Assembly: GCA_003671055.1 (NCBI GenBank)
Contig: QWPV01000008.1
Span: 21,735 to 68,719 of the forward strand
DNA from: Planctomycetota bacterium
GTDB lineage: Bacteria > Planctomycetota > Phycisphaerae > Phycisphaerales > SM1A02
Reading direction: 5' to 3'
DNA length: 46,985 nucleotides
In this document: in pieces, positions 1 to 46,985 of the stretch
How the letters are laid out: every line of letters starts with the position of its first letter
Position numbering within the stretch: the stretch's first letter is position 1
Notes under the pieces: model-generated
Databases searched by the model: none
What the model was told of the DNA's origin: nothing
The model's input: only the letters and a program-made list of their open reading frames with translations
Made by a program: the position numbers and the translations under genes

Positions 1-43
1 CATGGTGAACGGGACCGAGAGGAATGCTTGAAAGGTCGACCTC

Positions 44-304
44 ATGGTCGTTCTCCGTCTCAAGCGAATGGGCCGTGCCCATCGCCCCTTCTACCGTGTT
101 AGTGCAATGGACAAGCGCTCCCCGCGCGATGGTCGTGTATTGGAAAACCTCGGATGGTTCGATCCAATCACCGTCGGCGAGCAGCACAAACTCAACGCCG
201 ATCGTATTAAGTACTGGCTCTCGGTTGGCGCACAGCCAAGCGATACCTGCCGTGATCTTTTCAAGAAGGCTGGCATCGATCCGACGCCAGGCAAGAAGGC
301 CTAA
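44..304 (+). CDS. rpsP: 30S ribosomal protein S16
   Basis: Small-subunit ribosomal protein that binds 16S rRNA and helps 30S assembly. The 86-residue product opens with VLRLKRMGRAHRPFYR and continues with DKRSPRDGRVLENLGWFDP, the hallmark N-terminal half of S16; length is normal for the family. The ATG at 44 fits the family N-terminus, although no strong Shine-Dalgarno lies directly before it. It leads a cluster with trmD and rplS. In many bacteria rimM sits between rpsP and trmD; here only 75 bp separate them, so rimM is missing from this place. Confidence 0.97.
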   Translation: MVVLRLKRMGRAHRPFYRVSAMDKRSPRDGRVLENLGWFDPITVGEQHKLNADRIKYWLSVGAQPSDTCRDLFKKAGIDPTPGKKA

Positions 305-379
305 CTCCATCACGTGATGGCGCGGCGTGATCAACGCCGCAATGAATGTTTGGCGATGAAGACAAAAGAGGAACGACGC

Positions 380-1111
380 ATGCGCATCGACATCCTCACC
401 ATCTTCCCCGGACTCTTCCGCGATTTTCTCGCGACGAGCATTCCAGGAATCGCAGTCGAGTCGGGCGCACTGTCTTGCATCACGCATGACATCCGCGCCT
501 TCAGCGACAACAAGCATCGCAAAGTAGACGACCGCCCGTTTGGCGGAGGACCCGGCATGGTGATGATGTGTCAGCCAATCTTCGACGCAGTAGCAGCTGT
601 GGAATCGCTTGATTCCACGCCCGCTGTGCGCGTGATGCTTTCGCCGCAAGGCGAGCGCCTCACACAGTCGAGAGTGGAATGGCTCGCATCGCAGCCGCGA
701 CTTCTGCTTCTCTGCGGTCACTATGAAGGCATCGACGAACGCGTGATTGACGAACTCCAACCGCTTGAACTCTCGCTCGGCGACTATGTCGTTTCTGGCG
801 GAGAAGTAGGCGCGATGGTGCTCGTTGATGCAATCGCGAGATTGCTTCCCAATGTCCTCGGACATGAAGACAGCGCCGCCGAAGATTCATTCACGATTGG
901 CGCTAGTGAGCAGAAGCCTCTGCTCGATTGCCCCCATTTCACTCGTCCGCGCTCGTGGCGTGGACGAGACGTGCCAGAAGTTCTTGTTGGCGGCGATCAC
1001 GCTGCCATCGCGCGTTGGCGCCACAGCCAACGCGTCGAGAGGACCTCTGCACGACGACCTGATCTCTTGACTGCTCAAGACACACACTCACGCGAGCAAC
1101 CGCTCTCGTAA
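380..1111 (+). CDS. trmD: tRNA (guanine-N1)-methyltransferase TrmD
   Basis: SAM-dependent enzyme that methylates G37 at N1 in tRNAs whose position 36 is G, preventing +1 frameshifts. The start is placed at the ATG at 380 because the protein then begins MRIDILTIFPGLF, the usual TrmD start, and AGAGGA lies about 8 bp upstream; an in-frame ATG at 314 would add 22 residues not expected for the family. The SPOUT-fold trefoil-knot motifs are clear: LLCGHYEGIDERV and LSLGDYVVSGGEVGAM. About 243 residues, normal for TrmD. It lies between rpsP and rplS as in many bacteria. Confidence 0.97.
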   Translation: MRIDILTIFPGLFRDFLATSIPGIAVESGALSCITHDIRAFSDNKHRKVDDRPFGGGPGMVMMCQPIFDAVAAVESLDSTPAVRVMLSPQGERLTQSRVEWLASQPRLLLLCGHYEGIDERVIDELQPLELSLGDYVVSGGEVGAMVLVDAIARLLPNVLGHEDSAAEDSFTIGASEQKPLLDCPHFTRPRSWRGRDVPEVLVGGDHAAIARWRHSQRVERTSARRPDLLTAQDTHSREQPLS

Positions 1112-1233
1112 GACTCGTTCGACACGCGACCCCTGGGACGCTCACACACACAAGAGCCGTACCTATGTCAGAGTCCCAAACAACTTCGGTTGCGCGGGCA
1201 AACAAGACCGCATTGGTCTAGAAGGACTGATTC

Positions 1234-1644
1234 ATGAACCGCAGTGAAATCCTCGCATCAATCATCAAATCGCAGATGAAGCCCGCTGAATTCTTCCCGA
1301 CATTCAGTCCTGGCGACACGCTAGATATCCATTACAAGATCATCGAAGGCGAGAAAGAGCGCACCCAGATTTTCCAGGGAGTGCTCCTCTCAGACACCGG
1401 CGCTGGCGTGCATCGCATGCTTCGCATTCGTCGCATCATCGCGAACGAAGGCGTCGAGCGAACCTTTCCTGCCCACAACCCACGCCTCGTCAAGATTGAA
1501 GTTGTCCGTCGCGGCGATTCCCGTCGCGCGAAACTCTTCTACCTCCGCGAACGCTTCGGCAAGAGCCGTCGCCTCCGCGATCAACGTCGCGGCCTGAAGC
1601 ACGTCGCTGGACAAACGGCCACCGGCCGCGAGTCTGGCGGGTGA
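1234..1644 (+). CDS. rplS: 50S ribosomal protein L19
   Basis: Large-subunit ribosomal protein located at the 30S-50S interface. The 136-residue product contains the L19 signatures FSPGDTLDIHYKIIEGEKER, GVERTFPAHNPR and KIEVVRRGDSRRAKLFYLR. AAGGA about 8 bp before the ATG supports the start. The C-terminus carries a short Arg/Gly-rich tail (RGLKHVAGQTATGRESGG) longer than in E. coli. It is the last gene of the rpsP-trmD-rplS block and is followed by a strong terminator hairpin at 1731. Confidence 0.97.
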   Translation: MNRSEILASIIKSQMKPAEFFPTFSPGDTLDIHYKIIEGEKERTQIFQGVLLSDTGAGVHRMLRIRRIIANEGVERTFPAHNPRLVKIEVVRRGDSRRAKLFYLRERFGKSRRLRDQRRGLKHVAGQTATGRESGG

Positions 1645-1730
1645 GTTTTAGCGTTCGCGACTGCCCGCGCATCGCACATTGATTGCGGTGCACGCGGGAT
1701 ACTCGCGACCGACTGATTCGAGTTCACTTT

Positions 1731-1761
1731 GGGGCTGAACCAACTGGTTCAGCCCCTTTTT
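1731..1761 (+). terminator. Rho-independent terminator after rplS
   Basis: Perfect inverted repeat GGGGCTGAACC (1731-1741), loop AACT, GGTTCAGCCCC (1746-1756), followed at once by TTTTT. This is a textbook intrinsic terminator and closes the rpsP-trmD-rplS unit. The queD start codon follows only about 35 bp later, so queD must have its own promoter in or near the hairpin or depend on read-through. Confidence 0.92.
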
Positions 1762-1796
1762 CATAGACGCACTTCCTCTAGTACCCTACGACTCGT

Positions 1797-2159
1797 ATGT
1801 ATGTGAGGCTCGTCAAAGCGTTCTCCTTCGAAGCAGCCCACTGGCTTCCGACTTTTGCTGAAGGGCATAAGTGTCGGCGACTGCACGGACACTCTTTCCG
1901 CGTAGAGGTTGTGGTTGCCGGCGAGGTCGATCCTGCGAAGGGATACCTCGTGGATTACGGCGACATCAAGAAGGCGATCTCTCCGCTACACGATCTGCTT
2001 GATCATCGCTGCCTCAACGACATCGTTGGACTCGAGAATCCCACGAGCGAAATGCTTGCGCACTGGATCTTCACGAAGCTCGCGCCGACACTCCCGCAAC
2101 TTGCGGAAATCATCGTGCACGAGACGTGCACTTCGCGCTGCGAATATCGAGGCGTCTGA
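1797..2159 (+). CDS. queD: 6-carboxy-5,6,7,8-tetrahydropterin synthase (QueD/PTPS family)
   Basis: Member of the 6-pyruvoyl-tetrahydropterin synthase family. In bacteria it usually makes 6-carboxytetrahydropterin from dihydroneopterin triphosphate for queuosine and other deazapurines. The 120-residue protein has the zinc ligands His15 (FEAAHWLP) and His30/His32 (RLHGHSF), the catalytic Cys26 just before them, the DLLDHRCLND segment with the catalytic Asp-His, and the C-terminal Glu in VHETCTSRCEY. Size matches short bacterial QueD. The ATG at 1797 lies shortly after the rplS terminator. It is followed 3 bp later by an unknown gene, so the two are probably co-transcribed. Confidence 0.93.
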   Translation: MYVRLVKAFSFEAAHWLPTFAEGHKCRRLHGHSFRVEVVVAGEVDPAKGYLVDYGDIKKAISPLHDLLDHRCLNDIVGLENPTSEMLAHWIFTKLAPTLPQLAEIIVHETCTSRCEYRGV

Positions 2160-2162
2160 GAA

Positions 2163-2897
2163 ATGCAACGCCCCATCCATCTCTTGCATGACTCGCGCAT
2201 GCTCGCACGCATGATCGGCGTAGAGGCACCCTGCTGCGACATGGTCGCGATGCCCACCTCGGGGAAAGCGGAGCCGTTCTGTGCGTGCACGCTCGCGAAC
2301 CCGCTCCGCGAGGACTTTCTCCTCGACCTCGACGCGCCGAGTGAACGATTCCTGTGCTACAGCGGATCCCTCAACGACGATCTCTTCGCCGACGAACCCA
2401 GCAACTGGATGCAGTTGGGACAGGCACAATTCGAGAAATTCCTCGACGACACCGCGCCAGCCCTCAAAGCAAACCAGCGGCGCCTGTGCCTTCGCCCGCA
2501 CCGGCGCCACGTGCTCGGCGACCTCCCAGGTTGCGTGAAGTTCCTCCGCGAGCGCGTTACCGCGAATCTAACGGGGCCATTCGAATTGTGCCTGTCCCCA
2601 ATTGAGATGCTCGCGCCGTCGATGCTTGAGCCACCGCAAGCTCTCTACGAGCACCTACAACGCATGTTTGCGCACCTCGGGCCTGCTTCTTCCTGCGTGC
2701 TGCTTGCCGATATCAAGGCGCCCACTGCGCTTGACGATGTGGAGCGGTGCCTGGAACTCCTCCCGCTGGGGACCGGCGTGCTCGACCGTGGAATCGTGCT
2801 TGCATTGCTCGAGGAGTTTGTGCCTGTTTCCACCCCGATTCTGTTGATTTCGGCTGCGGTTGAGCAGCAGTTGAACTGGTTCCGAACCCAGAATTAG
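2163..2897 (+). CDS. Conserved hypothetical protein carrying an internal repeat pair
   Basis: I do not recognise this 244-residue protein. It starts 3 bp after the queD stop and is likely co-transcribed. There is no signal peptide or membrane segment. Stretches such as LCLRPHRRHVLGDLPGCVKFLRER, split by FELCLSPIEML and SSCVLLADI, loosely recall the alternating strand/helix pattern of xylose-isomerase-like TIM barrels, but this is only an impression. The striking feature is a 20-bp inverted repeat inside the reading frame (2415-2434 and 2581-2601) matching the GTGCCTGTCCC family seen elsewhere in the window; it encodes QLGQAQF in one arm and ELCLSPIE in the other. The frame stays open across both. 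Confidence 0.8.
   Translation: MQRPIHLLHDSRMLARMIGVEAPCCDMVAMPTSGKAEPFCACTLANPLREDFLLDLDAPSERFLCYSGSLNDDLFADEPSNWMQLGQAQFEKFLDDTAPALKANQRRLCLRPHRRHVLGDLPGCVKFLRERVTANLTGPFELCLSPIEMLAPSMLEPPQALYEHLQRMFAHLGPASSCVLLADIKAPTALDDVERCLELLPLGTGVLDRGIVLALLEEFVPVSTPILLISAAVEQQLNWFRTQN
2415..2601. repeat. Intragenic inverted pair of the GTGCCTGTCCC repeat
   Basis: Left arm TTGGGACAGGCACAATTCGA (2415-2434) and right arm TCGAATTGTGCCTGTCCC at 2581-2598 followed by CAA. They are reverse complements over about 20 bp apart from one extra C in the right arm. The arms are 146 bp apart and both lie in the coding region of the gene downstream of queD. The same core occurs next to the RAYT transposase at 5841 and 5933 and in the clusters near 34.6 and 35.8 kb. 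Confidence 0.88.
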
Positions 2898-2978
2898 CGC
2901 GCTTCGGCCGCACTCTGTGTAGAATCTCGTCGACGTACAGAATGGAAGCTGTCGGACGAACTTTTAGAAGGATCTTCG

Positions 2979-3614
2979 ATGAGTGCGATTTTGAGCGGAC
3001 TTGACGCGAAAGTCCTGGTGCTGAACCGGGGATTTACCGCCGTCCGCGTGATCGATGCGCACCGTTCGTTCAAGATGTTACTGAAAGGAATTGCAGAGGT
3101 CGTCGCGCTCGAGGAGGGCTCGTATGTGGGCTACGCCTTCCACACATGGGCCGAACTGAGCGAATTTCGTTTCACTTTCGAAGCACAGGAGCACGACTGG
3201 GTGCGCACCCCGCGCCTGCTCATTCCGGTTCCAAAGATCATTCGGCTCCTCACATACGACCGTGTCCCCAAGGAGCAGGTGAAGTTGAATCGGCGAAACA
3301 TTTACGCGCGTGACGGGAATCGTTGCCAGTACTGCGGAAAGGCGTTCTCCACAAAGGAGCTAACGCTTGACCACGTGCGGCCTCGCGTACAGGGCGGCGA
3401 GAACTCCTGGGTAAATCTCGTTTGCGCGTGCGTGAGGTGCAACGCCCGAAAAGGCGGGCGCACGCCGGACCAAGCGCGCATGCGATTGCTCCGTGCGCCG
3501 ATAAAACCAAAGCGGAACCCCGCCATTGCCATTCGGCTCGGAAGTCCAAGGTATCAATCGTGGAAAGCGTTCCTCGATGATGCATACTGGACGGTCGAAC
3601 TCACCGAAGATTGA
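2979..3614 (+). CDS. HNH endonuclease family protein
   Basis: 211-residue protein with a C-terminal HNH nuclease domain. Visible signature: CQYCG (Cys116, Cys119), then LTLDHVRPR with Asp131-His132, NLVCACVRCNARKG with Asn146 and the second zinc-binding Cys pair near 151/154, and a downstream Lys/Arg tail. The N-terminal part (VLVLNRGFTAVRVIDAHRSF) is the domain usually found with this stand-alone chromosomal HNH family in many bacteria, whose role is not established. AAGGA just upstream of the ATG supports the start. A candidate -10 (TAGAAT, 2921) lies upstream. No restriction-modification partner is near. Confidence 0.9.
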   Translation: MSAILSGLDAKVLVLNRGFTAVRVIDAHRSFKMLLKGIAEVVALEEGSYVGYAFHTWAELSEFRFTFEAQEHDWVRTPRLLIPVPKIIRLLTYDRVPKEQVKLNRRNIYARDGNRCQYCGKAFSTKELTLDHVRPRVQGGENSWVNLVCACVRCNARKGGRTPDQARMRLLRAPIKPKRNPAIAIRLGSPRYQSWKAFLDDAYWTVELTED

Positions 3615-3616
3615 GC

Positions 3617-3639
3617 AAGGTCTTTACAATTTAGACCTT
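3617..3639. promoter_or_regulatory. Short inverted repeat between HNH and SnoaL-like genes
   Basis: AAGGTCT (3617-3623) and AGACCTT (3633-3639) form a perfect 7-bp inverted repeat around an AT-rich 9-bp centre (TTACAATTT). It begins 2 bp after the HNH gene stop and ends 23 bp before the next start codon. It could be an operator overlapping a promoter or a weak terminator lacking a T-run. The sequence alone does not decide. Confidence 0.35.
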
Positions 3640-3662
3640 CCCAAGAGAGAGAACCGATCGCT

Positions 3663-4307
3663 ATGGCTACCGACACCACCGCCTCCTCAATCACGAAGTC
3701 CGACAAGAAGCGTACCAAGGACACTACGAAAGCTGAGAAGGCCGCAACGAAAGCTGCGGCCGCTGCAGCAAACGGCGCAGCGAAGGCTGCGAAGAAAGCT
3801 GCCAAGTGTGCGGACAAGAAAGAATGTTGCGGCGAAAAGGCGTGCGATCAGAAAGCATGTGCTGACACGAGTGGGGACAAGTGCGGTGGCGCGCCCAAGT
3901 TCAAGCACGTCGCGAAGAAAAAAGAGTCGAGCGGTAAGGGCGCATCAGCCGCCGAGGTTGGCCAGCAGCTCGTAGCCTTCATCAACGCTGGAAAGAGCCA
4001 AGAAGCAGAAGCAACGCTCTATCACAAGAACATCGAAACCGTTGAGTGCGACGGCACTCGCGTAGAAACGATGAAGGGCGTGAAGGAAGTCGGCGCGTGG
4101 TGGCATTCGAATATGGACGTGCACTCGGTGATCGCTCGTGGCCCCTTCGTCTCGCAAACCGGATTTGCAGTGCACATGGCGATCAGCGTCACCCCCAAGG
4201 GCGGCGCACGCATGGACATGCACGAAGTGTGTTTCTATCGCGTTTCCAAGGGAAAAATCATTCGCGCAGAATTCCTCTCGCCTGTGCACGGCGTCGCGGG
4301 TTTCTGA
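3663..4307 (+). CDS. SnoaL-like (NTF2 fold) protein with Lys/Ala- and Cys-rich N-terminal region
   Basis: 214 residues in two parts. Residues 1-48 are Lys/Ala/Thr-rich and low in complexity, like the basic tails of histone-like proteins. Residues 49-74 hold six cysteines (49, 55, 56, 61, 66, 74) in KCADKKECCGEKACDQKAC and the segment after it, which suggests metal binding or disulfides. From about residue 96 a SnoaL/NTF2-like domain follows: AAEVGQQLVAFINAGKSQEA, then ALYHKN-like and VECDGTRVETMKGVKEVGAW, ending with KIIRAEFLSPVHG. SnoaL-like domains occur in polyketide cyclases and many stress or unknown proteins, so the reaction cannot be given. No signal peptide. Confidence 0.8.
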   Translation: MATDTTASSITKSDKKRTKDTTKAEKAATKAAAAAANGAAKAAKKAAKCADKKECCGEKACDQKACADTSGDKCGGAPKFKHVAKKKESSGKGASAAEVGQQLVAFINAGKSQEAEATLYHKNIETVECDGTRVETMKGVKEVGAWWHSNMDVHSVIARGPFVSQTGFAVHMAISVTPKGGARMDMHEVCFYRVSKGKIIRAEFLSPVHGVAGF

Positions 4308-4618
4308 GCGCAATCCTTCGTCTCTGCATCCCAAGTTGAAAGGCGATTTTGTACAGGCACATTCGGCGATGTGTGACAGGCGATATGTGACAGGCACATT
4401 CTTAGACGTCAAAATGATCACTCTGCCTCGGACCGCACTTCGATTTCACGACACAACCCCAGCACAATCACCGCTTGCATCCACGCAAGTCGCTCTGATA
4501 ATGGTCTTGCTACAGAATTCCTGGTTGTTCGACGCGGCTTCTCAATGTTCCATAATTGGAAAACCCGCGCAAGCCATCGCTCCGCGTTCCCGCCCTCCGA
4601 ATTGACCTGTGCGATGCG
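4308..4618. other. Intergenic stretch between SnoaL-like gene and RAYT
   Basis: 311 bp without a credible gene. Its left part holds degenerate copies of the dispersed repeat (4350-4402). The rest, 4403-4618, shows no gene, hairpin or promoter that I can support. Confidence 0.6.
4350..4402. repeat. Degenerate GGACAGGCAC-type repeats, 3' side of RAYT
   Basis: Three partial copies in the same orientation: TACAGGCACATTC (4352-4364), TGTGACAGGCGA (4372-4383) and TGTGACAGGCACATTC (4386-4401). They resemble the complement of the GTGCCTGTCCC core found on the other side of the transposase gene and elsewhere. They lie about 220 bp beyond the 3' end of the RAYT gene. Confidence 0.7.
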
Positions 4619-5779
4619 CTACACACTGCTCCACACGGGCAGCATCCGTTTGACCCCACGGCGTGTTGCTTCGAGCGCGATGGATTCTCTGCTTCCGTAA
4701 CAACTCCCTCTTGTCGAGTTGAGCAGGCTCCTGGCGCCGTCTTCGAGAAGAATCGGGAGCAGGGATGACGTGAGGCCCTCTCGCAACTCGCTCCACCATG
4801 TTGCGACAGAATGCGCCGCGAGCCGGACTACTTGCGAACCTCGCGACAATGACGCATGCACGCGTGCGATCGCGCTTCCTACCGCGTCGGGCTCCGAGTC
4901 TGGAATCCATCCTGCCTTATCGAGTCGCCGGCGACGGCCAGCTTGATCCACGCAATGAAGGTGCTGGAGCAGACTTCGCGTTGAGACAGGATTTCCATCG
5001 GTTGGCGTTGATCGAATTGTGTCGCCGGTGCTTTCCCCACTACACATTGTCTGGCAAGGAAACACTGGTTCCCAGCGAAGGTCGAGCAGCTGTTTGCGAA
5101 GATTGTCCGGCGCGGCAGCGCCGTCAAGACACGCACGCTTCACGCCATCGCAGAATCGCTGCCACTGGATTTGCGCTGATGTCCAAATGCTCGATGGAAT
5201 CGATGTAGCGGCACACGCATGAATCTCGTTGAGCTCTATGTAACCCGCGACATTCTCGAGCGCTCCTTGATCAAGGACTTTAGGAGACTTGAATCGACCT
5301 TCCCAAAAATGACCTGTGACCTTGTCCTCTCGATTCCACTTCTTCGCACATGGTTCCTTCAGGAGTTTGTGGAAGAAGCTAAGGCTTGAGAGGTCACGGC
5401 GTGCAGTGCGTACGCGCTCGGGGCTCTTCATGAAAATCGCAACTTCAAGTTTCAGTGCTGCTTGCGCGTCCGCAGCGGTGTCTTTCGAACGCTTGCGGTG
5501 ACTCGCGAGGAGCGTGACCTTTCGAAGCGCGATCTCGTGATCAGGCCATGCTGCGGCGACTTCAGGCCGCGTCCTCAGCAGCAGGTGAAGATGATTCTCC
5601 ATCACGCAGAACGCCAGCACATCGATCGCGCCATACTGCGCCAGAAACTCAAGTTGCTCGACGATCCACCCCCTGCGCCTAGGGTCGCTTAGGAGCGATT
5701 CTCTGCGTACACAGCGAGAAATGCAGTGGTAAACCCCCGAGTGCGCCTCATCCACGATGTCTGATCTTTTCCGGCCCAT
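4619..5779 (-). CDS. REP-associated tyrosine transposase (RAYT, IS200-like Y1 family)
   Basis: 386-residue single-strand DNA transposase of the Y1/HUH superfamily, of the type that acts on REP palindromes in other bacteria. The N-terminus GVYHCISRCVRRESLL, the HUH pair His63/His65 in CVMENHLHLLLR, the segment TGHFWEGRFKSPKVLD and the catalytic Tyr180 in AGYIELNEIHA match the family. Residues after about 200 form a long C-terminal extension without a recognised domain; many RAYTs are shorter. The gene stands alone, without terminal inverted repeats of a classic IS, but is bordered on both sides by the GTGCCTGTCCC repeats. The frame is intact, so it may be active. Confidence 0.92.
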   Translation of the reverse strand: MGRKRSDIVDEAHSGVYHCISRCVRRESLLSDPRRRGWIVEQLEFLAQYGAIDVLAFCVMENHLHLLLRTRPEVAAAWPDHEIALRKVTLLASHRKRSKDTAADAQAALKLEVAIFMKSPERVRTARRDLSSLSFFHKLLKEPCAKKWNREDKVTGHFWEGRFKSPKVLDQGALENVAGYIELNEIHACAATSIPSSIWTSAQIQWQRFCDGVKRACLDGAAAPDNLRKQLLDLRWEPVFPCQTMCSGESTGDTIRSTPTDGNPVSTRSLLQHLHCVDQAGRRRRLDKAGWIPDSEPDAVGSAIARVHASLSRGSQVVRLAAHSVATWWSELREGLTSSLLPILLEDGARSLLNSTRGSCYGSRESIALEATRRGVKRMLPVWSSV

Positions 5780-5832
5780 GCGAAGACGGTACAGGTGATA
5801 CGGAGCACCTCCCCGATTTCTCGCCTTTATTC

Positions 5833-5948
5833 CGAAGAGAATTGTGCCTGTCCCAAATTGGATTCAAATTGGATTCCAAATTGGATTCCAAGTTGGATTC
5901 CAAGTTGGATTTCAAATTGGTGTGCGAAGAGAATTGTGCCTGTCCCAA
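5833..5948. repeat. 24-bp direct repeats bracketing a 12-bp tandem array, 5' side of RAYT
   Basis: Two identical 24-bp copies (5833-5856 and 5925-5948), each containing GAATTGTGCCTGTCCCAA, bracket a short tandem array. The array (5855-5920) consists of about five and a half units of 11-12 bp, consensus AAATTGGATTCC, with AAG variants in the third and fourth full units. The block lies between the RAYT gene and the 3' end of the CPBP protease gene. The open frames crossing it on both strands (KLDSKLDSKLD or SNLESNLESNL) are by-products of the repeats. Confidence 0.9.
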
Positions 5949-5976
5949 GTTGAGAGGGGGACCCCAAATTAGGCGG

Positions 5977-7524
5977 TTAGCTGGTGATTGCGATGGACTG
6001 GATGAACGCACTTGCGTCTCGCGCGACCGGCGCTTGCATGATGACGAATCCGAGCGAGACCGTCACTGCGTTGTTGACGCTGTGTGCGACCATTGGCGCG
6101 ATCAGGCTGCCGCGCCATTCTCGGAAGATGCAGAACGATGTGGCGAGGCCCATCAACACTGGCGCGAAGAGGAGTCCTTGCGGATGGATGGCTGCGAAGA
6201 TTGCGCTCGAGATGAGTGCCGCGCACGCGAATGCTGCAAAGGCGCCGTAGCCGTTGAGTGACTCCCTCAAGTGGCGATAGAGCAATCCGCGGAACATCGT
6301 TTCTTCGATGATTGGTGCGACGACTGCCGCGAGGAAGAGGATTGCGAAGAACTCAAATGCGCCCGCAGATTGCAGCGCTTCTGCTGCGGGATGCGATGGC
6401 TGCGATCCGTCGCCGAAGAGCGCCGTCAAAATCAGGAAGCAAATCAGACCGACCGCGAGCAGTGGCAGCGCGCATGCGTAACAAAAGAATCCAGACACGA
6501 TTTCGATGCAGAATCCTCGGCCGCGATGCCATCCAGCTTCGCGCAGAAGCCAGCCCACACTGCGATTGCGCACGTTTGCCCAGCACAATGCAAAGAGGCT
6601 GAGGATGAAGACTCCGATGCCAATGAGAAGCGGAAGCGCTGAGCTTGTTTCGAGTGCGGGCGTCTCAGTGAGTGTCAGTCCGAGCGTCACGCCGATGGCG
6701 ATGTTGAGTCCCAAGAACACTGCCATCCAGACTGCAAATGTTTCGACAGCAATCTGCGCGAACTCCCCCTTCGCAACCGCTATCGCGCCCTCACGCAATC
6801 GGAAGTTGATCTTGCCGAGCATCACGAGAACGCAGAACACGAAAAGTCCGACGAATCCAACGCAACCGAAGAATCCGAACCATGCGACCAATGCGAGCAG
6901 CGCTGCAAGCATGTTGGTTTCGACAGGAGCTTCACGCGCGATGAACAATCCGTACCAACCGAGTCGCGACTTCAAAATTTCGAGCTCTGCTTCAGGCAAC
7001 TCTTCGTTCGCCTGTTCCGCCAGCAACACATTGCGTGCAGCGGCGATCGTCGAGATCGCGAGCTCATCCTGTTCCATGGATTCGACTTCATCGAGACCGT
7101 CGAGCCCTTCTTGCACATCCACCATGCGACCGATCACGAGAAGTCGTGAAACTTTCTGCGGCCACTTTCCGTTCTCGAGCGGTTCGAGTTGACTCTGGAA
7201 AATCGCTGCTCCGTCTTCTGGTGAAAAGAACGAAGCGGTGCCAACGGTCAATCGACCAGCGAGTTCATCTTGCATTGTGAGGAGCTGCGCGTCGGGTTCC
7301 GCAATCCCCTCTTCCACAATTGCGCCGGACGCGGGCGGCACAACGTCGTCCTCCGAGCGCACGCGCTGCAGCAGCGCAGAGACGATCGTGAGCACGCCAA
7401 TTGCGATCCACGCAAGCACAACTCGACTGCGAGAGCTCAACATCTCAAAGTTATCGGCAGTTGGAATCACCGGTAGCGGCGCGAGTGGCGAAGGCGACTG
7501 GGAATCCGGAGGTAGCGCGTCCAT
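5977..7524 (-). CDS. CPBP family intramembrane glutamic endopeptidase (CAAX protease-like)
   Basis: 515-residue multi-pass membrane protein. The C-terminal CPBP/ABI domain carries the active-site motifs EETMFRG (Glu407-Glu408, Arg412), FAAIH (His447) and HSVNN (His481, Asn484). About eight hydrophobic segments are visible, the first at VVLAWIAIGVLTIVSAL near residue 36 and the others from residue ~208 on. Between lies an acidic, probably soluble region (residues ~55-205). Bacterial members cleave within membranes and are linked to bacteriocin self-immunity or protein processing, but the substrate here cannot be inferred. The 3' end abuts the repeat block at 5833-5948. Confidence 0.9.
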   Translation of the reverse strand: MDALPPDSQSPSPLAPLPVIPTADNFEMLSSRSRVVLAWIAIGVLTIVSALLQRVRSEDDVVPPASGAIVEEGIAEPDAQLLTMQDELAGRLTVGTASFFSPEDGAAIFQSQLEPLENGKWPQKVSRLLVIGRMVDVQEGLDGLDEVESMEQDELAISTIAAARNVLLAEQANEELPEAELEILKSRLGWYGLFIAREAPVETNMLAALLALVAWFGFFGCVGFVGLFVFCVLVMLGKINFRLREGAIAVAKGEFAQIAVETFAVWMAVFLGLNIAIGVTLGLTLTETPALETSSALPLLIGIGVFILSLFALCWANVRNRSVGWLLREAGWHRGRGFCIEIVSGFFCYACALPLLAVGLICFLILTALFGDGSQPSHPAAEALQSAGAFEFFAILFLAAVVAPIIEETMFRGLLYRHLRESLNGYGAFAAFACAALISSAIFAAIHPQGLLFAPVLMGLATSFCIFREWRGSLIAPMVAHSVNNAVTVSLGFVIMQAPVARDASAFIQSIAITS

Positions 7525-7594
7525 GTTCAGAACGATACCCCGACTGCCGTGACGCAGACTTTCAACAGTCTCACGAAAGCATCAACTCTAAACC

Positions 7595-7622
7595 TTGACA
7601 GAATCACGCAGTTCGGTATCCT
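7595..7622 (+). promoter_or_regulatory. Candidate promoter of rplM-rpsI
   Basis: A perfect -35 box TTGACA (7595-7600), a 16-bp spacer and TATCCT (7617-7622) as -10. It lies about 110 bp before the rplM start, in the divergent gap with the CPBP gene, and points towards rplM. Confidence 0.5.
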
Positions 7623-7732
7623 TCTCGATCCTCCACACGCTCTGCGTGCGTTCTTTCGACTCTGCATGACACTCATGCCGAAGGTCGCTCAGGCGCGTGA
7701 ATTGGAGTGACTCAGCGCAATAGGATTTCGAT

Positions 7733-8203
7733 ATGCCCCGCCAGACTTTCATCGCTAAGAAAAACGAAGTCAACACCGTATGGCGTCATGTGGACGCCAA
7801 TGGACTCGTCCTCGGACGGCTCGCAACGGAAGTTGCAACAGCCCTCATGGGAAAGCACCGTCCTGAATACACACCAGGTGTTACGACGGGTGACTCTGTC
7901 ATCATCACCAATGCATCGAAGATTGTGCTCACCGGCCGCAAGGCTGATTTGAAGACACGTCGTCGTTGGAGCGGTTACCCAGGTGGTCTCAAGGTTCGCA
8001 CCTATCGCGAAGTCATGGCAACCAAGCCAGAGCGACTCGTCACTGAAGCAATCGTGCGCATGCTCCCCAAGGGCGCATTCGGTCGTAGCCTTGCGATTCG
8101 TCTCCGAGTCTTCCCAGGCGCAGAGCACACCCACGCATCTCAGTCACCCATTCCACTCGCAGAGCCATCGGCGCGTCACATCCGCGTTGTGACCGCGAAG
8201 TGA
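7733..8203 (+). CDS. rplM: 50S ribosomal protein L13
   Basis: Early-assembly protein of the large subunit. The 156-residue product shows the L13 signatures VDANGLVLGRLATEVA, GKHRPEYTP, GDSVIITNASKIVLTGRK, RRWSGYPGGLKVRTYREVM and MLPKGAFGR, then a basic tail. AGGA lies 7 bp before the ATG. It is followed by rpsI in the nearly universal rplM-rpsI pair. Confidence 0.97.
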   Translation: MPRQTFIAKKNEVNTVWRHVDANGLVLGRLATEVATALMGKHRPEYTPGVTTGDSVIITNASKIVLTGRKADLKTRRRWSGYPGGLKVRTYREVMATKPERLVTEAIVRMLPKGAFGRSLAIRLRVFPGAEHTHASQSPIPLAEPSARHIRVVTAK

Positions 8204-8256
8204 TTACCCGCACGAATTTTTTACGCTGATTTAGACCGCCAAGATTGAGCACGAAC

Positions 8257-8724
8257 ATGATTGAGTCCACTCCTCCAGTCCAAGTAGTAGCCGTTCCCGA
8301 GCCCAAGAAGGTTCGCATCATTCGCGGTCCCGATGCCCATGGTTGGTATTGGGGCACCGGTCGACGCAAGACCGCCGTTGCACGCGTTCGCGTCAAGGGT
8401 GGCTCTGGTGAGATCATCATCAACGACAAGCCGATGTCTGAGTACTTCACTGAAGAACGCGATCGCGCAAACATCCTTGGCTTGCTCGAGAAGACTGGCA
8501 ACAAGGACAAGATCAATGTCCGCGTGAATGCAAACGGCGGCGGATTCACTGGCCAAGCTGGCGCAGTGATCCTCGGCCTCGGCCGCGCGATGCTTGAGTT
8601 CGATGCGAACCTCGAACCAATCCTCCGAGAGCACGCGTACCTCACTCGCGACAGCCGTAAGGTTGAGCGCAAGAAGTACGGTCAATCCGGTGCTCGCAAG
8701 CGCTACCAGTTCAGCAAGCGCTGA
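8257..8724 (+). CDS. rpsI: 30S ribosomal protein S9
   Basis: Small-subunit protein whose C-terminal tail reaches the P-site tRNA. Signatures: YWGTGRRKTAVARVRVKGGS, GGGFTGQAGAVILGLGRAML, LTRDSRKVERKKYGQSGARK and the terminal KRYQFSKR, matching the usual QFSKR end. The start is uncertain: ATG at 8257 is used, while an in-frame TTG at 8245 would add four residues; neither has a strong ribosome-binding site. The first ~25 residues (PPVQVVAVPEPKK) form an extension compared with E. coli. Co-transcribed with rplM. Confidence 0.96.
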   Translation: MIESTPPVQVVAVPEPKKVRIIRGPDAHGWYWGTGRRKTAVARVRVKGGSGEIIINDKPMSEYFTEERDRANILGLLEKTGNKDKINVRVNANGGGFTGQAGAVILGLGRAMLEFDANLEPILREHAYLTRDSRKVERKKYGQSGARKRYQFSKR

Positions 8725-8756
8725 TTGCGAAACACGCTTCATCCGAAATACACACA

Positions 8757-8791
8757 GAAGCCCGATCCAACTGGATCGGGCTTCTTTCTTT
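8757..8791 (+). terminator. Rho-independent terminator after rpsI
   Basis: Perfect 12-bp stem GAAGCCCGATCC (8757-8768), loop AACT, GGATCGGGCTTC (8773-8784), then TTTCTTTG. It ends the rplM-rpsI unit and lies just before the 3' end of the convergent sigma-like gene. The loop AACT is the same as in the rplS terminator. Confidence 0.88.
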
Positions 8792-8809
8792 GCGCTCGTG
8801 TTGGCGAAC

Positions 8810-10453
8810 TCACGCGCGACGCAACGCGCTCTCCGCGTCGTAGAGCTTGCGCGTCGCGATCGCGATGCTCGTACGCAACGTGCTCGCGATCTCCGTCAAT
8901 GCATGCGGCATCGTGCCGCCCCATCCATAGCGCAGGCAGAGCAGCGCGCGCTGGTCCTCGGGTAATCGCGCGCAGGCTTCACGCTTTCGCCAAAGACGAT
9001 CAACTTCACGATGCCACGGCGCCGATGCGTCGAGCAGCGATTCCATTGTTGTCCCGTCGACGAGTGCGTGTTTCGATGCAGCGCGCCGCGAACGCTGCGT
9101 GTCAAAATGCGCGAGTACGAAGTCGGCCTCAAGTGCTGCAACCGATTCGAAGTCTTGCCGCGAAGGGTCGTACGTCGTCACGACTTGCACCAATCGCTCA
9201 GCGAGCGCCTTCAGCAGTGCACGCAACTCATCGATGCGCAACTGCTCTGGCTCGCCTGCGAAGAATTGATCCACGCGCACGCTCGCGATCGTCAATGCGG
9301 AAGACAGCAGTGCGCGGCGCAGCAACGCTGCCCAACGGAGATCCGTCTCAATCGCATCGAGCGCCGTGCGCAAGGGACGTCGTCCGCACGCTTGAAGTGC
9401 TTGCTTTGCGCGACGAATGAGCAGATGCATCGCTGCGCCGCGCGCTTCCTGTTCCGCGCGCCGCATCGCTAACTCGCGTCCGAATGCTCTCGTGCGTCGG
9501 CGCGCGCGAGTCGCGTGTAAAAACGTCATCACATCGTCATCAGGAATTTTCGCATCGAGTCCAGTGCACACGCTCGCAGGCGCGAGGATCGTTGCATCGG
9601 CGCCGTACAACTCGAATGTCGACAACTCAACGAACTGCAACGGCATCGCGCGCAGTCGCGCCAAACGCCGTTGATCCACAACGCTTCGTACTAGTGATTC
9701 ACTGCGCCCGATGCGTCGTGCGATCTTCGTCACGTCGATACCCAATCGCCACGCACGCTCTGCGAAGCGCGAGACGCGTTCGACGCGCTTGGCTTCTGCT
9801 GAGAGTGTGCGTCCAAAGTGGCGCATGAGGAGAAGTCGGACGCCTTCGTGGCTACGACCATGCTGCTTTGCAAGCACGAGTGCTGCTGAATTGAGCGAGT
9901 GCCCCGCGTCGATAAGCGTCTGCGCGGCGACGAGCAACACGCGCGATTCTTCCCCACTGAATCGACGAAAGCGTGTCGCGGCTGCAACGCGATCTGCATG
10001 ACGCGCAACGAATCGAGTGAGGCTCTCTCGATACATGCCCACGCGCGGCACGCCATCAAACTCAACCCAGTGCACGCAGAGTCCATCTTCCCGCAGTCGC
10101 TGCATTGTCTTCGAACTCACATCAAACTCGCGGGCAGCAGCATCTGGCGAGAGTGCACCACCGACGCGTTCTTTACCATCCAGTTTCAGCCGCAGACTCA
10201 AGTCAAGCACGAGCGCACCGAGGTCATGCACGAGTTCACGACCGAGCGCAGTGCGGTCACTCGGATCGCGTGGACGAAATCCCGTGATGCGAAAGAGTGC
10301 GAAGTCAATTGGGTACTCGCGCGTTGCGTCCACCGCTTCCATCAGCGCCTCCGCGGCACGCATCTGTCGATCAATCGTTTCACGCGGCGCAAAAGCCAGC
10401 GCCGTAGGCAGCGCCTGAAGAGCGTCAAATCTGTACGCAACCTTGCGACTCAC
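8810..10453 (-). CDS. Divergent sigma-70-like regulator with several helix-turn-helix segments
   Basis: 547 residues, GTG start with AGGAT upstream. The last ~50 residues look like sigma-70 region 4: LPEDQRALLCLRYGW, then ALTEIASTLRTSIAIATRKL. Upstream, around residues 375-440, LLRRALLSSALTIASVRV and VVTTYDPSRQDFESVAALEA align in pattern with sigma region 2, but the usual polar core motif is not conserved. Three more helix-turn-helix candidates lie in the N-terminal half: SPDAAAREFDVSSKTMQRL, LNSAALVLAKQHGRSHEGV and DVTKIARRIGRSESLVRSV. I infer a transcription regulator built on a sigma scaffold; whether it still works as a sigma factor is open. It stands alone between rpsI (convergent) and alr (same strand). 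Confidence 0.65.
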   Translation of the reverse strand: MSRKVAYRFDALQALPTALAFAPRETIDRQMRAAEALMEAVDATREYPIDFALFRITGFRPRDPSDRTALGRELVHDLGALVLDLSLRLKLDGKERVGGALSPDAAAREFDVSSKTMQRLREDGLCVHWVEFDGVPRVGMYRESLTRFVARHADRVAAATRFRRFSGEESRVLLVAAQTLIDAGHSLNSAALVLAKQHGRSHEGVRLLLMRHFGRTLSAEAKRVERVSRFAERAWRLGIDVTKIARRIGRSESLVRSVVDQRRLARLRAMPLQFVELSTFELYGADATILAPASVCTGLDAKIPDDDVMTFLHATRARRRTRAFGRELAMRRAEQEARGAAMHLLIRRAKQALQACGRRPLRTALDAIETDLRWAALLRRALLSSALTIASVRVDQFFAGEPEQLRIDELRALLKALAERLVQVVTTYDPSRQDFESVAALEADFVLAHFDTQRSRRAASKHALVDGTTMESLLDASAPWHREVDRLWRKREACARLPEDQRALLCLRYGWGGTMPHALTEIASTLRTSIAIATRKLYDAESALRRA

Positions 10454-10487
10454 AGGATCATCCTACGAGCGAAACGCCTCGGTGGAT

Positions 10488-11738
10488 TCACGCATTTGCG
10501 CTGCGCAGCGCAAGCGGCACCACATGCACCGTTGGTTCGACGAGGCTGCTGCGTGATGTCTGCACACGCTTTCGTGGGATCCGTGCGTGCAACCTGGTGA
10601 GGAGCTCATGCGGGATGAGGCCCGCGCTCGCCGCAAGTTTCGGCAAGTGATTGGGCGCCTCCCACGAGGGCGTGATGAGTTCGACCTCTGTTCCAGTCCA
10701 ATCGCGTACACCGAATGGTTCAAGTTCAGTGATGTCGATCGTGAGTTGATCCATATTCACTGCGCCCACAACAGGCACGAACGCTCGACGTTTTCCCGAG
10801 AGGCAGATCGCAACGCTTTGTCGCCCTTGCGATGAAGAGCCGCGTGGAACGGGATATCCATCGGCGTATCCGACAGGCAACAGCGCGATGGTGGAGTCAC
10901 GCGTGGCAGTGAAGAGTGATCCGTACCCAACACTCGCGCCTTCAGGAATGCGTTTCGTTTGCACGATCGATGTCGACCACCGCACCACTGGTCGCAATTC
11001 GCCAGGCTTCACGAGTGGTTCACTCGCTTCAAGTTCTTCAGTGCCATACCCAAGCCATGCGAGTCCAAAGCGCACCATGTTGAAGTGATAATCACGATGC
11101 CGCATGAGCGCGTAACTGCTCGCAACATGGAACAAGCAATCCGCGCCGATCGATGCCGATTGCTGCGCGATGAATTCGCGAAACGCATCAAGCTGCGCTC
11201 TCGTGAGCGTCTCTGAGGTTCGAGAGTTCGCGAAGTGCGTGAAGATTCCCTTCAATCGAAGACTCGGAGTTGACGCGAGTGTGTGCAGCAGCGCTGCCGC
11301 AACTTCTCTACGCGCGCCACCCCGCGACATTCCTGTATCGAGTTCGAGATGCACGCCGAGTTGCACGCCGAGCGAATCCGCAGCAAGTTCAAGTGCCGCG
11401 CATTGCGCTGCGTCATGCACAACAAAGTGCAGTAGCCCGCGCTTCGCGTGCCGCGTGAGTTCATCGCTCTCTTCGATGACGCGCACTGGCATCAGTACGA
11501 CAATCGCGATGTTGCACACGCCAGCGCGAAGTATTTCTTCTGCCTGCTTGGGGCTGTACACCGCAAGCATGTCGGCGCCTTGCGCGAGCACAGGCGCGAG
11601 ATGCAGCGATCCAAGCCCATACGCGTCCGCTTTCACGATTGGGCAGAGCGCGCAATCCACCCCAACAACACCACGCAGCACGCGAAGATTGTGCGTGATG
11701 GCAGAAGTGTCGAATTCAAGAAGACTCGTGTCCTGCAT
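10488..11738 (-). CDS. alr: Alanine racemase
   Basis: PLP enzyme converting L- to D-alanine for peptidoglycan. Fold-type III barrel with the PLP lysine Lys36 in PIVKADAYGLG and catalytic Tyr272 in GYGSLFTA; also HLELDTGMSRGG, FTHFANS, VRFGLAWLGYG, LPVGYADGYPVPRG and VGAVNMDQLTID. Start set at the ATG at 11738, where the family N-terminus LLEFDTSAITHNLRVLR begins; the open frame continues much further upstream, but that part is antisense to the helicase gene. A ~30-residue basic C-terminal tail (RIPRKRVQTSR...) exceeds the usual length. Divergent from the helicase with ~140 bp between starts. With murA, murD, murG and ftsW elsewhere in the window it indicates a peptidoglycan wall. Confidence 0.95.
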   Translation of the reverse strand: MQDTSLLEFDTSAITHNLRVLRGVVGVDCALCPIVKADAYGLGSLHLAPVLAQGADMLAVYSPKQAEEILRAGVCNIAIVVLMPVRVIEESDELTRHAKRGLLHFVVHDAAQCAALELAADSLGVQLGVHLELDTGMSRGGARREVAAALLHTLASTPSLRLKGIFTHFANSRTSETLTRAQLDAFREFIAQQSASIGADCLFHVASSYALMRHRDYHFNMVRFGLAWLGYGTEELEASEPLVKPGELRPVVRWSTSIVQTKRIPEGASVGYGSLFTATRDSTIALLPVGYADGYPVPRGSSSQGRQSVAICLSGKRRAFVPVVGAVNMDQLTIDITELEPFGVRDWTGTEVELITPSWEAPNHLPKLAASAGLIPHELLTRLHARIPRKRVQTSRSSLVEPTVHVVPLALRSANA

Positions 11739-11879
11739 AAATCCTGCCAAGAGTCTCAATGACGCTCGGGACGGCGCGAACACTCTCGAAAACAGCGGAA
11801 CAGCGCTCCAAGCGTATTTCCGAGAACGTTTGCATTCGTATTTGTATCGTGCGGCGCGCTGCCTTACCATCGCAGTTCG

Positions 11880-13295
11880 ATGGATTCTCCCGCAAAGCCT
11901 ACACAGACGCCCGTTCCTCAACCTACTGCCGCAGAGAGAGAGGTTGTTCGGGCAGGCCGCGACGCTGAGATCTTTGCGATCGACAAGACATTCGCTGACC
12001 TCGGATTGAAGAAGGCGCTCCTCGAAGGCATCACCGCCCGAGGCTTCAAGCATCCAACCAAGATTCAAGCGACGTTGATCCCCGCAGCGATCGCAGGACG
12101 CGATGTCCTCGGTCAAGCGAAGACAGGCACTGGCAAGACCGCTGCATTCGGACTTCCCCTTCTGCACTCCCTCGATCCATCGAGCCCAATCTCCGCGCTC
12201 GTCCTTGTGCCCACGCGCGAACTCGCGGTGCAGGTTGCGAAGGAACTTCAAGAACTCGGTAGCTTTGCGAATGTGAAGACGGTTGCGGTCTATGGCGGGC
12301 AAGAGATCCGCAAACAAGTCGCGCAACTCGAGAAGGGCCCGCAGATCGTCGTTGGAACTCCTGGACGCGTGATGGACCTCCACCAGCGTGGATTGCTCCC
12401 CTACGAGAAGTTGAAGTTCGCGTGCCTCGATGAAGTCGATCGCATGCTCGACATCGGTTTCCGCGATGACATTCGCAAGATCCTTGGTTCCATCAAGGGC
12501 GCACATCAGACGATCTTCGTCTCCGCGACGATCTCGCCCGAGATCGAAAAGCTCGCACGAACCTACATGAAGGATCCTGAGAAGATCATCTCCACGGAGA
12601 AGTCACTCACGGTCAGTCAAGTGAAGCAAAGTTACATCTCGGTGGAAGGATGGGACAAGCGCAAGTTGCTGCTCCATCTTCTGACACACGAAGAGCCTGA
12701 AGTCACGATCGTGTTCTGCCGCACGAAGCGCACGGTGGACGATGTCACCGAGTTCTTGATCAAGAACAAGATCGACGCGCACGCGATGCATGGCGATCTC
12801 CAGCAGAACAAGCGCGATCGCGTGATGACGGAGTTACGCACGGGCAGTATGAGCGTGCTTGTCGCGAGTGACCTTGCGTCGCGCGGCCTTGATGTCGACG
12901 ACATCTCTCACGTCATCAACTACGACGTGCCAGAAGATCCAGAGGTCTACATCCACCGCATCGGTCGCACGGCGCGCGCTGGTCGAGATGGCGTGGCGTG
13001 GATGTTTGTGACGTCCGAACAAGGCGAATTGCTCACCGGCATCGAAATGTTGACGAACGTCGAGATCCCGCGCATCGAGTATCCCGACTTCAAGCCTGGG
13101 GCGGTTCCTGATCGCGTTCGCCAGGATCGCGAGCATGCAACCCAGCGGCGCGAGAGTGCACAAGAAACGCGCAATCGCATGCAACCCGCGAAGGTCGTAC
13201 AACCCACGAACACGACGCTGTATCCCGATGGGCTCGTTCCAATCGCGCAACCTTCGAAGCGTCTCGGCGGTCGCGTGCGAACGAATCGACGATGA
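11880..13295 (+). CDS. DEAD-box ATP-dependent RNA helicase (DEVD variant)
   Basis: 471-residue superfamily 2 helicase. In order: Q motif FADLGLKKALLEGITARGF with KIQ at 61-63, Walker A AKTGTGKT (80-87), PTREL (111-115), GTPGR (159-163), motif II DEVD (184-187) rather than DEAD, SAT (215-217), then the second RecA domain with IVFCRTKR, MHGDLQQNKRDRVM, VLVASDLASRGLDV and YIHRIGRTARAG. A ~75-residue basic tail follows, as in RhlE/DeaD-like proteins. Val in place of Ala in motif II is tolerated in some family members. Role likely RNA remodelling in ribosome assembly or decay. The start follows the first in-frame ATG. Confidence 0.95.
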   Translation: MDSPAKPTQTPVPQPTAAEREVVRAGRDAEIFAIDKTFADLGLKKALLEGITARGFKHPTKIQATLIPAAIAGRDVLGQAKTGTGKTAAFGLPLLHSLDPSSPISALVLVPTRELAVQVAKELQELGSFANVKTVAVYGGQEIRKQVAQLEKGPQIVVGTPGRVMDLHQRGLLPYEKLKFACLDEVDRMLDIGFRDDIRKILGSIKGAHQTIFVSATISPEIEKLARTYMKDPEKIISTEKSLTVSQVKQSYISVEGWDKRKLLLHLLTHEEPEVTIVFCRTKRTVDDVTEFLIKNKIDAHAMHGDLQQNKRDRVMTELRTGSMSVLVASDLASRGLDVDDISHVINYDVPEDPEVYIHRIGRTARAGRDGVAWMFVTSEQGELLTGIEMLTNVEIPRIEYPDFKPGAVPDRVRQDREHATQRRESAQETRNRMQPAKVVQPTNTTLYPDGLVPIAQPSKRLGGRVRTNRR

Positions 13296-13323
13296 GCGCA
13301 ATGGGCATGATTGAGCGAAAACG

Positions 13324-14334
13324 ATGCGAAGCGTGATTCGTACGAGTAATGAGGTGCAGACTGCGCTCCACGAAGGGCGTGCGGTAGTCGCGCTTGAGAC
13401 TGCTGCTGTCACGCACGGCCTACCACGGTATCCGCTCGGTCAAACGCCACTCTGCCTCGATGATCCGCGCTACGACGCAAATGTTCGCGCGGCGTTCTCA
13501 CTCTCGATGCCGATCAACAGTGCACTCGCGCACACGTCCGCTGCTGCAGTGCGCAGTACTGGCGCGATTCCTGCAGTCGTTGGCATGTTGCGCGGCGAGC
13601 TCGTCATCGGCATGACGAGTGCTGAACTCGATGAACTCGCCGAAGCGAAACCTGTCACCAAGGTAAGCACGCGCGACATCGCGGATGTTGCATTGCGCCG
13701 CGGTCATGGTGGAACAACTGTTGCTGCAACGCTCTTCGCGTGCATGCATGCAACGCCCTCGCCGATTCGGTTCTTCGCAACGGGCGGCATCGGTGGCGTC
13801 CATCGCGAATGGAATGTGCAACCAGACATCTCGGCAGATCTCCTGCAACTCGCGACCTCTGGCGTTGCGGTGATCTGCGCTGGCGCAAAGTCAATTCTCG
13901 ATCTTGACGCGACGCTTGAAGCTCTCGATAGTTTGAGTGTCCCCACGGTCGGTATCGCGACGGAGTTCTTTCCTCGCTTCTTGTGTAAAGGAGCAGCACC
14001 GCTTCGCGTGAGTGCGACAGTGCAACATCCAGCGCACGCCGCGCAATTCGCTGCACTGCACTTCGCATTGCGACCCAACGCCGGGCTTCTGTTCTGCGTT
14101 CCACCGCCCGCTGCCCTCGCGCTGCCGCTCCAAGAGATGGAAGCAGCGATACGCGAAGGTCTCGCGTGTGCGGCAGCCATGGGCGCTCGCGGCCCAGAGG
14201 TCACGCCGGTCCTGTTGCAAGCAGTTTCGGACGCGACTCGCGGTCGAAGCCTTGAAACAAATCTCGCCGTGCTTGTTCAGAATGCGCTTATCGCAGGGCA
14301 AATCGCGGTCGCCGCCGCCACCCCGACCTCTTGA
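13324..14334 (+). CDS. psuG: Pseudouridine-5'-phosphate glycosidase
   Basis: Catalyses reversible cleavage of pseudouridine 5'-phosphate to uracil and ribose 5-phosphate. The 336-residue protein has Glu25 in VVALETAAVTHGLPRYP, Lys113 in TKVSTRDIA, FATGGIGGVHR and the expected Schiff-base lysine Lys189 in CAGAKSILDLDATLE, all typical of the family. Length is a little above usual (~310). The pseudouridine kinase PsuK, often next to it, is not in the window. Starts 28 bp after the helicase stop, so the two are possibly co-transcribed. Confidence 0.93.
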   Translation: MRSVIRTSNEVQTALHEGRAVVALETAAVTHGLPRYPLGQTPLCLDDPRYDANVRAAFSLSMPINSALAHTSAAAVRSTGAIPAVVGMLRGELVIGMTSAELDELAEAKPVTKVSTRDIADVALRRGHGGTTVAATLFACMHATPSPIRFFATGGIGGVHREWNVQPDISADLLQLATSGVAVICAGAKSILDLDATLEALDSLSVPTVGIATEFFPRFLCKGAAPLRVSATVQHPAHAAQFAALHFALRPNAGLLFCVPPPAALALPLQEMEAAIREGLACAAAMGARGPEVTPVLLQAVSDATRGRSLETNLAVLVQNALIAGQIAVAAATPTS

Positions 14335-14536
14335 CTTTCCTCGGCGTTCCTGTTCAACTTAGGTTGTTGCTTAAACGCCACAGCTTCGCAGTTTCTCTCT
14401 GCGACCCCCTCGCCTGATTTTTAATGCTGAATTGGAGACGCGCTTCCTTGCTAGTTGCATGGGGAAGCCTCGATTCGACATTCAGGCGACCGACGACCTC
14501 GTCGGACACAAGTCAGTATGACTTTGGAATGTACGT
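14335..14536. other. Leader region of rho
   Basis: About 200 bp without a gene between psuG and rho. TTGACT at 14331 could be a -35 box but no convincing -10 follows at normal spacing. Rho genes in other bacteria often have an attenuated leader; nothing in the sequence proves that here. Confidence 0.4.
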
Positions 14537-16219
14537 ATGGATATGCAGGACTTGAGCCCCGATCTCGGTGGCGAAAACCAAGAGCAGTCTCGGCTCACCC
14601 CTTCTCAAGATGGTGCAACGGAGGCGCCCAAAGCGCCCCGCCGCCCTCGCACGCGCAAACCGAAGGCTGCGAGCGAGACTGTCGCGATTGAACCAACGCC
14701 TGCTGTTGCTGCCGCGCCAGAACCCGCTGCATCGCAGCCGTCGGGCGATCAAGGTGCAGGCGAGTCAACCGAGTCAGGTGAGCCACGACGACGAAAGCGA
14801 CGACGACGGCGACGAGGTCGTGGCGGAAACCGTGGCGGCGAAAACGGTGACGGAGTGCAAACGACTGCAGGCGATGGAAATGAAGCACCTGCGACGGAAG
14901 ATGGCCAACAACAACCACAGCAGCAATCGCAGCAGCAGCAACAACAACATCGTCATCCGCAAAAGCATGGTCGCGGTCGTCAGCAGCAGCGACATCAGCA
15001 TCAGCAGCAACATCAACATCCACACAACAACGGCGCGCAGTCGGACGCTGCGGATATCGATGAGCTCGTCGAGCCAGACGCACCAGCCTTCGAACGTTCT
15101 GGCGTGCTCGAAATCTTGCCGAGCGGCGAAGGTCGACTTCGCGCATTCAAGGATGGACTTGTCGCAACCGACGAAGACACGATCATCCCGCGCGAGTTGT
15201 TCAGCGTTGCCCCACTTCGCAGCGCGCAGTTCGTCGTTGCCGAATGCCGCATGCGTTTGCCAGGCCGACGTCGTCACGGCGGGCCGCGTGTGCCACGCGC
15301 GACGGCTGATCGCATCGTCTCCATCGAGGGGCTTGAACCTGCGGTGTACGGCGCGCGCAAGCCATTCGCGGAGCTCACTGCACTCGATCCGCAACCGCGA
15401 CTCACGCTTGAACATCGGGGCTGTCCTCCTGCGTGCCGACTCATCGATCTCTTTTGTCCGATTGGCTACGGAACGCGCGGACTCATCGTCGCACCACCGA
15501 AAGCAGGCAAGACGATCTTGCTGCAGAACCTTGCGTTCGGCATCAAGCAGAATCATCCCGAAGTTGAACTCATCGCGCTTCTCATCGATGAGCGTCCTGA
15601 GGAAGTCACGGATTTCAAGCGCAATGTCCCCGCGCATGTGATCGCGAGTTCCAACGATCAAGACATCGAACGGCACCTCGCGCTCGGTATTCTTGCAATC
15701 GAACGCGCCAAGCGCATGGTTGAAGCGGGCAAGGATGTTGTCGTGTTGCTCGACTCACTCACACGGCTCGGTCGCGCGTTCAACAACAGCCGCAAGTACG
15801 GAAGTTCGGGGCGCACCATGTCTGGCGGTCTCGACTCACGCGCGCTTGAAGTACCGAAGCAACTCTTCGGCGCCGCGCGCAAATGCGAAGAAGGTGGATC
15901 ACTCACGATCATCGCGACGTGCCTCGTCGATACAGGTTCACGCGCGGATCAAATCATCTTCGAAGAGTTCAAGGGCACGGGCAACATGGAACTCATCCTT
16001 GATCGCACGATCGCGGAACGTCGCATTTTCCCAGCGATAAACCTCGCAGCCAGCGGCACGCGCAAAGAGCATCTCTTGATGGGCGACAATGAATTCAAGA
16101 CAGTGACCGCACTGCGACGCCGATTGCTTGCCGCCCCACCACCAATGCAGATCGAACAACTTCTCGGCGCAGTGAAGCGCTACGAGACGAACGAACTCAT
16201 GGTCGGCGGCGCGTCGTAA
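14537..16219 (+). CDS. rho: Transcription termination factor Rho with Gln/His/Arg-rich insert
   Basis: Hexameric RNA-dependent ATPase that ends transcription. The 560-residue protein has a canonical core from about residue 180: RNA-binding cold-shock-like domain ([17 protein letters not shown]), [16 protein letters not shown], Walker A PPKAGKT near 320, [28 protein letters not shown] and SGTRKEHLL. The N-terminal ~180 residues are unusual: a Pro/Ala-rich linker, an Arg cluster ([14 protein letters not shown]) and a Gln/His run between residues ~118 and 167. N-terminal insertions in Rho are known in several phyla, and some are prion-like or condensate-forming; that role here is inferred. Confidence 0.95.
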
Positions 16220-16238
16220 GCGAATCAACACACTGCGA

Positions 16239-17615
16239 TCACGGCATCGCTGCAGCAGTCAGATTCAACGATGGTGCACGCTTTGCTTCAAGCATCTGCG
16301 CGCTCGCGGATGATTGTGTCTCGATGATCGCGTTCGGAGTGCAGCGTTCCACAGATGCACCGAGGCTGTTGAGCGTGGCCTCGAGTCGGTGATAGCCGCG
16401 GTCGAGATAGTCGATGCGTGAAATCGTCGTGACGCCTTCAGCTGCCAGACCAGCCAACACCAAACTCGCGCTCGCACGAAGATCACTCGCCATCACTGGC
16501 GCGCCCTTGAGTTGGGTGAATCCACTGACGACGACGGTTGGTCCAAATCGCTGCAGATTCGCGCCCATGCGTGTGAGTTCTGCGACGTGCAGGAATCGTT
16601 CGGCGTAGATCTTCTCGGTGATCACCGAATTGCCCTGCGCAAAGCAGAGCAACGTCATGAACTGCGCTTGAAGGTCGGTGGGAAATCCAGGATGCGGTTG
16701 CGTCGTGATTTGCGTTGGCTTGAGCCCGCGCACACTTGTCACACGAACCGACGCATGCATTGGATCTTGATTGTGGTCGAGTCGATCGACGACGACACCG
16801 ATTTGATCGAATCGATCGACGACGGCGAGCATGCAGTCGAATGGAAAGTCATCAATGATGATGTCGCCATTGGTCACTGCAGCAGCCACCGCATATGTAC
16901 CAGCGACGATGCGGTCAGGCATCACGGTGTATTCCGCGCCGCCGAGCTCCTTGACGCCTTCGATGATGATGCGCGGACTTCCAGCGCCACGAATCTTTGC
17001 GCCCATCTTGATGAGCATGTTCGCGAGATCAACAACTTCTGGCTCGCACGCTGCGCACTCGATCGTCGTACGACCCTCTGCAAGCGTGGCCGCGCACATG
17101 ACATTCGCGGTACCGAGCACAGTGGAACCATTTGGTCCACCGAGGAAGATCGTCGTCCCCTTCAGTTGCGGTGCGGTCACGGACATGTCGCCGGCGTTGA
17201 GTTCGATCTTTGCACCGAGCGATTGCATACCGCGAAGATGCAGATCAATGGGCCGTTCACCAAACGCGCATCCGCCCGGCATCGCAATCACCGCGCGATG
17301 TCGTCGCGCGAGCATCGGACCGAGCACAGAGATCGACGCACGCATCGTGCTGACAATCTCGTAGCGCGTATGGACTTGCGTTTCATCCACTGAACGGAGC
17401 GTGACAGTGCCGCTCTCGCCCTTCACTTCCACGCCAAGTTCCCGCAGCAGCGAGATCATGTTGCTGATGTCAGTGAGCGCAGGAACGTTGTGCAGCGTCA
17501 CCGTCTGATCGGTGAGCAGGACGGCGGCCAACAAGGGCAGCGCGGCGTTCTTCGAGCCATCAACCTTGACGCGTCCCGCAAGACGCTTACCACCCTGGAT
17601 ACGGAAATAGTCCAT
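16239..17615 (-). CDS. murA: UDP-N-acetylglucosamine 1-carboxyvinyltransferase
   Basis: First committed step of peptidoglycan synthesis: transfers enolpyruvate from PEP to UDP-GlcNAc. The 458-residue protein starts MDYFRIQGGKRLAGRVKVDG and has the catalytic loop GGCAFGERPIDLH with the active-site Cys (fosfomycin target), DGSKNAALPLLAA with the conserved Lys-Asn, and HPGFPTDLQAQFM. Start set at the ATG at 17615 because MurA proteins begin there; an in-frame ATG at 17681 would add 22 residues without similarity. Convergent with rho, with only ~20 bp between stops. Confidence 0.96.
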   Translation of the reverse strand: MDYFRIQGGKRLAGRVKVDGSKNAALPLLAAVLLTDQTVTLHNVPALTDISNMISLLRELGVEVKGESGTVTLRSVDETQVHTRYEIVSTMRASISVLGPMLARRHRAVIAMPGGCAFGERPIDLHLRGMQSLGAKIELNAGDMSVTAPQLKGTTIFLGGPNGSTVLGTANVMCAATLAEGRTTIECAACEPEVVDLANMLIKMGAKIRGAGSPRIIIEGVKELGGAEYTVMPDRIVAGTYAVAAAVTNGDIIIDDFPFDCMLAVVDRFDQIGVVVDRLDHNQDPMHASVRVTSVRGLKPTQITTQPHPGFPTDLQAQFMTLLCFAQGNSVITEKIYAERFLHVAELTRMGANLQRFGPTVVVSGFTQLKGAPVMASDLRASASLVLAGLAAEGVTTISRIDYLDRGYHRLEATLNSLGASVERCTPNAIIETQSSASAQMLEAKRAPSLNLTAAAMP

Positions 17616-17893
17616 TGCGCACACTCTCGTAATAAATCTCGACATCCTTGCTGAGACCCCGCTGCATGGAGAATCCACCACCGCGGGACGCTAATTCTTC
17701 GGCGTTTCACTCTCAAGTGCTGCAGACTCACATGACGCCACATTTTCGGCGGCACTACTTGCACCGCCCGCATAACCCAACCACTTCTATCGTCGCATCG
17801 GCACTTCCTGCCGTGTGTGCGTGAATCGAATCGTACTGTCATTCATGGTCATCGTGATTGGAAGTTCGGGGGCATAGACGAAGGAGATTTTAG
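17616..17893. other. Divergent intergenic region murA / fibro-slime gene
   Basis: 278 bp upstream of both genes. A strong Shine-Dalgarno (AAGGAG, 17880-17885) serves the rightward gene. No clear promoter pair, repeat or RNA structure was found. Confidence 0.5.
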
Positions 17894-18853
17894 ATGGATC
17901 GACAATTGAAATCAGCGCTTGGATTCGACGCGCGTACCCAGCAGGGTGCGTTCGTCCTCGCGGGGCTTACTGCCGCGCTGCTCCTCACCGTATCGATGCC
18001 GTCGGGCGCGATCGCGTCGCCAGACCCGAGCACGCCACCGCCACCGACCGCCATCACGCTCACTGGCGTGGTGCGCGACTTCAAAGAGCGCACCGTGCAG
18101 AACGGGCATCCGGACTTTGAAATCACCCCAACCCATGGTTACGCCCACTACTGCGGCGCGCTTTCCGCGGACCTCGGTTCGGACGGAAAGCCGGTGTTCA
18201 TCGGGCAAGGCTTCAAAGTGAAGTCAGGCTACGAATGGCGCAATTCCGCGGGAAAAAACATCTGTTGGCGGCTCTACGACCCCGCACGCGGCGACCTCAT
18301 CGGCAAGAAGGATGGAACCTACATCGACAACGGCGGCATCACGAACGCTGCCAGTTTCGCAACGTGGTTCCATGACGAGCCCGGCAAGAATCTGTCGTGC
18401 CCGCTCTCCCTTGTGCTGAACCGATCTGCAGATGGTTCGTATGTGTTCGACTCGACGATCGACCCGCAGTGCGTGGCCAATGGTGGGTTCTTCCCCATCG
18501 AAGGTCAGCTCTTCGGGAATCCTGGGGGCAGCCCGAATCGCAACTTCCACTTCACCTACGAGTTGCATACCGAGTTCACTTACGACTCGGCCGGCGCGCA
18601 GATGTTCCTCTTCCGCGGCGATGATGATGTGTGGGTATACGTCAACGGCCGCATGGTGATCGATCTTGGTGGCGTCCACTCAGCGGTGGAGCAGCGTGTC
18701 GAACTCAATCGCCTCGGACTCACCAATGGCGAGGTCTACACGCTCGACTTCTTCTTCGCTGAACGCCACCGAACGCAGTCGAACTTCCGCATCCAGACCA
18801 ATCTGCTCCTGCACACAGCGTCGGTTCCATCTGTCACGAGCGCGTTCGACTAA
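17894..18853 (+). CDS. Exported fibro-slime domain protein
   Basis: 319 residues with a hydrophobic N-terminal segment (residues ~19-42, FVLAGLTAALLLTVSM) that fits a signal peptide or anchor after a long charged start. The C-terminal half carries the fibro-slime domain signature: DDDVWVYVNGRMVIDLGG at ~243-260, then GEVYTLDFFFAERHRTQSN. This domain, related to PA14-like folds, occurs in surface proteins of fibrobacters, myxobacteria and slime moulds and is linked to carbohydrate or adhesive functions. No sorting tail or dockerin is visible. Strong AAGGAG 8 bp before the ATG. Probably a single-gene unit. Confidence 0.85.
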   Translation: MDRQLKSALGFDARTQQGAFVLAGLTAALLLTVSMPSGAIASPDPSTPPPPTAITLTGVVRDFKERTVQNGHPDFEITPTHGYAHYCGALSADLGSDGKPVFIGQGFKVKSGYEWRNSAGKNICWRLYDPARGDLIGKKDGTYIDNGGITNAASFATWFHDEPGKNLSCPLSLVLNRSADGSYVFDSTIDPQCVANGGFFPIEGQLFGNPGGSPNRNFHFTYELHTEFTYDSAGAQMFLFRGDDDVWVYVNGRMVIDLGGVHSAVEQRVELNRLGLTNGEVYTLDFFFAERHRTQSNFRIQTNLLLHTASVPSVTSAFD

Positions 18854-18988
18854 GCAATCTTCGGCTCCGCGCCCATCTTTGGGCTCGATGCCGTGGTTGA
18901 CTCGTCACCGACTGCTTGCGACATCGCTCGCACGAATCCCTGAAACAGGGGATTTCGTGCGGGCGATTTGCTTGTTACATTCGCGCGC

Positions 18989-20014
18989 ATGACCGTGACC
19001 GACCGCGAGCCTGAACCGAACGCCCCTGTGCTGCCAGAGGTGCGCATGCACGTTGCGATGCCGAACGCTCCAGTTGTTGGGCGAATCGCGGCGACCGCGC
19101 TTTGCACGCGCGGCAAGAGCGCCTCGTTTGTGCGCCATGTCGAGATCGACATCACAGGCACTGCGCTCGAAGGAACATTTCGCGCAGGGCAGAGCTTCGG
19201 GGTCATCCCTGATGGCGTCGACGCGCACGGCAAGCCGCACAAAGTTCGCCTCTATTCACTGGCGAGTCCAACGTGGGGCGAGGATGGTTTCGGCCGCGTC
19301 ATCGCAACTACGCCGAAGCGACTTCTCGCCGAACGTGAGCCGCACGCGCCGAAAGATGATCCACTCGATCACTCGCTGTTTGTTGGCGTATGTTCGAATT
19401 GGCTCTGCGATCGCAAGCCAGGTGATGCGGTGCAACTCAGCGGTCCCAACGGCAAGCGATTCGTGCTTCCGACAGATCCTGATGCACACAACTATTTCTT
19501 GCTCGCAACTGGCACAGGCATCGCGCCGTTCCGCGGTTTCTTGATGGAGTTGCTTGAAGGACCTCCCGCGCATTCCCCCGCTGCTTCCACGTGGAAACGC
19601 TGCGCGAGCCGCATCGATTTGGTGATGGGCGTGGCGTACGCGAATGACTTGCTGTACGACGGATGGATTCGCGACCTTGCTGCGAAGCACTCAAACTTCC
19701 ACTACCACACCGCGATCTCGCGTGAAGCGCAGCGCGATGGATCGAAGGGCGAGTACGTGCATCAGTGCATTGATCGCAAGCTCAAGGATTCGAGTGGCTG
19801 CATGGAATCGCTTCGATCCGACCGCACGCTCATCTATGTCTGCGGACTCGCGGGCATGCAAGTGGGCGTCTTCCAGACACTACTCAAGCACGAGATCGAT
19901 GGCTACATGAAGATTGGCGAAGCGCTCGCAGGAACGCCGTCAAGCGAATGGACAGCGGAGCAAATCAAGCGCAGCGTGCGACCGACGCATCGATGCATGC
20001 TCGAAGTCTATTGA
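18989..20014 (+). CDS. Plant-type ferredoxin-NADP(+) reductase family protein
   Basis: FAD- and NADP-binding oxidoreductase of the plant-type FNR family. Motifs: FAD-binding VRLYSLAS, GVCSNWLCDRKPGD, NADP-binding LLATGTGIAPFRGFL, YVCGLAGMQVGVFQTL, and the C-terminal LEVY with the terminal Tyr that stacks on the flavin. Start: ATG at 18989 preferred; an in-frame TTG at 18968 would add seven residues. About 341 residues. It could equally be the reductase of an oxygenase such as BoxA, but no partner gene is near, so ferredoxin/NADPH exchange is the safer call. Converges with fumC. Confidence 0.88.
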   Translation: MTVTDREPEPNAPVLPEVRMHVAMPNAPVVGRIAATALCTRGKSASFVRHVEIDITGTALEGTFRAGQSFGVIPDGVDAHGKPHKVRLYSLASPTWGEDGFGRVIATTPKRLLAEREPHAPKDDPLDHSLFVGVCSNWLCDRKPGDAVQLSGPNGKRFVLPTDPDAHNYFLLATGTGIAPFRGFLMELLEGPPAHSPAASTWKRCASRIDLVMGVAYANDLLYDGWIRDLAAKHSNFHYHTAISREAQRDGSKGEYVHQCIDRKLKDSSGCMESLRSDRTLIYVCGLAGMQVGVFQTLLKHEIDGYMKIGEALAGTPSSEWTAEQIKRSVRPTHRCMLEVY

Positions 20015-20040
20015 TCGCGCGCGCGTCCAGGTTCATCGCT

Positions 20041-20063
20041 GGTTGATCGCTAGATCATCAACC
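20041..20063. terminator. Weak hairpin between FNR and fumC ends
   Basis: GGTTGAT (20041-20047) pairs with ATCAACC (20057-20063) around a 9-bp loop, overlapping the fumC stop codon. No T-run follows on either strand. It may mark the end of both convergent genes, but support is thin. Confidence 0.3.
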
Positions 20064-21587
20064 GCCGCCGGGACCCTTGCCGCCCGGCTTCGTCATCGAT
20101 GTCGCGTTCAGCAATCGATCGAGTGACTTTGCGTCGACAATTCCCGTCCGCATGCAGTATTCGCGCACCGTTTCGCCAGTCTTGAATGCTTCCTTCGCAA
20201 CTTTGGCTGCTGCGTCGTAACCAATCACTGGCGCGAGTGACGTGCACATCATCAAACTCTTTTCCACTGTCGCTGCAGCGGCGGGCAGAAGTTCAAGTCC
20301 GTCCACGCACTTCTCGACAAACATGCGGCTTGCGTTCGCGAGCAACTCGATGGATTCGAGCATCCGCTCAGAGATCAGTGGCATCGTGACATTGAGTTCG
20401 AGCATCGAGCCCACGCCGCCCATCGCTGCACAACTGATGGTCGTGTCATTGCCGATCACTTGGCACGAAACCATGATCACACTCTCGCAGATCACGGGGT
20501 TCACCTTGCCGGGCATGATCGATGAACCAGGCTGCGTTGCGGGCAGTGCGAGTTCGCCGAAGCCGCAGCGCGGACCAGATCCAAGCAAGCGAAGATCGCT
20601 CGCAATCTTGGAGAGGCTCACCGCGATCGTCTTCAACTGTCCGTGCGCTTCCACCACGCAATCGCGTGTCGCTTGCGCTTCGAAGTGGTTCTTCGCTTCG
20701 ATGAACTTCACGCCGGTCGCTTCATAAAGCAATCCGCACACCGTGCGCGCAAATTTCGGATGCGCGTTGATGCCTGTGCCGACCGCAGTGCCGCCGAGGG
20801 GAATATTCTCCGCGAGTGCTTTGACCGCACTTTGCGCGCGAACAATTCCGTACTCCACCGCTGCTGCATAACCAGAGAATTCTTGCCCAACACGAATCGG
20901 CGTCGCGTCCATGAGATGCGTGCGGCCGATCTTGACAACCTTGTCCCACGCCTTCTCCTTCGCACGCAAACCCTTCGCGAGTGCAGTGAGCGCTGGAATG
21001 AGCTCTTCGACAATCGCGACTGCGCCAGCGATTTGCATCGAAGTCGGGAAGGTGTCGTTGGAACTCTGTCCGTAATTCACGTGATCATTGGGATGCACGG
21101 GATCCTTCGATCCGACGGGCTTCCCTGCACGACGGCTCGCGACATTCGCGATCACCTCGTTCACATTCATGTTCGTGCTCGTACCTGATCCAGTCTGAAA
21201 CACATCAATCGGAAAGTGCTGCATGAACGCGTGTTGTGCGCCCTGCTGCGACGGATCCGCAAATTCCGCGAGAATTTCGTTGCACGCACCGACGACTGCC
21301 TTCGCTTTCGCTGCGTCGATCAACCCAAGTTTCGCATTGGCTTCCGCTGCACAGCGCTTGAGGAGAACATGTGCTTCGATCTGCATTTGCGGCACTGGAC
21401 GGAACGACACGGGGAAGTTCAACACGGCTCGCTGCGTCGTTGCGCCGTGCAGCAGGGACGCGTGCACGTGCATCTCCCCCATTGAATCCGCCTCCATCCG
21501 CTTTGATACAGCGGAGGCGGCGAGCGATGGGGAGGCCTTGGGAGCTGTCTTCGAAGCTGGCGTCTTGCGTGGTGTCTTTGTCGGCAT
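20058..21587 (-). CDS. fumC: Class II fumarate hydratase
   Basis: TCA-cycle enzyme interconverting fumarate and malate. Signatures: GSGTSTNMNVNEVIANVA, HPNDHVNYGQSSNDTFPTS (fumarase-type rather than aspartase-type), GRTHLMDATPIRVGQEFSGY and the superfamily motif GSSIMPGKVNP. Start at the ATG at 21587, giving 509 residues; the open frame extends far upstream only as antisense to the TPR gene. The first ~35 residues (MPTKTPRKTPASKTAPKA...) are a Lys/Pro/Thr-rich extension absent from typical FumC. The short tail KPGGKGPGGG is also unusual. Confidence 0.94.
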   Translation of the reverse strand: MPTKTPRKTPASKTAPKASPSLAASAVSKRMEADSMGEMHVHASLLHGATTQRAVLNFPVSFRPVPQMQIEAHVLLKRCAAEANAKLGLIDAAKAKAVVGACNEILAEFADPSQQGAQHAFMQHFPIDVFQTGSGTSTNMNVNEVIANVASRRAGKPVGSKDPVHPNDHVNYGQSSNDTFPTSMQIAGAVAIVEELIPALTALAKGLRAKEKAWDKVVKIGRTHLMDATPIRVGQEFSGYAAAVEYGIVRAQSAVKALAENIPLGGTAVGTGINAHPKFARTVCGLLYEATGVKFIEAKNHFEAQATRDCVVEAHGQLKTIAVSLSKIASDLRLLGSGPRCGFGELALPATQPGSSIMPGKVNPVICESVIMVSCQVIGNDTTISCAAMGGVGSMLELNVTMPLISERMLESIELLANASRMFVEKCVDGLELLPAAAATVEKSLMMCTSLAPVIGYDAAAKVAKEAFKTGETVREYCMRTGIVDAKSLDRLLNATSMTKPGGKGPGGG

Positions 21588-21737
21588 GCTGATTCGCTCA
21601 AGAGTGTGGAAGCGCGAATGATATGCGCCACTTCGTTGGGTGGGATCTCGCGCAATTTCGGGAAGAACTCTCGCCGTTTCGCCGCGAGAAGCTACGCTGT
21701 ATCGAAGGTTCGGGTACCGATTTCGAGGACTTGTCCG

Positions 21738-23072
21738 ATGGCTAAGAGCACTCGTGGAGAACAGCATGCGCGCCGAGCCCGCGACTTTTTGCGGCAAGGT
21801 CGCTTCGTCGAAGCAGAGCGCGAGTTGCGTCATGCGATCGCGAGTAACCCGGGACGCGTGGATTGGCTCTTCAACCTCGGTTGGACACTCGAAGCTGCAG
21901 GACGACATAACGATGCGCTCACGGAATATGCGCGTGCTGCACGCGGCGCACCGAAAGAACGCGATCCACATCTCGCGATGGGACTCTTGCTCGCACGGCT
22001 CGGCAAACACGCAGATGCTGTGAAGCCGCTCGAGTCCGCGATGAGTTGCGATCCGAAATGCGAAACCGCATGCGCCATGCTCATTCGCGCGAACGCACTG
22101 CTTGGAAAGCACGACGACGCAGAGGTCGCGTATTTCGTCGGACTTCAAACGCTCGATCACGCAGCGACCTGCCATCTCGAAATGGCGCGAAGCCTCGTCA
22201 CCCGCAAAGATGCGGTGCGTGCCGAACAGTGCTTCCGCAAGGCGCTCATCGAAGGACCATCCATTCCAGGTATTCGTGCAGAACTCGCGCGCGTGCTTGT
22301 CGTGGTTGGACGCACCAAGGATGCTGCGGGCCTCTTGCGTGATGAGTTGAGCCGAGGACCAACGCCGCCCGCGCTCGGTCACGACATCGCGCTGTTGATG
22401 TCGCAAATCAATCGACCGCGAGAAGCGCTCGATCTCCTGCAACATGTCATTCGCGCAGAACCGCGTCACGCGAAAGCGCATCTTCTCGCTGCGCGTCTGT
22501 GCCGCCGAGAAGGACAATTCCAGCGCGCGGCGCATCACCTTGCTGCTGTGCGCAAACTTGCGAGTGATGTGCCGACAGCTGCACTTGAAGCCGCGCTCCA
22601 TGCGATTCGTCGCGACGCAATTCCGCAAGCGCGTCTCGCACTTGAAGAAGAGCTCTCCCGACACAGTTTGCCGGCGGATCGCGTAGGCGCGCTCGAACTC
22701 TTAGGCGCATTGATCGACACGGGAAGCGCGGCTCGCGCGCTCGGGTTGCTTCGCGGTCGCTTCGGCCTCGCAACGAAGAATCTCGATGTACTACGACTCG
22801 CATCGCGCGCAGCGTTCGCATCAAGCCAACACGCCATCGCCGGCGGACTCGCACGACGAATCCTCGCACTCGACGCAACAGACGCTGCGAGCTACTCGAA
22901 TCTTGCGCGCACCGCGATGGATCGCAACGCACTCCGCAGCGCCCGCAGATGGATCCAACGCGGCATCACAAAGTGCCCAAGCGACGCAGGACTCCAACGC
23001 CTACTCATCGCATGGCGCTGGAAGATCGCATTCGGCGGTTGGTGGACATTGCTCCGCAACGCAAAGCGTTAG
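21738..23072 (+). CDS. Tetratricopeptide repeat protein
   Basis: 444-residue protein composed largely of TPR-like helical hairpins, for example ARDFLRQGRFVEAERELRHA followed by NPGRVDWLFNLGWTLEAAGR with NDALTEYARA, LGKHADAVKPLESAM, RAEQCFRKALIEGPSIPG and REALDLLQHVIRAEPRHA. TPRs serve as protein-binding scaffolds. No signal peptide, so cytoplasmic. Start at the ATG at 21738 (MAKSTRGEQHARRARDF), where repeat-like sequence begins; an ATG at 21606 would add 44 unrelated residues. The partner is unknown. It is convergent with rpsR. Confidence 0.85.
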   Translation: MAKSTRGEQHARRARDFLRQGRFVEAERELRHAIASNPGRVDWLFNLGWTLEAAGRHNDALTEYARAARGAPKERDPHLAMGLLLARLGKHADAVKPLESAMSCDPKCETACAMLIRANALLGKHDDAEVAYFVGLQTLDHAATCHLEMARSLVTRKDAVRAEQCFRKALIEGPSIPGIRAELARVLVVVGRTKDAAGLLRDELSRGPTPPALGHDIALLMSQINRPREALDLLQHVIRAEPRHAKAHLLAARLCRREGQFQRAAHHLAAVRKLASDVPTAALEAALHAIRRDAIPQARLALEEELSRHSLPADRVGALELLGALIDTGSAARALGLLRGRFGLATKNLDVLRLASRAAFASSQHAIAGGLARRILALDATDAASYSNLARTAMDRNALRSARRWIQRGITKCPSDAGLQRLLIAWRWKIAFGGWWTLLRNAKR

Positions 23073-23087
23073 CGCGAGCTCAGGCGA

Positions 23088-23104
23088 CGGTGGCTCCGCC
23101 ACCG
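23088..23104. terminator. Small GC hairpin between TPR gene and rpsR
   Basis: CGGTGGC-TCC-GCCACCG is a perfect 7-bp stem in the 103-bp gap between convergent genes. No T-run follows, so a terminator role is tentative. Confidence 0.3.
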
Positions 23105-23175
23105 AGCCGTACGAAAGCGATTGATGAATTTGCCGCTTGGGGCAGAATTCATCCTGAGCGCTAGATCATGCGCTC

Positions 23176-23439
23176 TTAAACGGTCGCGCTTGTGTACGGC
23201 AGCAGCGCCATGAATCGCGCGCGCTTGATGGCTTGCGCGAGAGCGGCTTGCTCTTGAGCTGTTGCACCGGTGCGCTTGCGCGAATAGATCTTGCCGTTTG
23301 GCGTCATCATGCGACGGAGTTCGTCGACTTGGCGGTAGTCAACGTACGGTCGTTCACCCACACCCAACTTGAGCTTGAACTTTGGAGCTGGGGTGAAGGA
23401 ATTCGAGGGGTCGTTGTAACCAGAAGATGCGTTGCTCAT
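23176..23439 (-). CDS. rpsR: 30S ribosomal protein S18
   Basis: Small-subunit protein that pairs with S6. The 87-residue product contains VDYRQVDELRRMMTPNGKIY, SRKRTGATAQEQAALAQAIK and RARFMALLPYTS, matching S18. The N-terminal ~30 residues replace the Cys-containing segment found in zinc-type S18. The usual neighbours rpsF, ssb and rplI are not nearby, so rpsR is a solitary gene here. Confidence 0.96.
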   Translation of the reverse strand: MSNASSGYNDPSNSFTPAPKFKLKLGVGERPYVDYRQVDELRRMMTPNGKIYSRKRTGATAQEQAALAQAIKRARFMALLPYTSATV

Positions 23440-23702
23440 TCAAAGATCCTTTTGCGCGCCGCAGGTCGGCGGTGCGCCACGAAGCAGTCCAGACACCTGT
23501 CGCGGATGCCCTCACACTTGAAAGTGCGAAGGCAGCCCTCCAACGTGGAGAGCGACGGGTCGACGAGTCTAGCACAATCAGGGCTGTTTCCCACCCTGAG
23601 AGAGTCCGAAACTCTTCGATGAATTCGCCTGTCTTCTCCCGAACTGAAAGTTCTTCCTGCATTCCTCCTATCCGGTGCTAGATTCTCTTTGAAAGCGAGA
23701 CC

Positions 23703-24380
23703 GTGATAGTGGGTTCAGCCAGCCTCAATCCTAGCGAGATTTTCCGCCACTTCACCTGCGCCGTCGTCCTCACTGAGGGGGAGGCCGCCGCAGGAGATGT
23801 TCTATTGGAAAGCATCAAGAAGGCGAAGTTGACGACCGTGTTTATGAGCCACCCGCTCGAAGCATGGGCGGGTCTGCTTCGGCTCGAATTACTTGGCGCC
23901 GATTTGGATCACGGTGCCCAACGGCGTACCGCCCTCTTCGTGCTCGATCGCGATGCCTGGGATGATCTCTCTTTGCTCTTCTCGAAGGTCCGCGAACTGC
24001 TTCCAAATGTTTCCGTGTGGATCATCGCCGATGCACTCGCGATCGAGGTGTACTCCGGATTCACCCACAGCGCAGGTGTCTCGACTCCAGTCGCGCTTGA
24101 CCTCAACCCTCCTGCGACGAATGCAAACAATGGACTGCGCATCGTTGGAACTGACGCTGACGAGCCGCGCGCGCTCGACGGCATTGAAGTTGACTTGATC
24201 GACGCGACGCGTGCATCGGAAGACAACGGCGACGAAGACGACGCGCCTGAACATGATCCAGACGCGACGCCGACCACTGCAGTGTCGAGTGAAGAACTCG
24301 CGATGCTCCTCGAAATGTTTCCCGATGAACCTGCGCGCGTGAACGACGAAATTGATCCGCGAGATCGGCGGCGTTCATGA
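23703..24380 (+). CDS. Hypothetical protein, first gene of c-di-GMP module
   Basis: 225 residues, GTG start. Not recognised by family. The first ~130 residues alternate hydrophobic strands and helices (CAVVLTEGEAAAGDVLLESI, TALFVLDRDAWDDLSLLF, NVSVWIIADALAIEVYSG), which resembles a flavodoxin/receiver-like fold; the last ~90 residues are acidic and low in complexity (EDNGDEDDAPEHDPDATP), likely disordered. Its stop overlaps the start of the GGDEF gene (ATGA), so the two are translationally coupled, and the protein probably works with the cyclase. Confidence 0.7.
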   Translation: MIVGSASLNPSEIFRHFTCAVVLTEGEAAAGDVLLESIKKAKLTTVFMSHPLEAWAGLLRLELLGADLDHGAQRRTALFVLDRDAWDDLSLLFSKVRELLPNVSVWIIADALAIEVYSGFTHSAGVSTPVALDLNPPATNANNGLRIVGTDADEPRALDGIEVDLIDATRASEDNGDEDDAPEHDPDATPTTAVSSEELAMLLEMFPDEPARVNDEIDPRDRRRS

Positions 24381-25903
24381 CGCATCCATCAAGCCGACCA
24401 GTTCCCTCGCGCGGTCACACACAAGGTGGTGCAACGCACGCGCCGCGCGTCCTCATCGTGGAAGGCGGACTGCAGTTGAACGTCACGCAGCTCTTGCGTG
24501 ACGTTGCACACATTCGCATTGAAGTTGCGGCGGACCTCTACACCGCACTTGCGCTTGCTGCGTCCAACATTGCGATTGATCCTGTGCGCGCCGTCTTTGT
24601 GCACCCTCATGCGGAAGGCTTCGATCTTGCGGCGGTACCCGCGGCCTTCCGTCGCATCAATCCTTCGATCGACACCGTATTGATCGCAGATCGCGCGAAT
24701 GCTGAAGCGGTGAGTACAGCGCTTGAGTGCGGTTTCGAAGCAATTCTGCTGCCTCCTCACGACTCCGCGCGTGTGAGCGAAGTTCTCGCAGCGGTTGGAC
24801 TGGTGCAACGCACGCCTGCGCATGCGCAGACTCCGCACGCAGAAGGACAGCGCCTCGTTGAACTCGCGATCGAACACGCGCGAGAACAAGCGCGTGACCG
24901 CGATGACATGGCGTCGCTCGGGCTTGGAGAGGCCGCGACGCACACTCTTTCGATGAAGGGCGAACCGCTTCTCCCCAACCGAAGCGCGCCTGCACGCACA
25001 CCTCCGCGCGAAGTTGCGAAAGAACAAGCGCCCGCCGCGGCTGCCGCTGAAGTTCCACGCGCGCTCGGTGATGTCGATCTCGTGCGTGCGATTCGTCAGG
25101 GCGATGATGTGGTCTCGCGTGCGATCGCGATTATCCGTCAGCACACTGGCACAGAAGATGTTCGATTCGCCGCTCCTTCCCGCGAAGGCCCGGTTCTCAA
25201 TGTGCGCGGCGTGCGTGTCGGCGACGAACGCAATCACTTCGGCGAGTTGTTGTCTTCCACGCTGAGCGAAGCCGCGCTCACTGGTTGGGCATCATGGATG
25301 CACGAGTGGCTTCTGCTCGAAAGCGAGTATGCGGAGTTGGATCGACTCGCATTCACCGATGAACTCACTGGCGCTGGCAATCGACGCGCGTTCGAACGCA
25401 TCGGTGTTGCGGAACTTGAAGCAGCACGCGCCGAACGACGGCAGATCAGCCTCGTCGCGTTTGATATCGATGACTTCAAGGTCTACAACGATCGCTTCGG
25501 TCATGATGCGGGTGATGCGGTGTTGCGTGAGACGGTGGAAGTCGTGCGCGCGTGCATCCGTCGCGGGGATCACATCTTCCGAATCGGCGGCGATGAATTC
25601 GTCGTGCTCTTCTGCGATCCGAGCGGTCCGCGCGCGGGTGGTGCGCAGAGTCCGGAGTCTGTCGAAGCAGTCTTCGCACGGTTCCAAACTGCGGTGGGCG
25701 AAATGCGCCTTCCACAAATCGGCGCGAGTGGTCCTGGCACAATTTCAGTATCAGCCGGACTTGCGACGTATCCGTGGGATGGAAGCGATCTCAAAGCGCT
25801 CGTCCACTATGCGGATCAACTCGCGATGCAATCCAAGCGCGGCGGGAAAAATGCGCTGACACTCGGTCCGAACTCAGGCGCGCCGCCCATCGCGGATCTG
25901 TGA
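24377..25903 (+). CDS. Diguanylate cyclase with N-terminal pseudo-receiver domain
   Basis: 508 residues. The C-terminal domain (~residues 325-500) is a GGDEF cyclase making c-di-GMP from GTP: DELTGAGNRRAFERI, FDIDDFKVYNDRFGHDAGD, the intact GGDEF at 404-408, and an inhibitory I-site RRGD exactly five residues before it. The N-terminal ~24-140 region resembles a response-regulator fold (RVLIVEGGLQLNVTQLLRDV), but the strand that normally carries the phosphorylated Asp reads RAVFVHPHAEGF, so phosphorylation is unlikely. A middle region of ~180 residues has no recognised domain. Coupled to the gene at 23703. Confidence 0.9.
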   Translation: MTHPSSRPVPSRGHTQGGATHAPRVLIVEGGLQLNVTQLLRDVAHIRIEVAADLYTALALAASNIAIDPVRAVFVHPHAEGFDLAAVPAAFRRINPSIDTVLIADRANAEAVSTALECGFEAILLPPHDSARVSEVLAAVGLVQRTPAHAQTPHAEGQRLVELAIEHAREQARDRDDMASLGLGEAATHTLSMKGEPLLPNRSAPARTPPREVAKEQAPAAAAAEVPRALGDVDLVRAIRQGDDVVSRAIAIIRQHTGTEDVRFAAPSREGPVLNVRGVRVGDERNHFGELLSSTLSEAALTGWASWMHEWLLLESEYAELDRLAFTDELTGAGNRRAFERIGVAELEAARAERRQISLVAFDIDDFKVYNDRFGHDAGDAVLRETVEVVRACIRRGDHIFRIGGDEFVVLFCDPSGPRAGGAQSPESVEAVFARFQTAVGEMRLPQIGASGPGTISVSAGLATYPWDGSDLKALVHYADQLAMQSKRGGKNALTLGPNSGAPPIADL

Positions 25904-25976
25904 ACATCGAAATTCGCAACCTTGATTGACTCTGAACCCGAGAGTTGCCGATGCCTTGTATCTGCAGACTTCTCCC

Positions 25977-26864
25977 ATGGAACCGCGCACGATCATTGTT
26001 TCAGACTTGCACCTCGGTCGCCCTGACGGCGCGACGAGTGCAGCGTCCTTTGCGGAACTTGCGGAGCAATGCGATCGGCTCATCGTCAATGGTGATTGCG
26101 CTGAATTGCATCACGAACGCTATCGCGAAAACGCCGCGATCGAACTCGCGCGCCTTCGCGAAGTCTGTCTTGTGCGTGGCACGAAACTTGAGCTCCTCGC
26201 GGGCAATCACGATCCCTACATTGGTCCGCGCGTGCTCACGCTCGCGTCCAATCGCATCCTCGTCACGCATGGTGACGCGCTGCATCCAGCGCTCGCGCCG
26301 TGGAGTCGCGCCGCGCGCGTGATGCGCAACACCTTTCTCGAAACCTTTGAACGCGAGCGACTCACGCTCGGCGATCATGAAGCGCGTTTTGCTGCCGCGC
26401 GCGCAGCAGCGGTCGCGGAATGGAAGTTCGAAGGCGCTGGCGCGTCCCACTCAACAGCCATGCGCATGCTGCTGCGACCGATTGCCGCCGCGAAAGTACT
26501 GCACTACTGGTGGAACTACACGACACTCGTCAACGAGTTTGCACGCGACTACCTTCCCACTGCGCAGACCATCGTGGTGGGACACAGTCATCGCGCAAAC
26601 ATGAAACAGATCGATGGACGCACCATCGTCAACACAGGCGCGTATTCGTTTCCTGGTGTTCCGCACGCACTGCTGCTTGAGGGGGAGCAACTCTCGTTCC
26701 ACCGATTGCGCATGGATCGCTTTCGCTATCGACTCTCGGCGTTGCCATCCGCGCGTTGGCAGCTCTCCGCAGCGAGCACGCGTGAAGGCAATGATCGACC
26801 GAGCGCTGCAGCGATCATTCGACCTGCGGCACAGAGTTGCGCGACCGACACGCCTGTCGAGTAA
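25977..26864 (+). CDS. Metallophosphoesterase, UDP-2,3-diacylglucosamine pyrophosphatase-like
   Basis: 295-residue calcineurin-type phosphoesterase. Metal-binding motifs: SDLHLG, NGDCAE, LAGNHDP, VTHGD and VVGHSHRA. The order and spacing resemble LpxH/YbbF-like enzymes; since this needs only the general fold, the substrate remains open. Start set at the ATG at 25977 (MEPRTIIVSDLHLG) rather than the in-frame TTG at 25926. Its last 139 bp overlap the 3' end of the convergent mvaB gene; the C-terminal ~45 residues encoded there look like an unstructured tail. Confidence 0.82.
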   Translation: MEPRTIIVSDLHLGRPDGATSAASFAELAEQCDRLIVNGDCAELHHERYRENAAIELARLREVCLVRGTKLELLAGNHDPYIGPRVLTLASNRILVTHGDALHPALAPWSRAARVMRNTFLETFERERLTLGDHEARFAAARAAAVAEWKFEGAGASHSTAMRMLLRPIAAAKVLHYWWNYTTLVNEFARDYLPTAQTIVVGHSHRANMKQIDGRTIVNTGAYSFPGVPHALLLEGEQLSFHRLRMDRFRYRLSALPSARWQLSAASTREGNDRPSAAAIIRPAAQSCATDTPVE

Positions 26865-27655
26865 CCGCACTGCTCCACGAGCGTCACGAGTTCTTCCGTG
26901 GCGACGTTTCCTGATGCTCCTGGCGCGTACGGACAACCACCGAGTCCTCCGACGCTTCCATCGAAGTGGCGCACGCCGAGCTCAAGCGCCTTTGATGCAC
27001 ACGCGATTGCTGTTCCGCGCGTGTCATGAAGATGCAGCACGGTTGCTTCGGGCGCGAGTGTGTCATGAAGCCCCGCGTACAGCCGCTCGATGTCGTGCGG
27101 CAACGCGACGCCGATCGTGTCGCCGAGGTCAATTTCATCTACCCCTATGTCGAGCAACATCCGCGCAACGTCGCGCACTGCAATCGGCTGCACGGCTCCC
27201 TCGAAGGGACACGCGATGACGCAACTCACATAGCCACGCACACGAATGCCCGCGGCCTTTGCACGCTGCGCCACCGGCGCGAACTTCGCGACGCTCTGCG
27301 CAATCGTCGCATTGATGTTGCGTTGCGCGAAGGTCTCGCTCGCTGCAGTGAATACCGCAATCGCGTCGACGCCCACAGCAAGTGCGCGCTCAAGTCCCTG
27401 CTCATTAGGCACAAGCGCGGAGTACGAAACGCCGGACGTTCGCTTGATGCCGCGCAAAAGTGCCTCGGCATCCGCAAGTTGCGGAACCCATTTCGGACTC
27501 ACGAAGCTCGTCACTTCAATCGAGCGTAATCCGCTTGCCGCAAGCGACTCCACGAAGCGGATCTTCGTTTCAAGATCGACAATCGTCTTCTCATTCTGCA
27601 GCCCATCGCGTGGGCCAACTTCCGTGATGTGCACTTCTTGTCTCGGCGCACTCAT
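26726..27655 (-). CDS. mvaB: Hydroxymethylglutaryl-CoA lyase
   Basis: Cleaves HMG-CoA to acetyl-CoA and acetoacetate, the last step of leucine breakdown. DRE-TIM-type barrel: ITEVGPRDGLQNEK, IEVTSFVSPKWVPQLADA, GYVSCVIACPFEG, DEIDLGDTIGVA, LHLHDTRGTA and the catalytic-loop segment GGLGGCPYAPGASGN with the active-site Cys. 309 residues, normal. The start overlaps the stop of the small membrane protein gene (ATGA), so it is the third gene of a coupled operon. Its 3' end overlaps the metallophosphoesterase gene on the other strand. Confidence 0.95.
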   Translation of the reverse strand: MSAPRQEVHITEVGPRDGLQNEKTIVDLETKIRFVESLAASGLRSIEVTSFVSPKWVPQLADAEALLRGIKRTSGVSYSALVPNEQGLERALAVGVDAIAVFTAASETFAQRNINATIAQSVAKFAPVAQRAKAAGIRVRGYVSCVIACPFEGAVQPIAVRDVARMLLDIGVDEIDLGDTIGVALPHDIERLYAGLHDTLAPEATVLHLHDTRGTAIACASKALELGVRHFDGSVGGLGGCPYAPGASGNVATEELVTLVEQCGYSTGVSVAQLCAAGRMIAAALGRSLPSRVLAAESCQRADGNAESR

Positions 27656-27858
27656 GGAGTCTTCCCCTGCTCTGCGCGCTTCTCCCGTTCGAGCGACTCC
27701 TGCACGCGCTCTTCATGCATCGCACCGCGAACCAAGTACACAACCGCGCTGATGATGACCACGGTGACGAGTCCGCCAAGCAAGAGCAGCAACAATTCCG
27801 ATCCATGCACACCCGTGAGTTCGGGCAGATCTTCAGGGCGCGAGCCAGTCGGGTTCAT
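27652..27858 (-). CDS. Small single-pass membrane protein
   Basis: 68 residues with one membrane segment (ELLLLLLGGLVTVVIISAVVYL is the core region, about residues 21-42) followed by a charged, probably helical cytoplasmic tail (EERVQESLEREKRAEQ). The start at 27858 is supported by GGAGGTGGGCG right before the ATG. It overlaps the upstream ygfZ-like gene and the downstream mvaB by 4 bp each (ATGA), so all three are translationally coupled. Family not recognised. Confidence 0.75.
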   Translation of the reverse strand: MNPTGSRPEDLPELTGVHGSELLLLLLGGLVTVVIISAVVYLVRGAMHEERVQESLEREKRAEQGKTP

Positions 27859-29060
27859 CGCCCACCTCCGCCGAAGAATCGAAGTGATTGCACGCGCGCT
27901 GGAAGCATCGCTCCTTCGCACTCCACAAAGACTTCCGTTCCCTCGGTCGTCTGCGCGCTTCGAAGCATTGCGAACGCAACCGAGGCTGCGCTCAACATCG
28001 GCGCCACGCTGCTCGATGTCACCGCGCCGACATGCTCGCCGGTCGTGCCATCGTCATTGCGCGAGAAAACCATCGCATCTCCCATCGGCAACGCATCGCC
28101 TTGCACGCGAAGTCCGACCAGCATTTGCTTCGGTTTTCCCAAGTGTTGCATGCGAGCGACAACCTCTTGACCGGGATAGCAGCCCTTCGTGAAGGAGACT
28201 CTCGACGGGAGAACCCCTGTTTCGTGCGGAAGATTCGTTGGTCCGAAGTCGATGCGAAACATCGGCTCGCCGTTCTCGACGCGCGCAATGTTGTACGCAT
28301 GCCAACCCGCGCAGCGCACGGATGATTGCTCGCGGAGCGCATTCCACAACGCGCCCGCACTGCCGTAGGGCACGCGAATCGAATAGCCGAGTTCGCCGAG
28401 TGAAGGCAGCGCGATCACCGTGGTTCCGCCGAGCAGTGCGCTGCAGGTCACTGCACAGGGTGCCGGCGCTTCAAGACCGAGCGCTTGCAAGACTTCCGTT
28501 GCGCGTGGGCCATGCAGCGAAAGCGCGTGCAGCGACGCTGTGACATCGCGCACCGTTGCGGTTTCCGCGAAGACGAATTTCTCGATGATGGAGGCGACCG
28601 TTGCGGCATCGTGCACCACAAGATCCAACAACGTGCGCGTGCCTGTCTCTGCGATCACGAGGTCTGCATCAATGCGTCCCTTGCGATTCGTGAGAAACGC
28701 ACGCGCGACTCCGCCCTCTTTGATCGGACGAAGATCCTGTGTGACGAGCCGATTCAAAAGATCAATGCGATCTGCGCCGGTGACTTCGATCGTGCCGCGC
28801 CATGACTCATCAAAGAGTGCTGCGCCTCGGCGAATCGCTGCGTATTCAAGTTCTGTACTTTCAAATGCTGCGATGACTGGGCAGGTCGCTTCGCCCGCCG
28901 CATCGACTGGTCCAAACGCGAGATATTCAATTGGTGCGCTCGCTTCAGAGGGATGCCCCGTTGCGGCGTTCGGTCGATGCGCGCCTTCTCGTTGTTGGCG
29001 CGACAGCGCTTCATCAAACGCAATCCTGTGCAATGGCATGAGTGGCGACGCGAAACGCAT
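27855..29060 (-). CDS. ygfZ: Folate-binding YgfZ/GcvT-like protein
   Basis: Tetrahydrofolate-binding protein of the YgfZ/IBA57 family, which supports assembly or repair of certain Fe-S proteins. The family signature K-G-C-Y-x-G-Q-E is present in FTKGCYPGQEVVAR, and GcvT-like features include FDESWRGTIEVTGADRIDLL and LVTQDLRPIKEGG. About 401 residues, slightly longer than E. coli YgfZ. Start at the ATG at 29060 preferred; the frame could start at a TTG at 29078. Divergent from the M42 aminopeptidase gene, with ~60 bp between starts. First gene of the coupled ygfZ-membrane protein-mvaB operon. Confidence 0.9.
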   Translation of the reverse strand: MRFASPLMPLHRIAFDEALSRQQREGAHRPNAATGHPSEASAPIEYLAFGPVDAAGEATCPVIAAFESTELEYAAIRRGAALFDESWRGTIEVTGADRIDLLNRLVTQDLRPIKEGGVARAFLTNRKGRIDADLVIAETGTRTLLDLVVHDAATVASIIEKFVFAETATVRDVTASLHALSLHGPRATEVLQALGLEAPAPCAVTCSALLGGTTVIALPSLGELGYSIRVPYGSAGALWNALREQSSVRCAGWHAYNIARVENGEPMFRIDFGPTNLPHETGVLPSRVSFTKGCYPGQEVVARMQHLGKPKQMLVGLRVQGDALPMGDAMVFSRNDDGTTGEHVGAVTSSSVAPMLSAASVAFAMLRSAQTTEGTEVFVECEGAMLPARVQSLRFFGGGGR

Positions 29061-29120
29061 GGCCGAGATAGTACGCAATCGTTGGTACGCTTCTTTGCTT
29101 ACTCACAAGGAATCTTGCTC

Positions 29121-30182
29121 ATGGATATCGAACTCTTCCGCCGTCTCTGTGAAACACCTGGCATCCCTGGCCGCGAGGATCGCGTGCGCGCGCTCATCGA
29201 GAAGGAAACCAAGACGCTGTGGGATTCGTCCTACACCGACGCGATGGGCTCCTTCATCTGCACCAAGTCGCCGAGCCGCAAGGCTGCCAAGGGCTCTCGC
29301 GCTCCAACGCGTGTCATGCTCGCTGCGCACATGGATGAGATCGGATTCTTTGTCCGTCACGTCGATGAGCAGGGTTACCTCTGGCTCAATCCCGCGGGCG
29401 GATTCGATACCCGCAACCTCTTCGCCTCGCGTGTGAAAGTATGCACGCCGAAAGGTGATTTCGAAGGCGTCATGAATCCGGGCGGCAAGCCGATTCACAT
29501 CTCAAGCGATGCGGATCGCAACAAAGTTCCAGGCGTGGAAGAGTTCTTCATCGATCTCGGTCGCGACGCCGCAGAGGTGAAGAAACTCGTCGAGATCGGG
29601 GATTTCGTCGTGCTCGATCAACCCTTCTTCCACACACCGAAGAAGATCATCTCGAAGGCGATCGACAATCGACTCGCGTGTTTTGTCGCAATCGAAGCCG
29701 TGCGCAAGATCATGAAATCGAAGGCTGGTCACACGTGTGAAATCGTGTGTGCCTTCACCACGCAAGAAGAAGTCGGATTGCGCGGCGCTCAAACTGCTGC
29801 CTATCAAGTGAAGGCTGACATCGGCATCGGTCTTGATGTCACGCTCGCGTGCGACACGCCAGGCATCCCTGACTCGCAGCGTGTAACAAAGCACGGGCTC
29901 GGTGCAGCAGTACTGATTCAAGACGGTTCGATGATCGCGGACGCGCAGATTGTCGCGGACATTTGCGCTGTCGCGAAGAAGCACCGCATCGCATTCCAGA
30001 AATCGATCCTTCCTCGCGGCGGTCAAGATGGCGCGGCGATTCAACGCGCAGGTGCTGGCGCTCGCTGCGCAGCAATATGCACAGGCACTCGCTACATCCA
30101 CACCGTCACGGAGATGGTGGACAAGGGTGATCTTGAAGCGACGATCGATCTTCTTGCCGCGTATCTGCAGAGCGTCGCTTGA
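29121..30182 (+). CDS. M42 family metallopeptidase (aminopeptidase/deblocking type)
   Basis: 353-residue di-metal aminopeptidase, usually cytoplasmic and assembled as a dodecamer. Metal ligands are visible: AAHMDEIGF (His), SKAIDNRLACF (bridging Asp), TTQEEVGLRGA (Glu pair), GLDVTLACDTPG (Asp) and RYIHTVTEM (His). The family's usual DDR reads DNR, but the first Asp, the ligand, is kept. Start at the ATG at 29121, with AAGGA ~10 bp upstream and a normal N-terminus (ELFRRLCETPGIPGREDRVR). Single gene between divergent ygfZ and convergent murG. Confidence 0.93.
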   Translation: MDIELFRRLCETPGIPGREDRVRALIEKETKTLWDSSYTDAMGSFICTKSPSRKAAKGSRAPTRVMLAAHMDEIGFFVRHVDEQGYLWLNPAGGFDTRNLFASRVKVCTPKGDFEGVMNPGGKPIHISSDADRNKVPGVEEFFIDLGRDAAEVKKLVEIGDFVVLDQPFFHTPKKIISKAIDNRLACFVAIEAVRKIMKSKAGHTCEIVCAFTTQEEVGLRGAQTAAYQVKADIGIGLDVTLACDTPGIPDSQRVTKHGLGAAVLIQDGSMIADAQIVADICAVAKKHRIAFQKSILPRGGQDGAAIQRAGAGARCAAICTGTRYIHTVTEMVDKGDLEATIDLLAAYLQSVA

Positions 30183-30196
30183 TCATGGCGTAACGT

Positions 30197-31306
30197 TCAA
30201 TCGCCCGACGCGATTGCCGCAGCAGTCCGCGCAATTTCGAGTGCAGCATCCGCTTGCGGAAGCGCACGCAATCCTGTCCGCATCGCTTCACGCGCAGCGT
30301 GATCCTTCATCAACGACTCAAGCACGCGTCCAAGGTCGCGGATGTTCGCGTCTGCCTCAATCGCGTCAAGCTCGCATCGCGCAAGACCTTGATCAACAAA
30401 TGGCTGCGCGTTCGCCTTCTGATGTTGATCATGATGCCATGGATATGGCGCGAAGACGGTGGGCACTGCGTTCGACACCGCTTCCGCAACGGAGTTCGCG
30501 CCCGCACGCGAGAGCGCGAGATCCGCAGCTCCCCACGCGAGACCGATGTGATCAATGAATGTGGAGACCACCGCATGCACACCGGCCTCTCGATATGCAG
30601 CTTCGACAACATTGCGTTCGCCACCGCCGACGAGGTGATACACCTGCCACCCGGAAAACGCGCTGCGGTGCTGCTTGAGCATGAGCATCAAGAGATCATT
30701 CAAACTCTTCGCGCCCTGACTCGCTCCTGTCACAAACAGCGTGTGCAATCCTCGCTCGAGTCCCAACTGCGCGCGACAACTCTCAGCATCCGAGGACGCA
30801 ATCGCGATGCGTCGAATCGGCATCCCAACGATGCGCGTCGCAAACGTCGGACACCCTGGCGTCGCGCACGCACTCCAGATTCGTTGCGCGCGCTTGGCAA
30901 CCCAGCGATTTGCTTTGCCTGGGGTTGCATCGAGATTCACGAGAAACACAGGTACTTTCAACGATCGCGCCGCATGTACCACTGGCGCAGTCACAAAGCC
31001 GCCGAGTGAAATCACGCAGCGCGCGTCTTGCGCTCTGAGGAGCTCATGCGCAACACTGCGCCCCGCGAGAAACGCGCGTGCAAATCGCAGCAACTTCGCG
31101 GGGCGTGGCGAAAATCCTTCCGCCGGAATCGGCGAGTAAGGGAATCCAGCCCTCTCAAGCATCTGCGCATCGATGGGTCGAGTCGAACACGCGAAGTGCA
31201 ACGCAATCGATGGCGCAACTTCACGAAGGCGCTCTGCAATGGCAATACCTGGCGCGATGTGACCGCCCGTTCCACCGCCCGCAAGAATGATGCTTCCAGC
31301 GCTCAT
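30197..31306 (-). CDS. murG: UDP-GlcNAc:lipid I N-acetylglucosaminyltransferase
   Basis: GT28 glycosyltransferase that makes lipid II at the inner face of the membrane. Signatures: ILAGGGTGGHIAPGIAIAE, CVISLGGFVTAPVVHAAR, LFVTGASQGAKSLNDLL, and the donor-binding ALSRAGANSVAEAV with PYPWHHDQHQKANA. 369 residues, normal. Its start overlaps the ftsW stop by 4 bp (ATGA), giving a ftsW-murG pair as in many division clusters. Converges with the M42 gene. Confidence 0.95.
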   Translation of the reverse strand: MSAGSIILAGGGTGGHIAPGIAIAERLREVAPSIALHFACSTRPIDAQMLERAGFPYSPIPAEGFSPRPAKLLRFARAFLAGRSVAHELLRAQDARCVISLGGFVTAPVVHAARSLKVPVFLVNLDATPGKANRWVAKRAQRIWSACATPGCPTFATRIVGMPIRRIAIASSDAESCRAQLGLERGLHTLFVTGASQGAKSLNDLLMLMLKQHRSAFSGWQVYHLVGGGERNVVEAAYREAGVHAVVSTFIDHIGLAWGAADLALSRAGANSVAEAVSNAVPTVFAPYPWHHDQHQKANAQPFVDQGLARCELDAIEADANIRDLGRVLESLMKDHAAREAMRTGLRALPQADAALEIARTAAAIASGD

Positions 31307-32568
31307 GAGCTTGCCGCAACGACTGCGGAGTCGATTGGCGATGCACTGAGATCAATGCCAAGCGCGCGCTCGTTTTTTCGCGCGGTGCGTTCGATCGAAA
31401 TCAAAAGCCCTAGCGAGAAACATGTCATCACCCATCCCGAGCCACCGCTTGAGAGCAGCGGAAGTGCGATGCCTTTCGTGGGCGCGAGTCCTGTGACGAC
31501 GAGCACATTGATGAGCGCTTGCAAACCGATCACGAACAACACGCCAGTGCCGACGAGTCGCGAGAACGGCGAGACGATTGAATCTGCGTCAGGACGCGAT
31601 GCGCCGCGCGTGACAATCGCAAGACCAGTGAGCAGCAACGTCGCGTAGGTCGCAAGCACGATAAGCGCGCCGAATACACCGAGTTCTTCGCAAACAATCG
31701 CAAAGATGAAGTCCGTGGTGTCTTCAGGCAAATAGCCGAATTTCTGCACGCTGTTACCAAGTCCAAGTCCTTGCACGCCACCACCCGCGATCGCGCTCAT
31801 CGATTGAATGATGTGGTAGCCGATGCCTTCAGGATCCGACCATGGATTGTTCCACGCGAGCAACCGGTTCACGCGATAGGGACTCGCAACCACCGCTGCT
31901 ACTGCGCCAAGCGCGCCCACAGGAACAAGTAGCAATACGTCCCGCCATCGCATGCCACCGACAACGAGCAACATCAAGCACGCTCCGAAGACAAGCACAC
32001 CAGTGCCGAGATCTTCCACCGCGATCAGTGCTGCAACACAACCCACGATCGCAAGCGCTGGAAGAAATCCGCGCGTGAACGTTCGAAGCGTTCCGCCGTG
32101 GCGAATGCAATACCAACTCATCACCACCACCATGCCCCACTTCGCTAACTCGCTCGCTTGAAATCCGTAGGTGGGGCTACCGATCCATCGCGCGCTGTGA
32201 TTCACTTCGCGACCGATGCCAGGAACATGCACAAGCACCAGCGTGAGAATGATGCCACCGAGAATCCAAGGGATCGGACTTCGTGCGCCGCGCAGCGTGA
32301 GCAAACGATCGACTGGCACGAACGCCGCTGCAGCCAGTGCAGCAAGAGAGATGAACGCGAGAATCGTCGTGCGTCCAAAGAAGATCTGCTCGAAACTGAT
32401 CGGCCGATAGTTCGCGACCATTCGCTCGAACTGCTCTGCGGTGACCTGCCCAGACTGCAAGAGCGAAGGATCGGGCGCGACCACGAGCCCTGCGGAGTTC
32501 ACCATCACAATCCCGATGACGAGAAGCGTGAGAACAGCAAGAATGAGTCCGTGTCCGGCGCGAAGCAT
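31303..32568 (-). CDS. ftsW: FtsW/RodA/SpoVE family peptidoglycan glycosyltransferase
   Basis: SEDS membrane protein that polymerises lipid II. About ten hydrophobic segments; family motifs include HSARWIGSPTYGFQASELAK, EDLGTGVLVFGACL, GYHIIQSMSAIAGGG, PEDTTDFIFAIVCEELG and GLAPTKGIALPLLSSGGSG. Placement directly before murG favours FtsW over RodA. Start set at the ATG at 32568; an in-frame TTG at 32577 would add three residues. Divergent from miaB with ~60 bp between starts. Confidence 0.93.
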   Translation of the reverse strand: MLRAGHGLILAVLTLLVIGIVMVNSAGLVVAPDPSLLQSGQVTAEQFERMVANYRPISFEQIFFGRTTILAFISLAALAAAAFVPVDRLLTLRGARSPIPWILGGIILTLVLVHVPGIGREVNHSARWIGSPTYGFQASELAKWGMVVVMSWYCIRHGGTLRTFTRGFLPALAIVGCVAALIAVEDLGTGVLVFGACLMLLVVGGMRWRDVLLLVPVGALGAVAAVVASPYRVNRLLAWNNPWSDPEGIGYHIIQSMSAIAGGGVQGLGLGNSVQKFGYLPEDTTDFIFAIVCEELGVFGALIVLATYATLLLTGLAIVTRGASRPDADSIVSPFSRLVGTGVLFVIGLQALINVLVVTGLAPTKGIALPLLSSGGSGWVMTCFSLGLLISIERTARKNERALGIDLSASPIDSAVVAASS

Positions 32569-32631
32569 GTTGGGCAACTATCGGCAGAATGCACGCTTGA
32601 GCGTTCGCAAGTTGCACTATCCTTGGCGGCA

Positions 32632-34266
32632 ATGTCCGAAGCACTTTCCGCCGCACCGACCGTCTACCTCGAGACGTTCGGATGCCAGATGAACGAACTC
32701 GACAGCGAACTTGTGCGCGGCGCACTTGTCACGCTCGGCTATCGCTTCGTGGAGGACTGGCGAACCGCGAACGTTGTCCTCTACAACACCTGCAGCGTTC
32801 GTGAACAAGCCGAACACAAGGCGTACAGCCGCCTCGGTCTGATCGCACAACGCAAACGCGCAGGTGAAAATGTGGTGCTCGGCGTCATTGGATGCATGGC
32901 GGAACGAGATGGCAAGGACATGTTCCGCCGCTACCCGCAGGTCGACTTGCTCTGTGGTCCTGGCGAACTCGATCGCCTTCCGAATCTCATCGAGAATCTG
33001 CGCACGAGTCAATTGCTCGGCGATGACGCCCCGCGGCTCAGCAAGGACGCGCGATCCGCGCTCGCAGGCAACAAGAGTCGGCGTTCCACCACGCTCTCCG
33101 CAGCGGATGACAATCTCGAACTCCTCGATCTCAGCCGCGCCTTTGAGCCCGTCGATCCAACAACTGAACGTCGCAGCGCGTATGTCCGAATCACACGCGG
33201 TTGCAATAAGTTCTGCACCTACTGCGTCGTCCCGAACACGCGTGGCGCGGAAGTGCATCGCCCGCCGGATTCCATCGTCGAAGAATGCCGCCGCCTCGCC
33301 GATGCAGGCGTGCTCGAGATCACGCTGCTCGGGCAAACGGTGAATCACTATCGATATGTGCATGGTTCCGCAGTCGGAAGCGACGGACGCGAGCAACCGC
33401 AAGTTGGGCCAGGTCTCGCGGCATTCCGAAGCACCAGCACGCTCGCGGCTGGATTGCGCACGACGACCTTCGCGGATCTGCTCGGCAGAATTCACGACGA
33501 AGTCCCGCATCTGCGGCGCATTCGCTTCGTGACGAGTTACCCGCGCGACTTCGGCATCGACGCGCTGCAAGTGATGCGCGACGCACCGCGGATCTGCAAT
33601 TATGTCCACGCACCCGCGCAATCTGGTTCCGATCGGATTCTCAAACTCATGAACCGCGGCTATACCGTGGGCGAGTACGAGGAGTTCGTGCACCGCGTCT
33701 TCGACGTCCTTCCTGATGCGACAATTGCAGGTGATTTCATCGTCGGCTTCCCCTCTGAGACCGACGAAGAGTTTGAAGCTACGTGCGACCTTGTGCGCCG
33801 CGTACCCTTCAAAAACAACTACATTTTTAAGTATTCGCCGCGACCGGGCACAGTCGCGATCGATCGATTCGTCGACGATGTTCCGCTTGAAACAAAGAAG
33901 CTGCGCAACAACCGATTGCTCGAATTGCAGACGCAAGTGAGTCAGAAGGTTCACGAACAATGGATCGGCCGCGAGGTTGAAGTGCTCTTCGAGAAGGTCC
34001 GCGCCCACGGTGCGCAACCGCGCGAGACAGACCCCGACGACGCCTCTTCGATCTCGCACCCCGCATCCAAAAACGTGGAGCTCCGCTGGCAACGCGCGAA
34101 ACCACAAGAGGGAACGCAGTTGATCGGCCGCACGCAGGGCGACCTCATCGTCGCGATGGGAGTCACCGACGAATCGCAAGCGCATCGAGTGGGTACCTTC
34201 GGTATGGCGCGCGTATATGCAGCGAGCCCGATGATTCTGCACGCGGCACCTGTTTCATCCGCGTGA
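32632..34266 (+). CDS. miaB: tRNA-2-methylthio-N6-isopentenyladenosine synthase MiaB
   Basis: Radical-SAM methylthiotransferase acting on i6A37 of tRNA. N-terminal UPF0004 Cys ligands in TFGCQMNELDSE, YNTCSVREQAEHKAYSRLG and GVIGCMAERDG; radical-SAM cluster CNKFCTYCVVPNTRG; then LLGQTVNHYR and the TRAM-region RTQGDLIVAMGV. Start at the ATG at 32632; the open frame upstream is antisense to ftsW. At 544 residues it is longer than usual (~440-480) owing to low-complexity inserts after the N-terminal domain, after NHYRYVHG and inside the TRAM region. Single-gene unit. Confidence 0.94.
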   Translation: MSEALSAAPTVYLETFGCQMNELDSELVRGALVTLGYRFVEDWRTANVVLYNTCSVREQAEHKAYSRLGLIAQRKRAGENVVLGVIGCMAERDGKDMFRRYPQVDLLCGPGELDRLPNLIENLRTSQLLGDDAPRLSKDARSALAGNKSRRSTTLSAADDNLELLDLSRAFEPVDPTTERRSAYVRITRGCNKFCTYCVVPNTRGAEVHRPPDSIVEECRRLADAGVLEITLLGQTVNHYRYVHGSAVGSDGREQPQVGPGLAAFRSTSTLAAGLRTTTFADLLGRIHDEVPHLRRIRFVTSYPRDFGIDALQVMRDAPRICNYVHAPAQSGSDRILKLMNRGYTVGEYEEFVHRVFDVLPDATIAGDFIVGFPSETDEEFEATCDLVRRVPFKNNYIFKYSPRPGTVAIDRFVDDVPLETKKLRNNRLLELQTQVSQKVHEQWIGREVEVLFEKVRAHGAQPRETDPDDASSISHPASKNVELRWQRAKPQEGTQLIGRTQGDLIVAMGVTDESQAHRVGTFGMARVYAASPMILHAAPVSSA

Positions 34267-34596
34267 GCGAACCGTAGTCGGAAGCTTCTCTGCGGCGTTC
34301 AACGCCAGTCCAGTCGCGGATTGAATGCTCTGTGAGCGGCCACTCTTCAGAAGTGGGCTGAAATCCAAGGTCTACACAAAGGTTTGCAGCGCACCCCTGG
34401 CGATACTCCCTCGTCGTGTTAATCACGCGCACGCCAGACATCCTCGAACACCGGCCGATAGACGCAACAGAATCCGTCCCTCATCCGCTCTTCGATCGGG
34501 CGCGCCATATGTGGGCAGCACCGCTCGCAAAAGGCGGGCGTTTCGGCATTTCATCTTGGGAATCTAGGATCGAACTCATAAACGGACAAGGTCAAT
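34267..34596. other. Non-coding stretch after miaB
   Basis: About 330 bp with no convincing gene, hairpin or tRNA on either strand. It leads directly into the repeat cluster at 34597. Confidence 0.5.
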
Positions 34597-34765
34597 AGGA
34601 GGTCGGTGACAGCCAAAATGTGCCTGTCCCAAACTCATCCCAGGAGGTCGGTGGCAGCCAAGATGTGCCTGTCATCAAAATGTGACTGTCCCAAACTCAA
34701 GTTGTGCCTTGTCACAAACTCAGGTTCAAACTCAAGTTGTGCCTGTCCCAGACTCATCCCCCTTC
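34597..34765. repeat. Expanded GTGCCTGTCCC repeat cluster upstream of first PEP-CTERM gene
   Basis: A 45-bp unit starting AGGAGGTCGGTGACAGCC (34597-34641) is followed by a second, partly diverged unit (34642-34676) with GGTGGCAGCC. Both contain ATGTGCCTGTC. Then come shorter degenerate pieces: TGTGACTGTCCCAAACTCAA, GTTGTGCCTTGTCACAAACT, and GTTGTGCCTGTCCCAGACTC near 34737-34756. All core copies face the same way. It is the same core as near the RAYT gene, but the flanking sequence differs. Confidence 0.88.
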
Positions 34766-34852
34766 TGTTGCCGCCAGAGCCATGACTCTGCTCCGATAAT
34801 CCCATAAACGGAAACCTTAACGCATTCTCCTGCAGCAATTTTGCCCGATTCC

Positions 34853-34880
34853 TTGACACTCCTTTTCCCTGATGTACTTT
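34853..34880 (+). promoter_or_regulatory. Candidate promoter of first PEP-CTERM gene
   Basis: TTGACA (34853-34858), 16-bp spacer, TACTTT (34875-34880). It predicts a leader of about 100 bp with a small hairpin CCCCG-TAAAGGG-CGGGG (34900-34916) before the Shine-Dalgarno GGGAG and the ATG at 34987. Confidence 0.5.
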
Positions 34881-34986
34881 CCTTTCGAGGTACAGGGATC
34901 CCCGTAAAGGGCGGGGTCGTCTTAAAGGGAACCGCGGAGCACTCCTCACCAGCTCTGTTGTGTTTGGGATTTAGGGAGTTTGAAAA

Positions 34987-35676
34987 ATGAAGATTGCATT
35001 GATGAGCATGGGCCTCGTGGCTGCTTCGATCGCTGGCGTTTCGTCCGCTACTTTCACTAGCTATTCAGCCGTTTCCGGCGGTAGCCAGGGTGGCCTCACC
35101 AAGTATTCGGTGTACGCGAATTTCAACGGTGCAACTGACACCGCACTGAACTTCTTCCACATCAACAACGAATCCAGCACCGCTGCCTTCACTGGCTTCT
35201 GGCACGCTGATGCGTTGAACGGTGGCGTCGCATCGCAAGCAACCGGCACATGGAACCCACAGTTCGTGCTCGTTCCTGGCGCTTGGGATTCCTACGTCAT
35301 GGTCGGCGGCGGAACGGGCTTTGCTTCGGGCAACTCGTCCAACGCAGATCCATCGTTCGGCGCTGCTGGTTTCAACACCGCCCAGATGCCTTTCCCATCG
35401 CCAAACAACCACGCTATCGGGCCAGGTTGGTTCAACTCGAACCCACCAAACATTCAGGGTCGCGTCAACGCTGCGGGTCAGGTGCTCCTCGGTCAGTTCG
35501 TCATCAATGACGCTGCCTCGATCACCATGTTCCTCAAGGTCGGCTACAACAACGGTGTTGCAGGCTCTGCTGTGCAGTTCGGCGAAGGTACCTTCACCCT
35601 CGGCCAGATCCCAGCACCAGGTGCTGTTGCCCTCCTCGGTCTCGCTGGCCTCGCCGGCCGCCGTCGCCGCAACTAA
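34987..35676 (+). CDS. PEP-CTERM-like sorted exported protein (copy A)
   Basis: 229 residues with an N-terminal signal peptide (MKIALMSMGLVAASIAGVSS) and the C-terminal sorting tail PAPGAVALLGLAGLAGRRRR plus Asn: short Pro-containing motif, hydrophobic helix, Arg cluster. Proteins with such tails are exported and processed by an exosortase-type system in Gram-negatives; no exosortase is in this window. The middle (TWNPQFVLVPGAWDSYVMVG, GTGFASGNSSNADPSFG, PGWFNSNPPNIQGRV) closely matches copy B at 36253. Function unknown, presumably surface or matrix protein. GGGAG precedes the ATG. Flanked by repeat clusters on both sides. Confidence 0.9.
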   Translation: MKIALMSMGLVAASIAGVSSATFTSYSAVSGGSQGGLTKYSVYANFNGATDTALNFFHINNESSTAAFTGFWHADALNGGVASQATGTWNPQFVLVPGAWDSYVMVGGGTGFASGNSSNADPSFGAAGFNTAQMPFPSPNNHAIGPGWFNSNPPNIQGRVNAAGQVLLGQFVINDAASITMFLKVGYNNGVAGSAVQFGEGTFTLGQIPAPGAVALLGLAGLAGRRRRN

Positions 35677-35714
35677 TCGACTCTCGTAAGAGATCGAAAA
35701 GCTCGCTCAATCCA

Positions 35715-35755
35715 GTCCCCCGTTGCCGAAAAGGCAACGGGGGACTTGTCATTTT
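35715..35755 (+). terminator. Rho-independent terminator after PEP-CTERM copy A
   Basis: Perfect 13-bp stem GTCCCCCGTTGCC (35715-35727), loop GAAAA, GGCAACGGGGGAC (35733-35745), then TTGTCATTTTGGG. The tail after the stem is the same as after copy B (36991-37003). Confidence 0.88.
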
Positions 35756-35765
35756 GGGCTCTTTC

Positions 35766-35923
35766 CGAAATGTGCCTGTCCCAACTTCGAAATGTGCCTG
35801 TCCCAACTTCGCCCCTGTCCCAACTTCGCCCCTGTCCCAACTTCGCCCCAACTTCAATTTTCCTAAATTTGTTTATTTTCCGAAATGTGCCTGTCCCAAC
35901 TTCGAATTTGCGTGTCCCAAATT
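35766..35923. repeat. Tandem array of GTGCCTGTCCC units between PEP-CTERM genes
   Basis: Units of 22 bp, each CGAAATGTGCCTGTCCCAAC plus TT, at 35766, 35788 and 35881; shortened 17-bp units CGCCCCTGTCCCAACTT at 35810 and 35827; an 11-bp remnant at 35844; and a diverged unit CGAATTTGCGTGTCCCAAAT from 35903. An AT-rich interruption (35855-35880) separates the two parts. It begins just after the terminator of copy A. Confidence 0.9.
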
Positions 35924-35942
35924 CGCCAGATTCGTCCTTGGC

Positions 35943-36029
35943 GTGGTTCCAGGAACGGCGGTTGCTTCCTTGCTCGGCATAGTTGGCTTGGTCAAACGCC
36001 CACGGTCGCGGCTGAAAAAGTGGTCCTAG
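35943..36029 (+). pseudogene. Possible orphan PEP-CTERM-like tail
   Basis: After the repeat array the frame reads VVPGTAVASLLGIVGLVKRP then RSRLKKWS and a stop. Pro-Gly, a hydrophobic stretch and a basic cluster give it the layout of a PEP-CTERM tail, but there is no protein body, signal peptide or start signal; upstream in the same frame is only repeat sequence. It may be the 3' remnant of a third paralog. Chance similarity is possible since the piece is short. Confidence 0.3.
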
Positions 36030-36072
36030 AACTAGCAAGTGTTCAGGTCGCGTGCATTCGTGGATCTTTTAC

Positions 36073-36100
36073 TTGACAGCGTCAACATTGGGGGCATCTT
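36073..36100 (+). promoter_or_regulatory. Possible promoter of second PEP-CTERM gene
   Basis: TTGACA (36073-36078) is a perfect -35 box; the best -10 at 16 bp is CATCTT, which is poor. The predicted leader would be ~150 bp. Confidence 0.3.
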
Positions 36101-36252
36101 CATCGGTGGAGGATCTACCTCGCTCGAGGCGGATCAGACAGGGACATAGGGCGACTCTCTCTCAAGAGTTGTGTTCATTGCCAAGTATCCAACTTGGTTT
36201 GTTTCCAGTGTGTCCCCCTGTTTGATTCCCCCCCTTTTTGGAGCAGAGAAAT

Positions 36253-36912
36253 ATGAAGATCCTTGGACTCGCAGCCGCTCTCGCGGTCGTTGGCTCAGCC
36301 AACGCAAATTTCACCGGTTACTCCGTCAGCAGTACCACCAACGGCACGTACAACATGTACCAAGTCTTTGGCAACTTCGACGGCGCCACCGACACCGTTC
36401 TCAACGCATTCCAGATCCACGCAATCGTTGGGTCGTCACTTGCTGGCTTCGTCCACAATGACGCGCTCACCAGTGGCGCTCCTTCGACCGTTTCTGGTAC
36501 CTGGAACCCACAGTTCGTCCTCGCCCCAGGCGCATTTGACTCGTACGTTTGCATCGGTGGCGGTACGGGCTTTGCTTCCGGCAACTCGACCAATGGTGAC
36601 CCAGGTTGGGGTACTGCTGGTCTCAATCAGGCCGGCATCCCAGACGGCACCACCGCTGGCGTCGCAGGTTGGTTCAACTCGAACCCACCGAACCTTCAGG
36701 GCCGCGTCGTTTCGGGTCAGGTTCTCCTCGCATCGATGGTCCTCGCAGTCGGCGACACCACCGGCCGCACCTTCTTCATGAAGGTCGGATACAACAGCGG
36801 CGTCGCTGGTGCTCCAGTCCAGTTCGGCGAAGGTCTCTTCACGCTGCCAACACCAGGCGCGGTTGCTCTTCTCGGTCTCGCTGGCCTCGCTGGTCGTCGT
36901 CGTCGCGCCTAA
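36253..36912 (+). CDS. PEP-CTERM-like sorted exported protein (copy B)
   Basis: 219 residues. Signal peptide MKILGLAAALAVVGSANA, then a body homologous to copy A along its whole length (FTGYSVSS, NFDGATDTVLNAFQIHA, SGTWNPQFVLAPGAFDSYVC, GTGFASGNSTNGDP, GWFNSNPPNLQGRVVSGQVL, KVGYNSGVAGAPVQFGEG), and the tail PTPGAVALLGLAGLAGRRRR plus Ala. Start at the ATG at 36253 with GGAG ~10 bp upstream; the frame could open at a TTG at 36238. The pair A/B is a recent tandem duplication or a small paralog family. Substrate or role unknown. Confidence 0.9.
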   Translation: MKILGLAAALAVVGSANANFTGYSVSSTTNGTYNMYQVFGNFDGATDTVLNAFQIHAIVGSSLAGFVHNDALTSGAPSTVSGTWNPQFVLAPGAFDSYVCIGGGTGFASGNSTNGDPGWGTAGLNQAGIPDGTTAGVAGWFNSNPPNLQGRVVSGQVLLASMVLAVGDTTGRTFFMKVGYNSGVAGAPVQFGEGLFTLPTPGAVALLGLAGLAGRRRRA

Positions 36913-36960
36913 TTTTTTAGGTGCCTCGGCTACGCGACAGTTAGTCACGTAAAAGATCCA

Positions 36961-37000
36961 AGCCCCCACGGCGTGTACCCCGTGGGGGCTTGTCATTTTG
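36961..37000 (+). terminator. Rho-independent terminator after PEP-CTERM copy B
   Basis: Perfect 11-bp stem AGCCCCCACGG (36961-36971) / CCGTGGGGGCT (36980-36990) with an 8-nt loop, then TGTCATTTTGGGG. Stem sequence differs from that of copy A, but the TTGTCATTTTGGG tail is shared. Confidence 0.85.
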
Positions 37001-37208
37001 GGGGGTTGAAGCAAATGGCACGGGATTTAGGTGTTCCATCTGGGACGTGCATACGCACTGCCTTTCCTTTCAAAAATCGTCCACTTCCGTTCGCTTTTCC
37101 CGAACCCTGAGCTACCCTCTTCTCGTATGGATGTGCTTCTTCCACTCAGGAGGATGCTAATCGCTGTAGCCTTTTCTCAATATTCAGGCCGGACACAGGA
37201 GTTTACAC

Positions 37209-38606
37209 GTGAAGATCAGTCTTACCCTTGGCGGATTACTACTCGGCGGTGTTGCCATTTTCCTCGGACAAGTTGATGCAACCGCTGGCACCAGTAAGGG
37301 TGAAGGCGGAACTGCCTCGGTTGGCGCAGATGTCATCGTGGGCGCAATTCCTGACGTAACTAGTTACGGCGCGGTGACTGTCGGCGGCGTTGTGACGCGC
37401 GCGTATGCGTTCGGTACAACAAGTTGCAACATCGGTACTGCGCAACTCAACTGGAACGCAGCGCCAAATGTCAACCACCCATTCATTCCCATGGGAATGT
37501 TCCGCGTTAAAGCCGGTCGAATCGAACAAATCGGTATGTCGTGGGGCAAGCATGGATTCTGCGCATTGCAGCAGAATCTTTGCGGCACATGCACGCCAGC
37601 AGGCAGCGGATGCCCATCGCTCCTCGGAGTTGGTTGCTCTGATCCATACACCTCAAGCCTCAACGGCTCGGTAGGTGATCTCGGCACTCGCGCCGAAGTG
37701 AACGGTGCAACTGGTGCTTTCCCCAGCACATTTAATGTCGGAATGCCTTCTGCCACAGCAACAATCGGTCGACGACTTCAAGTTGCGCAGAATGATCTCA
37801 GCACCACCCTGCACCCCGGCTCGGTGTACCTCGTCGAGGGTCAATACATCCATCCGCAAGACGCGCTTGCACTGAATGACAACAACAACGCCTCATGGCG
37901 CGCAGTGACTTTCAATCAGACCTCATGGGCACCAACTCTTAGCGGCGCGACAAGTCAGCAGAAGACTGCGATGGAAGCATGGCGCGTGTATAACCCCGCG
38001 GTCACGACTTCAAACATCGACATCATCAATGATGGTCGCATGATCGTTGGCTTCTACGTGCGCGACAACGGCGACGGCACGTATCGTTACGAGTACGCGG
38101 TGCAGAACATGAACTCGCATCGCGCAGGTCAGTCGTTCTCTGTTCCGGTTCCAGCGGGCGTGACTGTGACGAACATCGGCTTCCATGATGTTAACTACCA
38201 CTCAGGCGATCCAACCGTCGGTACGGACTGGGCCTCGAGTGTTTCAGGCGGCGCGATCACCTGGTCAGCGCAAACGTACGCACAGAACGTCAACGCAAAC
38301 GCGCTGAAGTTCGCAACCCTCTACAACTTCTGGTTTGATTCGAACACGGCGCCAACGCAAGCGAATGCAACCATCGGGCTCTTCCGACCAGGTGCTGCTG
38401 GCGAACCAACCTCAGTGAGCACACTCGTGAAGACTCCTGGTCCACTTCCCGTGGCGCCTGCTGATCTCAACGGTGACTTCGTCGTCGATGGTGCTGATCT
38501 TTCGATCCTCCTCAACAACTGGGGCGGAACGGGTCTCGGCGACATTGATGCAAGCGGTAGCGTGGATGCTGCTGATCTTGCTGCGATGCTCAATGCCTGG
38601 AGTTGA
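37209..38606 (+). CDS. Exported dockerin-domain protein
   Basis: 465 residues, GTG start with AGGAG ~8 bp upstream. Signal peptide near MKISLTLGGLLLGGVAIFLG. The body (residues ~30-415) is not recognised; it includes a Cys-rich segment (CALQQNLCGTCTPAGSGC) and YVRDNGDGTYRYEYAVQNMN, a motif typical of secreted beta-rich proteins. The last ~48 residues form a dockerin type I-like pair: DLNGDFVVDGADLSILLNNW and DIDASGSVDAADLAAMLNAW, both with Ca-binding loop positions. No cohesin is visible in the window. Likely secreted; function unknown. Confidence 0.85.
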   Translation: MKISLTLGGLLLGGVAIFLGQVDATAGTSKGEGGTASVGADVIVGAIPDVTSYGAVTVGGVVTRAYAFGTTSCNIGTAQLNWNAAPNVNHPFIPMGMFRVKAGRIEQIGMSWGKHGFCALQQNLCGTCTPAGSGCPSLLGVGCSDPYTSSLNGSVGDLGTRAEVNGATGAFPSTFNVGMPSATATIGRRLQVAQNDLSTTLHPGSVYLVEGQYIHPQDALALNDNNNASWRAVTFNQTSWAPTLSGATSQQKTAMEAWRVYNPAVTTSNIDIINDGRMIVGFYVRDNGDGTYRYEYAVQNMNSHRAGQSFSVPVPAGVTVTNIGFHDVNYHSGDPTVGTDWASSVSGGAITWSAQTYAQNVNANALKFATLYNFWFDSNTAPTQANATIGLFRPGAAGEPTSVSTLVKTPGPLPVAPADLNGDFVVDGADLSILLNNWGGTGLGDIDASGSVDAADLAAMLNAWS

Positions 38607-38649
38607 TTGAAGTCTTGAGTTGAAGACTGCAATGTCCGATGAAACTTTC

Positions 38650-38680
38650 CCGGAGCCCGACTTTCTGAGTCGGGCTCCGG
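38650..38680. terminator. Hairpin after dockerin protein gene
   Basis: Perfect 13-bp stem CCGGAGCCCGACT (38650-38662), loop TTCTG, AGTCGGGCTCCGG (38668-38680). No T-run follows on the + strand, so this is a strong hairpin but an atypical terminator. Confidence 0.6.
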
Positions 38681-38793
38681 TGCATTCAGGCCTGTTCATC
38701 TGCTGATGACGAACATTGCGAACTCTGCGACCGTTTGTCTCCTAATCTTGCTCCCGCTCGAATCCTTCGTCCCAACTCTGCGAATCGACAACC

Positions 38794-41133
38794 ATGAAGA
38801 CGCTCACGACTTCCGTCCTCCTCTCGCTCGCGCTCATCGCCTCAGCCACTGCGGCGGAAGGTCTTGCACCACCCAAGGGCGGCAACAACTCGAAGACCAA
38901 GGCCACGCAAGCGCAGGCAGCAAAGGCTGACGCGCCGCTCACACTTCCTGGCTTGACTGACTTCACCGTCGCGGATCTTGTGGTTCCCTCCGGGATTCCA
39001 GAGACAACCGAAATCGCCGTCACGCTCGGAGGACAGCGGGAGACGCTGCGCCTCGTGCGCACAAGTCAGCGGAGCGTGAGCGCAAAGTTACTCCTTGATG
39101 AAGGCAACGGCGCACTCCGCGAAGTACCACTGCCTCCATTCCGAACCTACCGAGGAACGCTTGTATCGAATCTCGATGTGCGCCTCTCCGCGAGTGTGAT
39201 CGATGGGAAACTGTGGGCGATGATTGATGCGGTCGAAGGCACATGGTTCATCCAACCGCTGAGTGACTACACGCCGGATGCGCGCGCAACAGCACACGTG
39301 GTGTATCGCCACGATCATGTGCTTCCCGTTGCTGGAACATGCGGCGGCGATGGTGCGAACCTGTCTCTTCCTGATTGGGTCTCCGAAGGATTCGATCCAG
39401 GTGCTGATGGCGATCCACTACTGGAAGGCATGGGCGAAGGCGGTATCGCTGGAACCACTCCGTTTATCGCAGAAATCGGCTTCGACGCTGACTTTGAGTT
39501 CTTTCAGAAGAACGCGAGCAGCGCGACGAACACAGTGAACGACATTGAGAATGTCATGAACAATGTATCGTTCATCTACGACCGCGATGTCAACATCAGT
39601 TACGAGTACACGACGTTCGTCGTGCGCACGACTGTTGCGGATCCATACACGACCACGGTGATGAACGATCTCTTGTGCGAGTTCCGACAGAAGTGGATCA
39701 TCGCGCCTGAGAACAGTATTCCGCGCGATGTTGCGCAGCTCTACACAGGTAAGACCATCACAGGCAGCGTCATCGGACTCGCATGGCTTGGCGTGACATG
39801 CAATCAAGCGGGAACCGATTGCTCTGGCAACGGCAATCTCGCTTTCAATGCGGTGGAGAGTCGCTTCACCGTCAACAGCGATTTCCGCACCTCACTCTCC
39901 GCGCATGAACTCGGCCACAACTGGAACGCAGGTCACTGCGATGGAAACACGCCGTGCAACATCATGTGCTCGGCGGTCAACAGTTGCAACGGCACGACAG
40001 GCACGAACTTGAAGCTCAGCCCCGTTTCGCAGACGCAAATCATTGGCTATCGCGACGCGGTTGCGTGCGACGTTGCACTGCCAGCGCCGCTCTCGCCGCC
40101 GTTTCTCGATCAGATGAATAACACCACGATTGATGCAACGAAGTGGATCTACAACGATGGTGGACAGACGTCGCCAGTCGCAACGAATGAACCCTCCGCT
40201 GCTCGCTCACTCAATCTCGACTCCACCGGCACTGGCGAGTACGACGACGACGAAATCCGTTCCAACTTCATCTTGCTCTCGGGCATAACCGCGCCAATCG
40301 TGATGAGCTACTGGACCGAATACGTCACTGTCGAAGCTGGTAAGACGCTCACCGTCGAGTACTTCAACAACGTGAACGATTGGGTCGTCCTCAACACGAT
40401 CACGAGCACTGGTGGTACGCAAACATCCTTCACGCGACACGAGCACACGCTTCCCACCGCTGCGAAGCACAATAAGTTCCGCATGCGATTCCGTGTGAAT
40501 GGCGATGCCATCGACGATGAATGGTTCATTGACGACATTCAGATTCAAGTGGGAACGCCACCAACCAATGACGAGTGCGTGAGCGCAACCGTCATCAGCG
40601 CTAATGGCGTGTACTCCTACAACTCCCTGTATGCGACGAACAGTGCATTGACGCTCCCAGCATCGTGCGATCAGGGCTTCGGCACTACGGTTGCGAATGA
40701 TGTCTGGTACCTCTACCTGCCGACTTGCAATGGCAACGTCACCATTACGACCTGTGGATTGGCTGCGTTCGACACGCGAATCGCTGCATACTCGGGACAA
40801 TGTCCTCCGAGTGGCGCGATCGCAGGGTGCAGTGACAACGGCGCGGGTTGCCCGAATGGAACATCCTCGATGACAGTCCCTGTCACGACGGGATTCCCGC
40901 TCTACGTTCGCGTCGGCGGAGCAACCGCTGGCGGCGCTGGAATGATCAGCTTCTCCTGCACAGCGACACCACCACCATGCCCGGGCGATGTCGATGGCAA
41001 TCTCGTGGTCGACGGTGCAGATCTCACGATCGTGCTCAATGGTTGGGGCACAGCGAGCGGCGACCTTGATGGCAACGGCACTGTCGATGCATCGGACATC
41101 ACGATCATTCTCAATGCGTGGGGTCCCTGCTAA
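38794..41133 (+). CDS. Secreted reprolysin-like (M12B-type) metalloprotease with dockerin
   Basis: 779 residues. Signal peptide MKTLTTSVLLSLALIASATA; a pro-region to ~residue 215; a metzincin catalytic domain with zinc motif HELGHNWNAGHC (371-382) and a downstream Met (NIMCSAVNSC) for the Met-turn. After ~435 comes a beta-rich domain (FLDQMNNTTIDATKWIYNDG to DEWFIDDIQIQ), then a Cys-containing domain starting NDECVSATVISANG with NDVWYLYLPTCNG and FDTRIAAYSG, and finally a dockerin pair from ~732 (DVDGNLVVDGADLTIVLNGW, DLDGNGTVDASDITIILNAW). The stop overlaps the stop of the convergent gene by 4 bp. Confidence 0.9.
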   Translation: MKTLTTSVLLSLALIASATAAEGLAPPKGGNNSKTKATQAQAAKADAPLTLPGLTDFTVADLVVPSGIPETTEIAVTLGGQRETLRLVRTSQRSVSAKLLLDEGNGALREVPLPPFRTYRGTLVSNLDVRLSASVIDGKLWAMIDAVEGTWFIQPLSDYTPDARATAHVVYRHDHVLPVAGTCGGDGANLSLPDWVSEGFDPGADGDPLLEGMGEGGIAGTTPFIAEIGFDADFEFFQKNASSATNTVNDIENVMNNVSFIYDRDVNISYEYTTFVVRTTVADPYTTTVMNDLLCEFRQKWIIAPENSIPRDVAQLYTGKTITGSVIGLAWLGVTCNQAGTDCSGNGNLAFNAVESRFTVNSDFRTSLSAHELGHNWNAGHCDGNTPCNIMCSAVNSCNGTTGTNLKLSPVSQTQIIGYRDAVACDVALPAPLSPPFLDQMNNTTIDATKWIYNDGGQTSPVATNEPSAARSLNLDSTGTGEYDDDEIRSNFILLSGITAPIVMSYWTEYVTVEAGKTLTVEYFNNVNDWVVLNTITSTGGTQTSFTRHEHTLPTAAKHNKFRMRFRVNGDAIDDEWFIDDIQIQVGTPPTNDECVSATVISANGVYSYNSLYATNSALTLPASCDQGFGTTVANDVWYLYLPTCNGNVTITTCGLAAFDTRIAAYSGQCPPSGAIAGCSDNGAGCPNGTSSMTVPVTTGFPLYVRVGGATAGGAGMISFSCTATPPPCPGDVDGNLVVDGADLTIVLNGWGTASGDLDGNGTVDASDITIILNAWGPC

Positions 41134-41885
41134 CCCTTCGAAGTTGACTCTTTGGAATCCTCACTGCCCGAGTCTTCTTGTGAAGGCTCGGGCAGTTTCT
41201 TTTCAATCGCAGGCAACTGCAACGATTCCGCATCACCGCCATCAAGTCGAATCTTCGTCATGCGCGAGACGGGCATGATCGACCCGATCTCGGGAACAAG
41301 TTTGGTGCGCACCACACCGGTGATGGTCTTCCCGTCGGCGAAACGAAACATCACTTCCCAATTGAAACTCGGCTCAAGCATTGAACCGATTGGCTCGGTC
41401 GAGATCACGGTGAAACTCTCGAACACGCCGTAACGAGCAACGACTGCGCTGCGAAATGCTGCACGATCGGCAGTGCTGACACCTTTGATCTCTGCAGCAA
41501 AGATCGCCGAGTCGACTACGACGGTGGAATCAACTGTCGGCGACAGAATCGAAACCACACCATCGCGCATCTGCGTTTCGTATCGCTCAATTGTGGAGAA
41601 CGCGAAGTTCTGCAGCGCAAGGGATGTGACGAGCCCCACGCAACCGAGCACGATGCCCGTGATTGCGAAGTTTCGGCCACGCATCGCGCCACCAGAGCGC
41701 TTGATCCGTTCGAGCGAAACGAAGCCGAGGATGACCGCAGCAATCGCTGCAGGATTCGCGCAACATCCGACGATGGAGAAACTGAACGCCGCAACCGCGA
41801 GACGACTCAAGCGACCACGCGGTTGGGCAATCGTCACCACGGGTGGTGGCGGCGTTGGTTCTGATGTCGGCTCACCTAACTCCAT
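41130..41885 (-). CDS. DUF4190-like membrane protein
   Basis: 251 residues. Residues ~25-95 contain two hydrophobic helices ([20 protein letters not shown] and [19 protein letters not shown]) around [19 protein letters not shown], the arrangement of DUF4190. The C-terminal ~150 residues form a soluble domain ([38 protein letters not shown]) probably outside or at the membrane face, ending in an acidic tail. Start at the ATG at 41885, supported by GGAG 6 bp upstream; an in-frame ATG at 41918 would overlap the murD start. Divergent from murD. Role unknown. Confidence 0.78.
41163..41204 (+). terminator. Terminator of the metalloprotease gene inside the opposing gene
   Basis: A 15-bp stem (41163-41177 with 41182-41196, one G.T wobble, loop TTGT) reading ACTGCCCGAGTCTTC / GAAGGCTCGGGCAGT is followed by TTCTTTTC. 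It lies 30 bp beyond the metalloprotease stop and entirely inside the 3' coding end of the DUF4190-like gene, where it encodes [13 protein letters not shown] on the other strand. Confidence 0.8.
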
Positions 41886-41900
41886 TGGGACTCCATAGCG

Positions 41901-43367
41901 ATGACTGTACTCAATCATGCCTCGCTACACTCGCGCGCTGTGCACGGATGCCACGCCACAATCACTTCCATCCCACGCGCGTGTGCGCTCGCTCCGTGGC
42001 TCAATCGCAAACGCGTCACCGTAATGGGACTCGGTCAGTTCGGCGGCGGTGCGGGAGTCACGCGTTGGCTCACAAATCAAGGCGCGCGCGTCTTGCTCAC
42101 CGATGTTGATCCATCCGAGAATCTCACGAACTCGCTCGCCCAGATCGACGACCTTGTGCAGATTGGAAGCGTGTCGCTCGCACTCGGCGGACATGCGCAC
42201 GAACACTTCACCGAGACCGATCTCGTCATCGTGAATCCAGCAGTGCGAGTGCCGTGGGACAATGCATTCGTGCGCAGCGCGATCGACGCGCGCGTGCCGG
42301 TCGCCACCGAGATCGAACTCACGATCCGCGCAATGCAAGAGCGCGGCGTCACCAACTTCATCGGCATCACAGGAAGTGCGGGCAAGAGCACGACGAGCGC
42401 GATGGTGAACGTTGCACTTCGCGCAGGGCTCGCTACAGCATCCAACGATGCGCGTGTGTACTTCGGCGGAAACATCGGTGGATCACTGCTCACAGAGAGC
42501 GCGCAGACGAATGCAGAAGACTTCGTTGTCCTCGAACTCTCAAGCGCAATGTTGTGGTGGCTCGGCGAAAGCATGCAGTGGTCGCCCGCGATTGCAGGAT
42601 TGACGAATGTCCTTCCCAATCACATCGATTGGCACGGATCGTTCGAGCACTACGCGCAATCGAAGTCTCGTTTGCGAGCGTTTCAACAACACGCCCAAGG
42701 CGATCGATTCATCACGCACTTCGCAGGCGAAGAGGCAGAAGCAAAGACACTCGCGCAGGGCGTCCCCAATTGGTGGAACGCATCAGACGCGCCCACGACC
42801 GCACGACCAGCAACGCACACGCTGAACTCCTGTTTGCCTGGCGCGCACAATCAACGCAACGCGGCACTCGCGATTGATCTCGTGTTACTCGCACTCGAAC
42901 GCGCGCGCGTGAACATCGATGTCAATGCAATCGTGCGCGCCGCAGAGTCTTTCCCAGGCCTCCCACATCGGCTGCAATTCGTGGCAGAAATCAACGGCGT
43001 GCGCGCCTACAACGACAGCAAATCCACAACCCCCGAAGCAACGCTCCTCGCGATACGCGCCTTTGACGACGCAACAAAGATCCACCTCATCGCCGGCGGC
43101 TACGACAAAAAGACAGACCTCTCCTTGATCGCATCGCTCGCGCCAAAACTTGCGGGCCTCTACACAATCGGCGCGACCGCCGAAGCGATCTCCACGCATG
43201 GCGCAACGCGTTGCGGCACACTCGACGTCGCAGTACAAACAGCACTCGCACGCGCAACCACTGGCGACATCCTCCTCCTCTCTCCAGGCTGCGCAAGTTG
43301 GGATCAGTTCACAAACTACGAACACCGCGGCGAAACATTCACACGGCTTGTGCACGCCGCGAAGTAG
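41901..43367 (+). CDS. murD: UDP-N-acetylmuramoyl-L-alanine--D-glutamate ligase
   Basis: Mur ligase that adds D-Glu to UDP-MurNAc-L-Ala. 488 residues: N-terminal Rossmann-like domain ([20 protein letters not shown]), P-loop [10 protein letters not shown] (~155-164; often GTNGKST in the family), [66 protein letters not shown] and [12 protein letters not shown], and the C-terminal [20 protein letters not shown], which fits MurD. The first ~37 residues are an extension without similarity; the true start may lie later, but no better start codon with a ribosome site is evident. Confidence 0.93.
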
Positions 43368-43411
43368 ACCCTGCGTGCGGTTTGAGAATGACGACTGGAT
43401 TGAGCATGCGC

Positions 43412-46216
43412 TTACTTCGCGCTGTCGCTTGAGATTCTGATCCAATTTACGCTGCCGCTGCAGGTTTCGACGTAGTTTGTGACTGCGTCGTCTGCAAAGA
43501 AGGTGATGACACCGTTGCTCGGCGGAATCGCGAGTCCAAGCGGATCAGGAACGATCCATTGCACCGCGCCATTGATGGTCGCGCTGAGTAACTTCGTATC
43601 TCCATTGCGCGCGAGACCCACCGTGATCGGCACGCCAATCGGCAACGTCGCGTCGCTCATCGGAGTGAGCGGCGGAAGAATCTGAAACACCGCGCCTGAT
43701 GGACCGCGATAGAAGCCGCGATCGAGAGTGCGATTGGAGAAGTCCAACAGTTTCGAGGCGGCAAACTGCGTGGCGTTCAATTCGATCTCAAACTCGATCG
43801 TGAAGTCGCTGAGGTCGAGTCCGTCGACCGCAACGATGAGGCCTTGATTAGCGCCGAAGACATAAGCGCCATCCACAAGCATTCCACCAAGCGGCTGCGC
43901 GACGACATCTGTGCCGACGCTGTCGTTGTAGTTCTTGTCGAAGGTGTACTCGTGCACGAGTACTGGATCGTTCACGAGCAAGCATGTCGGTACATCAGCA
44001 ATCGGAAATGGATCTTCGCCCCACGCGTTGAGCACGCACGCGAGATCATCGCCATCAACAATGCCATCTTGCGTGGCATCCCAGAAGCCCATCGAGCCCC
44101 ACTCACTGAACACGCCCGCGATATCCGCGCCATCAACCACGCCATCAAGATTTCCATCCGACAGCGAATTCGGTTGCGAAAGAATCGTGTTGATGAGTTG
44201 GATTTTCAGCAAGTCATACTCGGCTTGTGCTTCAGTCGGCATTGCATCGGCGAGCGGATCCCACACGCCCTCTGTGCCATCATCACCTTCAATGCCAGGC
44301 TCATACGGCGCTACTTGCGGCTTGAGTTGATACAAGCGCAGATTGCAATCGTTGGGCTCCAAGCAGTTGGGAAGTTGCTGCACGACGAGTTTCCACAGAC
44401 CGTGACGCACCGCGTAGGACACGAGTGATGGCGGTGAAACCCAGGTGCTGCCCTGAGGGCATTGATCTTGCATGTCTGGCGGAAGCATGCAGTAGTTTGT
44501 TCCACCGCAGGGGTAGATGGCGTTGCTTGGATCGGTGGTGGCGATGTCGCAATAATTCGTGTTCGGATACGGCGTGCGATCCGATCCACCTGCCCAACAA
44601 CCACCGTTCGCTTCACAAAGCGAAGGGCTCGTGATGAGTCCATCAATCATTGTTGTGCCGAGAATGCAAGGACCGACACTGCCGACGACGAATGATCCTT
44701 GCTTGTACATGGCAAAGTCGAACTCTCGAATCGGGCCTTGCTTCGCGTTCGTCAGATACGGCATCATCGGTTTACAGTCGAGGCGCCGCGTTGGCGTTTC
44801 CACTGCGGTCCAATCGACGCCCGCGGTCTCGCAGAACAGACCGAAGAGATCTGTAATCGACACGACCTCATCGACTGTGCGACCTGGATCAACGACTCGC
44901 GCGCCCGCAATCATGCACGCGCTTCGCACGCCCGTTTCATAGACCGTTTGTTTCGCGCGGGTTGGATCAAAGGGAAACAAGACATCAAATCCATAGGTTC
45001 CGTTGTCATTGACGATGACCAGCATGGTGTTGGCGGCAGCGAGGTCGCCCAACTCAAACACGCCATTTACGCGGCTCGCAAGGTTGAGTCCGATCAGCAT
45101 GTCGCCAATCGATCTGTCAAGCGACTCAACCATGAGTTTGAATTGCTGACGGTATCCAACACCCGCAAGCGAACACGGCACATCGGTCACGGCGGGGCCT
45201 GTGAGTCCTGGCGGCGGCGTTTGAATCGGAGTGTGCGCGGATGAATGCGTGGAGAACGCGATCCAAGGCTTGCCGGTCGCGCGCGCGTTGTCGATCCATT
45301 CGACGCTGCGGCGACTGATGAAGCTCGTGAGATACTCGCGCTGCGGCAACTCTGGTCGCGTCACCGCGCCAAGCGCGCAGAGCGTTCGCTGCCAGACGTA
45401 ATACGCGTTGAGCTCCTCGAAATTGATGTTGCCACACACGCCTTCCGCGCATGTTGCTGCGAGCGTGCCATCGCGCTTCAGCAGCGGCATCGCGCCCATC
45501 GCCATCGCGTGATACGGATTCACATTCTCAATACATCGACCATCAGGAAAGCACGCAGCGCCACGCACAGTGAAGCCGCCGATGCCGCCGCAGTCGTAGG
45601 TTCCAGTCGCGGCTTGTCCACCGATTGTCGTGTCAACTGACGGCGGCAGATCCCAATATCCATCGTAGAAATCAACGCCCAGCGTAGTGAACGGCGCTTG
45701 GAATCCGTAGCCAGGTGGCGTGTTGTCTACGCCGCCACCCATGTGATACTTCCCGAGCATGCCCGAGATATAGCCAGCCTCGCGCAGAAGTTTTGGAACA
45801 GTGACTTCACTCGGATGCAGTTGCGAGATCGGCAACATCGGATCAACGATGGCAGTGACGACGCCTGTGCGGAAACTTTGGCGGCCCGTAAGCATCGCCG
45901 CGCGCGAAGGTGAACACTCTGGCGTCGCCCAGAAGTTGCGAAAGCTCACGCTGTGCGTTGCGATCTCCGCAAGCACAGGCATCGATGGCGCTTCAGGCAT
46001 CGCATTCCAACCAAACGGCGGAAAGGCGAGTTGATCCATGCCAATGTCGTCAAGCACGATGACGAGAATGTTCGGCGGAGTTCCTGTCGCAGACTTCGAT
46101 CGAGGCGCATCGGCGTGCAGCGAAGTCACGATGAGCGACGACATCACCGCACAAAGCGCGACGGACAGAGAAGACGCAAGCGCGCCACGAAAAACCCTCT
46201 TCGTCGAACTAGGCAT
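43412..46216 (-). CDS. Secreted sulfatase with dockerin and LamG-like domains
   Basis: 934 residues. Signal peptide in GALASSLSVALCAVMSSLIV; sulfatase domain from ~residue 46 with ILVIVLDDIG (metal-binding Asp pair 56-57), the nucleophile motif CSPSR (Cys101, converted to formylglycine by FGE in Cys-type enzymes) and GKYHMGGG. It hydrolyses sulfate esters, probably of algal or other polysaccharides; substrate not evident. A dockerin pair lies at ~686-735 (DGNLDGVVDGADIAGVFSEW, DATQDGIVDGDDLACVLNAW), followed at the C-terminus by a jelly-roll LamG-like domain (LVHEYTFDKNYNDSVGTDVV, FTIEFEIELNATQF). A dockerin in the middle is less common than at the end. Convergent with murD. Confidence 0.92.
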   Translation of the reverse strand: MPSSTKRVFRGALASSLSVALCAVMSSLIVTSLHADAPRSKSATGTPPNILVIVLDDIGMDQLAFPPFGWNAMPEAPSMPVLAEIATHSVSFRNFWATPECSPSRAAMLTGRQSFRTGVVTAIVDPMLPISQLHPSEVTVPKLLREAGYISGMLGKYHMGGGVDNTPPGYGFQAPFTTLGVDFYDGYWDLPPSVDTTIGGQAATGTYDCGGIGGFTVRGAACFPDGRCIENVNPYHAMAMGAMPLLKRDGTLAATCAEGVCGNINFEELNAYYVWQRTLCALGAVTRPELPQREYLTSFISRRSVEWIDNARATGKPWIAFSTHSSAHTPIQTPPPGLTGPAVTDVPCSLAGVGYRQQFKLMVESLDRSIGDMLIGLNLASRVNGVFELGDLAAANTMLVIVNDNGTYGFDVLFPFDPTRAKQTVYETGVRSACMIAGARVVDPGRTVDEVVSITDLFGLFCETAGVDWTAVETPTRRLDCKPMMPYLTNAKQGPIREFDFAMYKQGSFVVGSVGPCILGTTMIDGLITSPSLCEANGGCWAGGSDRTPYPNTNYCDIATTDPSNAIYPCGGTNYCMLPPDMQDQCPQGSTWVSPPSLVSYAVRHGLWKLVVQQLPNCLEPNDCNLRLYQLKPQVAPYEPGIEGDDGTEGVWDPLADAMPTEAQAEYDLLKIQLINTILSQPNSLSDGNLDGVVDGADIAGVFSEWGSMGFWDATQDGIVDGDDLACVLNAWGEDPFPIADVPTCLLVNDPVLVHEYTFDKNYNDSVGTDVVAQPLGGMLVDGAYVFGANQGLIVAVDGLDLSDFTIEFEIELNATQFAASKLLDFSNRTLDRGFYRGPSGAVFQILPPLTPMSDATLPIGVPITVGLARNGDTKLLSATINGAVQWIVPDPLGLAIPPSNGVITFFADDAVTNYVETCSGSVNWIRISSDSAK

Positions 46217-46322
46217 AGTGAGAACCTGAAACCCTTCGCGCCGAAGAGACGATCAGCGCGAACCAAGTATGGCGCGCAATGAGCCCAGTGCAAGCAAACC
46301 GTGTTGATCCTGCACCGTGCAC

Positions 46323-46352
46323 TGGACAGGCAAGCCAAGGCTTGCCTGTCCA
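46323..46352. repeat. Perfect GGACAGGCA palindrome (REP-like)
   Basis: TGGACAGGCAAGCC (46323-46336), loop AA, GGCTTGCCTGTCCA (46339-46352): perfect 14-bp arms. The outer part shares GGACAGGCA/TGCCTGTCC with the other repeats. It sits in the 151-bp gap between two minus-strand genes and has no T-run, so it is a REP-type element rather than an intrinsic terminator. Confidence 0.85.
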
Positions 46353-46367
46353 ATGCATCGTTCTGGC

Positions 46368-46985
46368 TCAACGCACCGGGATCGACAGCAGCGGCGTGCC
46401 TGCAGCGGGCGCGGCTTGGATGCGGAACAATTGCATCAGCAGCGCGAGCGTGTCCTTCGATGGGATGTCCGTGTTGTCGATGCTGAAGTAGTGACCGCCG
46501 TGCTGAACCCACACCACTGCTTCTTTCGGCATGTCTTTTGATGTGCGAATCGTGATCGCGCCGTTGGGCTTTGTCGCTTTGGTGCGACCGGCATGCTCAA
46601 TCGGCGTCTCCGTGTTCTTTGACGCGACGAACATGATGTCGCTCAGTGAACGCAGTTGGAACGCATCGGCGTGAATCAATTCGGTTCCCGCGAGGATCTC
46701 GAGCGCACCGTTGCGACTCACCACGCTGAGTTTTCCATCCTCTTGCGCTTTCTGCAGCATCTCGACTGTCGCGGTGAACTGCGCGAAGCTCGGCGAGCCA
46801 CTGTCGTTGCGCAGCGGATTCGCGGGATCCAACGCGATCTTCTCGACGATCAAGTCGCACAGTTTCGTCACGGGCCAGCCCGCGCGCACAAGTAGACACA
46901 GCGTGTCAAATGACACTTCGGTCATGAACTGCGTGACGTACGCCTTGCCTTCAATCGGCGTGTAGGTAATCGTTGGCTTCGATGC
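46368..46985 (-). CDS. Uncharacterised protein, 5' end beyond the window
   Basis: Partial gene: the frame stays open to the window edge, so at least 205 residues are present and the N-terminus is missing. An internal ATG at 46925 is probably not the start, since the residues before it (ASKPTITYTPIEGKAYVTQF) read like continuous protein. FMTEVSFDTLCLLVRAGWPV and KLCDLIVEKIALD, then NPLRNDSGSPSFAQF, recall a family of bacterial lipoproteins with a VxxINGLRN-like motif; this is a weak impression. Near the C-terminus MPKEAVVWVQHGGHYFSIDN is a likely beta-rich part. Followed by the palindrome at 46323. Confidence 0.6.
   Translation of the reverse strand, partial: ASKPTITYTPIEGKAYVTQFMTEVSFDTLCLLVRAGWPVTKLCDLIVEKIALDPANPLRNDSGSPSFAQFTATVEMLQKAQEDGKLSVVSRNGALEILAGTELIHADAFQLRSLSDIMFVASKNTETPIEHAGRTKATKPNGAITIRTSKDMPKEAVVWVQHGGHYFSIDNTDIPSKDTLALLMQLFRIQAAPAAGTPLLSIPVR

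Follow-up and report, generated by a model that had tools for sequence, protein, structure and literature searches.

The window analysed here, the whole stretch of 46,985 nucleotides from a planctomycete genome of 2.85 Mb, carries a gene for a Y1 HUH transposase with copies of a short repeat on both of its sides, and the repeat recurs at a distance from the gene. Is this repeat the DNA partner of the enzyme, and if so, what kind of system do the two form? An earlier note had proposed a planctomycete variant of the REP/RAYT system. The gene and its motifs are the following.

4619-5779, minus strand: Y1 HUH transposase gene, 386 aa, like TIRYTs and TnpA_Y1 subclass 2.3 (open reading frame call, Pfam, AlphaFold2 model and PDB match)
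5585-5593, minus strand: codons of His63-Leu64-His65, the HUH motif (His63 and His65 invariant in 30 aligned proteins)
5240-5242, minus strand: codon of Tyr180 in YIELNE, catalytic by homology (invariant in 30 aligned proteins)

The transposase is intact, as the earlier note had it, with a Pfam Y1_Tnp match of 5.7e-8 and with His63, His65 and Tyr180 all invariant in the alignment of 30 proteins. The NCBIfam model REP_Tyr_transpos scored 39.9 bits, under its cut-off of 80, and the PHROGs search returned no family at E <= 0.01. The best PDB match of the AlphaFold2 model (pLDDT 85.6, pTM 0.88) was 4er8, the E. coli RAYT with its REP hairpin (Z 12.4, 2.6 Å over 154 residues), and IS200/IS605 enzymes ranked next at Z 8.6 and below. 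In the model, the HUH strand ends at residue 70 and the next core helix runs from residue 133, the two being separated by an insertion, about 60 residues long and helical; the C-terminal part is long and mostly helical. No domain was recognised in this C-terminal part, either by Pfam searches with two pieces of it, one of which gave a sub-cutoff EACC1 match (0.005), or by PDB comparison of a separate model (pLDDT 70.9, pTM 0.66), which had no match at E <= 0.001. A helix-turn-helix in this part was considered and found no support in the two Pfam pieces and the PDB comparison, although one may be present. The window genome has five transposase matches, the four other copies being 44-73% identical to the window protein, and another genome of the family, G013, has eight.

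The repeat copies of the window are listed below; G150 is one of three congeners used for comparison.

2417-2427, minus strand: second repeat copy inside the open reading frame 2163-2897, inverted (gap-free against three congeners; flank score 6.0 bits)
2588-2598, plus strand: repeat copy inside the same open reading frame of 244 aa (gap-free against three congeners; flank score 16.0 bits)
4350-4402, minus strand: downstream copies, degenerate and inverted relative to the upstream ones (4387-4397 with one mismatch; alignment with a second element)
5839-5861, plus strand: upstream repeat copy 1, GAATTGTGCCTGTCCCAAATTGG (from the sequence; flank score 19.2 bits)
5862-5920, plus strand: partial units in tandem, derived from the repeat's 3' half and resembling AAATTGGATTCC (from the sequence)
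5931-5953, plus strand: upstream repeat copy 2 (from the sequence; flank score 14.3 bits)
34620-34749, plus strand: direct array (34620, 34682 with one mismatch, 34739), coreless in the matching stretch of G150
35772-35897, plus strand: direct array (35772, 35794, 35887), coreless in the matching stretch of G150
46323-46352, no strand assigned: palindrome TGGACAGGCAAGCC-AA-GGCTTGCCTGTCCA, two cores head to head, like that of the C29 paralog and outside the linear family

The copies at 4350-4402 lie on the strand opposite to those at 5839-5953, so both sets point outward from the gene. The claim that the repeat lies on both sides of the gene held, with the amendment that the two sides face outward on opposite strands. 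Read along the gene, upstream copies have GGGACAGGCAC and downstream copies GTGCCTGTC; this holds for the C68 paralog as well as for the window gene, and the upstream core reads GGACAGGCA. The DNA shared by two diverged units (73% protein identity) extends from the upstream repeat as far as 66 bp beyond the stop codon. The core had also been reported at 2.4-2.6, 34.6, 35.8 and 46.3 kb; the first three places were borne out, the 2.4-2.6 kb copies being inside an open reading frame, but the 46.3 kb core is one half of a repeat of another, palindromic kind. Palindromic repeats of 36 and 38 nt, like the one of 30 nt at 46323-46352, flank the C29 paralog (L040 4516-4551 and 5987-6024). The TGGACAGGCAAGCC/GGCTTGCCTGTCCA palindrome, apparently two fused cores, was also seen at locus L015 and its single arms at L027 and L029, and a head-to-head palindrome of this kind may be an intermediate stage between the linear and the REP-like type of repeat. 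Immediately ahead of the array at 35.8 kb lies a G+C-rich inverted repeat, AGTCCCCCGTTGCC...GGCAACGGGGGACTT (about 35714-35747), which looks like a terminator and has an altered form in G150.

At the genome scale, 72 exact GTGCCTGTCCC copies were found on 27 contigs against 0 for a reversed-pattern control, and with one mismatch allowed there were 153 matches against 20. The window alone has 12 matches with at most one mismatch, where 100 dinucleotide shuffles gave 0.54 on average and 3 at most. The shuffles and the reversed-pattern control rule out chance or base composition as the source of the repeat, and the repeat described in the earlier note is real. The consensus is GAAWT-GTGCCTGTCCC-AAATTGG; it was drawn from 92 GTGCCTGTC sites, located in the window and in 28 further genome stretches. 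A leave-one-out flank score for 85 sites ran from strong members through to probable chance core matches, ten of them below 0. Neighbouring copies within 200 bp of each other had the same orientation in 41 of 42 pairs in the genome stretches read; the one exception, an inverted pair, lies within the open reading frame 2163-2897.

The reading that we consider likely is that the locus is a TIRtron, that is, a Y1 HUH single-stranded DNA transposase bounded by outward-facing, linear, hairpin-free repeats which are scattered genome-wide, mostly in direct arrays. The transposase would recognise the linear core beside its own gene and elsewhere, and would cut one strand at or near the core through Tyr180. 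It would then move or copy the whole unit as well as short stretches of repeat, and tandem growth would yield the direct arrays.

Arrays of the window genome were compared with the congeners G150, G151 and G152 at five loci, plus the in-gene pair. In G150 and G151, about 100 bp stand in the place of the window unit (about 4306-6035), and all three congeners have less than 100 bp where the C68 unit would be. No core was found in the stretch of G150 matching the 34.6 kb and 35.8 kb arrays, and none of the three congeners has the array near C68. Over about 4112-7694 of the window, G152 is 92-97% identical in blocks of 200 bases, with 79% in the repeat block, while its other blocks are 56-91% identical and G150 reaches 67% over part of the same stretch. 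The high identity suggests that there may have been an exchange between lineages around the transposase site. In G152 the transposase is missing, one repeat is kept and the break falls inside the core (GGGAC/AGGCAC, the stroke marking the break), and the half core left there points to a deletion in G152, not an insertion in the window genome. The scar thus suggests a deletion, a single event from which no mechanism follows. The loci compared gave no instance of a short copy that had moved, the array junctions being blurred by about 25% divergence from the congeners.

The in-gene copies, in an open reading frame whose neighbour we take to be a QueD-like gene, differ from the congeners by substitutions and not by insertion. 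The copy at 2588 has 21 of the 23 consensus positions, against 15, 15 and 14 in G152, G151 and G150, and the FELCLSP peptide encoded over it is kept in G150 and G152, G151 having F for the second L. Because two copies replace homologous codons gap-free and the copy at 2588 is nearer the consensus than the congeners are, the enzyme might belong to a Y1 HUH family that reads a linear sequence, not a hairpin, and is able to spread its repeat by overwriting near-matching DNA without insertion, a repeat-directed conversion, which we regard as unlikely.

The same comparisons bear on an explanation by an ordinary autonomous insertion sequence, in which the protein moves only its own unit while solo ends, left by deletion, are multiplied by replication slippage. 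Such an element would fit the several diverged units per genome, the presence and absence of units among congeners, the tandem partial units at 5862-5920 and the deletion scar in G152. However, the exact copies lie at many separate places (72 on 27 contigs), and the units, at 44-73% to the window protein, are diverged, unlike those of a recent burst, so that this explanation appears rather unlikely.

The TIRtron reading ties the core to the enzyme, and this link could be followed across a family set of 181 genomes, 25 with a match to the window protein at E <= 0.001 and 18 of them at E <= 1e-9 (strong matches). A genome was called enriched when the core count minus the reversed-pattern count was at least 25, a threshold picked after the counts were seen. 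RTGCCTGTCC was enriched in 12 of the 18 strong-match genomes but in 1 of the 163 others (G206, 78% complete). With RTGGGTGTCC admitted as a second core, the enriched genomes were 14 of 18 against 2 of 163 (Fisher p 1.3e-15), where the 163 include 7 genomes with weak matches only (E 1e-5 to 1e-3). The two enriched genomes without a strong match, G206 and G256 (87% complete, enriched for RTGGGTGTCC), are both under 90% complete. In the congeners G150, G151 and G152, which have no transposase match, RTGCCTGTCC occurs 8, 6 and 6 times (controls 3, 8 and 1) against 131 times (control 1) in the window genome, which goes against the refuting case named in the earlier note, a core equally frequent in relatives lacking a RAYT. 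In G118, a single tandem array, mostly of a 42-base period and without a transposase match (contig C62:20137-20609), accounts for 12 of the genome's 14 core matches and is probably unrelated.

The strong-match genomes unenriched for RTGCCTGTCC were G153, G193, G105, G197, G063 and G258. The transposase flanks of G063 and G258 carry GGACACCCA; G258 has 120 RTGGGTGTCC (control 2) and 4 RTGCCTGTCC (control 2), and G063 has 39 (control 3) and 7 (control 2), while the window genome has only 3 RTGGGTGTCC (control 8). In G179, where the flanks at one of two matches (L085) carry GGACACCCA, RTGGGTGTCC occurs 84 times (control 3) and RTGCCTGTCC 63 times (control 4). Four of the 18 (G153, G193, G105 and G197) are enriched for neither core despite a strong match; the flanks of G105 and G193 show other cores, and no core was seen in the flanks of G153 and G197 (one locus each). 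The enriched core is present in the transposase flanks of all 14 enriched genomes but G013 (at at least one match per genome). The flanks of G013 locus L045 carry GGACACGCA instead, and two other transposase matches of G013 have exact GTGCCTGTCCC copies no more than 400 bp away.

An alignment scan of 84,980 species genomes extended the comparison to named relatives, of which the best 80 of 524 related places were kept, so the sample leans towards near relatives of the query. These best 80 of 524 lie in Planctomycetota, Gammaproteobacteria, Verrucomicrobiota and Holophagae. A search with no preset motif for 8-mers present upstream with their reverse complement downstream placed GACACCCA at the top (21 of 70 of these loci), followed by ACACCCAC (12), GGACACCC (11), AGACACCC (10), GACAGGCA (9) and GGACAGGC (9); the same cores thus come first when no motif is given. 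The pattern RGACA[CG][CG]CA, which was derived from 8-mers of the very loci on which it was tested, points outward upstream in 50 of 74 (the wrong way in 1), outward downstream in 47 of 76 (the wrong way in 2), and outward on both sides in 35 of 70 with none reversed, again among the best 80 of 524. Neighbours within 200 bp share their orientation in 133 of 139 pairs at these 80 loci. The density of a locus's own core drops with distance from the gene, yet 39 own cores, against 1 match of the reversed control, were still counted at 1-3 kb, in flanks that reach to 3 kb (for the named Gammaproteobacteria, up to 3 kb only). Since the layout and related cores occur in three further groups, Gammaproteobacteria, Verrucomicrobiota and Holophagae, the system is not specific to planctomycetes, a possibility that the earlier note had raised.

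A quickly built tree of 100 transposases, of which 79 bear a core label, requires 19 label changes, compared with a mean of 41.6 (minimum 35) for shuffled labels and of 34.5 (minimum 29) for labels shuffled within class. Core type goes with position on the transposase tree, also inside a taxonomic class. For 21 of the 100 tree transposases RGACA[CG][CG]CA is absent within 450 bp, a contig end explaining some of them. Taken together, these results show a specific partnership of this enzyme lineage with the linear core.

They also weigh on the idea of the repeat as a host site (regulator, nucleoid or terminator) beside which the transposase merely inserts, to which we give little credence. It would suit the 44 of 86 core sites that lie outside called open reading frames of at least 120 aa in the stretches read (mechanical calls), and the few copies that congeners without the gene keep, not in every case above controls. 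However, a unit that had inserted into a direct array would have its two flanks pointing the same way, whereas the flanks face outward in 35 of 70 and are reversed in none (best 80 of 524), which argues against a transposase that inserted into pre-existing arrays. Moreover, core abundance tracks the transposase and its core type, and the agreement of core and transposase tree extends to comparisons inside a class. We infer that the repeat is spread by the protein rather than by a host process.

A classical REP/RAYT system with decayed palindromes, in which the protein would depend on a hairpin with a GTAG foot and the copies would be REP arms that have decayed, is largely refuted and in our view very improbable. 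The fold and the NCBIfam name are RAYT-like (the latter with its score under the cut-off), and the C29 paralog of the same genome is flanked by true palindromes of two cores. Yet none of 85 copies folded as single strands below z -2 (mononucleotide shuffles), with a mean MFE of -0.9, compared with -2.4 and 10.5% below z -2 for random 26-mers of the window, and with -4.8 to -10.2 for seven published REPs, 5 of which fell below z -2. When 60 bases of context were included, 7% of the copies were under this limit. The consensus is without a GTAG foot, and a scan for perfect hairpins tagged GT[AG]G detected none within 1 kb of the window gene and one case at the 80 named loci (best 80 of 524). The arrays are direct and not inverted, and a linear core recurring across phyla is not expected from the decay of palindromes. 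On the folding and the hairpin scan we reject a hairpin or REP reading of the repeat; the earlier note was right to call the copies mostly direct and non-palindromic, but the strict REP/RAYT assignment gives way to TIRYT/TIRtron as the closest named kind.

For the TIRtron reading, our best inference from the sequences is that the enzyme may both read and move the core. If the enzyme reads a linear core, it would be a Y1 enzyme working without a hairpin. The linear core RGACA[CG][CG]CA is a candidate partner for a common group of transposase-like proteins without a REP-like partner in a 2018 survey, and since related enzymes in several phyla share the layout and the cores, their repeat partners appear to have been overlooked by hairpin-based searches. 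The change of the core along the protein tree (GGACAGGCA, GGACACCCA, AGACACCCA) offers natural pairs for mapping the core-reading residues, and the partnership provides a simple annotation rule for unexplained short repeats in planctomycete and gammaproteobacterial genomes.

Among known systems, IS200/IS605 elements differ from the one described here in that its repeat is hairpin-free and the four other copies in its genome are 44-73% identical, not near-identical. For RAYT/REP, the passages of the two papers drawn on here (2010, PMC2817692; 2021, PMC8266576) describe a gene between two inverted repeats, a repeat abundance that follows the gene, co-divergence of repeat and protein and, in Gammaproteobacteria, GTAG-tagged hairpins cut at CT or CA. 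The present system resembles it in its HUH/Y1 fold (4er8, Z 12.4), its two inverted flanking repeats, an abundance that tracks the gene and co-divergence, but the window repeat is linear and unfolded, and its arrays are direct rather than inverted doublets.

TIRYTs, as set out in the parts of Di Nocera et al. (2013; PMC3733652) used here, are RAYT-like Y1 genes flanked by inverted repeats (TIRs) unrelated to GTAG REPs. Some TIRs share GGGGWSAS, and TIR families are moderately abundant in some genomes, many in dimers or clusters. The same parts report no obvious correlation between tyrosine transposase gene and repeat family and consider TIRYTs to be maybe less productive than RAYTs. The system described here likewise has a Y1 HUH gene, inverted non-GTAG flanking repeats and a repeat family scattered in the window genome. 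GGGGACAG and GGGGACAC fit GGGGWSAS, while most copies read TGGGACAG (7 of 8 positions) and the full GGGGACAG occurs at 13 of 92 sites. Unlike the TIRYTs of that account, its repeat abundance closely tracks gene and core, its copies form direct arrays, and several phyla share one core pattern.

Within the TnpA_Y1 classification, the portions of Quentin et al. (2018; PMC6006769) consulted here place 20 of 26 described TIRYTs in subclass 2.1 and the other 6 in 2.2 or 2.5. They give subclass 2.3 the signature NHYH, WE and YVDLNP, a median of 325 aa, an insertion of 55 aa between HUH and Y, the occurrence of several diverged copies in one genome and a prevalence in Chromatiales and Alteromonadales, and they report that automatic and manual searches found no REP-like sequences at subclasses 2.1 and 2.3. 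Open-licence papers since 2018 described no linear repeats at subclass 2.3 (by title, among the matches listed), literature string searches for the cores gave nothing relevant within the same scope, and the parts of the open-licence literature searched contained no biochemistry of subclass 2.3. As far as those portions define the subclass, the gammaproteobacterial relatives found here largely have its signature (WE in 57 of 57, YVDLNP in 54, NHYH in 21; median 324 against 325 aa; best 80 of 524), but linear repeats flank such genes here. The window protein, with NHLH, WE, YIELNE, 386 aa and a gap of 117 between H and Y (112 in 48 of the 57 relatives, best 80 of 524), is by the same measure a diverged relative of the subclass. 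Judged by its layout, the system is thus a TIRtron, and judged by its protein signature it is near TnpA_Y1 subclass 2.3.
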